From Cloacibacterium caeni (GTDB lineage: Bacteria > Bacteroidota > Bacteroidia > Flavobacteriales > Weeksellaceae), in NCBI RefSeq assembly GCF_907163125.1, contig NZ_OU015319.1:1116001-1180000 (forward strand): 64,000 nucleotides of DNA. Direction: 5' to 3'. Position 1 is the first letter of the stretch. The number at the start of each line of letters is the position of its first letter. The translations under genes and the position numbers were made by a program. Positions 1 to 64,000 of the stretch are shown piece by piece. The notes below the pieces were generated by a model, which worked only from the letters and a program-made list of their open reading frames with translations, searched no databases and had not been told where the DNA came from.

Positions 1-755
1 TTAATAATTTCTAAAGCTTTATTGATGGTATTATATGTTTTTCCTGTTCCGGGAGGGCCGTAGAGGATTTGATTGAGAGGAAAAGTAGATTCAGAGAAAT
101 AATTCAAAGGAGCAAAATCTTCTTCTTCAAGTTCTTCCTCCATCTCTTCTATAATTTTATATTTTTCAAATCTTTCTTGCATTTTTTCAAACATTTTCAT
201 TTGTTCGCTAGACGTAAAACGATGGGCTATGAAATCTGAGTAAATATTTTTTAATTTATCTATTTCCTCATTTACAATTGGTACTATTTTAGATAGAAGA
301 TCATTCAAATCATTTATGATTTCTATAAAGCCATTGTATTTTCGAGGCGAATAAATAGCAAAAAACTCCATTTTATTTTGTTCAGGAGCATAATGCGTAT
401 TCTGGAATTTACCTTCAATCCTTGTCTTAATATTTCTAATTAATTCAAGAGCATACTCATTCTGTTTACCAGATGGATTTTTAGTTTGATTAAATTGAAT
501 AAAAAATTCAAACCCTTCTTTGAATCTTAAATCAAAAACTAAATTAATTAAATCACCTGAAGAACCAGGATAAGAACCAGGTATAAACCAAAATGTTGTT
601 GAAAAATATTTCGATCTTTCTGTTCCAATAAAATAATTAAGTTCTGCTCCTTTATTTGCTTTTTGCCTAACCGAATAAGTAAATGTATTATCTTCTTCGT
701 ATTTAGATTTTAACCAATTAAAAACGTCTTTCTGTAATTCTTGATATTTAGTCAT
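1..755 (-). CDS. McrB-like AAA+ NTPase, N-terminal part (runs off left edge)
   Basis: About 251 codons are visible, starting at the ATG at 753-755 and running off the window without a stop. The N-terminal ~200 residues resemble a DNA-binding or specificity module followed by an acidic coiled stretch (EEMEEELEEEDF). Then comes a Walker A, YGPPGTGKTYNTI, encoded at about 25-65. The segment LNQILYGPPGTGKT is typical of the AAA+ domain of McrB-type restriction NTPases, which translocate and activate an McrC-type nuclease. The gene starts 26 bp after the hsdR stop on the same strand, so it probably belongs to the same transcript. An mcrC partner would be expected just outside the window. The AAA+ call is firm; the McrB subtype is inferred because Walker B and sensor motifs lie outside the window. 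Confidence 0.7.
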   Translation of the reverse strand, partial: MTKYQELQKDVFNWLKSKYEEDNTFTYSVRQKANKGAELNYFIGTERSKYFSTTFWFIPGSYPGSSGDLINLVFDLRFKEGFEFFIQFNQTKNPSGKQNEYALELIRNIKTRIEGKFQNTHYAPEQNKMEFFAIYSPRKYNGFIEIINDLNDLLSKIVPIVNEEIDKLKNIYSDFIAHRFTSSEQMKMFEKMQERFEKYKIIEEMEEELEEEDFAPLNYFSESTFPLNQILYGPPGTGKTYNTINKALEII

Positions 756-781
756 TAGTGTTTAGTTTAGTTTATTATATT

Positions 782-3700
782 TTACCCTTTATATTTCTTA
801 AAATTCTCTGCTTGTTCAAAAATCTCTTTATACACCTCGTCTCTGTCTATTGGTGGATAATCATTTTCTGCCAAGAGAATAATCAAATCTACTTTTAGTT
901 CGGCTTTTATATCATCTCGTTTACTCCAATCGGTGTATTTGGTTTTATCATCTACCACTAGTTTTACTTTTTTGGCTAGCTCAATAAGTTTTTCGTCTGC
1001 ATAAGAAAAATCATACTTCACGGTAAGCATTTTCAAAATATCATAAAAAGCTTTTTCTTCGATGTCAATCCCTAGTTCTTGGAAGGAGTCATTTTCTTTT
1101 TTCAAAGCGTAATAGAGTTCAATGATTTCATTGGTAAAATCCTCTAAAACTTCACTTCGCAATACATCACCTTCTTTACGCTCATTGTATTTTTGTACGA
1201 TAGCTTCTAAACGTTTACTAAAATCTATTCCCATCACTTTATTCACCTGCTTCATTCTATCGATGGCTTGTTTCAATACTTTTTGCAAGAGTTTGAACTT
1301 GGTATTAGGCAGTTTAATCTTATCTAATTTGGCTAAATAATCATCAGAAAACAAATCAATTTCTTGGGCTTCCTCTTCACCGAGTTTGAAAATCTCTTCT
1401 ACACCTTCGCTTTCTATGGCTTCTTGAATCATCGCTTTTACCTTTTCGTTCATTTGCGAAGCATCGGGAGCGGTTCCTTTGGTGAGCTTGTAAATAATAG
1501 AACGCACCGCCAAATAAAAATGAATCTCATCTTTCTCGGTTTCAGAAATAGATTCACTACCCGAACAAATATCAAAAGCCAATTTCAAACGTTTTACGAT
1601 GTTCATAAAACGAGTTTCCAACTCTTTGGTCTGTTGTACAAATTCCGCTGCTCTATTTAGGGTTTGCAATTGTTCTATAGGAGTACCGTGATAATATAAA
1701 TGGCTATTAAACGTATGGAAAATACGGTGCAACAAATCCAGTTGGTTTTTCACCACTACTACAGAATGTTCTATTTCTTCTATATTGCTTTCATTGCCTT
1801 GGTTGTATTGTGCCAATGCAAGATTCATTTGTTTTTTGATTCCGATATAATCTACCACCAAACCTTTTTCTTTACCTTCAAATTTTCTATTAACTCTAGA
1901 AATCGTTTGTATCAGATTATGCCTTTGGATGGGTTTATCAATATAAATAGTATCTAAGAAAGGAACATCAAAACCAGTGAGCCACATATCTACTACTAGG
2001 GCAATTTTAAAATTAGAGTGTTCAAATTTGAATTGTCGGTCAAGTTCTTTTCGGTAATCTTTTGTGCCAAGTAAATCATAGAGTTCTTTTACATCGTCTT
2101 TATTGCGAGTCATTACCATTTTTATTTTTTCAATCGGCCATAGTTCTCGTTTCTCTTTTTCTGTGAGGAGCTCTAGATTTTCGGCTTCCTTTTTCTCGCC
2201 CCAATCTGGTTTTATGGCAAGAATATTTTTATACAATTCATACGCAATTTCTCTGCTACTGCATACAAACATCGCTTTTCCTGCTACACTACTTCCTTCT
2301 TCTACTCTTTTTTCATAATGTTTTACAAAATCTTCGGCTACAGCTTTTAAGCGAGAAGGGTCTCCCAAAATCACATTCATTTGAGACATTGCCTTTTTGC
2401 TTTCTTCTATCTGATTTTCGTTACTGCCTTCTTCTGCACATTGTTCGTAATAGTCTTCTATTTCTCTCAGTTTTTCGCTATGGAGCATTACTTTGGCGGC
2501 TCTACCTTCATAAACTAAAGGAACTGTGATTTCATCTACCACAGATTCTCGCATAGTATAAGCATCTACTACCTCGCCAAAAACATCTATCGTAGCATCT
2601 ATAGGTGTTCCTGTAAAACCTACATACGTAGCATTCGGCAAAGAATCGTGCAGATATTTAGCAAAACCAAAAGTTTTCTTTACCCCATTTTCAGAATAGG
2701 TAATTTTTTGGTTGAGATTGGTTTGGCTTCTGTGTGCTTCATCAGAAATACAGATTACATTGCTTCTATCGGTAAGCAATTGGGTGTCTTCTGTAAATTT
2801 ATGAATGGTCGTAAGAAAAACACCGCCACTATTTCTATTTTGCAATAATTCTCTTAAATGCGCTCTGCTTTCTACACTAATTACGGTCTCATCTCCTATA
2901 AAACCTTTGGCGCTGGTAAATTGCCCAGAAAGTTGGTCATCTAAATCGGTTCTATCGGTAATAAGAACAATCGTAGGACTTTTAAAATAAGTACTCTTCA
3001 TCAGCATTCTTGCCAAAAAAAGCATCGTATAACTTTTACCACAACCTGTAGTCCCAAAATACGTTCCTCCTTTTCCGTCGCCTTCTGGTTTTTGATGAAT
3101 TTTAATGTTTTCAAACAATTTTATGGTAGCGTAATATTGCGGATATCTACAAACGATTTTCTCATTCTTCTTACTGCTGTCTGGCAAAAAGATAAAATTC
3201 TGAATAATATTTCTGAAACGTTCTCGGTTAAACATTCCTTGTATCATCGTAAACATCGCATCTATGCCATCTACTTCATTAGGCATTCCTTCGGTTTTGC
3301 GCCAAGCATAGAAAAAATCATATTTCGCAAAAAATGAACCTGCTTTGGTATTTGCACCATCACTTATCACACAAAAAGCATTGTATTTAAACAACTCGGG
3401 AATATCTCTTTGGTATCTTACCGTCAATTGCTTGTAAGCATCAAAAATCGTGGTTTCTTCTTGTATGGCTGTTTTAAACTCAAAAACCACCAATGGCAAT
3501 CCGTTCACATACAAAATTAAATCGGGAATGCGCATTTCGTAGCCTTTTATCGCCAACTGATTCACGATTTTGTATATATTTTGGTCGGCTTCGCTGTAAT
3601 CAATGAACTGAATAAAAATATCTTTTTGGGTGCGGTCTTCTCTCTTCAATAGAAATCCATCACTCAATTTTTTCATAAAAATCTTATTGCTTTCGTACAA

Positions 3701-3970
3701 ATCCGAGGCTGGCAATTGCTCCAATTCCCTAATAATACCATCAATTTCTGAACGGGTAATGCCTTCTTCTCGGTATTGCATTGTAAGAAATGTACGCAAA
3801 TCTTCTTCTATCAATACTTTTTCGGTAGCTATATGTCCGTAAGTTTCTCTAGATTCCTCTACCAGATTCCCTTCTGTTTTGCGTAAATCATTTCCCAAAA
3901 CGTGCTGCATTTCTTCTTGCTGTAGAAGATGGATAAAGGCTTGTTCTAATTGTGCTTCGGTGAATTTCAT
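782..3970 (-). CDS. hsdR: Type I restriction enzyme R subunit HsdR
   Basis: This 1062-residue protein is full length for HsdR, the motor and nuclease subunit of a type I restriction-modification complex. An N-terminal PD-(D/E)XK nuclease is visible as D150 in RIPDLILYVNG and E164-F-K166. Superfamily 2 helicase motifs follow: Walker A GTTGCGKS at about residues 306-313, DEAH at 410-413, and a motif VI region QTISRVNRKFEGK. The helical C-terminal part would contact HsdM. The start ATG at 3968-3970 overlaps the end of the broken abiEii gene by 4 bp, which suggests translational coupling. hsdM and hsdS lie about 5.4 kb upstream, separated by a nuclease, an RloC-like gene and the abiE pair. Confidence 0.96.
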   Translation of the reverse strand: MKFTEAQLEQAFIHLLQQEEMQHVLGNDLRKTEGNLVEESRETYGHIATEKVLIEEDLRTFLTMQYREEGITRSEIDGIIRELEQLPASDLYESNKIFMKKLSDGFLLKREDRTQKDIFIQFIDYSEADQNIYKIVNQLAIKGYEMRIPDLILYVNGLPLVVFEFKTAIQEETTIFDAYKQLTVRYQRDIPELFKYNAFCVISDGANTKAGSFFAKYDFFYAWRKTEGMPNEVDGIDAMFTMIQGMFNRERFRNIIQNFIFLPDSSKKNEKIVCRYPQYYATIKLFENIKIHQKPEGDGKGGTYFGTTGCGKSYTMLFLARMLMKSTYFKSPTIVLITDRTDLDDQLSGQFTSAKGFIGDETVISVESRAHLRELLQNRNSGGVFLTTIHKFTEDTQLLTDRSNVICISDEAHRSQTNLNQKITYSENGVKKTFGFAKYLHDSLPNATYVGFTGTPIDATIDVFGEVVDAYTMRESVVDEITVPLVYEGRAAKVMLHSEKLREIEDYYEQCAEEGSNENQIEESKKAMSQMNVILGDPSRLKAVAEDFVKHYEKRVEEGSSVAGKAMFVCSSREIAYELYKNILAIKPDWGEKKEAENLELLTEKEKRELWPIEKIKMVMTRNKDDVKELYDLLGTKDYRKELDRQFKFEHSNFKIALVVDMWLTGFDVPFLDTIYIDKPIQRHNLIQTISRVNRKFEGKEKGLVVDYIGIKKQMNLALAQYNQGNESNIEEIEHSVVVVKNQLDLLHRIFHTFNSHLYYHGTPIEQLQTLNRAAEFVQQTKELETRFMNIVKRLKLAFDICSGSESISETEKDEIHFYLAVRSIIYKLTKGTAPDASQMNEKVKAMIQEAIESEGVEEIFKLGEEEAQEIDLFSDDYLAKLDKIKLPNTKFKLLQKVLKQAIDRMKQVNKVMGIDFSKRLEAIVQKYNERKEGDVLRSEVLEDFTNEIIELYYALKKENDSFQELGIDIEEKAFYDILKMLTVKYDFSYADEKLIELAKKVKLVVDDKTKYTDWSKRDDIKAELKVDLIILLAENDYPPIDRDEVYKEIFEQAENFKKYKG

Positions 3971-4611
3971 TTCTTTGCTTCAGTTTTTATTGTCCAAGAA
4001 ATAGTTTTTAATCTTTCTTGAATCATTTTTAAAGTTTCTAAAATAACTTCTTCTTTGGGTAATTTGCCATACACCAAATTTTTAAAGTCTCCGTTATAAG
4101 TTGCTTTCAATTCATTCCATACATTTTCCAAGTCTTTGAAAATAAGTGCTTCGTTAGGATGATGAATCAACCACTGATTATTATTTCTAAAACTTATAAC
4201 ATCATCATTGGCTACTTTTAAAAGCATTTCATCGAAGGCTGTTGATTGAAAGAATTTTAAAAACTCCTCTTGTGTAAGTAACTGATATAAATCGTAGGTA
4301 TGTCTTATCTTTTTCTTTAAATCATCGATTGGATTTTCGCCATAAGAAAAACGTACTAAACTCATTATTTTTTCGCAAATGGTTCTTATAGGTTCTAATA
4401 CAAGTAAATCATAAGGCAATAGCTCGTTTTCTTTAGCAATATCAAACTGTTGATAATCCAACATCATTTGGCCAACAAATGAAACGATGCTTTTGGTAGT
4501 ATATGGTTCATGGTATCCCAACCAAGTGGTTTCTACAACTATTGTATCCCGCACTTGTCCGTAATCTCCTTTAAATTCTTTTTTGTAGGAGTGTGCCGTT
4601 TTTCTATTCAT
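3967..4611 (-). pseudogene. abiEii toxin gene, C-terminal fragment after in-frame TGA
   Basis: This 214-residue open frame continues the upstream abiEii fragment in the same reading frame, after a single TGA at 4612-4614. It starts with an ATG directly after that stop (TGA-ATG), so termination-reinitiation could still yield this half. The sequence (RKTAHSYKKEF, RDTIVVETTWLGYHEP, LVLEPIRTICEKIMSLVRFS, KKKIRHTYDLYQLL) is the C-terminal half of AbiEii/AbiGii-type nucleotidyltransferase toxins. The joined length, about 330 residues, is normal for the family. It overlaps hsdR by 4 bp (3967-3970). Loss of a toxin in a defence cluster is plausible, but a sequencing error or reinitiated two-piece protein cannot be excluded. 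Confidence 0.75.
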
Positions 4612-4956
4612 TCACATTTTATGGGTTATTCCTTCAATCGTAACTTCGGGTAAAACAGTATCTACAACTGTACTTACTATTTTTAATTTTGATTTTAATT
4701 TGCTGTCGGTCTCTCCTTCTTTTCTCAATACTACCAAATCAATATCTTCAGAAAAACGTTCTATCATTTGGTAACATTTGGATAGTGCTGTTCCGCCCTT
4801 AAATACTGTATCATTGCCAACTTCATTGTTGAAAATCGTAAACAAAACATAGGTAACCCAATAGTCTTTTTCTACATATATGGCAGGAATTTTCATTTGG
4901 TCAGCAGTAAACTGAACAGCCTGTCTGAACAAGGTTTTATTTTCATGCAATTTCAT
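4612..4956 (-). pseudogene. abiEii toxin gene, N-terminal fragment (nucleotidyltransferase core)
   Basis: This fragment holds the catalytic part of an AbiEii-type nucleotidyltransferase toxin: an EKDYWVTYVLF segment, then FKGGTALSKCYQ and SEDIDLVV, which are the GGT/DxD motifs that bind NTP and metal. The start used is the ATG at 4954-4956, giving MKLHENKT and an ATGA overlap with the antitoxin gene. The open frame extends four codons further, but those codons lie within abiEi. It ends at TGA 4612-4614 (THKM-stop), after which the same frame continues into the C-terminal half. A single substitution, for example GGA to TGA, would explain the break. In active family members this enzyme inhibits growth after phage infection and is countered by AbiEi. 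Confidence 0.75.
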
Positions 4957-5678
4957 ACAATATTCCATTTTTCGGTGGTAGATAATACTTTCCCCGCACC
5001 TGTGAGTTGATACTTACTAATTGGGTTCAAGGACTTGAAAAGAGTTTCTGTTGTCTTGCTTTGCTGCAATTGCTCTAGCAATGCGCCCAATAAAGCCCTT
5101 GTAGCAGGTGGATATTTCAGAGCCAAGCGAACCAAAGTGTTGATTTCTTTGTCTGTAAAGTTTTTGATAATAGCCAAAAACCGCTTACAAGATGCTTCTA
5201 TATTGGCATCAGGTATTTTTTTGATATAGCGAATAGCATCCAATACTTGCAACAAAGGAATATTCTCTTTGGTAATGCTATTTTTCTGTTTGATAAATGT
5301 AATAATGTAGCGTTCTCTTTTAAATTTAGGGCGAACTTGATTTTTACCAATCTGTATGGTATTGCTTACTTGCGTGGTTAAACCCAACTGGTTATAAATA
5401 CTGTAACCCGTAAGATAGCCAGTAATCTTACCGTTTTCTTCTAATAAATCTTTTACTACTTGCGCCTGATTGGGTTGAAGGGTACCAAAAGGGGTGTTCT
5501 CTGGTTTGTAGTATTTGCCTTTAGAGAGTTTGGCGATTTTGCCTGAAGCAACCATACGATTCAGGGCTTTTATCACCGCTTCTTTTTGATTCACCTCAGT
5601 AGTAAAATCTGCATAGGTGAAAACATAGCCTTTAGGAAGTCTATCTATAGTAAATGCTATGTATTCAGATATTTTCAT
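4953..5678 (-). CDS. AbiEi-type antitoxin / transcriptional regulator (DUF6088-like)
   Basis: This is the antitoxin gene of an AbiE-type type IV toxin-antitoxin pair, placed just upstream of abiEii with an ATGA overlap. The N-terminal ~60 residues look like a winged helix (FTYADFTTEVNQKEAVIKAL, SGKIAKLSKGKYY), followed by the antitoxin body (GYLTGYSIYNQLGLTTQVSN). The frame can be extended to 5696, but that ATG lies inside the TATATTTG promoter box at 5694-5701. MKISEY at 5678 is therefore chosen (241 residues). AbiEi proteins bind inverted repeats in their own promoter, and a perfect 10-bp inverted repeat is present upstream at 5709-5738. The antitoxin is intact although its toxin is interrupted. 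Confidence 0.85.
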   Translation of the reverse strand: MKISEYIAFTIDRLPKGYVFTYADFTTEVNQKEAVIKALNRMVASGKIAKLSKGKYYKPENTPFGTLQPNQAQVVKDLLEENGKITGYLTGYSIYNQLGLTTQVSNTIQIGKNQVRPKFKRERYIITFIKQKNSITKENIPLLQVLDAIRYIKKIPDANIEASCKRFLAIIKNFTDKEINTLVRLALKYPPATRALLGALLEQLQQSKTTETLFKSLNPISKYQLTGAGKVLSTTEKWNIV

Positions 5679-5693
5679 TGTTTTATTATAATA

Positions 5694-5701
5694 CAAATAT
5701 A
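5694..5701 (-). promoter_or_regulatory. Promoter -7 box of the abiE-hsdR transcript
   Basis: TATATTTG on the minus strand matches the Bacteroidetes -7 consensus TAnnTTTG and lies 16 bp upstream of the preferred abiEi start. No clear TTTG box is visible at -33. That region is instead occupied by the inverted repeat at 5709-5738, as expected for a repressor-controlled promoter. Confidence 0.55.
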
Positions 5702-5708
5702 AATCATT

Positions 5709-5738
5709 TGTCCAGTTTATTAGTAAAAAAACTGGACA
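5709..5738. promoter_or_regulatory. Perfect inverted repeat, candidate AbiEi operator
   Basis: Arms TGTCCAGTTT (5709-5718) and AAACTGGACA (5729-5738) are exact reverse complements separated by 10 bp. The repeat sits 7 bp upstream of the -7 box, over the -33 region of the abiEi promoter. AbiEi family antitoxins are known to autorepress through inverted repeats, so this is the natural operator candidate. Nothing here suggests a terminator: there is no T-run tight to the stem on the minus strand. Confidence 0.6.
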
Positions 5739-5829
5739 TTTTTAAATAAAATATCTCTTGACTATCATCATATCTTTGTAATTGTATAGAACGCCGATAG
5801 TGTTTTTCTGGGTGGTATGGGTGCATTGG

Positions 5830-8127
5830 TTAAATTGTTTTCTTTATGTTATTTAGTTGCCCAGCATACTTACTCTCTATATAATCTGAAATTGTTCTGC
5901 ATCCTTTTTTTATATCATCAGAAGATATTGCCAAACTAGATCTTATAATACCATGAGATAAATCTTGTATCATATTATATAATGAACTGCAATTTTTTAA
6001 AATTTCAATATTATCAATAAATGAAATTAGATCTTGGTTAGGATTTTCAAATTTTGAAATTGTTTCTAAAACATGTCTCATTGAATTCGGAGTTGTATGT
6101 GAAGGTTCTATTTGTTCATCAGCAACTTTATATATATCAGATAAATGTTCGTGGTATGGCATTACGAGTTCTTTTTTTAACTCCTTTAATTTATTATGTG
6201 TTAAAACATATTTCTTTTGAACAACATTATTTCTCAATAATATACTCATAAATTCTATACTATGCGTAAACAATATAAATTTTAAATTTTTCCTATTCAT
6301 TTCGCGAAAATAATCATGCAACCTTTCTAAGATTCGGCAGACAGAATATGTGAAGTGAAAATCCATACTAGAAATTGGATCGTCAATTATAAAAAATAGC
6401 TTGTCATAATCTGATTGCTTATTAACTAAAACATGAGTTTCAGCAATATAATAACAAAATGAAATGATGTTTTTTTCACCATCACTTAATATGTCATGTA
6501 TGTTTCGCTTTAAAGAATGAGACTTAAATTTTATTATACTTTTTTCTTTGTCATAGATATATTTATCAGAAAAAATAAATCTAATCAAACTTTCAAATGT
6601 TTCTGAAACAACATCTTTTTTACTTTTTTTAGATGTACCTTCTATATCTTCAATTGATTTTTTCTTTTTTAATTCTTCTTCTTTTAATAATTTTTCATTT
6701 TTAATTTCAGTAACTAAAGTACTTCTTAAACTCTTAAATTTAGCTTTACATAACCTTCTTTTTAATCTCAAAATTTCATCACTTGTTGATATTTTTGTAT
6801 CATTTAGTTTATCTATTTTTTTATTATTTTCAGTAATAAATTTTCTAATAGTTTTTTCTAAATTTAATAATTCATATCTAAAAGACTCTATTTTTTTAAG
6901 ACTATCAGCAGAAAGTAAATCTTCTACTCTACTTTTTTTATCTTCAATAATTTTTTCAATAATTTCCCAATCTAAATTTTCTAAAATTTTATCATTTTTA
7001 GAGATAATTTCTAAATTTGAAGAAGAATATGATGGAAAATAGTCTTTTAATTTATTGTATTGATTTTCAACAATAGAAAATTCGTTAATCTTCAACTCAA
7101 ATAAATTTTTAATAGTTTTTACAGAAGCTAAATGCTTAACTAGTTTATTTCTATATTTTGTCTCATAATCATTAATGTAAGAGTTATATAGGTCTATTAA
7201 ATCAAATTGTTCTGAATTCAGTCTTTGCTCACAAAAAGGACATTCTTTATTTTCATAATTTATTAAGTTTATTCCCAAATTAATAAAATCTTCTTTAGAT
7301 TGTACTTTTAGCTTAAAACTTTCAGATATTTTGGAAAGAGTGATATTTTCATTTAAATCTTTAAATATTTCATCTAAAACATTTAAATTAATTTCAAAAT
7401 TTTCAAACTCATCAACAAATTCTAAATTTTCAGGTATGTTTTGTACTTTTTTCAAAGATTTTTTTAAATCTTCAAATAAGAGTTTTTCCTCAATTAAATA
7501 AGAATTATTAATTAAATTTTCAAATGTAATCTCTTTATAATCATTTGTTTTGGCGTTTACTCCTAATTTCTGTAACTCTTCTTTTGCTTCATCTAATTTT
7601 TTTATTATAATATCTTTATTAGCTACATAGTTTTTATTTATATTCTCTAAATCTTCTTTTTCATTAGACAGATCGACTTCTGTTTTTCCAATAATATAAC
7701 CGTTTATTTCTTTTTCTTGTCCATAATTTACTGGTTCAATAGATTGTTTTACATAATCACTATTGAAAGTATGAAAAATTAAATTAGAAGAATTTTGAAT
7801 TGAAGGCTTATTTATTGAAGAGTGTGTTATTTTAAATTCAAATTTTTCAGTTGGAGTATTTTGATTAAACAATTTAAAAAAGAAACTAGCACTATTTTCA
7901 CCCAATGTGATAAAATTATCCGATTTAGGCATTGATTTTTCATCTAGGTTTAACAACCTAAACTGCTTACTAATAGAAGATTTACCTGAACCATTTGTTG
8001 CATAAATCGCAATTCTCAATGCTCCATTTTCTCCTGCATCTATACATTGGCTTAAATTGCTATGAGGTCCTATATTCTTTAAAGTGAATTGTATATTGTA
8101 TTTTTTTTGATTTTCACTATTATTCAT
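5830..8127 (-). CDS. rloC: RloC-like ATPase with zinc hook; candidate anticodon nuclease
   Basis: This 765-residue protein has an ABC-type ATPase split by a long coiled coil. Walker A ATNGSGKSS is at about 43-51, a CPFC zinc-hook motif at 296-299 lies in the coiled region (~155-500), the ABC signature LSDGEKN is at ~547-553, Walker B FFIIDDP is at ~578-584, and an H-loop (FTH) is at ~620-622. The C-terminus carries R684-x3-E688 and H725, which resembles the Arg/Glu/His triad of PrrC and RloC anticodon nucleases. RloC is known as a zinc-hook ATPase linked to type I restriction loci, and this gene lies between hsdS and hsdR. Its base composition is more AT-rich than hsdM or hsdR, suggesting separate acquisition. 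The ATPase/zinc-hook architecture is clear; tRNA cleavage is inferred. Confidence 0.7.
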   Translation of the reverse strand: MNNSENQKKYNIQFTLKNIGPHSNLSQCIDAGENGALRIAIYATNGSGKSSISKQFRLLNLDEKSMPKSDNFITLGENSASFFFKLFNQNTPTEKFEFKITHSSINKPSIQNSSNLIFHTFNSDYVKQSIEPVNYGQEKEINGYIIGKTEVDLSNEKEDLENINKNYVANKDIIIKKLDEAKEELQKLGVNAKTNDYKEITFENLINNSYLIEEKLLFEDLKKSLKKVQNIPENLEFVDEFENFEINLNVLDEIFKDLNENITLSKISESFKLKVQSKEDFINLGINLINYENKECPFCEQRLNSEQFDLIDLYNSYINDYETKYRNKLVKHLASVKTIKNLFELKINEFSIVENQYNKLKDYFPSYSSSNLEIISKNDKILENLDWEIIEKIIEDKKSRVEDLLSADSLKKIESFRYELLNLEKTIRKFITENNKKIDKLNDTKISTSDEILRLKRRLCKAKFKSLRSTLVTEIKNEKLLKEEELKKKKSIEDIEGTSKKSKKDVVSETFESLIRFIFSDKYIYDKEKSIIKFKSHSLKRNIHDILSDGEKNIISFCYYIAETHVLVNKQSDYDKLFFIIDDPISSMDFHFTYSVCRILERLHDYFREMNRKNLKFILFTHSIEFMSILLRNNVVQKKYVLTHNKLKELKKELVMPYHEHLSDIYKVADEQIEPSHTTPNSMRHVLETISKFENPNQDLISFIDNIEILKNCSSLYNMIQDLSHGIIRSSLAISSDDIKKGCRTISDYIESKYAGQLNNIKKTI

Positions 8128-8179
8128 ATTTAATCTCTTTTCACGTTATTTAGTTTTTATCTTCCTTTTTAAAAATCTT

Positions 8180-9334
8180 TCACACCCCCTCCACTTCTTT
8201 TAGGGCATCAAACAATTTAATAATTTCATCTTTAATTAGATCTTTCATATCTCCATTCACAATAGCTTTCATAGCATCAGCGTTCCAGTCTTGATATTTT
8301 GGAAACCAGATGTAGGCACATCTTGCATTTCCTCCTCCTACTTTTTCTTTAATAATTGAGAATGCACTCGTATCTACCTGATCATTTTTAGGAACAAGAC
8401 CAATAATCAAGTTTCTTAATCCTCTGGCTCCAAATTCCAAAAAAATATTATAGTTTTTCCAGGCAGGTACAGCAAACGAAAATCCTGCCCAACTGGTGTT
8501 CACATAATCTTTGCTTTTACTTTGAGAAACAATGTTCAGTTCCTTGCCTATTTCTTCAAGTTGTTTTAATAATACATTATTAATCAAATTATTTTTTACA
8601 TGGCTAATGTTCTCAGATATCGTAAAAACGGCGTCTAAATGTTCGACTGATGAAAGTTGGTCAATTAATTCTTTGTTCATAGTAGATTCGGTGTTTTGAT
8701 TGGTTAAGTTTTTAATATGATTGCTGTATTGTATTAGGGTTTCTCGTACAATAGGAGATCTGGCTGCTATTTCTACACATCTTTCCAACCATTGTAGAAT
8801 CGCTTCACAGTAAGAAACTTGCAGATATTCTGTTTTGTCTAATGCGTCTTGTGGAGATTCATTTCCCCACAAAGTAAGATAGAGCAATTTAAATTTGTTA
8901 TTAAATTTCTGAGCTCCAAAAGTGTGGTATCTTTTTAACTGGTCAAACTGGTCGCCTGCATATATTTTATTTTCTATCAACAGAGCATCACATGATGAAT
9001 TGGTAATTAAAATATCAAGCCTACCATAGGGCGTAGAATATTCCCGATGTACTGCCACATCTTGATACGCAAACTGATATTCTGGTGGCAGGATATCTAA
9101 CTTTATAAGAGTCTGTATAAATGCATCTAAGAATTTATGTTCAAACTGATGACTGGCATTGGGATCTAATAGTTCTGCAAGAATAGAAGAATGCGTGTTT
9201 TCATAATGGTTTACACCGCATATTCTAAACATATTAAAAGTATCTTCATTTTTCTCAACTTCTAATTTTTTGTTTTTGAGAAACCAATTCACTTCTTTTA
9301 GAAGCTTTTCAGTTTCCATCATTTCAGTTTTCAT
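8180..9334 (-). CDS. PD-(D/E)XK nuclease superfamily protein (PDDEXK_4-like)
   Basis: This 384-residue protein has the conserved N-terminal block NHYENTHSSILAELLDP (E45). The PD-(D/E)XK core follows: D107 in GRLDILI, then E121-N-K123 in LLIENKIYAGDQ, and DQLKRY carrying the downstream Gln. This pattern matches the PDDEXK_4 family. The C-terminal half (~250-384) has a separate domain with W-rich segments (NTSWAGFSFAVPAWKNY). The gene sits 27 bp after hsdS and 52 bp before the RloC-like gene, apparently in one operon. It is not a standard type I subunit. A role as an accessory nuclease in the defence operon is inferred; its substrate is unknown. Confidence 0.8.
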   Translation of the reverse strand: MKTEMMETEKLLKEVNWFLKNKKLEVEKNEDTFNMFRICGVNHYENTHSSILAELLDPNASHQFEHKFLDAFIQTLIKLDILPPEYQFAYQDVAVHREYSTPYGRLDILITNSSCDALLIENKIYAGDQFDQLKRYHTFGAQKFNNKFKLLYLTLWGNESPQDALDKTEYLQVSYCEAILQWLERCVEIAARSPIVRETLIQYSNHIKNLTNQNTESTMNKELIDQLSSVEHLDAVFTISENISHVKNNLINNVLLKQLEEIGKELNIVSQSKSKDYVNTSWAGFSFAVPAWKNYNIFLEFGARGLRNLIIGLVPKNDQVDTSAFSIIKEKVGGGNARCAYIWFPKYQDWNADAMKAIVNGDMKDLIKDEIIKLFDALKEVEGV

Positions 9335-9361
9335 AGTTTAGTTTTTTAATTCTTTAATTCT

Positions 9362-10588
9362 TTAATTCTCAACCCTTACCATTCTCCCCAGCAACAATTC
9401 CTTCAACTCCTCTAGTTTTTGGTTTTCTTCTATTTTGTTTAAAATTAAATCAAATGTTGATTCTAATAACAAATTGAAATCATTGATGTTTTTTTCTTTT
9501 GGTAAAACTATTTTAATATTTTCTATTTGTGAATTACTAATATTTGCTTGTGCACTATCTCCACCAACATTACTAATTTCTTTTTGAACAATGTCATCTA
9601 ATAAAACTAAATAAAGAAATGGAACTTTATTTAACGGTTTCTCCCCTAAATTAAACATACCTACACGTTGATTTACTAATGTGTATTTACCTAAATTTGG
9701 AACGATTCCAATTTTACCAATAGTTGCACCAGTCATTGCAATAACAATATCTCCTTTTTGTATTGTATAATTTCTAGCATTTACTAATACTTTTGAATCT
9801 ACAAAATCTAAAGCATTAAAATCTATTGTATTATTTGAGATGCTACCAATTTTAATTACAGGGATTCCTTCTAACTTCCACAAGTCACTTTTAAAAGCAA
9901 AACCAGATTTTACTTTTGAATAATCACCAATTTTTCCAACTTCCCACCCCTCCGGAATTTCCTTCTCCAACTCCTCACACCAAACCATTTTACCGCCATT
10001 GCTTTTATAAGGCTTACCGTTTTCATCGGGAAACTCAAAATCTACAAACCACTGTTTATAAATCGTTTGTGCGGTTTCTTCTAATTTGGCAATTAGTTGG
10101 TTGTTCAGGTTAATACGGTTTTGTATGGTGTGGTATTCGTTTACCATTTCCTGTTGCTTTTCTAGGGAAGGAATGGGGAGCATAACCTCGCTCATTTCTT
10201 GCCAATCAAAGATTTCTCTAGCACTTCCGTGAGATTTGTAACGTGCATATCTATCAAATTCAGGTCTGCGAAACCACATCATTAAATATTCGGGTAATAA
10301 TAGATTATTGGTTTCAAAAACTACATAAGCTTGGGATAATAACGCTTTTTCTTCATTAGATAAAGCAATAGAAATTTTATCTCCATTTCTAGAAGTTACT
10401 GGTCCGTAAGCAAACTGATTTTTTTTGATAATTTTATACGTTGACATATCTGTTCCCACAGTATTAGCAATAGAAATAATCATTTCTTTTTTAATACTCA
10501 CACCCAACAAAGGATATTGTTTCAAATCTTTGTTTCGGATGTTTACTTCTTGTATATAATCGCCTAATCTTTTATAATTGGATTGCAT
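9362..10588 (-). CDS. hsdS: Type I restriction enzyme specificity subunit HsdS
   Basis: This 408-residue protein has two target-recognition domains, residues ~1-150 and ~210-365, each followed by a conserved helical spacer. The spacers are QQEMVNEYHTIQNRINLNNQ with AQTIYKQWFVDF at ~145-190, and IEENQKLEELKELLLGRMV at the C-terminus. The two domains would each read one half of a bipartite site. The start overlaps the hsdM stop by 17 bp, the usual coupled arrangement. The second recognition domain is visibly more AT-rich at DNA level than the first and the spacer, which suggests domain exchange. Recognition sequence cannot be predicted. Confidence 0.95.
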   Translation of the reverse strand: MQSNYKRLGDYIQEVNIRNKDLKQYPLLGVSIKKEMIISIANTVGTDMSTYKIIKKNQFAYGPVTSRNGDKISIALSNEEKALLSQAYVVFETNNLLLPEYLMMWFRRPEFDRYARYKSHGSAREIFDWQEMSEVMLPIPSLEKQQEMVNEYHTIQNRINLNNQLIAKLEETAQTIYKQWFVDFEFPDENGKPYKSNGGKMVWCEELEKEIPEGWEVGKIGDYSKVKSGFAFKSDLWKLEGIPVIKIGSISNNTIDFNALDFVDSKVLVNARNYTIQKGDIVIAMTGATIGKIGIVPNLGKYTLVNQRVGMFNLGEKPLNKVPFLYLVLLDDIVQKEISNVGGDSAQANISNSQIENIKIVLPKEKNINDFNLLLESTFDLILNKIEENQKLEELKELLLGRMVRVEN

Positions 10589-12167
10589 AACCTAACTCCT
10601 TAAAAACATTCAACAAATCTTTTTTAGATTGGGCTTCTTCTTGCAATAATTGGGTAATATCCTGTTGCAAAGCCTTCATTTTATCCTCATAATCTATCTG
10701 CTCATCTCGGTTTACAAAAGCAATGTACTTACTCGGCACCAGAGAATAATCTTTGGCTTTCACTTCTTCTTTGGTCGCACTGTAACAGAACTCTGGGATA
10801 TCTTCATAACCTTTCAGCTTGTTTTCAGACGTTGTCTCATCCTGTCGAAGGCACTGCCAAGTGTGATACGTTCCTGCAATTTCTCTAATTTCGTCCTCAG
10901 AAAATTGGGTGTATTTTTTCTCAAAAGGAATTCCTTTTTGTCTTAAATCCAAGAACAATATTTCATTTTCACGGTTTCGGTATTGTCGCACTTCATCAGG
11001 CAATTGTACCGTTTTTTCTTTTTTGTTTTTATTGAGAATCCAAAGCGTTACACTAATATCTGTTGTATAAAACATATTTCTCGGTAAAATCACAATGGCT
11101 TCTATCAAATCATTTTCTATCAGTTTTTTACGGATTTCGTATTCGGTTCCACCACCACTCAAAGCGCCATTGGCCAAGATAAAACCAGCCACTCCGTTTT
11201 CAGAAAGTTTGGCTACCATATTCAGAATCCAAGCATAATTGGCATTGCTGGTTGGAGGTACATCATAACCTTTCCATCGGGCATCGTCCACCAATTCATC
11301 GGCTGCTCGCCAATCTTTTTGGTTAAAAGGTGGGTTCGCCATGATGAAGTCGGCTTTCAAATCGGGATGTTGGTCTTTGCCAAAAGTATCTGCTGGTACA
11401 TCTCCCAAATTGGCGGCAATTCCTCTAATCGCCAAATTCATTTTCGCCAGTTTATAGGTGGTAGCTGTATATTCTTGTCCGTAGATAGAGACTTCCTTTT
11501 TATTACCGTGATGGCTTTCTATAAATTTAATAGACTGCACAAACATCCCACCACTTCCACAAGCTGGATCATAGATTATACCTTTGTAAGGTTCTATCAT
11601 TTCGGCAATCAGGTTTACAATACTTTTAGGGGTGTAGAACTCTCCTTTTCCTTTACCTTCGGCAAGGGCAAATTTGCTCAAAAAATATTCGTAAACTCTT
11701 CCTACTATGTCTTGTTGCTTATCTTGTAAGGTATTGATATTGTTAATGGTATCCAGCAAAGCTGCCAATTTGCTCACATCCATATTCAGACGAGAAAAAT
11801 AATTGTCTGGAAGCGCCCCTTTCAGCGCAGGGTTGTTTTTTTCTATGGTGTGGAGAGCGGTGTCTATTTTTAGGGCAATGTCTGCCTGTTTAGAATGTTC
11901 GATAATGGTGCTCCATCTTGCTTCTTCTGGCAAATAAAAGATGTTCTGCATATTGTAGAACTCTTTCATTTCTATAAATTTCTCTTTGCCTTCTGCAATA
12001 AGTTCCGCTCTACGCTCTTCAAATTTATCACTCGCAAATTTTAAGAAAATCAGTCCCAATACTACGTGTTTGTATTCAGAAGATTCTACCGTACCTCTCA
12101 ATTTATTGGCAGAATCCCAAAGCGTTTCTTCTATGGATTTAGTTTTTACAGTGCTTTTCTTAGCCAT
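10572..12167 (-). CDS. hsdM: Type I DNA adenine methyltransferase subunit HsdM
   Basis: HsdM provides S-adenosylmethionine-dependent N6-adenine methylation for the type I complex. With the start at ATG 12165-12167 (MAKKSTVKT) it is 531 residues. The N-terminal helical domain is followed by motif I DPACGSGG at ~200-207 and motif IV NPPF at ~278-281. The open frame extends to 12206, but that lies within the promoter (TATATTTG at 12195-12202), so the downstream ATG is chosen. Near residue 440 the stretch QCLRQDETTSENKLK between TYHTW and GYEDIPEFC looks like an insertion. Its DNA resembles the REP palindromes found elsewhere in the window. Confidence 0.96.
   Translation of the reverse strand: MAKKSTVKTKSIEETLWDSANKLRGTVESSEYKHVVLGLIFLKFASDKFEERRAELIAEGKEKFIEMKEFYNMQNIFYLPEEARWSTIIEHSKQADIALKIDTALHTIEKNNPALKGALPDNYFSRLNMDVSKLAALLDTINNINTLQDKQQDIVGRVYEYFLSKFALAEGKGKGEFYTPKSIVNLIAEMIEPYKGIIYDPACGSGGMFVQSIKFIESHHGNKKEVSIYGQEYTATTYKLAKMNLAIRGIAANLGDVPADTFGKDQHPDLKADFIMANPPFNQKDWRAADELVDDARWKGYDVPPTSNANYAWILNMVAKLSENGVAGFILANGALSGGGTEYEIRKKLIENDLIEAIVILPRNMFYTTDISVTLWILNKNKKEKTVQLPDEVRQYRNRENEILFLDLRQKGIPFEKKYTQFSEDEIREIAGTYHTWQCLRQDETTSENKLKGYEDIPEFCYSATKEEVKAKDYSLVPSKYIAFVNRDEQIDYEDKMKALQQDITQLLQEEAQSKKDLLNVFKELGYAIQL
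10831..10854. repeat. REP-like sequence inside the hsdM reading frame
   Basis: The plus-strand segment ends in CCTGTCGAAGGCAC, 14 bases identical to the end of the REP copy at 13080-13103. The preceding 10 bases match it at six positions. It encodes part of an apparent 12-15 residue insertion (CLRQDETT) in HsdM, in frame, between conserved segments. Confidence 0.5.
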
Positions 12168-12194
12168 TAGTTTCCTATACTTTATTATTTCTCC

Positions 12195-12225
12195 CAAATA
12201 TAACAAAAACCTATCTTTATACCAA
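12195..12225 (-). promoter_or_regulatory. Promoter of the hsdM operon
   Basis: On the minus strand TTG (12223-12225) is followed after exactly 20 bp by TATATTTG (12195-12202), the Bacteroidetes -33/-7 pattern. Transcription would begin near 12188, leaving a leader of about 20 nt before the ATG at 12167. This placement decides the hsdM start. Confidence 0.7.
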
Positions 12226-12430
12226 TAAGGAAAACCGTAATTCTCAACTTAAATCCAATGAAAAATTTAGAAATAAAACCACAATCACAAAACCCACAAA
12301 CTTTCCCATTAGAATAATACAATAAATGCCATTGCAAACATCAATCAAAATGAAGTTAATTCGGCATAAATAGGCATCATCTTTGTAAGGGTAAGACAAA
12401 AAATATTCAACAATAAAAATCTAAAAAAAA

Positions 12431-12841
12431 ATGAAAAAGAACTGGTTAGTATTTCTCATGATGTTTTTAATGGTACCTATGGTTTATGCTCAAGAAAGCA
12501 GCTATCAACTCTCAAGTCACATTTTAGACATCTCCACGGGTAAACCTGCTCCCCACGTAAAAATTACTTTACAAAAAAGAGATGCACAAAACAATTGGGT
12601 ATTGGTAGAAGAAAAAATCACCGATCAAAACGGCAGGGTAAAAGATTTCTTAAAACAAGAGGGCAAAAACAACACGGGCATTTACAAACTCACGTTTTAC
12701 ACCGCACCGTATTTTAAAAGTCTAGGACAAAAATCCTTTTATCCCTTTGTAGAAGTGGTTTTTGAGTTGGCAGACCAAGAACATTACCACGTTCCCATCA
12801 CCCTATCGCCTTACGGCTACTCCACTTACAGAGGAAATTAA
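12431..12841 (+). CDS. Secreted 5-hydroxyisourate hydrolase-like (transthyretin-related) protein
   Basis: The 136-residue product begins with a signal peptide (MKKNWLVFLMMFLMVPMVYA, cleavage likely before QESS). It then matches the transthyretin/HIUase fold: SSHILDISTGKPAPHVKI carries the first active-site His, HYHVPITLSP the second, and the protein ends in YSTYRGN. HIUase hydrolyses 5-hydroxyisourate in purine breakdown and normally ends in YRGS; here the last Ser is Asn. No other urate gene is nearby. The signal peptide points to the periplasm, where some bacterial transthyretin-like proteins occur. The family call is strong. The substrate is less certain because of the altered C-terminal tetrapeptide. 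Confidence 0.8.
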   Translation: MKKNWLVFLMMFLMVPMVYAQESSYQLSSHILDISTGKPAPHVKITLQKRDAQNNWVLVEEKITDQNGRVKDFLKQEGKNNTGIYKLTFYTAPYFKSLGQKSFYPFVEVVFELADQEHYHVPITLSPYGYSTYRGN

Positions 12842-12865
12842 AAATAAAAAAGAATTTTCTAAAAT

Positions 12866-13103
12866 GGTGGCTTCGACAAGCTCAGCCACCAATTTTTCTA
12901 TTACACGGTGCCTGAGCGTAGTTGAAGGCACGTTCTCAATTCTAATCTCGGTGCCTGAGCGTAGTCGAAGGCACGTTCTTATTCCTCCCTGTGATTTCGA
13001 CTCCGCTCAATCACCGTATTATTTATTACTACACTCGGTGCCTGAGCGTAGTCGAAGGCACATTCTCACTTCTCATCTCGGTGCCTGAGCCTGTCGAAGG
13101 CAC
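12866..13103. repeat. Cluster of six REP-like palindromic elements
   Basis: Units of 24-25 bp lie at 12866-12890, 12907-12931, 12950-12974, 12991-13015, 13037-13061 and 13080-13103. The common form begins GGTGCCTGAGC and ends TCGAAGGCAC, so the outer GTGCC and GGCAC pair. The first and fourth are in the opposite sense, with GGTGGC/GCCACC and GTGAT/ATCAC ends. Spacing is irregular (16-21 bp). The first unit follows uraH directly and may help terminate its transcript. Further copies occur at 13543-13567, 16794-16986 and, degenerate, in coding sequence. No REP-associated transposase is in the window. Confidence 0.8.
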
Positions 13104-13220
13104 ATGATTTCTATTGCATTAAAATCCGTGTGCTTTCTAGAACATCTCTGATGCTCCTTTGAAAACTCAAAAACGCCATCATTTCGACAACTCTCCGTGA
13201 ACCTTGTGATATTAAAACTT
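13080..13220. repeat. 141-bp module, copy 1
   Basis: It starts with a REP unit and continues through ATTTCTATTGCATTAAAATC and AACATCTCTGATG to GTGATATTAAAACT. It is nearly identical, with scattered substitutions, to copy 2 at 13543-13683 in the same orientation. Confidence 0.75.
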
Positions 13221-13297
13221 TTAACCTAGGAACATAGACGTTGAAAAATTACCTATTTTAATTGATGTCCTAGGAAACCGCAAGCGTTAAAAAAATG

Positions 13298-13379
13298 AAT
13301 AACCTTTTCGTTAAAAAAGTCTGCTGTTTAAGCTCGGCATTCTGCCGAGTGAGTTTCAGAGTTTTTAGAAAAGGTTATT
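13298..13379. repeat. 82-bp nested inverted-repeat structure
   Basis: Outer arms AATAACCTTTTC (13298-13309) and GAAAAGGTTATT (13368-13379) are perfect 12-bp complements. A second stem, CTCGGCA-TTC-TGCCGAG, is nested inside near 13332-13348. There is no reading frame or T-run. It may be a small mobile palindrome or a structured RNA; function unknown. Confidence 0.6.
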
Positions 13380-13415
13380 TATTTTTAGCTGAGGATTTCC
13401 AGACTTGAACTTTTG

Positions 13416-13441
13416 GTTCTTTTGTTTCAAGACAAAAGAAC
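13416..13441. repeat. Palindrome with 10-bp arms
   Basis: GTTCTTTTGT (13416-13425) and ACAAAAGAAC (13432-13441) are perfect complements around a 6-bp loop. No gene ends nearby that would need it as a terminator. Confidence 0.5.
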
Positions 13442-13477
13442 ATTAAATCTGAAAAGCAGAGTTTATTTGTTGATGCT

Positions 13478-13525
13478 GTGGCTTCGTGAACTTCGTTCGC
13501 AGAACTTCAGTCTTTGCTCTGCCAC
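13478..13525. repeat. Longer REP-like variant
   Basis: A 48-bp unit bounded by GTGGC and GCCAC with an inner CTTCGTGAACTTCGTTCGCAG segment. The same inner segment, in reverse orientation, occurs in the units at 16794-16843 and 16897-16945, defining a second repeat subtype. Confidence 0.6.
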
Positions 13526-13542
13526 CAAATCTTTTATTACAC

Positions 13543-13683
13543 GGTGCCTGAGCGTAGTCGAAGGCACATTATTTCTATTGCATTAAAATCCGTGCACTCT
13601 ATAGAACATCTCTGATGTTCCTTTGAGAACTCAAAAACGACATGATTTTACAAAATCTCCGTGAACTTTGTGTTATAAAAACT
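13543..13683. repeat. 141-bp module, copy 2
   Basis: Direct-repeat partner of 13080-13220. It begins with a complete REP unit (13543-13567) and keeps the CTATTGCATTAAAATCCGTG and GAACATCTCTGATG blocks with minor changes. Confidence 0.75.
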
Positions 13684-13736
13684 CCAAAACCAAACAGAAA
13701 AATTTCACCCTTTAGGGTCGGGGAAAAGAATTTTTC

Positions 13737-15056
13737 TCAACAAATACCTGAGCCTCCCGAAGGTAACACATTCCTAGACCTTCCCCAAAACATAGAACCC
13801 ACCACCATTAAGAACAGAAGCCCTAAATAATAAGAATGCGAGAGCATATCCACATAATTGATTTTATTTTTACTGTAACCGATAATCAATAAAACCTGAG
13901 CGCCATAAGGAAGTAACCCTTGAACGATACACGCAAAAATATCAATCACAGAAGCCATCTTTCGGGCTGGAACTTCAAAACGTTCAGAAATAGGTCTCAA
14001 CACTTTCCCAGAGATTAGAATCGACACCGTATTATTGGCAATACAGAGATTTACCAAACCTGTAATCAATCCTGCTCCCAATTGCGCAGATTTGGCAGAG
14101 CTAATCTTAGCTTCTATTTTGTTCAATAAATATTGAATTCCCCCTGCTTTTTCTACTAAGGCAGCTAAACCACCTGTAAGCAAAGACAAAAGGAAAATTT
14201 CGGTCATAGAAGTGAAGCCTTCATAACTGGCTTTGGCAAAACTCAACCACGTGAGATTCCCTTGCCACAAACCAATGGCTCCCGCTAAAAATATCCCGAT
14301 GACCAACACCAGAAATACATCTAACCCTAAAAAGGCTAAAACCAAAACCACCAAATAGGGGAAAATAAGTTCCCAAGAAATGGGAGTTGGCGTATAGGCA
14401 ATAGGTGCGACAGGATTGCTAAATCCTATAAAAAGTAAGATGACCACCGTTAATACTACTGCAGGGGCAGCCAAATAAAAATTGGTTCTGAACTTATCTT
14501 TCATGCTGCTGCCCAACGTTTGAGCTGCTGCAATGGTAGTATCAGAAATCACCGAAAGATTGTCGCCAAACATAGCACCACCCAAAAGACTTGCCCCAAT
14601 TAGGTTAAGGTCTGCTCCACTTTTTTGAGCCAACTGTATTGCGATAGGCCCTAATGCGACAATAGCACCAACCGAGGTTCCAGAAGACAAGGAAAGGAAT
14701 GAGGCCAAAAGGAAAATCCCTAGAGCATAATAATCAGCAGAGATATAGGTTAGCCCGATATTCACCACCGCATCTACACTGCCCGAAACTTGTGCTACCG
14801 TAGAAAAAGCGCCTGCCAATAGATAAATAATACACATGGTGAGTACACTGGATTCCCCACAACCGTGTAAGAAAGTTTTTATTTTTTCTTGATGAGGCAA
14901 CCTAGACATGGCAAAGGCGGCAATAATACCGATACTCACGGCAATAGGCGATGGCAAGGCATAAAAATCTTGCAATACAATTCCGGCACCTAAAAATGTA
15001 CCTACGAAAATTAAAAAAGGAAGTAAACTGAGAAAATTTGCTTTTGTATTGTTCAT
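13737..15056 (-). CDS. NhaC-family transporter, likely methionine transporter MetT
   Basis: This 439-residue, strongly hydrophobic protein has about 11-12 membrane segments. NhaC-family hallmarks are visible: SLSSGTSVGAIVALGPIAI at ~122-140 and GDNLSVISDTTIAAA at ~164-178. NhaC-type carriers are Na+-coupled. One branch, MetT, was proposed as a methionine transporter because it is controlled by methionine regulators. Here the leader at 15122-15184 resembles a SAM riboswitch, which favours MetT over a sodium/proton antiporter. The C-terminal residues NVLPSGGSGIC are encoded by DNA resembling the neighbouring REP elements, so the natural C-terminus may have been replaced. Family assignment is strong; substrate is inferred from the leader. 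Confidence 0.85.
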   Translation of the reverse strand: MNNTKANFLSLLPFLIFVGTFLGAGIVLQDFYALPSPIAVSIGIIAAFAMSRLPHQEKIKTFLHGCGESSVLTMCIIYLLAGAFSTVAQVSGSVDAVVNIGLTYISADYYALGIFLLASFLSLSSGTSVGAIVALGPIAIQLAQKSGADLNLIGASLLGGAMFGDNLSVISDTTIAAAQTLGSSMKDKFRTNFYLAAPAVVLTVVILLFIGFSNPVAPIAYTPTPISWELIFPYLVVLVLAFLGLDVFLVLVIGIFLAGAIGLWQGNLTWLSFAKASYEGFTSMTEIFLLSLLTGGLAALVEKAGGIQYLLNKIEAKISSAKSAQLGAGLITGLVNLCIANNTVSILISGKVLRPISERFEVPARKMASVIDIFACIVQGLLPYGAQVLLIIGYSKNKINYVDMLSHSYYLGLLFLMVVGSMFWGRSRNVLPSGGSGIC

Positions 15057-15121
15057 AAAATTTAAAAATTTAACACAGGAACTTTACAAAAGATAGACAA
15101 CATTTTTTCCAAAAAGTTTGG

Positions 15122-15184
15122 CTTATCGCTTTAGCACCTTGCTTGTTGTTGCAGGTTGCTACCTCCCGTAGAGGTTCCTGATAA
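15122..15184 (-). promoter_or_regulatory. Candidate SAM-I/IV-like riboswitch aptamer in the metT leader
   Basis: On the minus strand P1 can form from UUAUC (15180-15184) and GAUAA (15123-15127). A P2 hairpin ACCUC-UACGG-GAGGU follows, then the P3 segment GCAACCUGC ... GCAAGGUGCUAAA. The pair GCAACC/GGUGCUAA together with UUAUC and GAUAAG is the core signature of SAM-I-superfamily riboswitches. This one is compact: P2 is short, without an obvious kink-turn, and there is no P4, as in SAM-I/IV variants. The promoter at 15192-15223 would start the RNA at the P1 5' strand. The ATG is 66 nt downstream. Sequence and fold are seen; ligand is inferred. Confidence 0.6.
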
Positions 15185-15191
15185 TAGGCGG

Positions 15192-15223
15192 CAAAAGTAA
15201 TCATTATCTCCCAACGAACCAAA
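15192..15223 (-). promoter_or_regulatory. Promoter of the metT leader
   Basis: TTTG (15220-15223), 20-bp spacer, TACTTTTG (15192-15199) on the minus strand: an exact Bacteroidetes promoter pattern. Predicted initiation near 15186 places the aptamer at the very 5' end of the RNA. Confidence 0.7.
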
Positions 15224-15382
15224 TACAATCTATCAATCGCCCTCATAGACCATCAACACAGCCTTTTAACTCCCTGATTTCTAAAAATTAAAGAATAAAA
15301 ATTTCCTTTCCCGTTCCCGTTTTTATACCTCAAACTCTTGAAAATATTTAAAGAATCATAATGTTCAAATGCGATATTAAAA

Positions 15383-15410
15383 AAGAGACTGCCTAATTAG
15401 ACAGTCTCTT
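15383..15410 (-). terminator. Rho-independent terminator after the 15431-16180 gene
   Basis: Arms AAGAGACTG (15383-15391) and CAGTCTCTT (15402-15410) form a 9-bp stem. On the minus strand it is followed by a run of T, 20 bp after the stop codon. Confidence 0.8.
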
Positions 15411-15430
15411 AATCACTTTATTCAGTGTTA

Positions 15431-16180
15431 CTAAACCATATCCAACAAATTGACCACATTAAATGCACCATTATTGAGAGGATATAGATTTCCATTTACT
15501 TCTTGTAGATATTCTATTACAAGTAAAAAGTATCGCTGTCCCTGCATAGTGAGAGGGCTTTCAAAACTCAAAACACCATTCAGCGTTGTGCCATAAGTTT
15601 TACCCGTAACTACATTACTTTCATGGGTTTCAAAATTCCCTCCCTCAAATCGGATAACACTTTCAATCAATCGGATATTGAAATCTGTAGCTGCAGCTGG
15701 AAACTTTAAACCTCTACCCAGTACTACATCTGTTAAAGTCAAAGTAGATGCTTCCATATCTAAGGTAAATCCATCAAATAGAACAGAACTCAACGAAGCT
15801 CTTGCATTAAAATCAAAACCTCTCATTACATCTACTCCTCCTTCTGTTCCTATTCCTATAGCAATACTCCTCTCACCTCTATCAGAAACAGTATCATTCC
15901 TTAGAACTTCATACAGTTTAGAAGTCAGTCTTGCCTGCATTTTAGAGTCTTTATACTTCTCTAGTAAATACCCAAAACTATTGCGCATGAGCTTATTAGA
16001 TTTAGCTACTTCGCTAAATTCACTCATGTTTTCACGCGTTCTTGCAAAATTACTGTCATTCATAATTCTGCTTTTTTTCACTCCGCCAGCTCTTCTTACA
16101 AATGTTCCGTCTGCAGTTTTATAGAAAGAAAGACCATCTATTTGTCCTTCTATGGTTATTAAGCCGTTATATTTAGCCAT
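15431..16180 (-). CDS. Conserved protein of unknown function (MAKYNGLITIEGQIDGLSFY type)
   Basis: This 249-residue protein has no signal peptide, membrane segment or known catalytic motif. The N-terminal ~90 residues carry a pattern seen in scattered flavobacterial proteins of unknown function: IEGQIDGLSFYKTADGTFV, a Gly-rich basic turn RRAGGVKK, then RTRENMSEFSEVAKSNK. The C-terminal ~130 residues alternate short beta-strand-like stretches (TLTLTDVVLGRGLKF, IRLIESVIRFEGG), suggesting a beta-rich domain. It is monocistronic with its own terminator and lies between repeat-rich intergenic regions, so it may belong to the accessory genome. No function is proposed. Confidence 0.7.
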   Translation of the reverse strand: MAKYNGLITIEGQIDGLSFYKTADGTFVRRAGGVKKSRIMNDSNFARTRENMSEFSEVAKSNKLMRNSFGYLLEKYKDSKMQARLTSKLYEVLRNDTVSDRGERSIAIGIGTEGGVDVMRGFDFNARASLSSVLFDGFTLDMEASTLTLTDVVLGRGLKFPAAATDFNIRLIESVIRFEGGNFETHESNVVTGKTYGTTLNGVLSFESPLTMQGQRYFLLVIEYLQEVNGNLYPLNNGAFNVVNLLDMV

Positions 16181-16793
16181 AATTTGAAATTTTTAAATAA
16201 ATTAATCAGAAAAAAGAAAAATTGGACTTCGCGAAAAAACAAGTTGTATTCTTTTCAAATAAAGCTATAAATAAAGCGCGCTAACTCTATCCTAGTAAAT
16301 ATTACTTGCCGATAAAATATCTTCCAAAAGATCTCTTTTCTACATCCTTACCCTAAGAATGCAAGACAAATGTAGAGGCTCTAAAAAAGATTTCCAAAAC
16401 AAGAGTGCCGAAAAGAACCGAATTCAGCACATTTTGCCGAAAACAATACTTTTAGTCATAAAATCAACTTTTAGCGGAAAATGAAACTTTTAACTGAAAT
16501 CTTAGTTTTTAGAGAATAGTCTTTTTTTTCAATCCTTAAAACCTTCCAAAGTATTAAAACAAACTACCAATTAAATTTAATCTCAAACTTTAATTGTAAA
16601 AAAAAGAGCCAAAAAAATGGATTTAAAACATTTTCTCGTAGGCAAAAATAAATTTATAAATAACTAAGTTTATCAAATCTAGAGACAGAAAAATCCCTAC
16701 CAAGCTTACTTTGCTTGCCGAAATCAGGATTGTTTTTCTAAATCAGTGCCTTAGACTAGGACTCAACCACCCTTTATATTTATTTCTACTCTC

Positions 16794-16986
16794 GGTGATT
16801 GAGCACAGACCGAAGATCTGCGAACGAAGTTCATGAAATCACCCGTGTTACTCTCGCTACCTGAGCCTGTAGAAATCACCAATTCTTCTATTACACGTTG
16901 CCTGAGCACAGACTGAAGGTCTGCGAACGAAGTTCACGAAGGCACATTCTCACTTCTCATCCCGTTGCCTGAGCCTGTCGAAGGCA
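16794..16986. repeat. Second REP-like cluster
   Basis: Units lie at 16794-16843 and 16897-16945 (long variant with the inner CTGCGAACGAAGTTCA segment), and at 16856-16880 and 16964-16986 (short GCCTGAGCCTGT variant, partly degraded). Ends pair as GGTGATT/AATCACC-like or TTGCCT/AAGGCA-like. Confidence 0.65.
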
Positions 16987-16992
16987 GAGCTA

Positions 16993-17035
16993 GAAAAAAT
17001 TGACTTTTTCTTTTCGTTTTAATGTTACAGTTTTT
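16993..17035 (+). repeat. 43-bp direct repeat, copy 1
   Basis: Identical over 43 bases to 17341-17383. It begins GAAAAAATTGAC and ends AATGTTACAGTTTTT. The two copies are 348 bp apart start to start. Confidence 0.75.
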
Positions 17036-17340
17036 GTTTTATAGCCCCCCTAACTTCGTGCAAAAATCTACAAACCTCTTTATTCATAATAGTTTTAAGG
17101 AAATGTAGAAAGGTGTCCTTTTACGAATAAAGACATAAAAAGATATTTGAAACGAAAATAAACATGAGAAAAAATGCGTCACAGAATTTTATTTCTACAT
17201 CCTGAAATTTGAATAATAATAAAGCAAAATGAATATTTACAAAAACCTAAAACCGAAAATTAATTCTTTTCTAAAAGGCTGTACCTGTCATAAAGAAAAA
17301 AATCTAAACATAATACCGATTCTGTCAATAATAACACCAC

Positions 17341-17383
17341 GAAAAAATTGACTTTTTCTTTTCGTTTTAATGTTACAGTTTTT
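17341..17383 (+). repeat. 43-bp direct repeat, copy 2
   Basis: Exact copy of 16993-17035, ending 58 bp upstream of the HTH-like gene at 17442. It could carry promoter or binding-site information for that gene, or mark a duplicated element. Confidence 0.75.
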
Positions 17384-17441
17384 AGAGAACCCCTTATATA
17401 CCTTAGCTCAATAATTTTTTAATCCTAAAAATACCAATACA

Positions 17442-17816
17442 ATGAAAAAATACAGAAACAAAGATCCCGTAAGAAATCTAGTCAATCTAAAATTAATTTT
17501 TAACAATTTAAATATTAAAACCTATGCATACAGAATTAAACATTTTTCAAACTCACAACAAATATTCAGTAAAATCCAAGCAACTAAAAAGGTCATGAAA
17601 AAGAAAATTCTCTTCATCAGTCCGAAACATTTAGAAGTGTTCCACAATGTTTCACCGCGTACAGCAAGAAAATACTTGCTAGAACTTAAGTTGGAATATA
17701 ATATTCCTCCAAAAAGACCATTACCTGTAATCAAGTTTTGTCAGTATCATCAGATTACTTTAGAAGAGTTTGAAAAATCTATTGATTTTATTACTCCCAA
17801 TAAACCTCTGAAATAA
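17442..17816 (+). CDS. Small basic protein with a helix-turn-helix-like C-terminal half
   Basis: The 124-residue product is very basic. Residues ~58-120 (SPKHLEVFHNVSPRTARKYL, then LPVIKFCQYHQITLEEFEKS) resemble a HTH region that recurs in small Bacteroidetes DNA-binding proteins, where a xTAxxYL recognition helix is followed by a second short helical unit. The N-terminal ~55 residues are Lys/Asn-rich and unrecognised. An internal ATG at 17595 (MKKKILFISPK) could be the true start. It is followed by a strong terminator and sits alone between repeat DNA and an IS element. DNA binding is inferred; no target is known. Confidence 0.6.
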   Translation: MKKYRNKDPVRNLVNLKLIFNNLNIKTYAYRIKHFSNSQQIFSKIQATKKVMKKKILFISPKHLEVFHNVSPRTARKYLLELKLEYNIPPKRPLPVIKFCQYHQITLEEFEKSIDFITPNKPLK

Positions 17817-17848
17817 GAGTACAATACTTGCAAAACAATGGCAAGATA

Positions 17849-17876
17849 AAGGCAGGATAATTGCTTATCCTGCCTT
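17849..17876 (+). terminator. Rho-independent terminator after the 17442-17816 gene
   Basis: A perfect 12-bp stem, AAGGCAGGATAA (17849-17860) and TTATCCTGCCTT (17865-17876), with a TTGC loop, is followed by TCTTTTTT. It supports the upstream gene being expressed. Confidence 0.9.
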
Positions 17877-17959
17877 TCTTTTTTGTGTAAACAAAGATAT
17901 AAGAAAAAGAATATTGAGTTGTCCTAAAAAAGGTTGACTCGTTAATAATTCAAATATAG

Positions 17960-18838
17960 TTAAATCGTAGCAGAATTAATTCTGTTACGATTTATTTTTT
18001 TCCATTGTTTTAAATGTATTATTTTTTGTTGATGTGCTTGGTTTGGAGTTATCATATTAATTGACATATGTATTCTAAAATTGTTGTATAAAGTTATGGC
18101 TTGTGTAACTTGTTTGTTTAAATTTTGATAGTTTTCAAATATTTCATGTAAACCAAATTCTTCTTTTAAAATTCCATTTACTCTTTCTGCTACTGCATTT
18201 TCATATGGATCGTATTCTTGCGTCATACTAATTAAAATATTGTTTTTCTTTAACAATTCGGTATACTCTTTACTACAATATTGTAAACCTCTATCAGAAT
18301 GGTGAATGAGTTGATTTTTTGTTTCCCTGTTAATCAAAGCCATTTCTAAAGCTTTTACTGTAGTTGAACTCATTAAATTATCTGACAGTTGATAACCAAC
18401 GATTTTCTTGGAACAAGCATCAGTGAGTAAATGCAAATAGTATGTTTTCTCTTTTGTTCGTAAATAAGTTATATCAGCAACCCAAACTTGCTCAGGTCTG
18501 TTAAGTACTAAATTGCTAATTAAATTTGGATAGCGTTTCATCCAATGTCGTGAGTTTGTTGTTTTGTAATATCTTCGAACTTTAGGTACTTGTAAATGTT
18601 CTGCTTTTAAAAAATCTAAGAAATTATCTCGACCAATTGATATATGATGTTTTGTAAATTCATCTTGTAACATTACATAAAGTTTCTTGCCACCTGTTCG
18701 GGGTAATTGCTTACGAATAGTAACGACTAAACTTCGTAATAATTCTGAGTTGTATTTAGGTGTTCTAACGTTTTTCTTTCGCTTGTAAAATGCTTGTTTT
18801 GTGTATCCAAACAGTTCGCATAACTCATAAATAGTCAA
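17960..18838 (-). CDS. IS3-family transposase OrfB (DDE integrase core)
   Basis: The catalytic part of the transposase is about 292 residues. It has an IS3 HTH_21-type N-terminal segment (FYKRKKNVRTPKYN, PRTGGKKLYVMLQDE) and the rve core with the DDE residues in WVADITYL, HSDRGLQYCS and NAVAERVNGILKEEF. The only start in its frame near the beginning is TTG at 18836-18838. The frame is open upstream to the A6G slippery site in orfA (18880-18886), so it is probably made only as an OrfAB fusion by -1 frameshifting. Confidence 0.93.
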   Translation of the reverse strand: MTIYELCELFGYTKQAFYKRKKNVRTPKYNSELLRSLVVTIRKQLPRTGGKKLYVMLQDEFTKHHISIGRDNFLDFLKAEHLQVPKVRRYYKTTNSRHWMKRYPNLISNLVLNRPEQVWVADITYLRTKEKTYYLHLLTDACSKKIVGYQLSDNLMSSTTVKALEMALINRETKNQLIHHSDRGLQYCSKEYTELLKKNNILISMTQEYDPYENAVAERVNGILKEEFGLHEIFENYQNLNKQVTQAITLYNNFRIHMSINMITPNQAHQQKIIHLKQWKKINRNRINSATI

Positions 18839-18852
18839 TGAACTATTTACAT

Positions 18853-19227
18853 TTATTTCTTCGACTGTTTGGAACCAGACTTTTTTACAATATCAATTTT
18901 AAGCTCACGTTCAGCTATTTCAATAAATCGTTTAAATACTTTTAATTCTTCTTCTTTTTTTGCTAATTGAGCTTCTAGCTCTTTTATACGCTGTTGTTGA
19001 GGATCTTTCATAGGACGACCAATAGTTAATTTATCTTCATAGGTAAATTTACCATATTTTTTTAACCATCTTGGTAGACAACTATTGCCTAGAATATTGT
19101 AACGTCTTCGAAGTTCTGCTTTTGTAAATAAACCCCTCTCAAATTCACTTACAACTTGACGTTTAAATGCTTCGCTATAAATTTGTGGGGCAATTGGAAT
19201 TTTTGAAATTTTCTTTTTTGTTGACAT
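18853..19227 (-). CDS. IS3-family OrfA (transposase HTH subunit)
   Basis: This 124-residue protein has an HTH of the IS3 OrfA type (YSEAFKRQVVSEFERGLFTK, RRRYNILGNSCLPRWLKKYG) and a leucine-zipper-like coiled coil (RIKELEAQLAKKEEELKVF) near the C-terminus. Near the end the codons GTA AAA AAG place A_AAA_AAG in the correct phase for -1 slippage into orfB. OrfA alone usually binds the terminal repeats and modulates transposition. Confidence 0.9.
   Translation of the reverse strand: MSTKKKISKIPIAPQIYSEAFKRQVVSEFERGLFTKAELRRRYNILGNSCLPRWLKKYGKFTYEDKLTIGRPMKDPQQQRIKELEAQLAKKEEELKVFKRFIEIAERELKIDIVKKSGSKQSKK
18880..18886 (-). promoter_or_regulatory. Programmed -1 frameshift site (A6G) in the IS3 element
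   Basis: The minus strand reads AAAAAAG with the orfA phase A_AAA_AAG. After a -1 slip the frame stays open without stop (VWFQTVEEINVNSS) into OrfB, whose own frame has no ATG at its start. Confidence 0.75.
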
Positions 19228-19273
19228 ATTAAGTAGTTTTTAGTCAACTTTTTTCAGGACAAGACATATCATT

Positions 19274-19306
19274 AAAAAAACTCGAGTTCTAGTCTCGAGT
19301 TTTTTT
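19274..19306 (-). terminator. Terminator after the lipocalin gene
   Basis: AAAAAAACTCGAG and CTCGAGTTTTTTT form a 13-bp stem with a 7-nt loop, 16 bp after the lipocalin stop. The A/T-run ends make it potentially bidirectional. Confidence 0.85.
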
Positions 19307-19321
19307 GTTATTGAAATGAAT

Positions 19322-19852
19322 TTAGTCTTTGTTGTGATTTACCCAGATGAGTTTTGAAACATCGAAACCGTCTTTTTTTGCTTTCTCGACGAATCTTTTT
19401 TTGGTGGCTTCGTCTATGGTTTTATTTCTAGATAGAATCCACATGTATTCTGTAGAATTCCCGTAAATAAGGGCATTCTGATAATTTTCGTCAATATCTA
19501 CCACATTATACCCAGCATAAAATGGCCCAAAGAAAGAAACTTTCAGTCTCGCTTCAGATTCAGAGCCTATGAATTTGGCTTTTCCTTCGGCAGAATCCCA
19601 TTCTTTTTTCACATAGTTGTACCCTTGGTTCAGTACTTTGATGCTTCCATCAGGATTGATGGAATATTGCGCTGTGGTATTGTCTAAGTTTCTTTCGAAA
19701 CGGAAATCAAACCTAGCGATTTCATACCATTTGCCCAGATATTTATCTTTGTTAAAGTTTTGTACAGCAGTTACTCCTTCTGGAATTCCTACACAAGAAG
19801 TAAAAATGATGGCTACTACTGCCATGATGGCAAATCCTTTTATGATTTTCAT
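19322..19852 (-). CDS. blc: Outer-membrane lipocalin (Blc-like lipoprotein)
   Basis: The 176-residue protein has a lipoprotein signal (AVVAIIFTSC, lipidated Cys20) and the lipocalin first motif YLGKWYEIARFD (GxW at residues 40-42). The other structurally conserved positions of bacterial Blc follow: TTAQYSINPDGSIKVLNQG, YNVVDIDENYQNALIYG and YMWILSR. Blc lipocalins bind lysophospholipid or fatty acids at the outer membrane, typically under envelope stress. It is monocistronic, with its own terminator. A possible -7 box TAATTTTG lies at 19894-19901. The neighbouring IS element inserted just downstream of its terminator. Confidence 0.92.
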   Translation of the reverse strand: MKIIKGFAIMAVVAIIFTSCVGIPEGVTAVQNFNKDKYLGKWYEIARFDFRFERNLDNTTAQYSINPDGSIKVLNQGYNYVKKEWDSAEGKAKFIGSESEARLKVSFFGPFYAGYNVVDIDENYQNALIYGNSTEYMWILSRNKTIDEATKKRFVEKAKKDGFDVSKLIWVNHNKD

Positions 19853-19981
19853 TGTATTTATTTTTCTACAAATTTCGGTAAAAATCAGTGAAGCAAAATT
19901 ATAGAATTGTGAGAAATGTTTTTATTTTATTTGTCTATCAGACTTATTTTCTAATAGTTCCATGAAATGTAACAGAAGTGT

Positions 19982-20013
19982 TTTGGTTGGAGAGGGTTTA
20001 TATTGTATTTTTG
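19982..20013 (+). promoter_or_regulatory. Promoter of pruA
   Basis: TTTG (19982-19985), 20-bp spacer, TATTTTTG (20006-20013). Initiation is expected near 20020, about 49 nt before the pruA ATG. Confidence 0.7.
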
Positions 20014-20068
20014 TAAAAAAGTGAAATCTTTTCATTTTTTAAATTGTTAAATATTTAAATCTAATTAT

Positions 20069-21694
20069 ATGTCATTCGCAATTTCGCAAGTTCCTACTCC
20101 TAAAAACGAACCTGTAAGAAGCTATGCTCCTGGTTCTGCAGAGATTAAATCACTGATTGCTACTTACCAAAAAATGTGGTCAGAAGAAGTAGAAATCCCT
20201 ATGGTTATTGACGGAAAAGAAGTGAAAACTGGTGAAAAAGTATCACTACACTCTCCTCAAGATCATCAACACACTTTAGGATATTACCACAAAGGAAATA
20301 AACAACATGTAGATGATGCCATCAATTCTTGTCTGAAGGCAAGAGCAGAATGGGCCAATTTACCATGGGAGCAAAGAGCTTCTATTTTCTTAAAAGCGGC
20401 TGATTTATTGGCTGGTCCTTACAGAGATAAAATCAACGCTGCGACGATGATTGGTCAAAGTAAAAATGCAATGCAGGCAGAAATAGATTCAGCTTGTGAA
20501 GCGATAGATTTCTTACGTTTTAACGTACAATTCATGACGGAATTGTATTCTGAACAACCGGTTTCTGATGCAGGAATCTGGAATAGAGCAGAATATAGAC
20601 CATTAGAAGGTTTTACTTATGCCATTACGCCATTTAACTTTACCGCGATTTCTCTTAACTTGCCAACTTCTATGGCGATGATGGGAAATGTAGTGGTTTG
20701 GAAACCATCTGCTACACAAATCTATTCAGCTAAAGTCATTATGGATGTATTGATAGAAGCAGGTTTACCAGCAGGTGTTATCAACATGGTTTTCTCTGGT
20801 GGTGCAGAAACTTCTAAGCAAATTCTAGAACACCCAGATTTCTCTGGAATCCACTTCACTGGTTCTACAGAAGTTTTCCAATCATTATGGAGACAAATTG
20901 GCGAAAATATTCATAAATATAAAACTTATCCTAGAATCGTAGGAGAAACTGGTGGTAAAGACTTTGTAGTAGCCCATCCTTCTGCTGTTCCTAGTCAAGT
21001 TGCTACTGCTTTGGTAAGAGGTGCTTTCGAATATCAAGGTCAAAAATGTTCTGCTGCTTCTAGAGCTTACGTTCCGCAATCACTTTGGGGAGAAGTAAAA
21101 AGAATTATGGGAGAACAATTGGCTGAAATTAAAATGGGAAGTCCAGAAGATCCTTCTAATTTCGTAAATGCGGTAATTGATAAGGCTTCATTTGAAAAAT
21201 GCAAAGGCTACATCGAAAGAGCTCAAAATGCCAATGACGCAGAAGTAATCTTCGGTGGTAATTGTGATGACAGTAAAGGTTGGTTTGTACAGCCTACGGT
21301 TATTCAAGCTAAAAATCCTCATTACGAAAGTATGGAAGAAGAAATCTTTGGCCCAATTCTTACGATTTATGTGTATGATGACCAAGATTGGAAAGCTACG
21401 TTACAATTAGTAGATGAAACTTCTCCTTATGCATTAACAGGTGCTGTATTTGCACAAGACAGATATGCGATTAACGAGGCGACTAAAGCCTTAGAAAATG
21501 CAGCTGGAAACTTCTACATCAATGATAAACCGACAGGTGCTGTAGTTGGTCAACAACCTTTTGGTGGAGCGAGAGCTTCTGGAACCAATGACAAAGCAGG
21601 TTCTAAAATGAATCTTCTTCGTTGGGTTTCTGCAAGAAGCATCAAAGAAAATTTCTTATCTCCTACCGATTATAAATATCCGTTCTTAGGTTAA
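20069..21694 (+). CDS. pruA: L-glutamate gamma-semialdehyde dehydrogenase (P5C dehydrogenase)
   Basis: The protein is 541 residues, the size of single-function 1-pyrroline-5-carboxylate dehydrogenases, which oxidise glutamate semialdehyde to glutamate with NAD+ in proline breakdown. Aldehyde-dehydrogenase motifs are intact: AITPFNFTAI (187-196, cofactor region), VGETGGKDF with general base E293, and YQGQKCSAASR with catalytic Cys327. The C-terminal KPTGAVVGQQPFGGARASG is typical of this family. It is monocistronic, with a clear promoter and terminator. The proline dehydrogenase gene is not in the window. Confidence 0.97.
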   Translation: MSFAISQVPTPKNEPVRSYAPGSAEIKSLIATYQKMWSEEVEIPMVIDGKEVKTGEKVSLHSPQDHQHTLGYYHKGNKQHVDDAINSCLKARAEWANLPWEQRASIFLKAADLLAGPYRDKINAATMIGQSKNAMQAEIDSACEAIDFLRFNVQFMTELYSEQPVSDAGIWNRAEYRPLEGFTYAITPFNFTAISLNLPTSMAMMGNVVVWKPSATQIYSAKVIMDVLIEAGLPAGVINMVFSGGAETSKQILEHPDFSGIHFTGSTEVFQSLWRQIGENIHKYKTYPRIVGETGGKDFVVAHPSAVPSQVATALVRGAFEYQGQKCSAASRAYVPQSLWGEVKRIMGEQLAEIKMGSPEDPSNFVNAVIDKASFEKCKGYIERAQNANDAEVIFGGNCDDSKGWFVQPTVIQAKNPHYESMEEEIFGPILTIYVYDDQDWKATLQLVDETSPYALTGAVFAQDRYAINEATKALENAAGNFYINDKPTGAVVGQQPFGGARASGTNDKAGSKMNLLRWVSARSIKENFLSPTDYKYPFLG

Positions 21695-21716
21695 GAATTA
21701 TTTCAATATCATAAAA

Positions 21717-21746
21717 AACGCCTCTCAAAATACTTTGAGAGGCGTT
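21717..21746 (+). terminator. Terminator of pruA
   Basis: AACGCCTCTCAAA (21717-21729) pairs with TTTGAGAGGCGTT (21734-21746); TCTTTTT follows. The stem begins 22 bp after the stop codon. Confidence 0.9.
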
Positions 21747-21887
21747 TCTTTTTCATCATTTGTGTTTTCTCCTTTCGGATAAATGAGTTTGTTTGAAAGG
21801 ACAAATTTATGATTAGTATATTGAAATTCAAAATAAAATATACATATATCTTTAAATATTACCATTAATTGAATAAAAAGTACAAAA

Positions 21888-21915
21888 AACTCTCCACTTT
21901 TTATAGTGAAGAGTT
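21888..21915 (-). terminator. Terminator of the FadL-like gene
   Basis: AACTCTCCACT (21888-21898) and AGTGAAGAGTT (21905-21915) pair with one mismatch. On the minus strand the stem is followed by TTTTTTG, 20 bp after the gene's stop. Confidence 0.8.
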
Positions 21916-21935
21916 CAAGTCAATTTAATATATTT

Positions 21936-23204
21936 TTAAAACTTAAAGTCTACTCCTATTTGAGCCATAGAAGTGGTCATTTCATACGCTACAGTGCTTC
22001 CAGGAATTGCTCCATAAGGATTAGATGGTGATGCCATCATCGGGTTTAATAATGCTCCAGAAGTTTTGCCATCACTAGCTCCATAATGGTAATTTGCATT
22101 GATAGTGAATTTGTCGTTTAATTTATATCCTACTCCTATTTCGTATGCATCTCTAATGATAGCAGAAGCTGGAACAGAGAACATTGTCAATTCTGGATTA
22201 ATAGGATTAGAACTGTAAGTATATCCTAATCTAATTGGCATTTTTTCAATGGCTTTGATTTGAATCCCTGCAGAAATTACATCGATGCTTTCCCAACCGA
22301 AACCTTTTACAGCGCCATAATTGCTCCATCCGTTAGCTAAGAAACCGTCTGTATTAGCATAGTCTACATATCTGTAATCTAAAGCCAAATCAAATAAACG
22401 ATGAGAATAACCAGCACCTACTGAATAAATTGCAGGGAAATTCATCGTAAATTTGTTTTCTCCTTTAGTATTGTCTAGATAAGTGTTTTCAAATTTAAAT
22501 TCATTAAAGTATACCGGTGATTTATAAGATAACCCGAGTTTAAAACCATTGTTGGTTTTGTAATACATCCCAACTTGTGCTCCAAAGCCAATTGCAGAAG
22601 CATTATCAGAATTAGGATAACCTGCAGTCATGCTTGGATTAGCCAATGGATTAGGATGAATTTTTAGAGCTGAATAATTTACGTTAGGCTGAATAGCCAT
22701 AGAGAAATTTTCATTGAATTTATAAGCATAAGCAAAACCCACTTGCATCAACATATAATTAGATTCTACTTTCCCAAAGCCACCATATTGTTGAGACATG
22801 AGAATAGGATTGGTGGTACTTTCTGGATATTCTACTCCAAAACCACTCACTCCGAAAACAGAAATACCAAATTTATGATGAGGATTTTTACCAAAAGTTA
22901 CTGCAACAGCAGGCATGATAGAGTTGGCTTTTTCGTCTTTAGTCACTCCAGACATTGGTCCATAAGAAGAAGATAATTCTGGGTTAGACATAAATAAACC
23001 CGCATTTACAGAAACGGTATTTCCATTAAAATCTGTAATTCCCGCAGGATTCCACTGTAACGCACCGCTAATGTCAATAGGTTGACCCGTTGCTGCACCA
23101 CCCATACTCATATTTACTGAACCTATACCTTGCATAAGATGACCTACTTGAGCCATCATAACTCCTGAACATAATACACCAAGAGTAATAATAATTCTTT
23201 TCAT
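21936..23204 (-). CDS. FadL/OmpP1/TodX-family outer membrane transport protein
   Basis: The 422-residue protein starts with a signal peptide (MKRIIITLGVLCSGVMMAQ) and continues with QVGHLMQGIGSVNMSMGGAA, the FadL-family N-terminal hatch region. Alternating amphipathic strands follow (KFGISVFGVSGFGVEYP, GFKLGLSYKSPVYF, FSVPASAIIRDAYEIGVGYK). The final strand ends in Phe (MAQIGVDFKF), as expected of an outer membrane beta-barrel. FadL proteins let long-chain fatty acids or other hydrophobic compounds cross the outer membrane. It is monocistronic; a weak -7-like TAACTTTA is seen upstream. Substrate is not known. Confidence 0.92.
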   Translation of the reverse strand: MKRIIITLGVLCSGVMMAQVGHLMQGIGSVNMSMGGAATGQPIDISGALQWNPAGITDFNGNTVSVNAGLFMSNPELSSSYGPMSGVTKDEKANSIMPAVAVTFGKNPHHKFGISVFGVSGFGVEYPESTTNPILMSQQYGGFGKVESNYMLMQVGFAYAYKFNENFSMAIQPNVNYSALKIHPNPLANPSMTAGYPNSDNASAIGFGAQVGMYYKTNNGFKLGLSYKSPVYFNEFKFENTYLDNTKGENKFTMNFPAIYSVGAGYSHRLFDLALDYRYVDYANTDGFLANGWSNYGAVKGFGWESIDVISAGIQIKAIEKMPIRLGYTYSSNPINPELTMFSVPASAIIRDAYEIGVGYKLNDKFTINANYHYGASDGKTSGALLNPMMASPSNPYGAIPGSTVAYEMTTSMAQIGVDFKF

Positions 23205-23346
23205 AAAGTTATTTTTTGTTTCATAAAGTTACGACGGGCTACTTTACTGATTTTAAAACACTTACTGTCATTTGTCATGTTCAGTAAAAACTGCCACTTG
23301 CTGAATAATTATTACCATTTATAAGAATACATGAAGGCACAAAAAA

Positions 23347-23368
23347 ACCTCTCGCTTTCACGAGAGGT
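23347..23368 (-). terminator. Terminator of the methyltransferase gene
   Basis: ACCTCTCG (23347-23354) and CGAGAGGT (23361-23368) with a 6-nt loop. On the minus strand the stem is followed by seven T. It lies about 85 bp after the stop at 23454. Confidence 0.8.
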
Positions 23369-23453
23369 ACATTTTTTCATAGGTTTTTCATTAATCATAT
23401 CGATTATGAAACAAATATAGAAAATATTTGTAAAAATCAAAACAAAATAATCA

Positions 23454-24254
23454 TTAATTTGAAAATTCTTTATTCATCGCCTTTATAGAGAAGACTAAAG
23501 GCACTTTTTTATCAAATTTACTGATTCTATACTTCCCATTTTCTACTTCTACAGTGTGTTTAAAACATGCATACGGCGACCAATCGTATTCTAGAAAGTG
23601 TTTAATCTCTAAATTTTGATTGATTAAACTTTGAAATACTTCAGAAAGTGCATGATTCCACATGACATATTCTTGAGTAATCGCCGCATCTTTATCAGCA
23701 TAAGTTCCTTCGTAGGTTTCTACAATGGGTTCTGTAGATTGGTAATCATAAGCAACTTTGGTAAAATCATCATCAAACATCCAAACTACAGGGTGAAATT
23801 CTACCATGATGAATTCGCCATTGGGCTTAAGAAAATGCTGAATCACTTTTGCCCATTTTTCTAAATCGGGAAGCCAACCAATCACTCCATAACTGGTGAA
23901 AACGACATCAAATTTTTCCTCTAAAACATTTGGTAAATCATACACATTCGATTCTATAAAGTTGACATCAACTCCACATTTTTCGGCCAATATTCTGGCT
24001 TCAACAATAGCTTTGTCTGATAAATCTACTGCAGTAACTTCGGCTCCCATTCTTGCTAAAGAAATAGAATCTTGACCAAAATGACATTGCAAATGCAGCA
24101 TTTTCTTTCCTTTAATATCTCCTAAAAGTTCTAATTCTGGCTCATTAAGAGAAGTTCTTCCTGCAATAAACTCATTTACAAAATAAAAATCAGATTTTAG
24201 GTGATAATCTACTTTGGCGTTCCAAGAATTTTTATTGATATTGATATAATCCAT
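23454..24254 (-). CDS. Class I SAM-dependent methyltransferase
   Basis: This 266-residue protein has motif I KKMLHLQCHFGQDSISLAR at ~50-68 and the acidic loop VTAVDLSDKAIVEAR after it. FDVVFTSYGVIGWLPDLEKW forms the motif II/III region and HFLKPNGEFIMVEFHP the typical post-III segment. The Gly-poor motif I with CHFGQD is common to a subgroup of small-molecule methyltransferases. No partner gene adjoins it, and the substrate cannot be read from the sequence. The start at 24254 leaves a short N-terminal segment (MDYININKNSWN) usual for this subgroup. Confidence 0.88.
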   Translation of the reverse strand: MDYININKNSWNAKVDYHLKSDFYFVNEFIAGRTSLNEPELELLGDIKGKKMLHLQCHFGQDSISLARMGAEVTAVDLSDKAIVEARILAEKCGVDVNFIESNVYDLPNVLEEKFDVVFTSYGVIGWLPDLEKWAKVIQHFLKPNGEFIMVEFHPVVWMFDDDFTKVAYDYQSTEPIVETYEGTYADKDAAITQEYVMWNHALSEVFQSLINQNLEIKHFLEYDWSPYACFKHTVEVENGKYRISKFDKKVPLVFSIKAMNKEFSN

Positions 24255-24398
24255 TGTTTTCTAATTTGTTCAAAGATAAATTAAATACGTAAATACTATA
24301 ACGTTTTAATTTAATTTTGTAACTTTAATGGGTGATAATACAATAATTTTGTCATCAGAAGAACAACCAAACAATTTTAATCACTAAATACAAAAATT

Positions 24399-24680
24399 AT
24401 GAAAAACAGTTCTAAATTATTAGCACTTTTAGGTCTTGGAGCGCTTGCTTTTTGGAGATATAAAAAAGCAACTCCTGAAGAAAAACAAAAAGTTAACGAC
24501 CTATTGAATAACGCAAAAGACAACCTTACCAAATACGGTAATGATTTAAAATCTAAAGCCGAAGAATTAAAAGGAAAAGCGGAAGAAAAATTCAATGATT
24601 TAAAATCTCAAGCGGAAACCAAAATGGAAGAAGCAAAAGAGACAGTAGAAGAAAAAGTAGAAAACGCTCCACAAGCATAA
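24399..24680 (+). CDS. Small YtxH-like stress protein with lysine/glutamate-rich helix
   Basis: The 93-residue product begins with a short hydrophobic segment (LLALLGLGALAFW, ~6-18). A long charged amphipathic helix follows, with repeated units of about 11 residues (LKSKAEELKGKAEEKF, LKSQAETKMEEAKE). This resembles YtxH or LEA-like stress proteins, membrane-anchored with a helical tail. It is monocistronic and ends 3 bp before a bidirectional terminator shared with hisS. Role in stress or envelope is inferred only from composition. Confidence 0.75.
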   Translation: MKNSSKLLALLGLGALAFWRYKKATPEEKQKVNDLLNNAKDNLTKYGNDLKSKAEELKGKAEEKFNDLKSQAETKMEEAKETVEEKVENAPQA

Positions 24681-24682
24681 AC

Positions 24683-24712
24683 AAAAAAGCCATCTTTACG
24701 ATGGCTTTTTTT
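24683..24712. terminator. Bidirectional terminator between the YtxH-like gene and hisS
   Basis: AAAAAGCCAT (24684-24693) and ATGGCTTTTT (24701-24710) surround a 7-nt loop; A- and T-runs on both sides serve both convergent genes. The hisS stop codon overlaps its right flank. Confidence 0.85.
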
Positions 24713-26054
24713 ATGATAAGAACTCTTCAATTTTCATTGTTTTCTGTTCACCTGAAGTTAGATTTTTGATGGTGATATTTCCTTCTGCAATTTCTTGTTC
24801 ACCAAGGAAAATAAGGTTTTCTATGCCTTTCTTTTCGGCGTAGGCAAATTGTTTTTTCAATTTAGCACTTTCAGGATAAATTTCTGCAGCGATTCCCTTC
24901 TCACGAAGTTTGGCTAAAACCTTCATGGCTTCTGCTGCTTCTTTTTCACCATAATTGGCAAAAAGATATTCTATTTTCCTTTCAGAATTTTGTGGGAAAA
25001 GATTCAGTTCTTCTATAACGAGATAAATTCTATCCAAGCCGAAAGAAATTCCAATTCCTGGAATATTTTTCACCCCGAAAACTTCGGTAAGATTGTTATA
25101 TCTTCCACCACCACCAATGGAACCCATTTCTACACCTTGCGCTTTTACCTCGAAAATAGCACCAGTATAATAGTCTAAACCACGCGCTAAAGTGATGTTG
25201 AAAACCAACTCATCTTCTATGCCTAGATTCTTACAATTATCTAAAACAAATTCTAGTTCTTCTACTCCATTTTTCCCGATTTCTACATTGGCAAAATTGG
25301 TTTTAAGGATTTCTAAAACTTCGGTTTGAGGTTTATTATCAAAAAGGAAAGATAATTTTTCTATCGCTTCATCTGAAATATTTTTTTCTTGAAGTTCTTT
25401 TACCACGCCTTCTTTCCCGATTTTGTCTAATTTATCAAGCGCCACGGTAAAATCAATCAACTGCTCAGAAATGTTGGCAAATTCTGCTAATCCAGAAAGG
25501 ATTTTACGATTATTGATATGGATTTTTACAGGAATTTGTAATTCTTTGAAAGACTTCAAATATAACTGAACCAATTCTACTTCTTGCCAAAGACTTTCTG
25601 AACCAACTACATCTGCATCGCACTGATAAAACTCTCTGAAACGCCCTTTTTGCGGACGATCTGCTCTCCAAACTGGTTGGATTTGATAACGTTTAAAAGG
25701 AAAAGTAAGCGTTCCTTGATTCATGGCAACAAAACGTGCAAAAGGAACGGTTAAATCATATCTTAAAGCTTTTTCTGAAATCTGAGCGATGAGCTTTTGA
25801 GAATTTTTAGCATTCCAATCTTCCTCTTTTGTTTTCGCAGCGTAATCTCCGGAATTAAGGATTTTAAAAATCAATCGGTCTCCTTCTTCTCCGTATTTCC
25901 CCGTCAAAGTAGATAAATTTTCAAAACTTGGTGTTTCCAAAGGTTGGAATCCAAATAATTCAAAATTATTCTGTAAAGTATTGATAATGTATTTTCTACG
26001 GTAAACTTCCTGCGCTGTAAAATCTCTGGTTCCTTTCGCTAAACTTGGCTTCAT
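24711..26054 (-). CDS. hisS: Histidyl-tRNA synthetase
   Basis: The 447-residue class II synthetase charges tRNA-His. Visible signatures are LAKGTRDF near the N-terminus, motif 2 [17 protein letters not shown] with [20 protein letters not shown], the histidine-specific [15 protein letters not shown], motif 3 [17 protein letters not shown], and the C-terminal anticodon-binding domain ([20 protein letters not shown]). It is encoded singly; a GNAT gene lies 82 bp upstream on the same strand. Start and length are typical. Confidence 0.98.
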
Positions 26055-26136
26055 TTTTTATGAGTAATTGGTAATGAGTAATAAGTAATTTAAAAATTTA
26101 TGCAAAAATAACGATTTTAAAACAATTACTCATTGC

Positions 26137-26634
26137 TTATTGTTCATTGCTCATTTCTTTCAGCATCCAAAGATTACAACCATCATGACCTGTATTTCCG
26201 AGTGGTTGATTCAGGTATTGGAAACCTTGTTTTTCGTAAATGGAAACAGCGGTAGAAAATTCCGGAATGCTTTCTAAATATATCTGAGAATACCCCAATT
26301 CCTGAGCGGTTTCTATGGTTTTTTCTAACAATAATCTGCCAATTCCTTTTCCTCTTCCATCATTAGAAATATAGAATTTTACGAGTTCTGTACAACCTTC
26401 TGGTAGATTTTCGGTGGGGAAAATTCCGCAACAGCCTACGATTTTATCATCAGCTTCTGCTACCCAAAGTTGAGATTTTGGCGTTTGAAAAAGCGAATAC
26501 AAATCATCTGTTGTAGGATCTGTATAAACGGTTCCTGCGGTACATTTTACTTCGAAATCATGGAAGCAACTTCTGATGATTTTGGCTAAAATAGCGTTGT
26601 CTGATGGTTGAATTGTTCTGATATTGATTTTCAT
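26137..26634 (-). CDS. GNAT-family N-acetyltransferase
   Basis: The 165-residue protein has the GNAT fold. Beta-strand KIVGCCGIFPTE leads into the acetyl-CoA pyrophosphate loop GRGKGIGRLLLEKTIE (Q/RxxGxG/A), then AQELGYSQIYLESIPEFSTA and YEKQGFQYLNQPLG. It is most similar in style to the YhbS/MarR-linked small acetyltransferases with a C-terminal GHDGCNLWM. Substrate unknown. It lies upstream of hisS with an 82-bp gap and may be separately transcribed. Confidence 0.88.
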   Translation of the reverse strand: MKINIRTIQPSDNAILAKIIRSCFHDFEVKCTAGTVYTDPTTDDLYSLFQTPKSQLWVAEADDKIVGCCGIFPTENLPEGCTELVKFYISNDGRGKGIGRLLLEKTIETAQELGYSQIYLESIPEFSTAVSIYEKQGFQYLNQPLGNTGHDGCNLWMLKEMSNEQ

Positions 26635-26949
26635 ATTTCAAAAATAGTGAAAATTATTTCTAAACATTCTGATTTCAAAAAAAACGCAAAGATTTTATAA
26701 TTTTATGACTATTGAAAGTAAGCAAAGATTTATTTGCTTTGACAAATTTATCAAGCTGGTATTTACAATTTTTCTAATTTTTTTGTCATTCTGAATGAAA
26801 TTTTGCGAAGCATTATGTAATGAAGAATCTAATTAAAATCAATTAAGATTTTTCGACTCCACTTCGTTGCGCTCAAAATGACAAAAATTTTACAAATAAA
26901 AAAAACCTTGCCAAAAATGACAAGGCTGTAATTCCATTTGTGTTTTTCT
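26635..26949. other. Intergenic region with a palindromic flavobacterial repeat
   Basis: Between the GNAT gene and ssb no gene is seen. At about 26780-26884 lies a ~105-bp element that opens with TTTGTCATTCTGA and closes with GCGCTCAAAATGACAAAA, so its ends are inverted, with an inner GCGAAGCATTATG and CTCCACTTCGTTGCGCTC. This resembles dispersed repeats common in Chryseobacterium-type genomes and differs from the REP type at 12866. Confidence 0.6.
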
Positions 26950-27279
26950 TTATTTAGTTCCTAGAAGCAAGAGTTCTTCTACTCTAATTTCGGTGATGTA
27001 GCGTTTTTGTCCGTCTTTATCATCATAAGTTCTATAAGTAAGTTTTCCTTCGATGGCAATTTCTTTTCCTTTTTGCACGTATTTTTGAAAAATCTCTGCA
27101 GTTTTACCAAAAGCAACCAAATTGTGCCATTGAGTTTCTTCTACTTTTTCGCCAAGAGAATTGGTGTAATAATCGTTGGTTGCTAATGAAACTGTAGCTT
27201 TCATTCCTTTTTCGAAATTTACGATTTCTACTTCTTTTCCGGTGTGACCGATAAGCGTCACTTTGTTTCTTAAAGACAT
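26950..27279 (-). CDS. ssb: Single-stranded DNA-binding protein, short form
   Basis: The 109-residue protein is essentially one SSB OB-fold: LRNKVTLIGHTGKEVEI, ATVSLATNDYY, ETQWHNLVAFGKTAEIFQKYVQKGKEIAIEGKL and YITEIRVEELLLL. It binds single-stranded DNA. It lacks the Gly/Pro-rich linker and the acidic C-terminal tip that recruits replication and repair proteins in the main SSB, so it may be a second, specialised paralogue. It is monocistronic. Confidence 0.92.
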   Translation of the reverse strand: MSLRNKVTLIGHTGKEVEIVNFEKGMKATVSLATNDYYTNSLGEKVEETQWHNLVAFGKTAEIFQKYVQKGKEIAIEGKLTYRTYDDKDGQKRYITEIRVEELLLLGTK

Positions 27280-27474
27280 AATAATAAATTTTAAATTAAA
27301 CGTTAGAAACGAGTCGTTCTGTGTTTCCCTCGAATCTCTGTGGCAAAGTTGTGACAGAAAAGAAACTTTATTCGGTTTTTATACATTTAGATACGTTTGT
27401 AGTCGTTTGTATGAATTTTTATAACTGAAAATCAATTATTTATATTTATTTTTAAAATTTTTGTGATTATTGTG

Positions 27475-27482
27475 TATATTTG
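27475..27482 (+). promoter_or_regulatory. Promoter -7 box of the 27517 gene
   Basis: TATATTTG matches TAnnTTTG, 34 bp before the ATG. A clear -33 element is not visible, so confidence is moderate. Confidence 0.45.
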
Positions 27483-27516
27483 ATTTTTTTCTGTAGCTTA
27501 TCAAAAAAAAATACAA

Positions 27517-28053
27517 ATGAATCAAAATCTCGAAAATATATTTAAACTTGAATCCGAAGAAAAATATAATGAAGCATATTTTCAATACAAATCTTTATTA
27601 AATTCAAATCCAATAAATTTTGAAATATGGAAATATTATTACTTTTTTCTTTGGTCAATGATTGAAGATGTTAATGGTTTTTTCACGATATACAATAATG
27701 AAGATTTAAGTAAAGAATTGAATAAGGAACTCAAATTTGGTTTGAAAAACTTTGAAAATATTCCAGAATTTAATTTTATAGCTGGATATACAATTACAAT
27801 TTTCCCTTATGAATTCGGCGACTATATTGAACTGGAAAAATATGGAAAACAATTATTATTTAAAGCTTCTAAATTAGAACCTAATAATGTCCTATTTAAA
27901 ATGGTATTTTTTGGAAGCTTAGAAAATACTAACGATGAACAAAAAAAAGAATATAATAACTTGAAGTCAAAAGTTAGTAAAGAAATACTTGAAAATTATT
28001 TTGGAAATGGACTTTTAAACAAATATTATAATCAAGTATTTATAAGAAAATAA
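27517..28053 (+). CDS. Small AT-rich TPR-like protein of unknown function
   Basis: This 178-residue protein is predicted to be mostly helical, with paired-helix segments that resemble tetratricopeptide repeats: EEKYNEAYFQYKSLLNSNPI near residues 14-33 and LEKYGKQLLFKASKLEPNN near 110-128. There is no signal peptide. It is more AT-rich than its neighbours and stands alone behind a TATATTTG box. Proteins of this size and look are often orphan immunity or accessory proteins in Bacteroidetes, but nothing nearby supports a toxin partner. Function unknown. Confidence 0.6.
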   Translation: MNQNLENIFKLESEEKYNEAYFQYKSLLNSNPINFEIWKYYYFFLWSMIEDVNGFFTIYNNEDLSKELNKELKFGLKNFENIPEFNFIAGYTITIFPYEFGDYIELEKYGKQLLFKASKLEPNNVLFKMVFFGSLENTNDEQKKEYNNLKSKVSKEILENYFGNGLLNKYYNQVFIRK

Positions 28054-28182
28054 AACCAGTAGATTAAATAGGTTCGGCAAAATGTAATACCCAAAGTATT
28101 TAACAACTTAACTTTCAAAAAAATTAACCAAAACATTATCCGTTTACAAACGGATTTTTTATCTTTACATAAAACTAACACC

Positions 28183-28533
28183 ATGCAAAACTGTCAAGAA
28201 TGTGGCGAAAAAATCATGGGCAGAATTGATAAGAAATTCTGCAGTGATGCTTGTAGAAACGCCTATAACAATAAACAGAACAAAGACCAAACCAACCTTA
28301 TGCGCAATATTAATAATAAACTGCGCAAGAATTTCAAGATTCTCTCTGAACAAAATTTTGTAGAAAACAAAGCCAAAACCACTAGAAATAAACTTTCGGT
28401 TGCTGGTTTTGATTTCGAATATTTTACCAATATTAAAACCTATAAAAACGGAGCTCAATATTATTTTGTGTATGATTTTGGGTATAAATTTTTAGAAGAT
28501 GATTTTATTCTGATTGTAAGAAAAGAAGCTTAA
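28183..28533 (+). CDS. Small zinc-ribbon protein (DUF2116-like)
   Basis: The 116-residue product begins with a Cys4 zinc-ribbon: CQEC (residues 4-7) and CSDAC (~20-24), with GKKFCSDACRNAYNNKQNK-like spacing. It continues with a helical, basic segment (MRNINNKLRKNFKILSEQ) and a beta-rich C-terminus (NGAQYYFVYDFGYKF). Such proteins are common single-copy genes in flavobacteria with unknown role; nucleic-acid binding is plausible. A TTG-N20-TATATTTG promoter for the next gene starts right after its stop. Confidence 0.75.
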   Translation: MQNCQECGEKIMGRIDKKFCSDACRNAYNNKQNKDQTNLMRNINNKLRKNFKILSEQNFVENKAKTTRNKLSVAGFDFEYFTNIKTYKNGAQYYFVYDFGYKFLEDDFILIVRKEA

Positions 28534-28547
28534 AAGTCTCCTTTTTC

Positions 28548-28578
28548 TTGATAAAGAACCAGATTTTCGCTATATTTG
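28548..28578 (+). promoter_or_regulatory. Promoter of the NfeD-like/flotillin operon
   Basis: TTG (28548-28550), 20-bp spacer, TATATTTG (28571-28578). It lies inside the longest open frame of the downstream gene and shows that translation starts at the ATG at 28599. Confidence 0.7.
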
Positions 28579-28598
28579 GAAAACTATTTTATTCAACT

Positions 28599-29159
28599 AT
28601 GACCGATTTCTTTACTGGGATGAGCGTGCTTCAGCAAGCATTTTGGTATTCTGCTCTCCTATCCAGCATTATTTTTTTATTGCAAACCATTCTCACTTTA
28701 GTAGGAGTAGAGTCTTCTGATTTAGATACAGATTTTGATGGAGACTTTCATCATGTAGATGCACCTTTTGAATGGTTTACCTTCCGAAATCTCATTAATT
28801 TTCTTCTTGGTTTTGGGTGGACTGGTGTGGCTTTTTTTGGCGAAATGAATGATTATCTTCTGGTAGCTTTAGCAACTTTAGTAGGATTAATTTTCGTGGC
28901 GATATTCTTTATCATCATCAAGCAATTTCTAAAATTACAAGAAGACAACACCTTTAAAATGGAAAAAACCATCGGAAAAACCGCTGAAGTTTATCTTAAA
29001 ATTCCCGCTCATAAATCGGGAACTGGAAAAATTCAGGTAAGCATTAATGGTAGTTTTCATGAACTCAATGCAGTAACAGAAGGAGAAGAAATTCTTTCTG
29101 GCGAAAGCGTGAAAATCATCAATACAGAAAACAAAATTTTAATTGTAGAAAAAATTTAA
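28599..29159 (+). CDS. NfeD-like/YqiJ-type inner membrane protein with OB-fold
   Basis: With the start at 28599 (MTDFFTGMSVLQ) it has 186 residues. There are three membrane segments (AFWYSALLSSIIFLLQTI, LINFLLGFGWTGVAFF, LLVALATLVGLIFVAIFF) and a C-terminal cytoplasmic NfeD OB-fold (MEKTIGKTAEVYLKIP ... GKIQVSINGSFHELNAVT). NfeD proteins partner with flotillins, and a flotillin gene follows 24 bp downstream, as in E. coli yqiJ-yqiK. The pair probably organises membrane microdomains or fluidity. The longer frame from 28548 is rejected because it begins in the promoter. Confidence 0.88.
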   Translation: MTDFFTGMSVLQQAFWYSALLSSIIFLLQTILTLVGVESSDLDTDFDGDFHHVDAPFEWFTFRNLINFLLGFGWTGVAFFGEMNDYLLVALATLVGLIFVAIFFIIIKQFLKLQEDNTFKMEKTIGKTAEVYLKIPAHKSGTGKIQVSINGSFHELNAVTEGEEILSGESVKIINTENKILIVEKI

Positions 29160-29183
29160 ATTAATATAAACTGATTAAAATCA

Positions 29184-30719
29184 ATGGAACCTTTTATTAT
29201 TATCGTTATTGTTGCAATTGTAATATTTGTAACTATTCTAGCCCTTATTTCTAGGTACAAAAGATGTCCTTCTGACAAAATCTTAGTCATCTACGGAAGA
29301 ACTGGCGGTCAATCTGCTAAATGTATTCACGGAGGTGGTGCTTTTATTTGGCCTGTTATTCAAGATTTTGCTTACCTAGACCTTAAGCCAATTTCTATTG
29401 AAGCCAATCTTACCAATGCGCTTTCTAGACAAAACATCAGAGTAGACGTGCCTTGTAGGTTTACCATCGCTATTTCTACCGAGCCAGATTCTATGGGAAA
29501 TGCTGCAGAAAGATTATTAGGACTTGCTCCAGAACAAATTCAAGAACTTTCTAAAGATATTCTTTTTGGTCAATTGCGTTTGGTGATTGCTACCATGACT
29601 ATTGAAGAAATTAACTCAGATAGAGATAAATTCCTTGATAATATTTCTAAAAACGTAGATACAGAACTTAAAAAAATTGGTTTAAAACTTATTAACGTAA
29701 ACGTAACCGATATTAAAGATGAATCTGGCTACATAGAAGCTCTTGGTAAAGAAGCTGCTGCAAAAGCGATTAACGAAGCTAAAATTTCTGTAGCGGAGCA
29801 AGAAAAAATCGGGGAAACAGGTAAGGCAAGTGCAGACCGAGAAAAAGATGTAGTCATTGCGGAAACACAAAGAGATAGAGATGTAAAAATTGCTGTTACT
29901 CAAAAAGATAGAGAAGTAAGCATTGCCTCAGCAAAAAAAGATGAAAGCATCGGTAAAGCTGAAGCTGAAAAAGAAGCGAGAATCGCAACTTCACTAGCCA
30001 ACTCTATCGCTGTAAAAGGAGAAAACGAAGCGAAAATTACCATTGCCAATTCTGATGCTCAAAGACGTGAAAAAGAAGCAGAAGCGCTTAAAATAGCAAT
30101 GGCTGCTGAAAAAGTACAATCCGCAAAAGCTTTAGAAGAATCTTACTTAGCTGAACAAAAAGCTGAAACCGCTAGAGCTGAAAGAGAACGCTCTACTCAA
30201 AATGCCAATATTGTAGTTCCAGCTGAAATTGCAAGACAAAAAGCCATCATTGATGCAGAAGCAGAAGCAGAAAAAATAAGACTTCAGGCAAAAGGTGAAG
30301 CAGACGCGATTTTTGCCAAAATGGAAGCAGAAGCAAAAGGTCTTTATGAAATCTTAACCAAACAAGCAGAAGGTTATGACCAAATTGTAAAAGCTGCAGG
30401 TGGTGATACCAATAGTGCTTTCCAATTATTATTGATTGAGAAATTACCAGAATTGGTAAAAACTCAAGTGGAAGCAGTTAAAAATATTAAAATTGATAAA
30501 ATTACCGTTTGGGATGGCGGAAACAATCCTGAAGGAAGTACTTCTACCGCAAATTTTGTTTCAGGAATGATGAAAACCGTTCCTCCATTGAATGATTTAT
30601 TCAATATGGCAGGACTTAATCTTCCGTCTTACTTAAAAGGCGAAAATCCTAAAGAAGAGGATGCTAAAATAATAGAAGAAAAACCTACAAAACCAGAAGG
30701 TGAATCTCCAAAAGCATAA
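29184..30719 (+). CDS. Flotillin-family protein (YqiK/FloT type)
   Basis: The 511-residue protein has an N-terminal hydrophobic anchor (IIIVIVAIVIFVTILALI). A SPFH/Band 7 domain follows (~30-200: LVIYGRTGG, GGGAFIWPVIQDFAYLDL, VDVPCRFTIAIST, LRLVIATMTIEEINSDRDKF). Next is a long Ala/Glu/Lys-rich coiled coil (~200-400) with the EA-repeat pattern of flotillins, and a C-terminal segment ending in an acidic Lys/Pro/Glu tail. Flotillins scaffold membrane microdomains. It is cotranscribed with the NfeD-like gene and ends at a strong terminator. Confidence 0.93.
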   Translation: MEPFIIIVIVAIVIFVTILALISRYKRCPSDKILVIYGRTGGQSAKCIHGGGAFIWPVIQDFAYLDLKPISIEANLTNALSRQNIRVDVPCRFTIAISTEPDSMGNAAERLLGLAPEQIQELSKDILFGQLRLVIATMTIEEINSDRDKFLDNISKNVDTELKKIGLKLINVNVTDIKDESGYIEALGKEAAAKAINEAKISVAEQEKIGETGKASADREKDVVIAETQRDRDVKIAVTQKDREVSIASAKKDESIGKAEAEKEARIATSLANSIAVKGENEAKITIANSDAQRREKEAEALKIAMAAEKVQSAKALEESYLAEQKAETARAERERSTQNANIVVPAEIARQKAIIDAEAEAEKIRLQAKGEADAIFAKMEAEAKGLYEILTKQAEGYDQIVKAAGGDTNSAFQLLLIEKLPELVKTQVEAVKNIKIDKITVWDGGNNPEGSTSTANFVSGMMKTVPPLNDLFNMAGLNLPSYLKGENPKEEDAKIIEEKPTKPEGESPKA

Positions 30720-30724
30720 CCAAA

Positions 30725-30750
30725 AAAAGAGCAGAAATTTCTGCTCTTTT
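30725..30750. terminator. Bidirectional terminator between flotillin and cvfB genes
   Basis: A perfect 26-bp palindrome (AAAAGAGCAGAAA and its complement) with A- and T-runs lies 5 bp after the flotillin stop and 5 bp after the cvfB stop; it serves both convergent genes. Confidence 0.9.
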
Positions 30751-30754
30751 TGTT

Positions 30755-31591
30755 TTATTCTTCGTTGATGAGTCTGATTTTGTCTTCCAGAATTTCTATG
30801 ACTTGGTCTTTATATAAACCGCCAATTGCCTTTTTGAAATTCTTTTTACTCATTTGCAGTTCTTGCTTTATTTCTTCGGGTTCTGATTTGTCTGAGAGAT
30901 AAAGAATTCCGTAATTTTCTTCTAATTTCTGAAGAATTTTTTGTTGAAATTCATCATGATTGTTTTCATAACCTTGTTTCTGAAGCGTAACATCTATTTT
31001 ACCGTCTTCTCTGATGGTTTTGATGTAGCCTGTTTCTTCAGACAGTGGATATAATTTTTTAAATACATCCGAAGTATAAATTAAGCCTAAATATTTTTTA
31101 TTCACCACTACATTGAACCCAATTTCTGATTCTCCTGCAATGATAAGGTTTACTTCTTCTCCTTTTTTGAAAGGAACATTATCGTAAGATTGATTTCTTT
31201 TAAACTTAGTGGTTCCTGTAATTCTGTCTGAAACATCATCTACATAAACGTACACCAAATAACGTTTTCCTTCGAGGATTTTACCTTTTTGTTGTTTGTA
31301 CGGAATAAATAAATCTTTGATAATTCCCCAATCCATAAAAGCGCCACTTGGCAAAGATTGCACGCAAGTCATCACTGCAAACTCTCCTACTTCGCAAAGC
31401 GGAATTTCTGAAGTAGCTTTCAAAGCAGAATCATCTTGATACACGAAAACTGATATTTCATCGCCTATTTCTGCATTTTCGTCTGCAAAAATTTTAGGCA
31501 AAAAAGCTCTTTCACCGGTTTGAGATTCTAAGAAAAGTCCAGAGGTATTTTTTTCTGCGATTTTTAAAGTTTGAGTTTTTCCTAACTGCAT
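30755..31591 (-). CDS. cvfB: CvfB-type S1-like RNA-binding protein
   Basis: The 278-residue protein matches CvfB/YitL: N-terminal S1-like domain (LKIAEKNTSGLFLESQTGER), a second S1 (GEFAVMTCVQSLPSGAFMDW ... KDLFIPYKQQ), a third (VNLIIAGESEIGFNVVVNKK, then DGKIDVTLQKQGY) and a C-terminal winged helix (YLSDKSEPEEIKQELQMSKK). CvfB proteins bind RNA and influence virulence genes in staphylococci. Its promoter (31620-31649) lies in the end of the upstream VOC gene, so it can be transcribed separately. Confidence 0.9.
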   Translation of the reverse strand: MQLGKTQTLKIAEKNTSGLFLESQTGERAFLPKIFADENAEIGDEISVFVYQDDSALKATSEIPLCEVGEFAVMTCVQSLPSGAFMDWGIIKDLFIPYKQQKGKILEGKRYLVYVYVDDVSDRITGTTKFKRNQSYDNVPFKKGEEVNLIIAGESEIGFNVVVNKKYLGLIYTSDVFKKLYPLSEETGYIKTIREDGKIDVTLQKQGYENNHDEFQQKILQKLEENYGILYLSDKSEPEEIKQELQMSKKNFKKAIGGLYKDQVIEILEDKIRLINEE

Positions 31592-31619
31592 TTTTATAAT
31601 TGATAATTGGTAAGTTTTG

Positions 31620-31649
31620 CAAAGGTAAGGTTTTATTTCACAGCATCAA
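31620..31649 (-). promoter_or_regulatory. Promoter of cvfB
   Basis: TTG (31647-31649), 19-bp spacer, TACCTTTG (31620-31627) on the minus strand. The -33 element lies in the last codons of the VOC gene. Confidence 0.6.
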
Positions 31650-32067
31650 GTAAAGCTTGTATATCAAATTTTACCATTTTCTGAAATGCTTCTACAGCTT
31701 TTGGTGCTTTTTCGGCGTCATTCATCATATCAACTAAAATCTTTGGATAGACTTGCCAACACATTCCGAACTGGTCTGTAAGCCAACCGCAAACTTTTTC
31801 CTGTCCTCCATTTTTCAGTAAATTTTCCCAGTAGTAATCTATTTCTTCTTGTGTTTCGCATTCTATACAAAAAGAAACGGCTTCATCAAATTTGAAATTC
31901 GGACCGCCATTTAATCCCATGAATTCTCTTCCGTTCAGTTCAAATTTTACGACCATTCCATTATCTGAAAGGATTTTAGAATTAGGGAAAATTTGGCAAT
32001 AAAAATCTGCAGCTTCTCTGGCTTTTCCATCGTACCAAAGACATGGAAATATAGGTTTTGTAATCAT
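31633..32067 (-). CDS. VOC-family protein (PhnB/3-demethylubiquinone methyltransferase-like fold)
   Basis: The 144-residue protein matches the PhnB-like branch of the vicinal-oxygen-chelate superfamily: PCLWYDGKAREAADFYCQIF, KFELNGREFMGLNGGPNFKF, VSFCIECETQEEIDYYWENL and GWLTDQFGMCWQVYP. Family members are small metal-binding enzymes or resistance proteins, often misannotated as ubiquinone methyltransferases; this bacterium needs no such activity from it. Substrate unknown. It precedes cvfB on the same strand with a 41-bp gap. Confidence 0.88.
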   Translation of the reverse strand: MITKPIFPCLWYDGKAREAADFYCQIFPNSKILSDNGMVVKFELNGREFMGLNGGPNFKFDEAVSFCIECETQEEIDYYWENLLKNGGQEKVCGWLTDQFGMCWQVYPKILVDMMNDAEKAPKAVEAFQKMVKFDIQALLDAVK

Positions 32068-32397
32068 ATTTTTAATTTTTTTGAAATAGTGATATTTTAG
32101 AATTTTTCAATTTCTCTCGCTGATTTGGCTGATTAAACAGATTTTTTATTTTCAATTATCTGCAATATCTGCGTAATCTGCAAGAAACATATAAAATCAA
32201 ATGTACAAAAAAAAGTTGCAGAAATTTTCTAAATGATAACCGAATTGCAGCCCGAGTTGAGCGGAGCTCTTTTTGTGTAGCGAAGCGAAACAAAAAAGCG
32301 GGAGCGGAACGAGGAAATTGCTGCCCAAATAAAAAAGAGAAGCCGAAACTTCTCTTTTATTTTTAAATATTTAATTTTTAAATTTTTCAATCAAAAA
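32068..32397. other. Intergenic region with two dispersed repeat types
   Basis: No gene is seen. At about 32115-32187 lies a CTGATTTGGCTGATT ... CTGCGTAATCTGC element. At about 32248-32323 lies an element bounded by TTGCAGCCCGAG and GAAATTGCTGCCC, with inner GCGGAGC and GTAGCGAAGCGAAAC blocks. Both look like repeats common in Chryseobacterium-type genomes. The lpd terminator is at 32333-32358. Confidence 0.6.
32333..32358 (-). terminator. Terminator of lpd
   Basis: AAAAGAGAAG (32333-32342) and CTTCTCTTTT (32349-32358) with a 6-nt loop; on the minus strand the stem continues into TTATTTG. It lies 40 bp after the lpd stop. Confidence 0.85.
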
Positions 32398-33801
32398 TTA
32401 CATGTGAAGCGCACGTTTTCCTGTAGCGTCTAATGCAGCTTCTTTAATCGCTTCTGCATAAGTAGGATGCGCATGAGACATTCTAGAAATATCTTCTGCA
32501 CTTGCACGGAATTCCATAGCAGTTACAGCTTCTGCAATTAAATCTGCAGCTCTTGCACCAATCATGTGAACGCCTAAAACTTCGTCTGTTTTTTCATCAG
32601 CCAAAATTTTAATTAATCCGTCAATATCTCCAGAAGCACGGCTTCTTCCAAGTGCTCTCATTGGGAAAGAACCTACTTTATAAGCTGCTCCTTCTTCTTT
32701 TAATTGCTCTTCGGTTTTACCCACTCCTGCAACTTCTGGCCAAGTGTAAACAACTCCTGGAATTAAGTTATAATTGATGTGTGGTTTTTGACCTGCCAAA
32801 GTTTCAGCTACGAAAACGCCTTCTTCTTCCGCTTTGTGAGCCAACATAGCTCCTTTTACTACGTCACCAATTGCATAAATATTGGCAACATTGGTTTGTA
32901 AATGGTCGTTTACTTTTACTCTTCCTCTTTCGTCTAATTCTACTCCAGCTTTTTCTAATCCAAGACCTTCTGTGAATGGTTTTCTACCTACAGAAACTAA
33001 AACATAATCTCCTTCTACACTTACTTCTTCTCCTTTTTTGTCTTTCGCTGTAATTTTTACAGAATCTCCATTTCTTTCTACCGATTGAACTCCTGTTGAA
33101 AGCATGAATTTCATACCTTGTTTTTTAAGAACTTTAGTCAATTCTTTAGACAAAGCACCATCCATTGTAGGAATAATTTTGTCCATATATTCTACAACGG
33201 TTACCTGAGAACCTAATCTCAAATAAACAGAACCTAATTCTAGACCAATTACACCACCGCCAATTACTACTAAATGTTTTGGAATTTCTTTTAAATTCAA
33301 CGCTTCCGTAGAAGTGATAATTCTTTCTTTATCTATAGTGATGAAAGGCAAAGTAGATGGTTTAGAACCTGTAGCAACAATTGCATATTTGGTTTCTAAA
33401 ATTTCAGAAGAACCATCATTTTTCGTTACTTTTACTTGAGTAGCAGATTCGAAGCTTCCTAAACCTTCAAAAACAGTTACTTTATTCTTGTCCATCAAGA
33501 AATTAATTCCTTTGGTAGTTTGGTCTACTACTTCGTTTTTACGAGCCACCATTCTTGCCAAATCAGCTTGAGGTTCGTTGATAATAATTCCATGATTTGC
33601 AAAATTATGCTTTGCATTTTCGAAATGTTCTGAGCTGTCTAAAAGCGCTTTTGACGGAATACAACCTACATTTAAGCAAGTTCCTCCCAAAGTAGAATAT
33701 TTCTCGATAAGAGCAGTTTTGAAGCCTAATTGTGCGCATCTTAATGCAGCTACGTAACCACCAGGTCCTGAACCAATTACAGTAACATCAAATTGTGACA
33801 T
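32398..33801 (-). CDS. lpdA: Dihydrolipoyl dehydrogenase (E3)
   Basis: The 467-residue flavoprotein reoxidises dihydrolipoyl groups of 2-oxoacid dehydrogenase or glycine cleavage complexes. Motifs: FAD-binding VIGSGPGGYVAALRCAQLG at ~9-27, the redox disulfide GGTCLNVGCIPSK (Cys42, Cys47), NAD-binding VVIGGGVIGLELGSVYLRLG, VGRKPFTEGLG, and the C-terminal catalytic HAHPTYAEAIKEAAL. Length and start are standard. It stands alone, not beside E1/E2 genes. Confidence 0.97.
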   Translation of the reverse strand: MSQFDVTVIGSGPGGYVAALRCAQLGFKTALIEKYSTLGGTCLNVGCIPSKALLDSSEHFENAKHNFANHGIIINEPQADLARMVARKNEVVDQTTKGINFLMDKNKVTVFEGLGSFESATQVKVTKNDGSSEILETKYAIVATGSKPSTLPFITIDKERIITSTEALNLKEIPKHLVVIGGGVIGLELGSVYLRLGSQVTVVEYMDKIIPTMDGALSKELTKVLKKQGMKFMLSTGVQSVERNGDSVKITAKDKKGEEVSVEGDYVLVSVGRKPFTEGLGLEKAGVELDERGRVKVNDHLQTNVANIYAIGDVVKGAMLAHKAEEEGVFVAETLAGQKPHINYNLIPGVVYTWPEVAGVGKTEEQLKEEGAAYKVGSFPMRALGRSRASGDIDGLIKILADEKTDEVLGVHMIGARAADLIAEAVTAMEFRASAEDISRMSHAHPTYAEAIKEAALDATGKRALHM

Positions 33802-33854
33802 TTTATATTATTTTTTATTAAAACTTAATTTTTGCTAAAATACGGAATTTTTCT

Positions 33855-34027
33855 CTCACAGATTGCACAGATTTTACAAATTTGAATTGATAAAAAAAAA
33901 TTGATATGATTTTTAAATTAATACTTAATTTTTTTTTCAAATTGATTTTATTTCTATTAGATGCACAGATTTATAAGATTTTAAACATTCGTTAAATTTT
34001 TCTGTGAAAATCTGTGTTATCTGTGAG
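33855..34027. repeat. CACAGAT-type inverted-repeat element
   Basis: The ends are 21-bp inverted repeats (33855-33875 and 34007-34027) that match at 19 positions; each contains CACAGAT twice. The right arm supplies the final codon and stop of the adjoining glycosyltransferase remnant. A related 59-bp element is at 34231-34289. Confidence 0.65.
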
Positions 34028-34220
34028 AAACAATACTTTCAAAAACCTCAAAATATTTCTCTAAAATCATTTCTTTAGAAAATCTAGATTGTATTGAATT
34101 TTTAATCGCTTCCGAATCGTGATTTTGTTCTAAGATTTCTACTCCGGGCAAATGATTGTCAATGGTAGTCACAATGCGTTCTGCACCACCTGCATTAAGA
34201 TCTGGAAGGATTTTTTTCAT
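34017..34220 (-). pseudogene. Glycosyltransferase (GT4-like) deletion remnant
   Basis: The 67-codon frame joins the extreme N-terminus of a GT4-type glycosyltransferase (KKILPDLNAGGAERIVTTI, the donor-domain GGAER motif) directly to a typical C-terminal tail (SEAIKNSIQSRFSKEMILEK). The ~300 residues between, including the nucleotide-sugar site, are missing. The stop lies in a CACAGAT repeat. The product cannot be a functional transferase. The remnant is flanked on both sides by repeat elements, which suggests that recombination removed the middle of the gene. Confidence 0.7.
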
Positions 34221-34230
34221 ATATTATTTT

Positions 34231-34289
34231 CCCACAGATTTCACAAATTTTCACAGAAATTAATCTGTGTTTTCTGTGTAATCTGTGGG
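34231..34289. repeat. CACAGATT palindrome
   Basis: Arms CCCACAGATT (34231-34240) and AATCTGTGGG (34280-34289) are perfect complements; the interior also has CACAGAAATTAATCTGTG. It lies between the glycosyltransferase remnant and recQ, and could also serve as a weak recQ terminator. Confidence 0.7.
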
Positions 34290-34309
34290 AATTAGATATT
34301 TTCAATTAC

Positions 34310-36511
34310 TTAATTCGCAACATCAGAAATAAACTTAATTCTGAGCATCCTTACTTCTTCATCCGTTAAATCATCACCAAATTCTGCTAAAAGAACTTTC
34401 ATAGAATCACTTTCGGATTCTTTCATAAAATCCATAAAATCATCTACAATATCTTCGTCAAAATTTTCTTCTATGTAATAATCTATATTGAGTTTAGTTC
34501 CTTGATAAACAATAGATTCCATTTCAGAAAGCAAATCGTCCATGCTCAGATGTTTCGCTTTGGCAATGTCTTCTAAATCTATTTTTTTGTCGGTATTTTG
34601 AATGATAAAAACTTTGTGCGAAGACTTATTGGCAACTGTTTTCAGCACCATGTCTTGAGTTCTCTCAATATTGTTATCTTCTACATATTTCGCGATGAAT
34701 TCTGCAAATTCTTTTCCGTATTTTTTAGCTTTTCCTTCACCAACTCCGTAAACTTTTGCAATTTCGTCTACCGAAATTGGATATTGTACAGTCATATCTT
34801 CCAAACTTGGATCCATGAAAACCGTGTAAGGTGGAATGCCATGTTTTTTGGCTACTTTTTTTCTCAACTCTTTTAACTGAGCGAAAAGATTTTGGTCAAG
34901 ACCACCTCCAGCTTGTACCTGAACTTGTTCTGCGTCTGCAATCGCTGCCAAATCATATTCTCTATCTTCGGCAATCATAAATTCTGGTGTTTCTTTTCCT
35001 GAAAGGAAATTTTTAGCTTTGTCTGAAAGTTTCAGAACGCCGTAAGTTTCTATATCTTTAGTCAAATAACCTTGTACAGTAGCTTGTCTGATAATAGATT
35101 TCCAATAATTGTCATTTTCAGATTTCCCAATTCCGAAATGTTTAGAATTCTCTAATTTGTAAGCTTTGGTAGTTGCAGATTCTTTACCCGAAATAATCGA
35201 AATTAAATCTTTAGTTCTGAATTTTTCTTCCAAATCTTTTACGATTTCTAAGACTTTTTTCAAATCTTTAGAAGCGTCTTTCAGTTTTGGCGGGTTTACA
35301 GAATTATCATCCATTTTAGCACCATCACCATTGATTGGGTCAAATTCTTCTCCGAAATAATACAATAAATATTGTCTTCTGCTCATAGAAGTTTCGGCGT
35401 AACCTACTACTTCATTCAAAAGTTGAAGTCCGATTTCACGTTCAGAAACTGGTTTTTGAGCTAAGAATTTTTCTAATTTTTCAATGTCTTTTGGGTCATA
35501 AAAAGCAAGGCAATGACCTTCTCCTCCATCTCTACCAGCTCTACCTGTTTCTTGATAATAACTTTCTAGCGATTTTGGAATATCATAATGAATGACAAAT
35601 CTTACATCTGGCTTGTCAATTCCCATTCCGAAAGCAATGGTAGCTACAATTACATCTGCTTCTTCCATCAAGAATTTATCTTGATTCGCCACTCTGGTTT
35701 TTTGGTCAAGACCAGCGTGATATGGTAATGCATTGATTCCATTTACCTGCAATAACTGAGAAAATTCCTCTACTTTTCTTCGGCTGAGACAATAAACAAT
35801 TCCTGATTTGCCTTTGTGTTGATTGATAAATTTTACAATTTCTCTGTCTACATTTACTTTAGGACGAATTTCGTAATAAAGATTAGGTCTATTAAAACTA
35901 TCTTTAAAGACCAATGCATTGTTCATTCCTAGAGTTTTCTGAATATCATCCTGAACTTTAGGTGTAGCAGTTGCAGTTAATGCAATTACAGGAACTTTTG
36001 CAATTTTATCAATAATTAATTTGAGATTTCTGTATTCTGGACGGAAATCATGTCCCCATTCCGAAATACAGTGCGCTTCGTCTATCGCTACGAAAGAAAT
36101 TTTTATTTCTTTTAAAAAATTAAGGTATTCTTCTTTTACTAAACTTTCTGGAGCTACGTAGAGCAACTTGGTTTTGCCGCTTTTGATGTCATCAAAAACT
36201 TGTTTTGTTTGGGTTTTATTGAGAGAAGAATTCAGGACATGACCTACTCCTTCCTCGGCAGAAATACCATTAATGGCATCTACTTGGTTTTTCATTAAAG
36301 CAATCAGCGGAGAAACTACAATAGCAGTTCCTTCTGAAAGAAGTGCAGGAAGTTGATAACACAACGATTTACCACCGCCAGTTGGCATTAATACGAAAAC
36401 ATCATTACCACTTAATAAAGTGGAAATAATTTCTTCTTGTCTTCCTTTAAAAGTAGAAAATCCGAAATATTTTTTTAGTGCACTTGTTAAATCTTCATGT
36501 TTAGTCTTCAT
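34310..36511 (-). CDS. recQ: ATP-dependent DNA helicase RecQ
   Basis: The 733-residue 3'-5' helicase acts in recombination and fork repair. Walker A PTGGGKS is at ~43-49, DEAH at 144-147 within AIDEAHCISEWGHDFRPEY, motif V TIAFGMGIDKPDVRFVIHYD and motif VI YYQETGRAGRDG. Winged-helix RQC and HRDC (~545-615, FAQLKELRKKVAKKHGIPPY) domains follow. A C-terminal ~100-residue acidic extension is present. The zinc-binding segment, normally with four Cys, reads MSRRQYLLYYFGEEFDPING and MDDNSVNPP with no Cys. It is divergent from kdsD. Confidence 0.96.
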   Translation of the reverse strand: MKTKHEDLTSALKKYFGFSTFKGRQEEIISTLLSGNDVFVLMPTGGGKSLCYQLPALLSEGTAIVVSPLIALMKNQVDAINGISAEEGVGHVLNSSLNKTQTKQVFDDIKSGKTKLLYVAPESLVKEEYLNFLKEIKISFVAIDEAHCISEWGHDFRPEYRNLKLIIDKIAKVPVIALTATATPKVQDDIQKTLGMNNALVFKDSFNRPNLYYEIRPKVNVDREIVKFINQHKGKSGIVYCLSRRKVEEFSQLLQVNGINALPYHAGLDQKTRVANQDKFLMEEADVIVATIAFGMGIDKPDVRFVIHYDIPKSLESYYQETGRAGRDGGEGHCLAFYDPKDIEKLEKFLAQKPVSEREIGLQLLNEVVGYAETSMSRRQYLLYYFGEEFDPINGDGAKMDDNSVNPPKLKDASKDLKKVLEIVKDLEEKFRTKDLISIISGKESATTKAYKLENSKHFGIGKSENDNYWKSIIRQATVQGYLTKDIETYGVLKLSDKAKNFLSGKETPEFMIAEDREYDLAAIADAEQVQVQAGGGLDQNLFAQLKELRKKVAKKHGIPPYTVFMDPSLEDMTVQYPISVDEIAKVYGVGEGKAKKYGKEFAEFIAKYVEDNNIERTQDMVLKTVANKSSHKVFIIQNTDKKIDLEDIAKAKHLSMDDLLSEMESIVYQGTKLNIDYYIEENFDEDIVDDFMDFMKESESDSMKVLLAEFGDDLTDEEVRMLRIKFISDVAN

Positions 36512-36645
36512 CTGTTCAAGTAAGTTTTACTAAATTTGCATCTTACCAAAGATAAAACTTTTTAATGAGATTTGAAAATTTTTAAAAATTTTAAAAATCT
36601 TAATTTTTGTCTTCTGAAAAATAAATAAATCTAAGAAATTGTATT

Positions 36646-37605
36646 TTGGAAAAAATAGACATTATTAGCCTTGCCAAAAACGCTATTGCAGTAGAAGTTA
36701 CTGAGCTAGAATCGCTTAAAAATAGAATTAATGAACAATTCGAAAAAGCCGTAAACATCATCAATAATTCTACAGGAAAACTGATTGTAGTAGGCATCGG
36801 TAAATCTGCACACGTAGGAAACAAAATTGTAGCAACTTTAAATTCTACAGGTACTCCTTCTCAGTTTTTACACGCTGCGGAAGCAATTCACGGAGATTTA
36901 GGCGTGATACAAAAAAATGACGTGGTGCTTTGCATCTCTAACTCTGGAAATTCGCCAGAAGTAGTGTATTTATTGCCATTTTTGAAAGATTATTCTTCGG
37001 CATTCATCGGGATGACAGGAAATGTAAAATCTAAATTGGCAGAAGCTTCTGATGTGGTTTTAGATTCTTCGGTAAAAGTGGAAGCTTGTCCTAATAAATT
37101 GGCGCCAACAAGTTCTACTACGGTTCAAATGGCCATTGGTGATGCTTTAGCGGTTTGTTTAATGGAACTGAATAATTTCAAAGACCAAGATTTTGCCAAG
37201 TTTCACCCTGGTGGAAGTTTAGGAAAAAACTTAACAGCAAGAGTAGAACAATTCGTTTCTGAGCAAAGACCTTTAGTTGAAGTAAATTCTAGCATAAAAG
37301 ATGTAATTTTTTCTATTTCAAGCTCTAAGCATGGAATAACGGTGGTAACAGACCAAGAAAAAATAGTTGGTGTAATTACCGATGGAGATTTAAGAAGAAT
37401 GCTTCTAAAAACTGAAAATCTTACCGGAATTTTAGCAAAAGATTTAATGTCTGCAAACCCAAAAACGGTTGACAAAAATGCGCTTGCAAAAGAAGCGATG
37501 ACTGTTTTAAAGCAAAACAATATCGGTCAATTGATTGTAACTGATAACGGAAATTATTTCGGAATTATCGATTTACATAGATTGTTAGATGAAGGAATTA
37601 ACTAG
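36646..37605 (+). CDS. kdsD: D-arabinose-5-phosphate isomerase (KdsD/GutQ)
   Basis: The 319-residue protein interconverts ribulose-5-phosphate and arabinose-5-phosphate, the first step to Kdo for lipopolysaccharide. A SIS domain (~40-180: GKLIVVGIGKSAHVGNKIVA, AAEAIHGDLGVI, ISNSGNSPEV, KLAPTSSTTVQMAIGDALAV) is followed by two CBS domains (~200-319: HGITVVTDQEKIVGVITDGD, NNIGQLIVTDNGNYFGIIDL). No ATG is near the N-terminus: the frame starts with TTG at 36646 (TTGGAAAAAATAGAC), giving MEKIDIISLAKNAI, the expected family start. kdsA is at 43942 on the other strand. Confidence 0.94.
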   Translation: MEKIDIISLAKNAIAVEVTELESLKNRINEQFEKAVNIINNSTGKLIVVGIGKSAHVGNKIVATLNSTGTPSQFLHAAEAIHGDLGVIQKNDVVLCISNSGNSPEVVYLLPFLKDYSSAFIGMTGNVKSKLAEASDVVLDSSVKVEACPNKLAPTSSTTVQMAIGDALAVCLMELNNFKDQDFAKFHPGGSLGKNLTARVEQFVSEQRPLVEVNSSIKDVIFSISSSKHGITVVTDQEKIVGVITDGDLRRMLLKTENLTGILAKDLMSANPKTVDKNALAKEAMTVLKQNNIGQLIVTDNGNYFGIIDLHRLLDEGIN

Positions 37606-37734
37606 AAGAGACAAGAATCTAGAATCTAGAATCAAGAGCCAAGAGTCAAGAACTAAAACATTTTGTACAAGAAAGAATTAAACTGTAAGTTTAAATAATA
37701 AAAAATAAAATCCGAAAATTCGGAACTAAAATAT

Positions 37735-38565
37735 ATGGCAGAAGAGAAAGAAATGTCCTTTTTAGGACATATAGGTGAACTAAGATCGCATCTTATTCGT
37801 TGTATTATCGCAATTATTATTGGAGCTTTAATTGTAGGTTTCAATATTAACTGGATTATGGATAATGTGTTTTTTGCACCTACCAAAAATGATTTTATTA
37901 CTTTTAGAGTGATCAATCATTATTCTCAGGAATTTTTTGGTCACGAAAGTTTCGTTTTGCCAGATACGTTTCAAGTTCAACAGAAAAAATTATTGCAACA
38001 ATTTGATGTAATGATGTCTGTTTCTATTTTCGGAGGAATGGTTTTGGCTCTTCCTTATATTATTTGGGAATTGTGGAGATTCATCAGTCCAGCACTTCAT
38101 CCCAAAGAAAGAAAAAATTCATCTTTTGTGATTAATTTTGTGTGGATTTTATTTCTAATAGGAGCTTTAGTTGGTTATTATCTTATCCTTCCATTAGCAA
38201 TAAATTTCGGATTATTGTTTACCATTTCAGATTCTATCACGCAATTATTTGATTTATCAGATTACACTACTCTATTTTTGCAAGTGGTTTTAGGAATGGG
38301 ATTGGTTTTCTTATTTCCAGTAGTCGTTTATTTTTTGACAACGATAGGAATTTTGACGCCTGTATTTTTAAAAACGTACAGAAGACACGCGATTGTAGTC
38401 ATTATGGTAGTTGCCGCAATTGTTACTCCTGCAGATGTTTTCAGTATGTTGGCTGCAGCATTTCCGCTTTTAGTTTTGTATGAATTCAGTGTTTTGATGA
38501 GCATTTATGTTTACAAAAAAATTCAAAAAGCAGAACAAAAAGAATTGGCCAAAAGAAACGCTTAA
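37735..38565 (+). CDS. tatC: Sec-independent protein translocase TatC
   Basis: The 276-residue polytopic protein has six membrane segments. The TatC N-terminal hallmark is MSFLGHIGELRSHLIRCI, with the conserved Glu in the first cytoplasmic region. Further matches are PYIIWELWRFISPALHPKER, FGLLFTISDSITQLFDLSDY and RRHAIVVIMVVAAIVTPADV. TatC is the signal-peptide receptor of the twin-arginine pathway. The gene follows kdsD by 129 bp and precedes a MATE gene by 16 bp, probably in one transcript. TatA/B genes are not in the window. Confidence 0.96.
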   Translation: MAEEKEMSFLGHIGELRSHLIRCIIAIIIGALIVGFNINWIMDNVFFAPTKNDFITFRVINHYSQEFFGHESFVLPDTFQVQQKKLLQQFDVMMSVSIFGGMVLALPYIIWELWRFISPALHPKERKNSSFVINFVWILFLIGALVGYYLILPLAINFGLLFTISDSITQLFDLSDYTTLFLQVVLGMGLVFLFPVVVYFLTTIGILTPVFLKTYRRHAIVVIMVVAAIVTPADVFSMLAAAFPLLVLYEFSVLMSIYVYKKIQKAEQKELAKRNA

Positions 38566-38581
38566 CCTTTAAACTTAAAAA

Positions 38582-39934
38582 ATGAAATTTCTCAATAAAC
38601 AGTTTACGCAAGAAACCTTAAAACTTGCGCTCCCAGTAATGCTTACACAAGTAGGGCAAGTTTCTGTAAACTTGTTTGATAACATTATTGTGGGGAAACT
38701 TCTCGGCGCAAAAGCATTGGCAGCAGTTTCTCTAGGAAACGCTATGTTTTTCTCTATTTTCATCTTTGGACTAGGTTTTTCATTGGCGATTCCGCCATTG
38801 GTTTCCGAAGCGCATTCTCAACATGATCACAACAGAATTAACAGCATTTTCCGACACGGATTTGTGGTAAATATCATTTTGGCTTTTGTCTTAATGCTTT
38901 TGATTTTTGGAATCATTCCACTTATGCCATATTTGAATCAACCAAAAGAAATTTTACCCGATACTATTACCTTTCTTTCCATCGTCACCTTGAGTATTAT
39001 TCCATTTATGATTTTTCAAACGATGAGAGAAGTTTCAGAAGGACTTTCTTTTACGATTGGAGTAACCAAAGCGACCATTTTTGCAAATATTATTAACGTA
39101 ATCCTCAATTATGTGTTTATAGAGCATTTTAAAATGGGAGTTGCTGGTTCAGCTTGGGCTACATTTATTGCAAGAGTTGCCATGATGGTTTTCTTGTATT
39201 ATGTATTGATTAAAGAAGAAAAAACGAGAAGATACATCAAAGATTTTTCTCTGAAAATAAAGGATTTCACCAAAGAAATGTTCGAAAAACTAATCAGATT
39301 GGGCTTTCCTACTGCATTGCAATTATTTTTTGAGGTAACAGCTTTTGCTGGTGCAGCTTTTATCTGTGGATTGATTTCTGCAAAAGACATTGCAGCACAT
39401 CAAATTGCCCTTTCTATGGCGAGTTTCACGTTTAATCTTTGTGTAGGATTCAGTGTAGCTTCTACGGTAATGATTGGAAGAAAATTAGGCGAAAAAGACT
39501 TTGTAAATCTAGAAAAAGTTGGTTTTAACAACTTAAAAATCGCTTTTATCTTTATGTTAATGTGCGGATTGGTTTTTATTCTTGGAAAAGATGTTTTACC
39601 AACATTTTTCACCAAAAAAGAAGACATTGCTGTAGTAGAATTGGCGTCTCAATTGATGATTATCGCAGCATTATTTCAATTATCAGATGGAATTCAAGTG
39701 ACTGCACTTGGTTGTCTCAGAGGAATACAAGATGTGAAAATTCCTTCAATTCTTACGTTTATCGCTTATTGGGTGATTACTATTCCATTAGGTTATTATC
39801 TTACGGTTCCTATGAAAATGGGTGCTTTCGGAATGTGGATAGCTCTGGGAATTGGACTTACCATTTCTGCGGTGCTTTTGGTGATAAGATTTAGAAATCT
39901 CTCGGAGAAAAGAATTAAAGCTCAGTCCAACTAA
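38582..39934 (+). CDS. MATE-family efflux transporter
   Basis: The 450-residue protein has about 12 membrane segments and the MATE pattern: LALPVMLTQVGQVSVNLFDN with IIVGKLLGAKALAAVSLGNA in the first half, and the internal repeat LIRLGFPTALQLFFEVTAFA with ALSMASFTFNLCVGFSVAST in the second. MATE carriers export cationic drugs or metabolites in exchange for Na+ or H+. It is translationally close to tatC (16-bp gap). Its original terminator was split by the IS150-type element that follows. Confidence 0.95.
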   Translation: MKFLNKQFTQETLKLALPVMLTQVGQVSVNLFDNIIVGKLLGAKALAAVSLGNAMFFSIFIFGLGFSLAIPPLVSEAHSQHDHNRINSIFRHGFVVNIILAFVLMLLIFGIIPLMPYLNQPKEILPDTITFLSIVTLSIIPFMIFQTMREVSEGLSFTIGVTKATIFANIINVILNYVFIEHFKMGVAGSAWATFIARVAMMVFLYYVLIKEEKTRRYIKDFSLKIKDFTKEMFEKLIRLGFPTALQLFFEVTAFAGAAFICGLISAKDIAAHQIALSMASFTFNLCVGFSVASTVMIGRKLGEKDFVNLEKVGFNNLKIAFIFMLMCGLVFILGKDVLPTFFTKKEDIAVVELASQLMIIAALFQLSDGIQVTALGCLRGIQDVKIPSILTFIAYWVITIPLGYYLTVPMKMGAFGMWIALGIGLTISAVLLVIRFRNLSEKRIKAQSN

Positions 39935-39941
39935 AAATAAA

Positions 39942-39952
39942 AAAGTCTTGAA
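39942..39952. terminator. Left arm of a terminator interrupted by an IS element
   Basis: AAAGTCTTGAA here is the exact reverse complement of TTCAAGACTTT at 41388-41398; the latter is followed by CTTTTT. Together they would form an 11-bp stem terminating the MATE gene and, in reverse, the TonB-receptor gene. The IS element at 39959-41381 lies between the arms. Confidence 0.65.
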
Positions 39953-39984
39953 GAACTAGACTGCACCCAAAAGTTTAGACAAAA

Positions 39985-40773
39985 TTAAACAATATTTTCA
40001 AAGGAAAGAGTTCGGTACTGTACCGGACTCTTTCCTTTGAGATTGAGTCTTATTCTATCATTGTTGTAATAGTGAATGTACTTCACTATTTCCATCTTAA
40101 GTTCCTGAATGGAACCAAACTTTCTGGCATAAAACATTTCTGATTTTATCGTTCCAAAAAAGTTTTCTATCACCGCATTGTCCAAACAGTTTCCTTTTCG
40201 GGACATACTTTGAATAATACCTTTTTCTTTTAACAAGTTTTGGTAATGTTTCATTTGATATTGCCAACCTTGATCAGAATGTAGAATGATGTTTTGTGTA
40301 GATTTTACTTTTCTGAATGATTTCTTTAGCATTCTGATGATTTGGCTAAACACAGGTCTTTCAGATAAGTCAAAACTGACAATTTCACCATTAAATAAAT
40401 CGATGATTGGAGATAGATAAAGTTTATTACCCGATACATTAAACTCTGTAACATCGGTTGCCCATTTCTGATTAGGAGTGTCCGATTTGAAATTCCTCTG
40501 TAGAACATTGGGCGCAATTTTCCCTTGCTCTCCCTTGTAAGATTTATATTTCTTCACTCGGATAATACTCTTTAAACCTAATATTTTCATAAGTCGTAAA
40601 ACAGTTTTGTGATTAATCAAAATTCCTTTTTCTTTCAAAAGCAAAGTAATTCTTCTATAGCCCAACCTTCCTTTGTGACGATGATAAATCTGCTTAATCA
40701 TTTCTTTTATTTCCGCATATTTATCTTTCATTTGAAAGCGTTTTTGATAGTAATAAAAACTGCTTCTTGCCAT
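39985..40773 (-). CDS. IS150-type transposase OrfB (DDE integrase core)
   Basis: The 262-residue catalytic part contains HTH_21-like RHKGRLGYRRITLLLKEKGI and an rve core with DDE residues in KWATDVTEFNV, ILHSDQGWQYQM and CLDNAVIENFFGTIKSEMF. These motifs are characteristic of the IS150 branch of IS3. It has an ATG at 40771-40773, but the frame is open upstream into the end of orfA in the -1 phase, so an OrfAB fusion is possible. No strong A6G site was found in the overlap. Confidence 0.92.
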   Translation of the reverse strand: MARSSFYYYQKRFQMKDKYAEIKEMIKQIYHRHKGRLGYRRITLLLKEKGILINHKTVLRLMKILGLKSIIRVKKYKSYKGEQGKIAPNVLQRNFKSDTPNQKWATDVTEFNVSGNKLYLSPIIDLFNGEIVSFDLSERPVFSQIIRMLKKSFRKVKSTQNIILHSDQGWQYQMKHYQNLLKEKGIIQSMSRKGNCLDNAVIENFFGTIKSEMFYARKFGSIQELKMEIVKYIHYYNNDRIRLNLKGKSPVQYRTLSFENIV

Positions 40774-40814
40774 CGATGTACAATGCAGTAGTACTGCTAA
40801 ATCAAAGTCCTGCC

Positions 40815-41339
40815 TTAACTCTTCGATGGCTTTGGATTTTTCCTTTCCTGAATTAAGGCGTCTAACTTTTTTAAAATGGCGTTCTCGGCTTCTAAATAAT
40901 AAATCCTCTCCAACAGTTCTTCCTCCCTTGTTAAGGGTTTGCCTGTTTTCTTTTTTTTTCGCGTGTAATTACTCATGGTTTTAGGTCTTCCTCTGGGTAT
41001 GTTTTCTAAACCTAAAATACCATTTTTTTTGTAATTACGCTGCCAACTAAGAATACTGGACTCCGCAGGAATATTAAACCTTCTCGACGCTTCTTTTAAA
41101 CTTAAATTCTCTTTCTCAATTACTGATAAAATCTTTAATTTAAAATCTTTTGTGTAATGCGTATTGGAAAGCCGAACAAGTCCTGAAACTCCATAAAGTT
41201 CATAAAATTTTATCCATTTACGAACCAAGGAACCACAAACTCCAATGCGTTTTCCTAAATCGTCTGTTCCAATATCCCCTTTGTGATATCTCTTTATAGC
41301 TTTTAATTTAAAGTCTAATGAATATTTACTTTTCCCCAT
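40815..41339 (-). CDS. IS150-type OrfA (helix-turn-helix protein)
   Basis: The 174-residue protein has two consecutive HTH units: KAIKRYHKGDIGTDDLGKRI with SLVRKWIKFYELYG, and LKILSVIEKENLSLKEASRR with SSILSWQRNYKKNG. A coiled coil (EELLERIYYLEAENAILKKL) follows before the frame ends. The frame can be extended to 41384, but that runs through the terminal inverted repeat, so the ATG at 41337-41339 (MGKSKYSLDFKLKAIK) is chosen. Confidence 0.88.
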   Translation of the reverse strand: MGKSKYSLDFKLKAIKRYHKGDIGTDDLGKRIGVCGSLVRKWIKFYELYGVSGLVRLSNTHYTKDFKLKILSVIEKENLSLKEASRRFNIPAESSILSWQRNYKKNGILGLENIPRGRPKTMSNYTRKKKKTGKPLTREEELLERIYYLEAENAILKKLDALIQERKNPKPSKS

Positions 41340-41405
41340 AAAAAATGCCCCTAAAAAGTGTCTAACTTTTTGGGGGCAGTCCAAACATTCAAGACTTTCT
41401 TTTTA

Positions 41406-43811
41406 TTAAAACTTAAAGTTTAACCTAACATTAAAAAATCTACCCGTTAATCTTACAGGAACTGGATAAATATAACTTGAATTAACATCGGTAATCCATT
41501 GATTAGCAATAGTGTTATTAATATTGAAAGCATTGAAAATTTGTACACCTAATGATAACTCTTTACATTTTCTCCAGAAATCACCTGTTGCTTTATTGTC
41601 TTTTTGGTCAATGAAAACTTTTTCTAAACCAATATCAACACGTTTGTAAGAAGGTAAAGTTTTAGTGTATTCATAAGGGTCTGCAAATAATGAAGCTCCA
41701 TTTGGTAAACCACTTGCAAATAATAAGGTAAGATTAACTTTCATGCTTGGGAATTTCGGCATGTAATCTTGGTAAAACATAGAAAATCTAAATCTTTGGT
41801 CAGTTGGTCTTGCAATATAGCCTCTTCCATCAATATTTTCTTTTGCTCTGGCATAACTTACAGAAATCCAAGAATCTACACCTGGGACAAATTCACCGAA
41901 CAGTCTGGTATCAACTCCATAAGCATAACCTTCTGAATTATTTTTTCCTGAATATCTAATTCTAACATTATCAATATAATACGGAATTAAATCATTCATT
42001 TTTTTGTAATATAATTCTGTGGTCAATTTAAATGGTCGCTCTACCATTTTGAACTCATAATCATTCGCTAAAATAAGTTGAATGGATTTCTGAGCTTTAA
42101 TATTTTCATTAAATGTTCCGTCTAAATCTTTGATTTCTTTGTAATATGGCGCTTGATAATAAATTCCTCCAGAAATTCTGAAAAGCATATCTGCATCCCA
42201 ATCTGGTTTTATCGCGAATTGTGCTCTTGGTGAAATTAAAGTCTCTTTGTTAAAACTCCATTGTTGCGCTCTTACTCCACCGTTGATGAACACTCTGTTT
42301 TCTTCCCAATATAATTTTTTAGAAAACTGAGCGTAACCAGAAATTCTCGTAGGATTGATTTCGTTATTTCCAGAAATATTGTATTTCAATTTTAAATCAG
42401 ACGCGTCTAAAACTCCAGGATTCAAATAAGTTCTCGGTGTACTGTAACCTAAAGAATCTACCAATTGCCATTCATTCGTAAGATCTTTCAGCATTTCTTT
42501 CTCGAATTTTGCACCTACTTCTATATCAGTATTGGCATTTGGAGAAAATTTTACTCTCAATTGACTTCCATACGTTCTTGCTAATAAATCATTTCTTGCA
42601 TGATCTATTTGTCCGCCTGCATCATAACTAGAATTCGGGTCTCCAGTCACAGGATCAAAGGTTTGCAATAAATAACCTGAAGCAATAGTATAATATTCTC
42701 TTTCTCTGTTTTGATAGGCAAAATTATCTAGCGTAACACTTAATTTTTTGCTTGGTTTATAAGTGATAGAAGCAGTTCCCATCATGTTTTTATAAGAATC
42801 ATCTTCTTTTCCTTCATAACCTACCAATAATTTTATCGGCTGTTGTACGGTTCCAAAATCTACTTCTTTGTAGTTTGGAATCATTTCGTAGTCATTTTTC
42901 GACCAATATCCTAAAAATGAAACCGACCATTTATCATTGATGTAATAATTGATATACGATTGAAAATCAAAATATTGAGGATTAAAATCTGTATCTTCAT
43001 TCAACGTATTCAGAACCAAATTGGTGTTTCTGTATCTTCCTGAGAATAAAGCAGATAATTTTTTATTCTTAGAAGCTAAACCTAGAGACAATCTTCCGCC
43101 AATAAGACTTGCCTCACCAGAGATTTCGGTTTTTGAAGGTTGCCTGTAATAAATATTCAGCGCAGAACTCATTTTATCACCATATTTCGCTTCGAAACCA
43201 CCTGCAGAAAAGTTAATCATAGAAACCATATCTGGATTAATGATGCTCATTCCTTCTTGCAAAGAGTTTCTCACAAGAAATGGTCTGTAAATCTCAATAT
43301 CATTGATGTAAATTAAATTTTCATCATAATTACCACCTCTCACCATGTATTGCGATGACAATTCTGCATTAGAATTTACCGAAGGCAAAGACTTAATCAA
43401 ACCTTCTACACCACCAGAAAGCGAAGCTACAATCTGAGCTTGTTTTGCAGAAATTTCAAGAGAAGTAAGATCGGTATTCTTTGGTTTTCCTTTTCCACGG
43501 AAGGTAATCTCTTTAATTTCTTTGGTTTTAATGGAAAGTACCATCAAAACATTTAAGTTTTGGTATCTTAATTTAGGATTGATTTTCTTGGTAAAAGAAA
43601 CATAAGATTCCTTTTCTGCCGTCAATACTTGTTCTGTTTCAGCTACGGGAATTTTAACAAAACCTTGCACATTTGTGGTAAAGTTTTGATTGTTATAAGT
43701 GACTTTTACATCAGAAACTGGACTTCCGTTATCGTCTAAAATTTTCAAATTAATTTGAGAAAAAATGAAGACTGGAAATGTAAGAACTAAGAATAATATG
43801 AGCTTTTTCAA
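41406..43811 (-). CDS. TonB-dependent outer membrane receptor
   Basis: The 801-residue protein has a signal peptide (MKKLILFLVLTFPVFIFSQ). An N-terminal carboxypeptidase-regulatory-like domain (~20-100: NLKILDDNGSPVSDVKVTYN) is followed by a plug domain (~115-230: SGGVEGLIKSLPSVNSNAEL, YMVRGGNYDENLIYINDIEI, GGFEAKYGDKMSSALNI) and a 22-stranded barrel ending FFNVRLNFKF. It is not a SusC-type receptor and has no SusD partner. TonB-linked receptors import siderophores, vitamins or oligomers; the substrate cannot be read. Its terminator was probably the hairpin now split by the IS element. Confidence 0.93.
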   Translation of the reverse strand: MKKLILFLVLTFPVFIFSQINLKILDDNGSPVSDVKVTYNNQNFTTNVQGFVKIPVAETEQVLTAEKESYVSFTKKINPKLRYQNLNVLMVLSIKTKEIKEITFRGKGKPKNTDLTSLEISAKQAQIVASLSGGVEGLIKSLPSVNSNAELSSQYMVRGGNYDENLIYINDIEIYRPFLVRNSLQEGMSIINPDMVSMINFSAGGFEAKYGDKMSSALNIYYRQPSKTEISGEASLIGGRLSLGLASKNKKLSALFSGRYRNTNLVLNTLNEDTDFNPQYFDFQSYINYYINDKWSVSFLGYWSKNDYEMIPNYKEVDFGTVQQPIKLLVGYEGKEDDSYKNMMGTASITYKPSKKLSVTLDNFAYQNREREYYTIASGYLLQTFDPVTGDPNSSYDAGGQIDHARNDLLARTYGSQLRVKFSPNANTDIEVGAKFEKEMLKDLTNEWQLVDSLGYSTPRTYLNPGVLDASDLKLKYNISGNNEINPTRISGYAQFSKKLYWEENRVFINGGVRAQQWSFNKETLISPRAQFAIKPDWDADMLFRISGGIYYQAPYYKEIKDLDGTFNENIKAQKSIQLILANDYEFKMVERPFKLTTELYYKKMNDLIPYYIDNVRIRYSGKNNSEGYAYGVDTRLFGEFVPGVDSWISVSYARAKENIDGRGYIARPTDQRFRFSMFYQDYMPKFPSMKVNLTLLFASGLPNGASLFADPYEYTKTLPSYKRVDIGLEKVFIDQKDNKATGDFWRKCKELSLGVQIFNAFNINNTIANQWITDVNSSYIYPVPVRLTGRFFNVRLNFKF

Positions 43812-43914
43812 AAGGTTATATTTTAAAGGATAAATTTATAAAATTTAATCAAATTGATAAAGAATTATTTCAATGGTAAATTTTAGTAATTTTTTGTGTT
43901 TTTTCGAAAGAAAA

Positions 43915-43936
43915 AACCAAGCAAAAATGCTTGGTT
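43915..43936 (-). terminator. Terminator of kdsA
   Basis: AACCAAGCA (43915-43923) and TGCTTGGTT (43928-43936); on the minus strand the stem is followed by six T. It begins 6 bp after the kdsA stop. Confidence 0.85.
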
Positions 43937-43941
43937 CAATA

Positions 43942-44754
43942 TTATAAGATTGCTTCTCTTACTCTGGTTAGTTTTCCTAATAAATCATCAAGCAAATCCA
44001 GTTTTAGCATATTTGCTCCGTCTGATTTTGCACAAGAAGGATCTGGATGTGTTTCAATGAAAATTCCGTCTGTTCCTACTGCAATTCCAGCTTTGGCAAT
44101 GGTTTCTATCAATTCTGGTCTTCCTCCTGTTACTCCTGAATTTTGATTAGGCTGTTGAAGAGAGTGCGTTACATCTAGAATCACTGGCGCATAATGTTGC
44201 ATGGTAGGAATTCCTCTGAAATCTACCACCAAATCTGTATATCCGAAAGAATTTCCTCTCTCGATAATCGCCACTTTGTCATTTCCTGAATCTAAGACTT
44301 TTTGCACTGCAAATTTCATAGATTCTGGCGAAAGAAACTGTCCTTTTTTCAAAGTTACGGCTTTCCCTGTTTTTGCTGCAGCCACTACTAAATCAGTCTG
44401 ACGAACCAAAAACGCAGGGATTTGTAAAACATCTACTCCGTAAGAAGCTGCGAGTTCTGCATGAGCGTTTTCGTGAATATCTGTAGTAGTAGGAATATTA
44501 AAATGTTCTCCTATTTTTTTGATAATTTCTAAAGCTTTTTCGTCGCCAATTCCTGTGAAACTGTCTACTCTGCTTCTGTTGGCTTTTTTAAAACTTCCTT
44601 TGAAAATGTAAGGAATTTTATATTTATCTGAAAGTTTTACAATTTTTTCGGCAATTTCAAATGCCATTTCTTCGCCTTCAATAGCACAAGGACCAGCAAT
44701 TAAAAAAAAATTTTTAGAATCTTTGTGATGAATTTTATCAAGTAATTGTATCAT
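43942..44754 (-). CDS. kdsA: 3-deoxy-8-phosphooctulonate synthase
   Basis: The 270-residue enzyme condenses arabinose-5-phosphate with phosphoenolpyruvate to Kdo-8-phosphate for lipopolysaccharide. Signatures: FLIAGPCAIEGEEMAFEIAE, FKGSFKKANRSRVDSFTG, TTTDIHENAHAELAASYGVD, IPAFLVRQTDLVVAAAKTG, VTHSLQQPNQNSGVTGGRPE and IETHPDPSCAKSDGANML. The product of KdsD, whose gene is 6.3 kb away, is its substrate. It lies 7 bp downstream of a small membrane-protein gene, likely cotranscribed. Confidence 0.97.
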   Translation of the reverse strand: MIQLLDKIHHKDSKNFFLIAGPCAIEGEEMAFEIAEKIVKLSDKYKIPYIFKGSFKKANRSRVDSFTGIGDEKALEIIKKIGEHFNIPTTTDIHENAHAELAASYGVDVLQIPAFLVRQTDLVVAAAKTGKAVTLKKGQFLSPESMKFAVQKVLDSGNDKVAIIERGNSFGYTDLVVDFRGIPTMQHYAPVILDVTHSLQQPNQNSGVTGGRPELIETIAKAGIAVGTDGIFIETHPDPSCAKSDGANMLKLDLLDDLLGKLTRVREAIL

Positions 44755-44761
44755 TATAACT

Positions 44762-45241
44762 TTAAATTTTAGATTTTAGGTTTGTGATTTGTTGAATAAA
44801 ATCTTCTGTATTTTCTGGTGAAAACATATAGATTTTCCCAGATTTCATGGTAATTTTTACTTTTTTATAAATATTGGTTACGTACCAAACATCATTGCCA
44901 TTAAAATAACCAAAATAACCAAAAACGCCTCCTGCTCCAAATGTTCTGATGTTTAATCCCAGTTTTTCTACTTTTTCAACATAAGAAATATCTTGGATTG
45001 AAATTTTAAAATTAACAAAAGCATTTTTTACATGGATTGCATTTTCACCCAAACTGATTTTGGGAATCATGAAATAAGCAAAAATAAAAGCTCCAGAAAG
45101 AATGCTACCCAAAGTAATTAATGCGAACTTAGGTGCATCTGTATTAAACATAAAAATCACCATTCCAATAGAGAAAAAAATGTATAAAATGGTGTAAAAC
45201 AAAGTCCATTTATCCATTTTGGCATTCGCAAATTCTTTCAT
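44762..45241 (-). CDS. Small membrane protein with PH-like domain
   Basis: With the start at ATG 45239-45241 the product is 159 residues. It has two membrane segments (LFYTILYIFFSIGMVIFMF, LITLGSILSGAFIFAYFMI) and a C-terminal beta-rich domain (ISLGENAIHVKNAFVNFKIS, IYKKVKITMKSGKIYMFSPE) resembling bacterial PH domains. The longer frame from a TTG at 45259 overlaps a TATTTTTG promoter box (45257-45264) and is rejected. It is adjacent to kdsA (7 bp), a conserved position in related flavobacteria as far as I recall, but no function is known. Confidence 0.75.
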   Translation of the reverse strand: MKEFANAKMDKWTLFYTILYIFFSIGMVIFMFNTDAPKFALITLGSILSGAFIFAYFMIPKISLGENAIHVKNAFVNFKISIQDISYVEKVEKLGLNIRTFGAGGVFGYFGYFNGNDVWYVTNIYKKVKITMKSGKIYMFSPENTEDFIQQITNLKSKI

Positions 45242-45266
45242 ATCATTAGCTTTAGGCAAAAATAAA

Positions 45267-45293
45267 AAATTCCGCTCAAAAAGAACGGAATTT
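45267..45293 (-). terminator. Terminator after the coiled-coil gene 45311-46090
   Basis: AAATTCCG (45267-45274) and CGGAATTT (45286-45293) with an 11-nt loop. On the minus strand the stem is followed by TTTATTTTTG, the last part of which also forms the -7 box of the next gene. Confidence 0.75.
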
Positions 45294-45310
45294 ATATTGA
45301 TTTAACATTT

Positions 45311-46090
45311 TTAGAATTTAATGATAGAAGCCATTTTTTCATTCTCTTCCATTACCAACTCATCGTCTACCAATATTTTACCAGAATGCTCATCAATGAT
45401 AATTTTCTTACGCTGAGCGATTTCCATTTGTTTCTGTGGCGGAATGGTAAAGAATGAACCTTTTGGCGCACCTCTTTCTAGACCTACTACTGCTAATCCG
45501 TTTCCAGAATTATTTCTAATTCTTTTGTAAGAAGCTAATAATCTTTCGTCTATTTTTTCTGCAAATTCTTTAGATTTTTCTAATAAATAATCTTCTTCTT
45601 TTTGAGTTTCAGAAATTAAAGCATCAAGTTCGTTTTTCTTGAAGTTTAAGTGACTTTCTAGCTCTCCGATTTTACCTTTCAACTCATCTAAAAGTTCATT
45701 TTTGTGAGCGATTTTTGCAGTAAATTCTTTGATTTTCTTTTCAGCTAACTGAACTTCTAAATCCTGAAATTCGATTTCTTTAGCAAGCGCTTCGAATTCT
45801 TTATTATTTCTTACGTTGTCTTGTTGAGATTTATATTTCTCCATCAAAGATTTAGAATGATTAATAACTTCTTTTTTGTTATTAATGTCATCATTTAAGT
45901 CTTTAATTTCGTTTTCGAATTTTTGTGCTCTCTTGTTAAGACCTTCGATTTCGATTTCTAAATCTTCTACCTCAATTGGTAATTCACCTCTTGTATTGCG
46001 GATTTCGTCTAATCTAGAGTCTATGATTTGTAAATCATAAAGGGCTCTTAATTTTTCTTCTACTGAAATTTCTACAGTTTTTTTTGCCAT
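45311..46090 (-). CDS. COG1579-type coiled-coil protein with degenerate zinc ribbon
   Basis: The 259-residue protein is a long antiparallel coiled coil (~10-190, e.g. EEKLRALYDLQIIDSRLDEI, KFENEIKDLNDDINNKKEVI) followed by the small C-terminal domain of COG1579 (KIPPQ-type: FFTIPPQKQMEIAQRKKIII). The usual four Cys of that zinc ribbon are absent: RGAPKGSFF and IDEHSGKIL replace the expected CxxC pairs. COG1579 proteins are conserved, possibly nucleic-acid or envelope related. It lies 4 bp downstream of the Nif3 gene, so the two are probably cotranscribed. Confidence 0.88.
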   Translation of the reverse strand: MAKKTVEISVEEKLRALYDLQIIDSRLDEIRNTRGELPIEVEDLEIEIEGLNKRAQKFENEIKDLNDDINNKKEVINHSKSLMEKYKSQQDNVRNNKEFEALAKEIEFQDLEVQLAEKKIKEFTAKIAHKNELLDELKGKIGELESHLNFKKNELDALISETQKEEDYLLEKSKEFAEKIDERLLASYKRIRNNSGNGLAVVGLERGAPKGSFFTIPPQKQMEIAQRKKIIIDEHSGKILVDDELVMEENEKMASIIKF

Positions 46091-46093
46091 ATC

Positions 46094-47191
46094 TTAAAAG
46101 AAATAATTTACAGGGTTGGTTTTTTCTGTGGATTTTGAGAATGCAAATGTAGGAAATTTTTCCGACAAAATCTCAACTAATTGCTCAGTAACAAATTGTT
46201 CTGACTCGAAATGTCCTATATCACAGATGATCATTTGGTTTTCGCTTTGGAAAAAATCATGGTATTTTACATCTCCCGTTAAGTAAGCATCACATCCAGA
46301 AGCTTTTGCTGCCGAAATTCCACTGACTCCACTTCCACCTAAAACGCCTACTTTTTTGATTTTTTTATTCAAAAACTCAGAATGACGAATCACTTCTAAA
46401 TTGAATTTTTCTTTCACGAATTTTAAGAAATATTTTTCTTCCATTTCTTGTTCTAATTCTCCGTATCTTCCTAAGCCAACGTATTGATTGTCATTCTCTA
46501 AAGCATAAAGTTGATACGCTACTTCTTCATAAGGATGCGCAGATTTCATCGCAGACAAAATCTGATTCTTTTTGAAACCTTCAAAAATCACAGAAATCAT
46601 TTCTTCATCAGTATTTTCTCTCACATTATAAGTTCCCAAAAATGGATTAGAACCTTCAATCGGTCTGAAAGTTCCATTTCCTTTCACCGAAAAACTGCAT
46701 TCATCATAGAAACCAATATTTCCTGCACCTGCTTCAAATAAAGCATTTTTCACCTTTTCTGAATATTCAGAAGGAACATAAACCACCAATTGCAAAAGAT
46801 TTTCTGACTTTGGCATCAGAATTTTTTGATTTTTCAAGCCTAATTCATTGCAGATTCTATAATTCACTCCGAAATAATCATTATCAAACGCTGTGTGAAT
46901 CGCATAAATCGCAATTTTATTTTCGATGGCTTTTAGGACTGCGCGTTCTACATAGTTTTTGCCAGTGATGGATTTTAACCCAGAAAAAATAATTGGGTGA
47001 AACGTTACAATCACATTACAATTCTTCAAAATAGCTTCATCTACAACGTTTTCTAGCGCATCATGACAAACCAAAACTCCAGAAACTTCGCGAGTTGGTT
47101 TACCACAAAGCAAACCTACATTATCAAAATCTTCAGCTTGTCTAAGCGAAAATAGTTTATCTAATTCTGAAGTAAATTCTTTTAAAATCAT
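46094..47191 (-). CDS. Nif3-like dinuclear metal centre protein (GTP cyclohydrolase I type 2 family)
   Basis: The 365-residue protein matches Nif3/YbgI: EDFDNVGLLCGKP, NCNVIVTFHPIIFSGLKSI (metal-binding His), AIYAIHTAFDNDYFGVNYRI, an inserted PII-like YqfO domain in the middle (~130-230: LVVYVPSEYSEKVKNALFEA, SAMKSAHPYEEVAYQLY), and the C-terminal KVGVLGGSGVSGISAAKASG with CDAYLTGDVKYHDF and GHFESEQFVTEQL. The frame extends to 47290, but a TATTTTTG box lies at 47225-47232, so the ATG at 47189-47191 (MILKEFTSELDKLF) is chosen. Function of the family is still uncertain. Confidence 0.93.
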   Translation of the reverse strand: MILKEFTSELDKLFSLRQAEDFDNVGLLCGKPTREVSGVLVCHDALENVVDEAILKNCNVIVTFHPIIFSGLKSITGKNYVERAVLKAIENKIAIYAIHTAFDNDYFGVNYRICNELGLKNQKILMPKSENLLQLVVYVPSEYSEKVKNALFEAGAGNIGFYDECSFSVKGNGTFRPIEGSNPFLGTYNVRENTDEEMISVIFEGFKKNQILSAMKSAHPYEEVAYQLYALENDNQYVGLGRYGELEQEMEEKYFLKFVKEKFNLEVIRHSEFLNKKIKKVGVLGGSGVSGISAAKASGCDAYLTGDVKYHDFFQSENQMIICDIGHFESEQFVTEQLVEILSEKFPTFAFSKSTEKTNPVNYFF

Positions 47192-47278
47192 TTTCAAATA
47201 ATATTTCTGAAAAATTAAGTCATACAAAAATACAATTTCATTCTTACTTTTATCTTCTTGAAATCTAAATATTTCTCT

Positions 47279-47286
47279 TATTTTTG
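47279..47286 (+). promoter_or_regulatory. Promoter -7 box of the potassium-channel gene
   Basis: TATTTTTG at 47279-47286 with a TTG 18 bp upstream. The longest open frame begins inside it (47284), so the ATG at 47332 is the supported start. Confidence 0.55.
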
Positions 47287-47331
47287 ACAAGAGGAAGCTG
47301 TCACTTGATTAAAACACTTAATTTTCTAAAA

Positions 47332-48168
47332 ATGCAAAAAAGAGAACATAATTTAATTGCAGAAGATACTCCTTGGAAAAAGAAAATTTTCAGGATTATC
47401 TATTTTTCTGATACTCCATCAGGAAAGATTTTTGACTTATTGCTTCTTTTGATGATTATCCTGAGCACTTTCATTGTTATGATGGAAAGTGTTCAAAAAG
47501 TAGACGAACATTATCATTCTCTTTTGGTAAGCCTTGAATGGCTCATTACCATTGCATTTACGATAGAATATATTCTGAGAATTTCTGTGGTTAAAAACAA
47601 AAAAGATTATATTTTCAGTTTTTTAGGCATTATAGATTTTTTATCACTTCTTCCGTTTTTCTTGAGCTTATTTTTCCCATTCACCAAGTTTCTTTCTATG
47701 ATTAGACTCTTGAGAATGCTAAGAATTTTTAGAGTTCTCAATTTATTAGATTACATGAATGACGGCCAATACATTGTTCAAGCACTAAAAAATAGTTCTA
47801 GAAAAATTTATATTTTCCTTCTTTTCATAATGATTCTAGTGACTATAATTGGTTCACTGATGTTTGTTATAGAAAACGGAAATAACGGATTTATAGACAT
47901 TCCTACGTCTATTTATTGGGCAGTTGTAACAATTACTACAGTTGGTTATGGTGATATTTCTCCAGTCACTCCTTTAGGAAAATTTTTATCCGTCATTTTA
48001 ATGTTATGCGGTTATAGCATCATTGCGGTTCCTACAGGAATTGTAACCTCTGAAATGAGAAGAAAAATGGCCAAAACTAGACTTTGCGACAGATGTGGAA
48101 ATAGTGAAAATGATGAAGATGCAAGATATTGCAAGACTTGTGGCGAAAAACTTATGGAATTAAAATAA
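47332..48168 (+). CDS. Voltage-gated potassium channel-like protein with C-terminal zinc ribbon
   Basis: With the start at 47332 (MQKREHNLIAED) it has 278 residues and six membrane segments. S4 carries regularly spaced arginines (MIRLLRMLRIFRVLNLLDYM). The pore loop SIYWAVVTITTVGYGDISPV holds the K+ selectivity filter TVGYGD, and S6 is LSVILMLCGYSIIAVPTGIV. The soluble tail ends in a zinc-ribbon, CDRCGN ... CKTCGEKL, which is unusual but recurs in related bacterial channels. It is divergent from the Nif3 gene. A role in potassium or membrane-potential control is inferred. Confidence 0.92.
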   Translation: MQKREHNLIAEDTPWKKKIFRIIYFSDTPSGKIFDLLLLLMIILSTFIVMMESVQKVDEHYHSLLVSLEWLITIAFTIEYILRISVVKNKKDYIFSFLGIIDFLSLLPFFLSLFFPFTKFLSMIRLLRMLRIFRVLNLLDYMNDGQYIVQALKNSSRKIYIFLLFIMILVTIIGSLMFVIENGNNGFIDIPTSIYWAVVTITTVGYGDISPVTPLGKFLSVILMLCGYSIIAVPTGIVTSEMRRKMAKTRLCDRCGNSENDEDARYCKTCGEKLMELK

Positions 48169-48173
48169 ACTTA

Positions 48174-48626
48174 TCATCTTCTAAATAGCCTTTCATCAAA
48201 ACTAAAACTTTCTATTTTCAAAATTTTAATTTGATTAAAATTTTTATGTCTCGGATTTATCAAATAATTAAATTCACCTTGAACCGTAGCAGAAGGAACT
48301 TTCAGTACCAAAAATTTCTGCTCTTTCAGAAATTTATCTCCTAACATTTGAGTAGAATTAGAGTGCGGAAATGTTTGCCAATCTTTTGGTAATCTTTTCA
48401 ATTCTAAAAAATCTTCATCAGGAACTTCAATATGTACCAATTGATAATCTTTTGGTAAAATTCCAAGCGGAACATGAACTGCAATTTCTGTAACGCAAAG
48501 CGCAATACTTTGAGAAGTATACAGCATAGCATTTCCTCTGCTATTCCACCTTCCTCCAACCAATTCAGCTCCTTTTCCAGATACATCATTGGCAAATTGT
48601 GCTTTTGAAAGTCTAAAAACAATCAT
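48174..48626 (-). CDS. RES-domain toxin
   Basis: The 150-residue protein is a RES-family toxin; members deplete NAD+ or ADP-ribosylate targets. Motifs: MIVFRLSKAQFA with the conserved Arg, GGRWNSRGNAMLYTSQSIAL with the RG/Y core, VTEIAVHVPLG with the Glu, and LVLKVPSATVQGEFNYLINP with the Ser and Asn-Pro of the family. The Xre-type antitoxin gene lies 13 bp upstream in the same operon. All expected residues appear intact, so the toxin is probably functional. Confidence 0.93.
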   Translation of the reverse strand: MIVFRLSKAQFANDVSGKGAELVGGRWNSRGNAMLYTSQSIALCVTEIAVHVPLGILPKDYQLVHIEVPDEDFLELKRLPKDWQTFPHSNSTQMLGDKFLKEQKFLVLKVPSATVQGEFNYLINPRHKNFNQIKILKIESFSFDERLFRR

Positions 48627-48639
48627 TTCTGAATCTATC

Positions 48640-49119
48640 TTATGCTAAAACACCGTGCTCAATTCTAACTAATTCATCCATTAATAAATTTATGCCAAAA
48701 GAATTTTTAAGCAAATCCCTTGGTATAATGTTTCCTAGAGCAAGGTTTTCTGTTTCTAGCCAAGTAGAAAAATTCTCTCTACTGCCGAAAACTTCTTCTC
48801 CTTTACTGTGTAAAATTTCTATTTGCATAATACGCTCTGACTGTAAAGCATCAAACGTTTTTGATTCTTTTTGGTAGCGAGATAAGGTTTTATTAGAAAT
48901 ATGTAAAAACTCCGCCCAATTTTGGAGCGTAAAACTGTATTTTTTTATAATATTTTCGAAAGCAGTAAAAGAAATCCCTTTATTAATAGAATCTATAATA
49001 GCAAAGACGCTTCTATCATCAATAGAAGTAAAACCTACTGAAGTACCATAAAAAGCGGTGGTTTCTTGCACAAGTTGCACTTCTTTTTCTTCTTGTGTAT
49101 AAAGTTTATTCTTTTTCAT
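48640..49119 (-). CDS. Xre/MbcA/ParS-type antitoxin (DUF2384)
   Basis: With the start at 49119 (MKKNKLYTQEEKE) it has 159 residues. The N-terminal half contains an Xre-like HTH (ITFTAFENIIKKYSFTLQNW, HISNKTLSRYQKESKTF). The C-terminal half is the toxin-binding DUF2384 domain (ALQSERIMQIEILHSKGEEV, FSTWLETENLALGNIIPRDL, GINLLMDELVRIEHGVLA). It neutralises the RES toxin encoded 13 bp downstream and probably represses the operon through two identical palindromes at 49144-49176. The longer frame from 49188 crosses the promoter and is rejected. Confidence 0.92.
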   Translation of the reverse strand: MKKNKLYTQEEKEVQLVQETTAFYGTSVGFTSIDDRSVFAIIDSINKGISFTAFENIIKKYSFTLQNWAEFLHISNKTLSRYQKESKTFDALQSERIMQIEILHSKGEEVFGSRENFSTWLETENLALGNIIPRDLLKNSFGINLLMDELVRIEHGVLA

Positions 49120-49135
49120 CTCATAAATATTTACA

Positions 49136-49143
49136 CAAATATA
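49136..49143 (-). promoter_or_regulatory. Promoter -7 box of the Xre-RES operon
   Basis: TATATTTG on the minus strand, immediately next to the first palindromic operator, gives a transcript start near 49129 and a leader of about 10 nt. Confidence 0.65.
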
Positions 49144-49176
49144 AGACTTTTGTCTAAAATTAAAAGACTTTTGTCT
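49144..49176. promoter_or_regulatory. Two identical 12-bp palindromes, operators of the Xre-RES operon
   Basis: AGACTTTTGTCT occurs at 49144-49155 and again at 49165-49176. Each is a perfect palindrome, and the starts are 21 bp apart, about two helical turns. They cover the region from the -7 box through -33, where a bound antitoxin dimer pair would block RNA polymerase. Confidence 0.75.
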
Positions 49177-49205
49177 ATTTTTTTTCAATAATAGTTAAAA
49201 AAATA

Positions 49206-49231
49206 AAAAACGCGCTATTTAGCGCGTTTTT
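49206..49231 (-). terminator. Terminator of the CFBP gene
   Basis: AAAAACGCGCT and AGCGCGTTTTT form an 11-bp stem with a 4-nt loop, followed on the minus strand by an AT-rich tract; 23 bp after the stop. Confidence 0.85.
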
Positions 49232-49253
49232 CTTAAATATATTGGGAGTAATA

Positions 49254-50330
49254 TTATTTTACTTTCACCAATTCTACATCGAAGATTAACCAAGCATTTG
49301 GTGGAATTACACCTCCTGCTCCTCTTGTTCCGTAACCTAATTCAGATGGAATCAATAAAGTAGCCGCTTCTCCTGCTTTTAGAAGTTGGATTCCTTCATC
49401 CCAACCTTTGATTACTTGACCAACACCGATTGGAATCTCAATTGGTTCACCTCTTTTGAAAGAATTGTCAAATTCTTGTCCGTTTGTTAATTTACCAGCG
49501 TAGTGTACAGAAACCATGTCTCCAGCTTTTGGAGCTTTACCTTCTGGATTAGATTTTGTGATTTTATATAGTAAACCAGAAGCTGTGGTAGTCATTCCAG
49601 CTTTTAAATCTTCTAATTTTTTAGCAGCTTCTGCTTCTTGTTTAGCGATGTAAACTTTGTTGTTTTCTTGGATTTTTGCCCTCCCTTCGTTGAAGATTTT
49701 AGCAGCATCATATTTTTCGTAAGCATCACCCTTAGTGAAAACAGTCACTTTTACAATTTTAATTTCTTCTTTTGGTCTGTCTTGAGCACCAGTTTCAGAA
49801 TTAGCAATCGCATCAATTACATCTTCTCCTTTAATTACTTTACCAAAAATAGTATGTCTTCCGTCTAACCAAGGCGTAGGAACTTCTGTGATAAAAAACT
49901 GAGAACCATTAGTATTAGGTCCAGAATTTGCCATAGAAAGGTAACCTTTTCCTTCGTGTTTTAGGTTGTTTTTCTCATCATCAAACTTATAACCAGGATC
50001 TCCCATTCCTGTTCCTTGAGGATCACCTCCTTGAATCATAAAGTTTTTAATCACTCTGTGAAAAACAATTCCGTCATAATAAGGAACTCCTTTTGCTTTT
50101 GCTTTATTTTCAATAGTTCCTTGTGCAAGGCCTACAAAATTAGCTACTGTAACAGGCGCATCTTGATCAAAAAATTGGATAATCAATTCACCTTTAGAAG
50201 TTTCCATTTTAGCGTAAACACCGTCTTGAAGACCGTTGTAAAAATCTTTGTCTATATTCATTTTTTTATAAATTGGAGTACAATTAATTAAGGTAATAAT
50301 TGCAATAGTTAATAAAAATATTTTTTTCAT
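49254..50330 (-). CDS. Lipoprotein peptidyl-prolyl isomerase, cyclophilin-FKBP fusion
   Basis: The 358-residue protein joins two unrelated proline isomerases. After a lipoprotein signal (IITLINC, Cys17) comes a cyclophilin domain (~40-205: GVPYYDGIVFHRVIKNFMIQ, GGDPQGTGMGDPGY, SMANSGPNTNGSQFFI, WLDGRHTIFGKVIKG). A charged linker (~210-250) follows, then an FKBP domain (~250-358: DMVSVHYAGKLTNGQEFDNS, VIKGWDEGIQLLKAGEAATL, YGTRGAGGVIPPNAWLIFDV). Such dual immunophilins (CFBP) are known in flavobacteria. It would assist folding of envelope proteins. It is encoded 9 bp after gldI, which encodes another FKBP-type lipoprotein. Confidence 0.95.
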   Translation of the reverse strand: MKKIFLLTIAIITLINCTPIYKKMNIDKDFYNGLQDGVYAKMETSKGELIIQFFDQDAPVTVANFVGLAQGTIENKAKAKGVPYYDGIVFHRVIKNFMIQGGDPQGTGMGDPGYKFDDEKNNLKHEGKGYLSMANSGPNTNGSQFFITEVPTPWLDGRHTIFGKVIKGEDVIDAIANSETGAQDRPKEEIKIVKVTVFTKGDAYEKYDAAKIFNEGRAKIQENNKVYIAKQEAEAAKKLEDLKAGMTTTASGLLYKITKSNPEGKAPKAGDMVSVHYAGKLTNGQEFDNSFKRGEPIEIPIGVGQVIKGWDEGIQLLKAGEAATLLIPSELGYGTRGAGGVIPPNAWLIFDVELVKVK

Positions 50331-50339
50331 TTTATGGAT

Positions 50340-50849
50340 TTACAAAATTTTAACTTTAATGATTAAAGGCATGTCATTTGGAATTTTTTCATCATCTCCG
50401 TACGTTCCAAAAGCAAGAACTGAAGGTACCAAAAGTGTAGCTTGTTCTCCTTTTTTCATATAACGTACTGCATCTTCTACCGCTTTTAATTCTTCGAATT
50501 TTCCTAATGGAGCATCTATATTTTGGTTAGGCTTTTCGTATAGTTTTTCTTGGTTGAAATCATATAAATCATATTCATACGAAACCAATTCACCATCTTT
50601 TTTCTTAGTTCTAGATTCAGAATTACTAATATCCGTCCAATAATTTAGTCCTGTAGAATAGAATTTTTTGTCTTGCTGGTTTATCCAATCCTGAATTTGT
50701 TTTCTTTCTAATAAATTGAGACTTTTAGCTCTATTTTTAGACACATTTAAGTCTTCTTGTGATAAAACGCCGCCAACTGGAGGATGAGCTGGTGAATTTT
50801 TAACACAAGATAAAAGTGATAATAATGAAATGAAAACTACCTTTTTCAT
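50340..50849 (-). CDS. gldI: Gliding-motility-associated peptidyl-prolyl isomerase GldI
   Basis: The 169-residue lipoprotein (signal ending LLSLLSC, Cys15) has a C-terminal FKBP-type domain: GELVSYEYDLYDFNQEKLYE, APLGKFEELKAVEDAVRYMK, KGEQATLLVPSVLAFGTYGD and DMPLIIKVKIL. The N-terminal SQEDLNVSKNRAKSLNLLER is typical of GldI, which is needed for gliding and type IX secretion proteins in Flavobacterium. Strains without gliding often keep it. It is followed 9 bp later by the CFBP gene. Confidence 0.88.
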   Translation of the reverse strand: MKKVVFISLLSLLSCVKNSPAHPPVGGVLSQEDLNVSKNRAKSLNLLERKQIQDWINQQDKKFYSTGLNYWTDISNSESRTKKKDGELVSYEYDLYDFNQEKLYEKPNQNIDAPLGKFEELKAVEDAVRYMKKGEQATLLVPSVLAFGTYGDDEKIPNDMPLIIKVKIL

Positions 50850-50892
50850 ATTGACTGCGAAAATACTAATTACTCAATAAATAACAACGAAA

Positions 50893-50918
50893 AAACCGAG
50901 AAAAGATTTCCTCGGTTT
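50893..50918 (-). terminator. Terminator of ilvE
   Basis: AAACCGAG (50893-50900) and CTCGGTTT (50911-50918); on the minus strand the stem is followed by six T; 22 bp after the ilvE stop. Confidence 0.85.
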
Positions 50919-50939
50919 AAAATATTTAAAGTCTTATTT

Positions 50940-52013
50940 CTAAGCAGTTTCTAAAATATGCTTTTCTACTTTCACTCTCCACCCAAAAGGATCTTCAGCT
51001 TTATTGGTTTGAATATCCACCAATGCTTTTTTAAGAGTTAACGCGAAACTTGCTTCTTCTGAAAGTTCTGGTAAAGTTAATTTTTGGTCTTTATAACCAA
51101 GAGCTTTAAAAACGCTAGTTACTACGGCAGTTCCTACTCCCCAAACTTCAATTAACTCACCTTTTGAATGTGCTTCTAGAACTTTAGCAACTTCTACTGG
51201 CTCTACTTTTACGTCAATACCTTTGTGTTTTGCTAATTGAAGGAAACTATCTCTAGTAACTCCATCTAGAATTTTTTCAGAAGTTGGAGGTGTGTAAATA
51301 GTATCGTTTATTCTTACAAAAACGTTCATAGTACCACTTTCTTCAAAATATTTATGAGTAGCATCATCTGTCCAGATGATTTGCTCATAACCTTCTTCTG
51401 CAGCTAATTTTGTTGGATAAAATGAAGCAGCGTAATTTCCTGCAGCTTTAGCAGAACCTACTCCACCACTTGCCGCTCTAGAATAAAAATCTGAAATTTT
51501 TACAGAAACTGGCTCTGTGTAATAACTTTGCACTGGAGTTGCAACAATCGCAAACATATATTTATTAGCAATTCTTGCTTTTAAAGCTTCTTCCGTTGCA
51601 AAAATTAGAGGTCTAATGTATAGTGATTTTCCTTCTCCATAAGGAATCCAATTTCTATCCATATCTACTAATGCTTTTAAACCACCGATAAACATTTCTT
51701 CAGTGATTTCTGGCATTGCAAGACGCTTTGCTGACTTATTAATTCTTTCGAAATTTTTCTCAGGACGGAAAAGATACACTTCTCCATCTTTATCTTTATA
51801 AGCCTTCATTCCTTCAAAACAAGCTTGCCCATAATTTACGCCCATCATCGCTGGTGTAAAAGGTAGCGGACCATATGGCATAAGCCTGACTTCACCCCAT
51901 TTTCCATTTTCGTACTCACATACAATCATATGATCTATAAATGCTGTACCAAATCCAATGTTTTCTGGGTCAAATTCCCCAATTCTTGAGTTTGAAGTTT
52001 TTTGAATTATCAT
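50940..52013 (-). CDS. ilvE: Branched-chain amino acid aminotransferase
   Basis: The 357-residue PLP enzyme transfers amino groups between glutamate and leucine, isoleucine or valine. Features: NYGQACFEGMKAYKDKDGEV, LYIRPLIFATEEALKAR, SGGVGSAKAAGNYAASFYPT with the PLP lysine near 193, and ESGTMNVFVRINDTIYTPP with ILDGVTRDSFLQLAKHKGI. The length fits the class II (eukaryote-like, ~350 aa) branch. It is monocistronic with its own terminator and is divergent from mnmD. Confidence 0.95.
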   Translation of the reverse strand: MIIQKTSNSRIGEFDPENIGFGTAFIDHMIVCEYENGKWGEVRLMPYGPLPFTPAMMGVNYGQACFEGMKAYKDKDGEVYLFRPEKNFERINKSAKRLAMPEITEEMFIGGLKALVDMDRNWIPYGEGKSLYIRPLIFATEEALKARIANKYMFAIVATPVQSYYTEPVSVKISDFYSRAASGGVGSAKAAGNYAASFYPTKLAAEEGYEQIIWTDDATHKYFEESGTMNVFVRINDTIYTPPTSEKILDGVTRDSFLQLAKHKGIDVKVEPVEVAKVLEAHSKGELIEVWGVGTAVVTSVFKALGYKDQKLTLPELSEEASFALTLKKALVDIQTNKAEDPFGWRVKVEKHILETA

Positions 52014-52077
52014 TTTAAAAATTTTAATTGAGTTTCTACAAATTTAATATAATTTTTTAAATATCAAAATTTTAATT

Positions 52078-52085
52078 TATTTTTG
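52078..52085 (+). promoter_or_regulatory. Promoter -7 box of mnmD
   Basis: TATTTTTG. The first possible TTG start (52083) overlaps it, which favours the next TTG at 52098. Confidence 0.5.
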
Positions 52086-52097
52086 ACAAAAAATACT

Positions 52098-52781
52098 TTG
52101 AAAAGAGAAATAAAAACCACATTAGACGGAAGCAAAACATTGTATATCAATGATTTAAATGAATGCTATCATTCTCACAATGGAGCCATCCAAGAAGCAG
52201 AACATGTATTTATAAAAAATGGATTAAAAAATGTTTATGATTACGAAATCAACATTTTAGAGATGGGATTTGGCACAGGTCTTAACGCTTTAGTCACAAT
52301 TAATGAATATTTGAAAAATGATAAAAATCATGTTTTTCACTATTTCACATTCGAAAAATATCCTGTAAATAATGAAGAAATCGTAGAATTGAACTATGCA
52401 AAGCATTTTACATTCGAAAATGCGCAAGAAATTTATCAAAAAATCCATGAATTAGAATGGAACAAAACACATGAAATTTTGCCAAATTTCTTCTTTACTA
52501 AATACAATTTGGACTTTTTTAAGATAAAAGAGATAAATTTACCTGCAATTAACCTAGTTTATTATGATTGTTTCGGTGCAAAAGTTCAACCAGATTTATG
52601 GGAAAAACCGCTATTTGAAATCGTAAAGAGCAAAATGAAAGATGGTGGACTACTCACTACTTATTCTTCAAAAGGAAGCGTGAGAAGAATTCTGAAGGAA
52701 CTTAATTTCGAAGTTACTAAATTAGAAGGCCCAAAAGGAAAACGCGAAATGATTAATGCCATTTTGAAAGAATTAAGTTAA
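52098..52781 (+). CDS. mnmD: tRNA 5-methylaminomethyl-2-thiouridine methyltransferase MnmD
   Basis: The ~227-residue SAM-dependent enzyme performs the last methylation of mnm5s2U34 in tRNA. It corresponds to the N-terminal half of MnmC without the oxidase, as in many bacteria. Features: LYINDLNECYHSHNGAIQEA, motif I ILEMGFGTGLNALVTINEY, YYDCFGAKVQPDLWEKPLFE and LLTTYSSKGSVRRILKELNF. The start used is TTG at 52098 (MKREIKTTLDGSK), the conserved family N-terminus. A Nudix gene follows 36 bp downstream. Confidence 0.92.
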   Translation: MKREIKTTLDGSKTLYINDLNECYHSHNGAIQEAEHVFIKNGLKNVYDYEINILEMGFGTGLNALVTINEYLKNDKNHVFHYFTFEKYPVNNEEIVELNYAKHFTFENAQEIYQKIHELEWNKTHEILPNFFFTKYNLDFFKIKEINLPAINLVYYDCFGAKVQPDLWEKPLFEIVKSKMKDGGLLTTYSSKGSVRRILKELNFEVTKLEGPKGKREMINAILKELS

Positions 52782-52817
52782 AAGTAAAAAGAGCCAATCA
52801 AATTAAAAAAACAAAAC

Positions 52818-53234
52818 ATGATAGATAAAATTAACATAAGAGTTTATGCCATTTGCATCAATGAAAATCAAGAAATAATGGCTCTAGATGAAGGTTATGC
52901 CGGACAAAAATTGATAAAATTACCTGGTGGCGGTTTAGAATTTGGCGAGGGAACCTTAGAATGTCTTCACAGAGAATTCGCAGAAGAACTTAACCTTAAA
53001 ATAAATATAGTGGAGCATTTTTACACTCAAGAAGATTTTTTGATTTCTAGATTTAGAGAAAACGAGCAATTGCTTACTATATATTATAAAGTAGATATTT
53101 TAAACCTAGATGAATTGCAGATTTTAGATGAAAGCATAGAAAAAATAAAATGGATTTCCTTACATGAAGAAAACCCATTAGAATTGCCTATTGATCAAAT
53201 TGTTTTTCAGAAACTGAAAGAAAAATTATTGTAA
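52818..53234 (+). CDS. Nudix hydrolase
   Basis: The 138-residue protein carries a complete Nudix box, GGGLEFGEGTLECLHREFAE followed by EL, with the GX5EX7REUXEE pattern. An N-terminal strand INIRVYAICINENQEIMALD is typical of the fold. It hydrolyses an X-linked nucleoside diphosphate of unknown identity; housekeeping of damaged or signalling nucleotides is likely. It is probably cotranscribed with mnmD. Its 3' end overlaps the convergent S1/P1 nuclease gene by 9 bp. Confidence 0.92.
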   Translation: MIDKINIRVYAICINENQEIMALDEGYAGQKLIKLPGGGLEFGEGTLECLHREFAEELNLKINIVEHFYTQEDFLISRFRENEQLLTIYYKVDILNLDELQILDESIEKIKWISLHEENPLELPIDQIVFQKLKEKLL

Positions 53235-54017
53235 GATTTCGTCTAAAACTTTAGCAAGTCTTAATCCACCTGTTAATAATTGCTCTTCTAACAATCCTGA
53301 AAATTTATAATTATAATCATAACTGTAAACGCCATTTGGTTTGGTCTGCGTGTAGATTCTGTTGGCTTTCGTGTAACTATCAAACAACCAATTTTCAAGA
53401 GTTCCGCTTTGTATTTTTTGGATTTCCTCTTTAGATTTATAATCTAGCACTTTAGCAAACTCTTTATATGAATATCTTTGATAATCTACCAATTTTGTAT
53501 CCCATAAACTGTGTAAATTCGTTTGGTCTTTATTAAAAGTTAACTGGATTAAATTTCCACCTAAATCTTCTGCTCTTCCTACGTGCATTGGTTGGTGTAA
53601 ATCTCCCATTAAATGAACCAAAAACTTAAGTGCTACAATTTTTTCTTCTTTTGTTGAATTTTTGTTGGCGATAATTTTTTTTTGCTTAATAATTTGATTG
53701 TAAAGATTAGGAGTATTAAGTTCTTTTAAAGATTTCTCAAATTCTGTAAAATTCTGGTTGGGTTTCACATTCACATAATGCCAAACTTCTGTTTCTTTAT
53801 AAGTATTAAGCGTATCAGATTTTACAAAATCTGGCCAGTTAGCTATGTAAGCTAGATTTTGTTTTCCTATAATCTTTTTAAGTTTACGCTTAGATTTATT
53901 AGAAATGTGATTTTCTGCAATTTCTGCAATGGTTCTATGCCCAATAATTCCCCATGAGTAAGCTTCTGCTGAATATAAAATGCTTACCGTAAATAATAGT
54001 TTGAATAAAAATTTCAT
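53226..54017 (-). CDS. S1/P1-family zinc nuclease, secreted
   Basis: The start at 54017 gives 263 residues with a signal peptide (MKFLFKLLFTVSILYSAEAY). The mature protein begins near SWGIIGHR, where Trp1 and His are zinc ligands. Other ligands of the three-zinc centre are visible in WPDFVKSD, WHYVNV, LVHLMGDLHQPMHVGRAEDL with GGN, and LHSLWDTKL. The enzyme cleaves single-stranded DNA or RNA outside the cytoplasm, probably for phosphate or nucleotide scavenging. The gene begins 1 bp after the DUF4294 stop, so the two form an operon. Confidence 0.93.
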   Translation of the reverse strand: MKFLFKLLFTVSILYSAEAYSWGIIGHRTIAEIAENHISNKSKRKLKKIIGKQNLAYIANWPDFVKSDTLNTYKETEVWHYVNVKPNQNFTEFEKSLKELNTPNLYNQIIKQKKIIANKNSTKEEKIVALKFLVHLMGDLHQPMHVGRAEDLGGNLIQLTFNKDQTNLHSLWDTKLVDYQRYSYKEFAKVLDYKSKEEIQKIQSGTLENWLFDSYTKANRIYTQTKPNGVYSYDYNYKFSGLLEEQLLTGGLRLAKVLDEILQ

Positions 54018-54018
54018 G

Positions 54019-54729
54019 TTATTTTTTTGTTTTAAAATCTCTGTATCCTTCATAAGGCTGCAAATATCCTAAATTCCAGTTAGAATACAAAAGAGATTCT
54101 ACAAAAGCATCTTGTCTATTAGCATGCGGATCATAAGGTTCTTTAATGTCTACATCTGCAATATTTCCTTTTACATTCCACCAAAAAGCACTCCAATTTC
54201 CACGCAATTCTTTAATGATTTCGTACACTGTTTTTCCAGTAGCTCTGTGCATTAATTTGGCAAAAATTCTACCTTCTGTAGTCGTCAAATCCCTTAATTG
54301 GGTTTCATATTGATTGGCGAGCCCTTCTTGCCTTTTTCTGATGTAAGCTCTTTTTCTATCATCATCTATTTTAGAAAGTTCATCTTGGATATCTCTGTAT
54401 TGCTCTAGAGCGGTAATGAAATAGGGATAAACTCTATTCAATTTTTTATTGAGAAAATAATAGAAATTACGGTCAAGTTGGTTATTAAAATGAGGTCTCT
54501 GCATGAGAAGCAACTCATCCATCACCACTACTTTTTCTCCGTTGATTTCGTAAATTCTAGCTTTTTGCTTTTCGTCGTAATAAAAAATATTCCCAAAATC
54601 ATCTTTTTGAAGTTTTTCTTTTGGAACATCTTTTAGTGCCTTCAATTCTATTTTTATAGTATCTTGTTGAGCCTGAAATGATAAGCTAAACAACAAAAGA
54701 AATATGGTGAAAATGTTCTGAAATTTCAT
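54019..54729 (-). CDS. DUF4294 domain secreted protein
   Basis: The 236-residue protein has a signal peptide (MKFQNIFTIFLLLFSLSFQA) and a charged helical body typical of the Bacteroidetes-specific DUF4294 family: MDELLLMQRPHFNNQLDRNF, YRDIQDELSKIDDDRKRAYI, LMHRATGKTVYEIIKELRGN, and a C-terminal WNVKGNIADVDIKEPYDP. Members are widespread in gliding or T9SS-bearing flavobacteria, but no role has been shown. It is the first gene of an operon with the S1/P1 nuclease, and is divergent from the M42 peptidase. Confidence 0.85.
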   Translation of the reverse strand: MKFQNIFTIFLLLFSLSFQAQQDTIKIELKALKDVPKEKLQKDDFGNIFYYDEKQKARIYEINGEKVVVMDELLLMQRPHFNNQLDRNFYYFLNKKLNRVYPYFITALEQYRDIQDELSKIDDDRKRAYIRKRQEGLANQYETQLRDLTTTEGRIFAKLMHRATGKTVYEIIKELRGNWSAFWWNVKGNIADVDIKEPYDPHANRQDAFVESLLYSNWNLGYLQPYEGYRDFKTKK

Positions 54730-54784
54730 TATTTTTACCTGAATTAAAATTTAATTTTAAGTATCACAAAAATCGTTCCTTTAT

Positions 54785-55861
54785 ATGAAATTTGAAAATA
54801 AATCTTTAAAATTTTTAGAAAAATATTTGAACACTGCTTCGCCAACTGGTTTTGAGCAGAATGGGCAAAAAATTTGGGCAGATTATATTAAGCCTTATGT
54901 AGACGAAATAAGAGTAGACCACTATGGAACTTGCTACGGAATCATCAATCCAGAAGCGGAGTTCAAAGTAGTGATAGAAGCTCATGCCGACGAAATTTCT
55001 TGGTACGTAAATTACATTTCTGATGATGGAATGATTTACGTAATTAGAAACGGAGGTTCAGACCAAATGATTGCTCCTTCTAAAACGGTACACATTCACG
55101 GAGAAAAAGGCATTGTAAAAGGAGTTTTCGGTTGGCCAGCTATTCATACCAGAAGCGCAAATCCTCATGAACCTGTACCAAAAATTGAAAATATTTTCAT
55201 TGATTGCGGTTGTATATCTAAAGAAGAAGTAGAAAATTTAGGAATTTATGTAGGTTGTATGATTACTTATCCAGATGAATTTTTTGAACTCAACAACCGT
55301 TATTTCGTTTGTAGAGCGCTAGACAACAGAATGGGCGGATTTATGATTGCAGAAGTAGCGAGACTTTTAAAAGAAAACAAAAAGAAACTACCTTTTGGTT
55401 TATATATCACCAATTCTGTGCAAGAAGAAGTGGGTTTATATGGAGCAACAATGATTGCACAAACTATAAAACCAAATATCGCTATCGTTACAGACGTTAC
55501 TCATGACACCACTACTCCACACATCGAGAAGAAAAAAGAAGGTCACATGAAATGTGGAGACGGACCTGTAATTGCTTATGCTCCTTCTGTTCATCACATC
55601 ATCAGAGATTTAATCACAGATACCGCTAAGAAAAAGAAAATTCCTTTCCAGAGAAATGCTTTAAGCAGAGCAACAGGAACGGATACAGATTCTTTCGCAT
55701 TTTCTAACGGAGGTGTTCCTTCTGCACTGATTTCTCTACCATTAAGATACATGCACACTACGGTAGAAATGGTTGCCAAAGAAGATGTAGCCAATGTTAT
55801 TCAACTCATTTATGAAACTTTGCTTCAAATAAAACCAAACATGAGTTTAAAATATTTTTAA
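54785..55861 (+). CDS. M42-family metallopeptidase (glutamyl aminopeptidase/endoglucanase M type)
   Basis: The 358-residue protein matches family M42: LEKYLNTASPTGFEQNGQKI at the start, VIEAHADEISWYVNYISDDG (first metal His-x-Asp), RALDNRMGGFMIAEVARLLK (bridging Asp), YITNSVQEEVGLYGATMIAQ (catalytic EE), TDVTHDTTTPHIEKKKEG and YMHTTVEMVAKEDVANVIQL (distal His). These are dodecameric aminopeptidases of the cytoplasm that trim peptides. It is monocistronic with a terminator at 55882-55912. Confidence 0.95.
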   Translation: MKFENKSLKFLEKYLNTASPTGFEQNGQKIWADYIKPYVDEIRVDHYGTCYGIINPEAEFKVVIEAHADEISWYVNYISDDGMIYVIRNGGSDQMIAPSKTVHIHGEKGIVKGVFGWPAIHTRSANPHEPVPKIENIFIDCGCISKEEVENLGIYVGCMITYPDEFFELNNRYFVCRALDNRMGGFMIAEVARLLKENKKKLPFGLYITNSVQEEVGLYGATMIAQTIKPNIAIVTDVTHDTTTPHIEKKKEGHMKCGDGPVIAYAPSVHHIIRDLITDTAKKKKIPFQRNALSRATGTDTDSFAFSNGGVPSALISLPLRYMHTTVEMVAKEDVANVIQLIYETLLQIKPNMSLKYF

Positions 55862-55881
55862 CCAAAATTTATGATAACATC

Positions 55882-55912
55882 ACGCTTTCAAGGGATTAGA
55901 ACTTGGAAGCGT
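55882..55912 (+). terminator. Terminator of the M42 peptidase gene
   Basis: ACGCTTTCAAG (55882-55892) and CTTGGAAGCGT (55902-55912) pair with one mismatch; TTTTTATTTT follows. Confidence 0.8.
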
Positions 55913-55964
55913 TTTTTATTTTAGATTTCAAAAAATTTGTATTTTAGAGCAAACGAAAAATCTA

Positions 55965-56666
55965 ATGATTAATAAAACAGTAAAAAACGTAACAGAAGCT
56001 TGTGCTGATATTCAAGACGGCGCTACTATTATGCTCGGTGGTTTCGGTTTATGCGGTATTCCAGAAAATTCTATCGCCGAACTCGTAAAAAAGGGAGTTA
56101 AAAACCTTACTTGTATTTCTAATAATGCAGGTGTAGATGATTTCGGATTGGGTTTATTGCTGCAAAAAAAGCAAATCAAGAAAATGATTTCTTCTTACGT
56201 GGGCGAAAACGCTGAATTTGAGCGTCAATTGCTTTCTGGAGAATTAGAAGTTGAACTGATTCCTCAAGGAACTTTGGCAACTCGCTGTATGGCTGCAGGT
56301 TACGGTATGCCTGCAATTTTCACTCCAGCTGGTGTAGGAACAGAAGTTGCAGAAGGAAAAGAAGTTAGAAATTTTAATGGAAAAGATTATTTGTTAGAAT
56401 ATGCTTTTGATGCAGATTTCGCTATTGTAAAAGCTTGGAAAGGCGATACTGCAGGAAATCTCATTTATCGTTCTACCGCTAGAAATTTTAATCCAATGAT
56501 GGCGATGGCTGGTAAAATTACTATTGCCGAAGTAGAAGAATTGGTAGAAGCTGGAGAACTAGATCCAGACCAAATTCACACTCCAGGAATTTATGTTCAT
56601 AGAATTTTCCAAGGCGAAAATTATGAAAAGCGTATTGAACAGAGAACTGTTCGTTCTAAAATTTAA
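55965..56666 (+). CDS. scoA: 3-oxoacid CoA-transferase subunit A
   Basis: The 233-residue subunit matches ScoA/Ato[81 protein letters not shown] and [20 protein letters not shown]. With subunit B it transfers CoA from succinyl-CoA to acetoacetate or similar acids in ketone-body or amino acid breakdown. Subunit B follows 12 bp downstream. Confidence 0.95.
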
Positions 56667-56678
56667 AAATTTGAAATT

Positions 56679-57335
56679 ATGGGACTTACAAAAGAACAAA
56701 TTGCAATGAGAATTGCAAGAGAAATAAAAAACAACACGTATGTAAATTTAGGAATTGGTATTCCTACATTGGTAGCGAATTACATTCCAGAAGGTTTTAA
56801 TGTAGTGTTACAATCTGAAAACGGAATTCTGGGAATGGGACCATTTCCTTTCGAAGGCGATGAAGATGCAGATCTAATTAATGCAGGAAAACAAACCGTT
56901 ACCTTATTAAAAGGTGCATCTATTTTTGATGGCACAACAAGTTTTGGAATGATTAGAGCTCAAAAAGTAGACTTAACGATTCTTGGCGCAATGGAAGTTT
57001 CTGAAAATGGAGACATTGCCAATTGGAAAATTCCTGGAAAAATGGTGAAAGGAATGGGCGGCGCAATGGATTTAGTTGCTTCGGCGAAGAATATCATCGT
57101 AGCCATGCAACAAGTCAATAAACATGGCGAAAGCAAACTTTTACCAAAATGTACTTTGCCTTTAACTGGAGTGAAATGTATTAAAAAAATTGTAACAGAA
57201 TTAGGCGTTTACGAAGTTAAAGATGGCGCATTTCATTGCTTAGAAAGAGCTCCTGGAGTTTCTATAGACGATATTAAAAAAGCAACTGCTGGAAAATTAA
57301 TCATTGATGATAATGTACCTGAAATGGTTTTCTAA
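56679..57335 (+). CDS. scoB: 3-oxoacid CoA-transferase subunit B
   Basis: The 218-residue subunit matches ScoB/AtoA: NLGIGIPTLVANYIPEGFNV, the catalytic glutamate in LQSENGILGMGPFP, KGASIFDGTTSFGMIRAQKV, DLTILGAMEVSENGDIANWK and GKMVKGMGGAMDLVASAKNI. The glutamate forms the CoA thioester intermediate. The two subunits form one operon ended by the terminator at 57351-57374. Confidence 0.96.
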   Translation: MGLTKEQIAMRIAREIKNNTYVNLGIGIPTLVANYIPEGFNVVLQSENGILGMGPFPFEGDEDADLINAGKQTVTLLKGASIFDGTTSFGMIRAQKVDLTILGAMEVSENGDIANWKIPGKMVKGMGGAMDLVASAKNIIVAMQQVNKHGESKLLPKCTLPLTGVKCIKKIVTELGVYEVKDGAFHCLERAPGVSIDDIKKATAGKLIIDDNVPEMVF

Positions 57336-57350
57336 AATAATCAAAAACTA

Positions 57351-57374
57351 AAGGAACTTCTATTGAAGTTCCTT
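57351..57374. terminator. Bidirectional terminator between scoB and the small GNAT gene
   Basis: AAGGAACTTC (57351-57360) and GAAGTTCCTT (57365-57374) with a 4-nt loop and T-run; the opposite gene ends at 57377, so it also serves that strand. Confidence 0.85.
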
Positions 57375-57376
57375 TT

Positions 57377-57640
57377 TTATTCTAAAATATCTGAGTAATC
57401 ATCCTTTTTCAGGACATGCGAAGCAAGCGAACAAAGAGGTTTCACTTTTAGGTTTTTATGCCTTGCATATTCTACAGCAGTTTTTACCAATTCTGTGGCA
57501 ATTCCCTTACCAGAATGTTTTTTATCTACTTCAGTATGAGTAATTTTCATCACTCCATTTACAATATTAAACTCGATATGCCCGATTTTATGCCCTTCTT
57601 CAGAGACTTCGAATCCTTTGACCAATTTACTAAATTCCAT
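57377..57640 (-). CDS. Small GNAT-like acetyltransferase (YjdJ/PF14542 type)
   Basis: The 87-residue protein is the minimal GNAT fold: GHKIGHIEFNIVNGVMKITH, HTEVDKKHSGKGIATELVKT (acetyl-CoA loop) and VEYARHKNLKVKPLCSLASH. PF14542 proteins of 85-100 residues are common and of unknown substrate. It is the last gene of a minus-strand cluster with crp and ytxJ. Confidence 0.85.
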   Translation of the reverse strand: MEFSKLVKGFEVSEEGHKIGHIEFNIVNGVMKITHTEVDKKHSGKGIATELVKTAVEYARHKNLKVKPLCSLASHVLKKDDYSDILE

Positions 57641-57667
57641 TTGTGTTTTTTTGATAAGTATAGAAAA

Positions 57668-58246
57668 TTATTTTTTCCGTACCAATTCTTTTCTCACACG
57701 ACTCAAACTTTCTGGGGTAATCCCTAAGTAAGACGCCACCATCCATTGTGGAACTCTTTCGAAAATATTAGGATAAGTTTTCAAAAAATCTACATATCTT
57801 TCTTCTGCTGTCGCACCCAATAATTGCGTAATTCTTTTTTGTAGACTGCTTACATGTTTGTGCAATAGAACATTCTGTTTTGCAATAACTGAAGGTTGAT
57901 TTTCAGCTAAAAAATCAAAATATTCTGGCGAAAGCACCAAAACTTCTGAAGGTTCTACCGCATCTATGTAATAATCTGAAGGTTGATTAAGATAAAGACT
58001 ACTTCGGTCTACTAAAATCCAGTTTTCGGGAGCAAAATGCAAGATGTGCTCTTTTCCGTTTTTATCAATACTGTACATTCTTAGTAAGCCTTTATTCACA
58101 AAAAATGTATCATTACATACTTCGCCGGGTTGTAAGAAAAACTCGCCTTTTTGTACATTTTTTACTTTGATTTTCTCACTACAAAACTGTACGATTTCTA
58201 TAGGAGCATCAAGTAATCTAGAAATTTGAAATTGAAAATTTTCCAA
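57668..58246 (-). CDS. Crp/Fnr-family transcriptional regulator
   Basis: The 192-residue protein has an N-terminal cyclic-nucleotide-binding fold (~15-120: VQKGEFFLQPGEVCNDTFFV, NKGLLRMYSIDKNGKEHILH, SEVLVLSPEYFDFLAENQPS). A C-terminal HTH follows (MVASYLGITPESLSRVRKEL). The residues that bind cAMP in true Crp are not evident, as in most Bacteroidetes Crp-like proteins. The ytxJ gene lies 11 bp upstream, so the four genes (DUF1569, ytxJ, crp, GNAT) may be transcribed together. Targets unknown. Confidence 0.9.
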   Translation of the reverse strand: MENFQFQISRLLDAPIEIVQFCSEKIKVKNVQKGEFFLQPGEVCNDTFFVNKGLLRMYSIDKNGKEHILHFAPENWILVDRSSLYLNQPSDYYIDAVEPSEVLVLSPEYFDFLAENQPSVIAKQNVLLHKHVSSLQKRITQLLGATAEERYVDFLKTYPNIFERVPQWMVASYLGITPESLSRVRKELVRKK

Positions 58247-58257
58247 TTGTTTTGTTT

Positions 58258-58644
58258 TTATAATGCTAAGATAAGACTTAAATCAATATTATCATGTGAA
58301 GCATGATGAATAACTTGACCGTTTTCTATAACTACAATTTGTGGACTCTGATGAATGACCGAAAATTTTTGGGCAATTTCATTAGAAATATCTCGATGAT
58401 TTAATAAATCTAAATAATAAAATCTTGGCAAGTCAACAGATTCTGACTCTATTTGTCTTTCAAAATTTCTAAGAACTGTTTTGCTAATCATGCATCTGGT
58501 AGAATGTTTGAAAATCACTACTTTTCCTAGTTTTGAGGCTTCTATTGCAGTTTCTAAATCTTCTGAAGACTGTATTTCATTCCAAAACTCTTTCAGAGAA
58601 GAGCCATTAGAATTTCCTCCAAATATATTGTTAAAAATACTCAT
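58258..58644 (-). CDS. ytxJ: Bacillithiol-system redox protein YtxJ
   Basis: The 128-residue thioredoxin-fold protein matches YtxJ, a monothiol bacilliredoxin-like protein: SEDLETAIEASKLGKVVIFK, then HSTRCMISKTVLRNF with the single active-site Cys51, RFYYLDLLNHRDISNEIAQK, and VIHQSPQIVVIENGQVIHHA. It would reduce bacillithiol-mixed disulfides, consistent with bacillithiol use in Flavobacteriia. Its start overlaps the DUF1569 gene by 4 bp. Confidence 0.9.
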   Translation of the reverse strand: MSIFNNIFGGNSNGSSLKEFWNEIQSSEDLETAIEASKLGKVVIFKHSTRCMISKTVLRNFERQIESESVDLPRFYYLDLLNHRDISNEIAQKFSVIHQSPQIVVIENGQVIHHASHDNIDLSLILAL

Positions 58645-59099
58645 ACATTAAATTGTTTTAAATGATGATGAAGATGTTTATACTCTAAAAATCCCCAGTC
58701 AAATTTCGTCATTTTCCCGAATAATTGGTGAGTTTTGGGTAAATTATTTTGTGATGCATTCCAAACATATTCATCTAAAGTTGTTAATAAATATTTTTTA
58801 CTTTCTAGAAAATCACAGGTTTCGTTTACTATCACTTCTTTGAAAGTGGGCATATTATGTGGAATTCCGTTATTGAAAATTCTGAGCTCGTACTTGGTTA
58901 CTACTCCAATAAGCCGAATTAGAAAATGAGGATGTTTCAGTTGTAAATTTTTATTGGGAATTTCTAAGATTTTAGCACAATGCACCATCATTTGTGAGAC
59001 ATTCATACTTCCCCATTTTCTAGGAGAATTCTCATGTAGAAAATGTATTCTATTGATGATTTCGTTTACGTCTGAAAGATTGTGTAAAGATTTTCTCAC
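58641..59099 (-). CDS. DUF1569 protein (DinB-like helical fold)
   Basis: The 152-residue protein matches DUF1569: LHNLSDVNEIINRIHFLHEN, SPRKWGSMNVSQMMVHCAKI and NLPKTHQLFGKMTKFDWGFL, with EYKHLHHHLKQFNV at the C-terminus. The fold is DinB-like, a four-helix bundle with a possible metal site of three His (MVHCAK, KTHQLFG, HLHHHL); family members may be bacillithiol-dependent enzymes. It precedes ytxJ with a 4-bp overlap, which fits a thiol-linked role, but no reaction is known. Confidence 0.87.
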   Translation of the reverse strand: MRKSLHNLSDVNEIINRIHFLHENSPRKWGSMNVSQMMVHCAKILEIPNKNLQLKHPHFLIRLIGVVTKYELRIFNNGIPHNMPTFKEVIVNETCDFLESKKYLLTTLDEYVWNASQNNLPKTHQLFGKMTKFDWGFLEYKHLHHHLKQFNV

Positions 59100-59125
59100 T
59101 TTTTTTTAACGCAAAACAATAAAAA

Positions 59126-59145
59126 AGAGCGTTATAAAACGCTCT
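59126..59145 (-). terminator. Terminator of the pseudouridine synthase gene
   Basis: AGAGCGTT (59126-59133) and AACGCTCT (59138-59145); on the minus strand the stem is followed by TTTTTATTG; 18 bp after the stop. Confidence 0.85.
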
Positions 59146-59162
59146 ATAATTTCTTTATTTTC

Positions 59163-60155
59163 TTATAACATTTTCAGGTTGTTGACTTCTAAATCTGTAA
59201 GAATTCGCCAGTAGCCTCTTTTTACATTTTTCTTGGTAAGTCCCGCAAACATTACTCTGTCTAGCGCTTCTACTTCGTAGCCCATTTTCTGGAAAATTCT
59301 ACGCACTACTCTATTCCAACCAATATGGATTTCTATTCCCACCTCATTTTTAGGTTTTCCATCGATGTAAGAAATCGCATCTACTTCTGCTACACCTTCT
59401 TCTAATCTAATTCCGTCTGCAATAGCTTGCATATCCTCTTTAGAGATTTTTCTATCAAGCGTTACGTGATAGATTTTTTTCATGTTAAATGATGGATGCG
59501 TCAATTTTTTAGTCATGTGTCCATCATTCGTCAATAAAATAACACCAGTAGTACTTCTGTCTAATCTACCAACAGGAAATAAACGATATGGCGAAGCATT
59601 TGCCACTAAATCCATTACGGTTTTGCGCATTTTTTCGTCCTTAGTTGTAGAAATATAACCTTTTGGTTTGTTTAGTAAAACATACACTGGTTTTTCTGGC
59701 GTAATTCCTTGTCCGTCAAAAACTACTCTATCAGTTTTTTGTACTTGGTAACCTAATTCTGAAATTACTTTACCATTAACTTCTACCAAACCTTGAGTAA
59801 TTAATTCATCCGCTTCTCTTCTGCTACAAATTCCAGAATTCGCAATGTATTTATTTAAACGAATGGTTTCTTTGTTCTCAGATTTCGCTAGTTTTTCTAG
59901 TCGTCTTTTTTGAACGAAAGATTTTGCTTTGTCTTCGTCTTTTTCGAATTTTTTGAAAGGCTTTTTGCTTAACTTCAGATCACCTTTTACATATTTCTCT
60001 CTAGAATCAAAAGTTTTCTCGCCACCTCTTTTTGGGGTGTCAGTTCCTCTGGTTCTCTTTGGTTTATCAAATGAAGGTTTTGAGCTTTTAGGTGAGGAAG
60101 GTCTCCTCTCAGAATTTCTATTGTTACTTTTCCCTGAATTTCTTTCTCTGCTCAT
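59163..60155 (-). CDS. rluB: Pseudouridine synthase RluB-like, with basic N-terminal extension
   Basis: With the start at 60155 (MSRERNSGKSNNRNS) it has 330 residues. The first ~100 are Arg/Lys/Ser-rich and disordered, typical of Bacteroidetes RluB homologues. An S4 domain (~100-160: IRLNKYIANSGICSRREADE) precedes the catalytic domain: VYVLLNKPKGYISTTKDEKM, LFPVGRLDRSTTGVILLTND with the catalytic Asp, and EIHIGWNRVVRRIFQKMGYE. It isomerises uridine in large-subunit rRNA. A TACCTTTG -7 box is at 60172-60179, which is why the 60182 start is rejected. Confidence 0.93.
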   Translation of the reverse strand: MSRERNSGKSNNRNSERRPSSPKSSKPSFDKPKRTRGTDTPKRGGEKTFDSREKYVKGDLKLSKKPFKKFEKDEDKAKSFVQKRRLEKLAKSENKETIRLNKYIANSGICSRREADELITQGLVEVNGKVISELGYQVQKTDRVVFDGQGITPEKPVYVLLNKPKGYISTTKDEKMRKTVMDLVANASPYRLFPVGRLDRSTTGVILLTNDGHMTKKLTHPSFNMKKIYHVTLDRKISKEDMQAIADGIRLEEGVAEVDAISYIDGKPKNEVGIEIHIGWNRVVRRIFQKMGYEVEALDRVMFAGLTKKNVKRGYWRILTDLEVNNLKML

Positions 60156-60171
60156 AAATAATAAATTTTTG

Positions 60172-60179
60172 CAAAGGTA
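60172..60179 (-). promoter_or_regulatory. Promoter -7 box of rluB
   Basis: TACCTTTG on the minus strand, a standard Bacteroidetes -7 sequence, 16 bp upstream of the chosen ATG. Confidence 0.55.
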
Positions 60180-60258
60180 CAAAAATAAGTTTTAACATTT
60201 TTGTCATAAATTATTATGATTTTTCACCAAAAAAAAAGAATTTAATCAAACTAATACT

Positions 60259-60266
60259 TAATTTTG
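60259..60266 (+). promoter_or_regulatory. Promoter -7 box of the aldose epimerase gene
   Basis: TAATTTTG 17 bp before the ATG at 60284; the leader would be very short. No clear -33 box. Confidence 0.4.
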
Positions 60267-60283
60267 AAATCTTAAAAATATCT

Positions 60284-61294
60284 ATGCATTCTAAAAACAA
60301 TGTAATTATTACACCAATCAAAAATAATATATCACTATACAAAATTACCAATAAAAATGGTATAGAAATAAATCTTACTAATTATGGTGCAACACTACTT
60401 TCGCTCTACGTTCCTACCAAAAATGGTAAAATAGACGTCGTTTTAGGGTTTCATTCGATTGATGAGTATATTAAAGCTTTCGAAATAGGTGCTTCTCCAT
60501 ATTTTAATTCAGTGGTCGGAAGATTTGCAGGAAGAATTAAAAACGCTCAATTTCAACTGAACGGAAAAATCATTCAATTAGACCAAAATCATGGGAAACA
60601 CCATTTGCACGGCGGAAAATACCAATTAAGTAACGTCGCTTGGAATTTTGAAAACTACAACGAAGAAACCAATACACTTACCTTCTCTTATGTAAGTAAA
60701 GCCAATGAATTTTATCCTGGAGATGTTACCATAGAAGTAGCTTATACTTTAACAGACGAAAACGAATTAAACATCAAATATAAAGCAACTACTACAGAAG
60801 ACACGCTTCTAAACCTTACCAATCACGCTTATTTTAACCTTGACGGAATTTCAGGAAATACTCTTGACCAAAAATTACAAATCAATGCTGAAAAATTCTT
60901 AGAATTAGATGCAGAAAATATTCCTACAGGAAATTTTATTCCTATGGAAAACCACGCATTTGATTTCAGAAGCTCTAAAAATGTAGTGGTTGGAATAGAC
61001 CATTGTTTTGTTTTAAAGAACAATAAAGAACCTGCAGCTATTTTAGAAAGTGTAAAAAATGGTTTAACCATGAAGGTTTACACAGACCAACCTGCGGTAC
61101 AGATTTATGTAGGCGGAAAAACTTCTGATGAACTTCAAAATAAAGAATCGGTAAAATATCACACAGAAAGCGGAATTTGTTTTGAAACTCAAGCCTTTCC
61201 AGATGCTCCTAATCACGAAGATTTCCCGAATGCTATTTTAAGAAAAGGCGAAACATATCATCAGAACACTACTTTCCAATTTATAATTTCTTAG
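60284..61294 (+). CDS. galM: Aldose 1-epimerase (galactose mutarotase)
   Basis: The 336-residue protein matches GalM: INLTNYGATLLSLYVPTKNG, SPYFNSVVGRFAGRIKNAQF, DQNHGKHHLHGGKYQLSNVA with the first catalytic His, LLNLTNHAYFNLDGISGNTL with the second, and GICFETQAFPDAPNHEDFPN with the catalytic Glu. It interconverts alpha and beta anomers of galactose or glucose. It lacks an evident signal peptide. It starts a two-gene unit with a GH53 galactanase 3 bp downstream, consistent with galactose from galactan entering metabolism. Confidence 0.95.
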   Translation: MHSKNNVIITPIKNNISLYKITNKNGIEINLTNYGATLLSLYVPTKNGKIDVVLGFHSIDEYIKAFEIGASPYFNSVVGRFAGRIKNAQFQLNGKIIQLDQNHGKHHLHGGKYQLSNVAWNFENYNEETNTLTFSYVSKANEFYPGDVTIEVAYTLTDENELNIKYKATTTEDTLLNLTNHAYFNLDGISGNTLDQKLQINAEKFLELDAENIPTGNFIPMENHAFDFRSSKNVVVGIDHCFVLKNNKEPAAILESVKNGLTMKVYTDQPAVQIYVGGKTSDELQNKESVKYHTESGICFETQAFPDAPNHEDFPNAILRKGETYHQNTTFQFIIS

Positions 61295-61297
61295 AAA

Positions 61298-62374
61298 ATG
61301 AAAAAGTTAATTTTCTGTTTTTCAACATTAGCAATTATTTCTTGTAGTTCTGGTGGCGACAGTCCAGAACCCACTCCAATTCCTACAGAAGATAGTTTTA
61401 TTAGAGCTGCAGATTTATCATTTTTACCAGAAATAGAAGCAGCAGGAGTTTCTTTTAAGTACAATAATACTGTGCAAGACCCATTGCTTACTTTAAAAAA
61501 TGCTGGAGTAAATTACATTAGAATTCGTCTTTGGAATAATCCTAGTAACGGACATTCTAATTTATCTGAAGTAAAACAACTGGCAACTAAAGTTAGAAAC
61601 CACGGAATGAAAGTTTGGCTCACCGTTCATTATTCTGATACTTGGGCAGATCCAGGCAATCAAACAAAACCTATAGCTTGGCAAAATTTAAATTTTTCTG
61701 ATTTAAAATCTGCGGTCAGCGTTTACACTACACAAGTAGTTACCGAAATAAAACCCGAAATTATACAAATAGGAAATGAAACCAATGATGGATTTCTATG
61801 GCCAGAAGGAAAACTTTCTACCAATGAAACTCAATATTTAGATTTAACAAATACTGCTATTTCAAGCGTGAAAACCGCCAATAGTGCTACTAAAATCATG
61901 TTGCATTTTGCGGGAATTTCTAATTCAGCAGATTGGTATTTTAATAAAGTGAAAAACCTAAATTATGATTACATTGGCATTTCTTATTATCCCGTTTATC
62001 ATGGAACTTCTTTAACTGATTTAAAAACCAAGCTCACTACACTAAGCCAAACGTATAACAAAAAAATCATTTTGGCAGAAACCTCTTATCCTTTTACACT
62101 AAGTTGGAATGATTGGACCAATAATGTGGTGGGACAAAGCAATCAATTGGTTGCAGGTTATGACGCTACTGCTTCTGGTCAAAAAAATTATATTCTCGCC
62201 ATCAAATCATTGGTAAAATCAGTTCCGAATGGTTCTGGATTCTGTTATTGGGGAGGAGAATGGGTTGCCTTCAAAGGAAATCAAGCAACTAACGGCTCTA
62301 CTTGGGAAAATCAAGCACTTTGGGATTTCAATAATAACGCTTTAGAAGCAATTCAAGCATTTAATAAAGATTAA
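61298..62374 (+). CDS. GH53 arabinogalactan endo-beta-1,4-galactanase, lipoprotein
   Basis: The 358-residue enzyme has a lipoprotein signal (STLAIISC, Cys16) followed by a flexible SSGGDSPEPTPIPTE linker. A complete GH53 TIM barrel follows: GVNYIRIRLWNNPSNGHSNL, VWLTVHYSDTWADPG, acid/base Glu161 in IIQIGNETNDGFLWPEG, and nucleophile Glu261 in KIILAETSYPFTLSW. It hydrolyses beta-1,4-galactan of pectin or arabinogalactan at the cell surface. Cotranscribed with galM. No SusC/SusD pair is beside it. Its last 4 bp overlap the convergent UbiA gene. Confidence 0.94.
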   Translation: MKKLIFCFSTLAIISCSSGGDSPEPTPIPTEDSFIRAADLSFLPEIEAAGVSFKYNNTVQDPLLTLKNAGVNYIRIRLWNNPSNGHSNLSEVKQLATKVRNHGMKVWLTVHYSDTWADPGNQTKPIAWQNLNFSDLKSAVSVYTTQVVTEIKPEIIQIGNETNDGFLWPEGKLSTNETQYLDLTNTAISSVKTANSATKIMLHFAGISNSADWYFNKVKNLNYDYIGISYYPVYHGTSLTDLKTKLTTLSQTYNKKIILAETSYPFTLSWNDWTNNVVGQSNQLVAGYDATASGQKNYILAIKSLVKSVPNGSGFCYWGGEWVAFKGNQATNGSTWENQALWDFNNNALEAIQAFNKD

Positions 62375-63264
62375 AACCTTTCAAAAATGCCATTGATCAA
62401 CATGAAAATTACGCCAACAAAAACCCAAATTCTAAAGAAATTGATTACCCAAAATAATTTAGATTTTTGATAAGTAAGAATAGGAAAACTCATCATTACG
62501 AAAAAAAGAATACTTAAAGAAAAGTAACCTAACATATAATTGGTTCTCGGGATGAAGAAAAGCAACAGAATAGATACCAAAACATTTGCAAAAATCACAA
62601 ACCCGATGACAATATAACTTACTTTTTTTCCAAAAACATTGGCAATTGTATTATAGCCAAAAACTCTATCTACATTTCTTGTCAAAACATCTTTAATCAA
62701 GTCTATCGTCAACATAATTAAAAATAAAAACGCTGCCATTAAAAATAATTTATACGAAAAATGCTTATAGTAAACTAATAATCCAAAAAAGGGATAGAGT
62801 GTTAAACTCACAAAAGTGAGATTATTAATAATGAGCATTTTGCTCAATTTATGACTGTAAAACCAAATGATAAATTGATAAATCAAGAAAAAAATAAGAA
62901 TTCTCCAAGAAAGAACCGCAGAAATCCCCAATGAAAAAACATTGAGAATAACATAACTGTACAGAAAATATTTTTCCTTTAAAAAACTTTGTAATCTGCT
63001 TCTAAATGGCTTTTCTACTTCATCTTTCTCCTTGTCATAAAAACGATTGATAATTCCGCCTGCTGCAATACTCAGCATCGCACAGAGAATAATTCCGTGA
63101 ACTTTATAATCGAAAACAAATTTTCTGAGACTTTCTTCTTGGTTAAAAAGAAAAAAGGTAGAAACATACAACGTAAATGTAAACAATGCCAATACGAAAA
63201 TCCTTGCTCCTAAAAGCAAACTCATCAATTGAGATAAACGATGAAGAATGGGATTGTTACTCAT
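62371..63264 (-). CDS. UbiA-family prenyltransferase
   Basis: The 297-residue protein has about eight membrane segments and two aspartate-rich motifs of the UbiA superfamily: NRFYDKEKDEVEKPFRS (NxxxDxxxD) near residue 68, and DLIKDVLTRNVDRVFGYNTI (DxxxD) near 187. It transfers a prenyl chain to an acceptor in the membrane. The neighbouring GHMP kinase of probable mevalonate pathway suggests isoprenoid context, for example quinone or lipid ether synthesis. The acceptor is not known. Confidence 0.9.
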   Translation of the reverse strand: MSNNPILHRLSQLMSLLLGARIFVLALFTFTLYVSTFFLFNQEESLRKFVFDYKVHGIILCAMLSIAAGGIINRFYDKEKDEVEKPFRSRLQSFLKEKYFLYSYVILNVFSLGISAVLSWRILIFFLIYQFIIWFYSHKLSKMLIINNLTFVSLTLYPFFGLLVYYKHFSYKLFLMAAFLFLIMLTIDLIKDVLTRNVDRVFGYNTIANVFGKKVSYIVIGFVIFANVLVSILLLFFIPRTNYMLGYFSLSILFFVMMSFPILTYQKSKLFWVINFFRIWVFVGVIFMLINGIFERF

Positions 63265-63327
63265 TAGATTTGAGATTTTAGATTTCAGAGAAAAAAATTG
63301 AAAATTTCAGACTTCTTTATAAAAATC

Positions 63328-64000
63328 TTAAAATCTATAAATCACTTCTTTGTTGAAGCCTTCTAGCATTTTGTCTGCTTTTTCGTAATCTTTGGCAAAA
63401 CCAAGAATATAACCACCGCCTCCACTTCCGCAGAGTTTTAAGTAATAAGCATTGGTATCAAGACCTTTTTTCCAAGCATTGTAAAGATTGGTAGGAATCA
63501 TCGGTTTGAAATGAACATAAGCCCATTTAGAAAGGTCTTTCAAATGTTTGAAAAACGGCTTCATTTCTTTGTTCAGGAAAGTATCAATACAAGCATTATT
63601 GTACTTAATGAATTCTTCTTTCAAAGTTTTTCTGAAACCTTCATTTTTTAATTTTTCAAAAAATATTTGAACCATCGGTCCAGTTTCACCTACAGAACCA
63701 GAATCTATCAAGAAAATCGCACCTTTTCCAGCTTCTTCTTTTGGAATAGAAACTTTGTCTACACTTTCTTTGTTTTCAATGAGAATCGGAAGGTTCATGT
63801 AACAAATCAAAGGGTCAATTCCAGAAGATTTACCATGAAAATAAGACTCTAATTCTCCGAAAACTCTTTTCAAATCTTTTAATTGATTTTTAGAAATTTC
63901 TTCCGGATTATATTTAATGAAAGAATATTTTTCGAAAATAGCTGCTACCAAAGCTCCAGAACTTCCTACTCCATAACCTTGCGGAATATTAGAATCAAAA
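63328..64000 (-). CDS. GHMP kinase, probable mevalonate kinase (N-terminus beyond right edge)
   Basis: The visible ~224 residues include the GHMP ATP-binding motif PQGYGVGSSGALVAAIF near the edge, then a short helical segment, FHGKSSGIDPLICYMNLPIL, IFLIDSGSVGETGPMVQIFF, and the C-terminal motif YLKLCGSGGGGYILGF. This set fits mevalonate kinase-type GHMP kinases that flavobacteria use in the mevalonate pathway. The frame stays open to base 64000 (DSNIPQ upstream of the motif), so the start lies outside. UbiA follows 63 bp downstream on the same strand. Confidence 0.85.
   Translation of the reverse strand, partial: FDSNIPQGYGVGSSGALVAAIFEKYSFIKYNPEEISKNQLKDLKRVFGELESYFHGKSSGIDPLICYMNLPILIENKESVDKVSIPKEEAGKGAIFLIDSGSVGETGPMVQIFFEKLKNEGFRKTLKEEFIKYNNACIDTFLNKEMKPFFKHLKDLSKWAYVHFKPMIPTNLYNAWKKGLDTNAYYLKLCGSGGGGYILGFAKDYEKADKMLEGFNKEVIYRF

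Follow-up and report, generated by a model that had tools for sequence, protein, structure and literature searches.

The element at 15098-15184 on the minus strand of the 64-kb stretch of Cloacibacterium caeni DNA analysed here (the window) is almost certainly a SAM-I/IV riboswitch, and it probably represses the gene for a MetT-type methionine transporter at the level of translation, by way of a start-codon switch. When the whole window was searched on both strands with all Rfam families (Infernal), the sole match at cut-off was to the SAM-I/IV riboswitch model RF01725 (15189-15093, minus strand, model positions 1-99 of 99), with 53.5 bits relative to a curated cut-off of 41.1 and an E value of 5.7e-6. 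In the Rfam search, no match to the SAM-I model RF00162 was reported at the leader, and no match to a SAM-IV model was reported for the window; one lower-scoring match from the same clan, its name undisplayed, was omitted from one search.

A sequence-only reading of this DNA had described a UUAUC/GAUAA P1, a short P2 and a GCAACC...GGUGCUAAA core, together with the lack of a P4 and of a P2 kink-turn, and all of this was recovered on the minus strand: J3/1 comprises 5 nt, which is too short for a P4, and P2 has no internal loop. The P1-P2-P3 core and the P2 without internal loop were found both in the RF01725 alignment and in a 35-sequence alignment (see below), and P4 is absent from the Rfam RF01725 consensus structure as well as from the window RNA. 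The same reading had put the whole element at about 63 nt and called it a minimal SAM-I/IV-type aptamer. The SAM-I/IV identity was borne out by the RF01725 match and by covariation, but not the minimal size: the 63 nt correspond to the core, P5 and the 3' strand of PK-2 having been overlooked, and because the element reaches at least 15098 its length is about 87 nt. A minimal 63-nt aptamer was thus discarded, and the aptamer is an ordinary, full-length member of the known SAM-I/IV family (Table 1). An Rfam covariance search and a comparison of homologous leaders, both suggested in that reading as checks, gave a match above cut-off and covariation, respectively, and refuted nothing.

SAM-I riboswitches typically have a P4 and a P2 internal loop or kink-turn; the window RNA has the GCAACC...GGUGC core in common with SAM-I (RF00162), but differs from it in lacking P4 and the P2 internal loop and in having PK-2 and P5. 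With SAM-I/IV (RF01725; excerpted text of PMC2864571, Weinberg et al. 2010) it shares P1, the P3 core, P5, PK-2 and a P2 without internal loop, the last of which is named there as a SAM-I/IV feature, and it differs in the putative start-codon switch located between PK-2 and the AUG. SAM-IV, as described in the excerpted text of PMC6890682, has P5 and PK-2 downstream of P1, as does the window RNA, whereas the P2a/P2b split of SAM-IV is absent from the window RNA, the P2 of which is unsplit. The same excerpt states that SAM-I/IV is without PK-1, and ascribes to it a P4, unlike the Rfam consensus structure.

Table 1. Positions of the promoter, riboswitch, putative expression platform and transporter gene within the window.
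Feature	Position	Strand	Basis
Presumed -33 promoter element TTTG	15220..15223	-	Sequence; promoter consensus
-7 promoter element TACTTTTG	15192..15199	-	Exact; 7 nt upstream of P1
SAM-I/IV aptamer, P1 to PK-2	15098..15184	-	RF01725; Rfam match 15093-15189
P1 5' strand UUAUC	15180..15184	-	RF01725 alignment; nearly invariant, 35 sequences
P2 hairpin ACCUC/GAGGU	15161..15175	-	26 cells changed on both sides, 35 sequences
P3 hairpin with conserved core	15133..15160	-	8 counted pairs, all invariant, 35 sequences
PK-2 5' strand CAACA, P3 loop	15144..15148	-	100% of cells paired, 16 both-side changes
P1 3' strand GAUAA	15123..15127	-	RF01725 alignment; nearly invariant, 35 sequences
P5 hairpin CCAAA-CUU-UUUGG	15109..15121	-	4 pairs counted, 95% of cells paired, 21 both-side changes
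PK-2 3' strand UGUUG	15098..15102	-	Pairs with CAACA of P3 loop; covariation alignment
Putative anti-5' element GUUCCUG	15076..15082	-	Complementary to CAGGAAC 15180-15174 (aptamer 5' side)
Predicted start-codon hairpin	15041..15092	-	CUUUUGU 15092-15086 / ACAAAAG 15047-15041; GUUC 15082-15079 / GAAC 15054-15051
Transporter start codon AUG	15054..15056	-	
NhaC-superfamily transporter, probable MetT, 439 aa	13737..15056	-	PF03553; riboswitch context

Covariation was assessed in an alignment (A2) of 35 of the 42 distinct rows of class A, class A being the SAM-I/IV transporter class and class BC the orphan-gene class. The rows left out were six SAM-I-like ones and L041, which showed no element in the first shuffle test described below and was excluded from class A. 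Out of 941 cells, 98.9% were paired, compared with at most 41% in controls with partners slid by 1-3 columns, and 63 cells were changed on both sides, relative to 17.1 after shuffling (0 of 500). Two of the five covariation measures were no better than shuffling, namely the number of pairs with both-side change (8 versus 6.7; 84 of 500) and further pair types (446 of 500), and P1 and P3 were little informative because they hardly vary. At one pair of PK-2 the types CG, UA and AU occurred 19, 7 and 6 times, while another carried AU, GU and GC (28, 4 and 3, respectively).

The exact TTTG-N20-TACTTTTG promoter of the sequence-only reading was confirmed on the minus strand, TTTG being presumed, by its consensus, to be the -33 element. 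Transcription, which that reading had begun right at P1, probably starts just before it, judging from the position of the -7 element. The pattern TAnnTTTG was present 5-14 nt before P1 in all 16 non-redundant class A leaders, relative to 2 of 128 background windows, and in only 10 of the 30 class BC leaders, relative to 4 of 238.

The product of the transporter gene matched PF03553 (NhaC superfamily) with 84.8 bits (cut-off 23); assignment as an NhaC Na+/H+ antiporter proper (TIGR00931 equivalog) was discarded, the score being 90.4 bits relative to a cut-off of 370. The closest named relative, from Cloacibacterium normanense, is 99% identical, and within the genus the transporter was found in four of seven genomes, with RF01725 in the same four. 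Among 80 homologues on their genome contigs, SAM-I/IV lay directly upstream in 24 (all Flavobacteriia) and SAM-I in 4 (one from Pontibacter and three from Rossellomorea), so that 28 homologues, from several lineages, carried a SAM-riboswitch leader of either class. Neither riboswitch was found upstream at the Rfam cut-off in 52 homologues, a few of which had short upstream flanks; four of these (L129, L136, L154 and L157) are Flavobacteriia by name. At L155, SAM-I was present on the opposite strand, behind the transporter gene. That members of a single transporter family lie behind two different classes of riboswitch, and do so in two phyla, supports regulation by SAM. In the excerpted texts, MetT is an NhaC-superfamily antiporter with S-boxes before its gene that is derepressed on cysteine depletion (PMC2940859), and a predicted methionine permease (PMC4239095). 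The window gene resembles this MetT in superfamily and in having a SAM-riboswitch leader, and the Rossellomorea and Pontibacter homologues, with their SAM-I leaders, correspond to MetT behind S-boxes. The MetT-type target proposed from the sequence is thus in agreement with the PF03553 match, with the 28 homologues behind SAM riboswitches and with the excerpt of PMC2940859. Methionine or a close derivative is likely the substrate; we infer that the aptamer binds SAM and that SAM represses the transporter, and regard both the substrate and the repression as well-founded inferences.

Of 296 genomes from the window's bacterial family, 100 carried RF01725 (96 with a score over the cut-off), as did 34 of the 395 Bacteroidota genomes sampled (30 with such a score); SAM-I/IV is not rare in this family. 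The window's own genome holds one SAM-I/IV and two SAM-I riboswitches, the latter lying upstream of an O-acetylhomoserine lyase-like gene and of a gene with a MetH-like homocysteine methyltransferase domain (names given by reading the sequences). Paired SAM-I/IV aptamers were seen at L018, L015 and L050, approximately 0.6, 1.0 and 2.2 kb apart, respectively, in one genome, with an ORF after each aptamer; the two at L050 lie on opposite strands. In four Flavobacterium genomes (L126, L130, L132 and L134, around 2884-2968), the transporter gene is followed at a short distance by Flavo-1 RNA (RF01705). In the window, a gene encoding 249 aa lies upstream of the riboswitch, likewise on the minus strand (15431-16180), and had no Pfam or NCBIfam match at an E value of 0.01; type I restriction-modification specificity and methylase genes are present at 9362-12206 and an integrase-core (transposase-like) gene, preceded by a small ORF, at 17960-19227, all on the minus strand.

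PK-2 ends 41 nt upstream of the AUG in the window and, at this distance, cannot itself cover the start region. The intervening leader contains the heptamer GUUCCUG. This sequence is complementary to the aptamer 5' side and also forms part of the 5' arm of a hairpin containing the start codon, in which GUUC is matched with GAAC at the AUG. The strands of this hairpin are invariant across four aligned congeners. Leaders of the genus are nearly identical in four genomes; in G070, CUGG in place of CAGG disrupts a single one of the seven anti-5' pairs, and no compensating change accompanies it. In the mechanism proposed, GUUCCUG would pair with CAGGAAC when SAM is scarce, dismantling P1 and P2, and this anti-5' pairing would keep the start region open, so that the transporter would be made. 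With SAM plentiful, the ligand would lock P1, P3 and PK-2 and GUUCCUG would be released; its GUUC would then pair with the AUG-overlapping GAAC, the outer CUUUUGU/ACAAAAG stem would close and initiation would be blocked. A Shine-Dalgarno sequence would be unnecessary because the start codon itself would be trapped, and Bacteroidetes mRNAs are described as being without classical Shine-Dalgarno sequences in the excerpted text of PMC7366714. The proposal resembles the anti-sequestor OFF switches in the excerpt of Barrick and Breaker 2007 (PMC2258182), where the ligand breaks an exclusive pairing and a sequestering hairpin forms, but would differ from them in masking the start-codon context in place of a Shine-Dalgarno sequence and in using the aptamer 5' side as the competing strand. 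Such a start-codon switch, independent of a Shine-Dalgarno sequence, plausibly represents a new variant of expression platform, and with modest confidence we take it to be the main mechanism.

The dual complementarity was evaluated in leaders from many genomes. In the window's family, 94 leaders at RF01725 places were fetched and placed (41 class A, 33 class BC, 12 SAM-I proper and 8 unclassed), the remainder, mostly leaders of genus g20, being left out. Thinning at 88% similarity and removal of leaders lacking a near ORF gave 14 class A, 21 class BC and 6 other leaders for a first test against shuffled leaders, before which the start codon of L018 was reset by hand. For the window leader (represented by L044, identical up to the AUG), the anti-5' complementarity had a z of -3.57 and a p of 0.004 relative to 500 shuffles. 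Overall, p was below 0.05 in 9 of 14 class A, 14 of 21 class BC and 2 of 6 other leaders, and this level was missed in 5, 7 and 4 leaders, respectively. For a second test, leaders from the Bacteroidota survey and from the transporter homologues were added and the sets thinned at 80%, leaving 16 of 42 class A and 30 of 38 class BC leaders; among the survey leaders, L106 and L118 (AUG at least 140 nt away), L099 and L101 (ORF-less) and L094 (neither core motif) were excluded from both classes.

In this second test, each leader with its own partner was compared with partners exchanged among leaders in 10,000 permutations. Own partners were favoured in class A (n = 16; z of -5.9 for anti-5' and -4.5 for anti-start) and in class BC (n = 30; z of -7.7 and -7.1, respectively), with 0 of 10,000 permutations in every case, and the overlap of the anti-5' and anti-start elements was 0.64 in class A and 0.56 in class BC, relative to expected values of 0.40 and 0.37. 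Among the aptamer segments tried as partners (5,000 permutations), solely the 5' side stood out (z of -5.9 in class A and -7.6 in class BC), the P3 segment, the 3' 35 nt and the PK strand giving z values of -1.1 to +0.9. Coding and upstream stand-in controls gave -0.7 to +2.5, except for a class BC upstream stretch at -1.8 (213 of 5,000). The idea had arisen from leaders of the window's own family, and leaders from other families were kept apart as a held-out set, in which anti-5' and anti-start pairing were reached in 4 and 87 of 10,000 permutations, respectively, for class A (n = 9), and in none for class BC (n = 16). The expression platform is a probable new variant, encountered in class A and class BC alike within the set of Bacteroidota leaders compared here.

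Folding calculations gave a more mixed picture. For the window RNA up to +20, the free fold (-31.3 kcal/mol) was the anti-5' fold with the start region open, while the aptamer-enforced fold (-28.6 kcal/mol) contained the start hairpin, an energy gap that SAM together with PK-2 could plausibly pay; the probability of the AUG being unpaired was 0.63 in the former and 0.36 in the latter. Shuffled leaders matched the window at +20 in 0 of 40 cases in one run and in 9 of 300 with slightly different enforced pairs, and the accessibility change in the window was only 0.02-0.07 once 45-60 nt of coding sequence were included. Over the 16 class A leaders, the mean change was 0.093 relative to -0.01 for shuffled leaders (Wilcoxon p = 0.022), a weak effect, with nine leaders changing by at most 0.04 and L131 in the wrong direction; the energy gap over the same leaders had a p of 0.20. 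Start-region folding energy was below p = 0.05 relative to shuffles in 3 of 14 class A, 15 of 21 class BC and 2 of 6 other leaders, and was set aside as sole evidence, class A being little better than shuffles. Equilibrium two-state folding, which took account neither of pseudoknots nor of the order of transcription, was likewise set aside as proof, being supportive for the window to +20, mixed elsewhere and dependent on the length of coding sequence. Since it is a blunt tool here, the complementarity was taken as the stronger evidence.

Other outputs of the aptamer were weighed against the start-codon switch. PK-2 itself could be the output, its SAM-stabilised form blocking ribosome standby or loading at the A-rich GGAAAAAAUG, with the downstream hairpins incidental. 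In the solved SAM-I/IV representative PK-2 reportedly belongs to the regulatory switch; in the covariation alignment its cells are 100% paired, and the A-rich GGAA..AA stretch before its 3' strand hardly varies among class A leaders. Against this, 41 nt separate PK-2 and the AUG in the window, the corresponding distance measured from where the Rfam match ends is 36-74 nt across the 16 class A leaders, and the dual complementarity of the leader would be left unexplained, which makes this explanation unlikely. Of 55 distinct class A leaders, 50 have an AUG in the 3' strand of PK-2 (AUGUUG); it opens a short ORF (13 codons in the window) and could make the switch depend on an upstream ORF: closure of PK-2 by SAM would halt its translation and, with it, that of the transporter through coupling. 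In 27 of the 50 leaders this frame ends within -20 to +5 relative to the gene start, a figure given without a chance expectation. The frame, length and peptide are variable, however, two of the frames read straight into the gene, and many class BC leaders have no AUG there by eye, although some do (for example, L038 and L056). The other 5 of the 55 leaders carry ACG, matched by a G in the loop, so it is the pairing rather than the AUG that is kept. With neither frame nor peptide conserved, the upstream ORF was set back to a rival explanation, and an improbable one.

Control by transcription termination, Rho-dependent or at an unrecognised terminator, or by RNA stability could operate in place of translational control, and is known for other SAM riboswitches. 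At L094, in a distant Bacteroidota genome, the SAM-I/IV aptamer before a metK-like gene is followed, by eye, by a terminator-like hairpin and T-run, so that the platform at that locus is possibly transcriptional. No terminator-like site was found in 14950-15350 of the window (0.3 expected), and an intrinsic terminator was discarded; an AU-rich leader whose hairpin contains the start codon also speaks against it, and we see little chance of control at this level. That the aptamer is a degenerate or inert relic without regulatory role is scarcely credible, given a full-length match well above cut-off, a PK-2 maintained by compensatory change across genera and the same position before related transporters at 24 of 80 loci.

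The genes behind other SAM-I/IV aptamers include an orphan family of 80-95 aa, mostly in class BC (core CCAACCGAG), at L009, L010, L015, L019, L028, L062, L110 and L119, with the motif 'LSDQELxxxFNxEVGNxGWxxARxxFLxAL' (alignment A3). Relatives were seen at L055, L068, L208 (5973-6215) and L210 (4972-5223), and L211 holds the L009 gene. No Pfam match above cut-off was obtained for the four members scanned (L009, L010, L062 and L068), and an AlphaFold model of the family (three helices and a hairpin; pLDDT 90, confident) had no PDB match at an E value of 0.001. These genes possibly constitute a SAM-responsive set of unnamed proteins. A second orphan group of approximately 200 aa (MSQNISEL and relatives, by eye) follows SAM-I/IV at L046, L048, L049, L053, L063-L066 and L069; its leaders have the 5' strand GUAUUUCGA, and in those folded the start codon lies in a hairpin (for example, AUACAAUAA...UUAUUGUAUG). 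In genus g20 (L016-L017, L020-L024, L027, L029-L031 and L086-L093) a class A leader precedes a 41-42 aa ORF and, further downstream where the locus is long enough, a long ORF that is TonB-dependent receptor-like by its N-terminus.

Among the matches listed from the openly licensed literature (titles and abstract openings), no description was found of a SAM-I/IV expression platform in Bacteroidota, nor of a start codon competing with an aptamer 5' strand for one element, a combination likewise absent from the excerpted texts. The chances are about even that classes A and BC of the Bacteroidota SAM-I/IV riboswitches share one translational platform, in which a single element would have the aptamer 5' side and the start-codon context as its partners, the start codon would compete with P1 and SAM would decide, the class BC arm serving a SAM-responsive set of unnamed proteins. 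If true, the start-codon switch would offer a concrete, testable answer to how translational riboswitching works in a phylum without Shine-Dalgarno sequences, and within one genome methionine uptake, through SAM-I/IV, and methionine synthesis, through SAM-I, would be tied to the same signal by different RNA classes.
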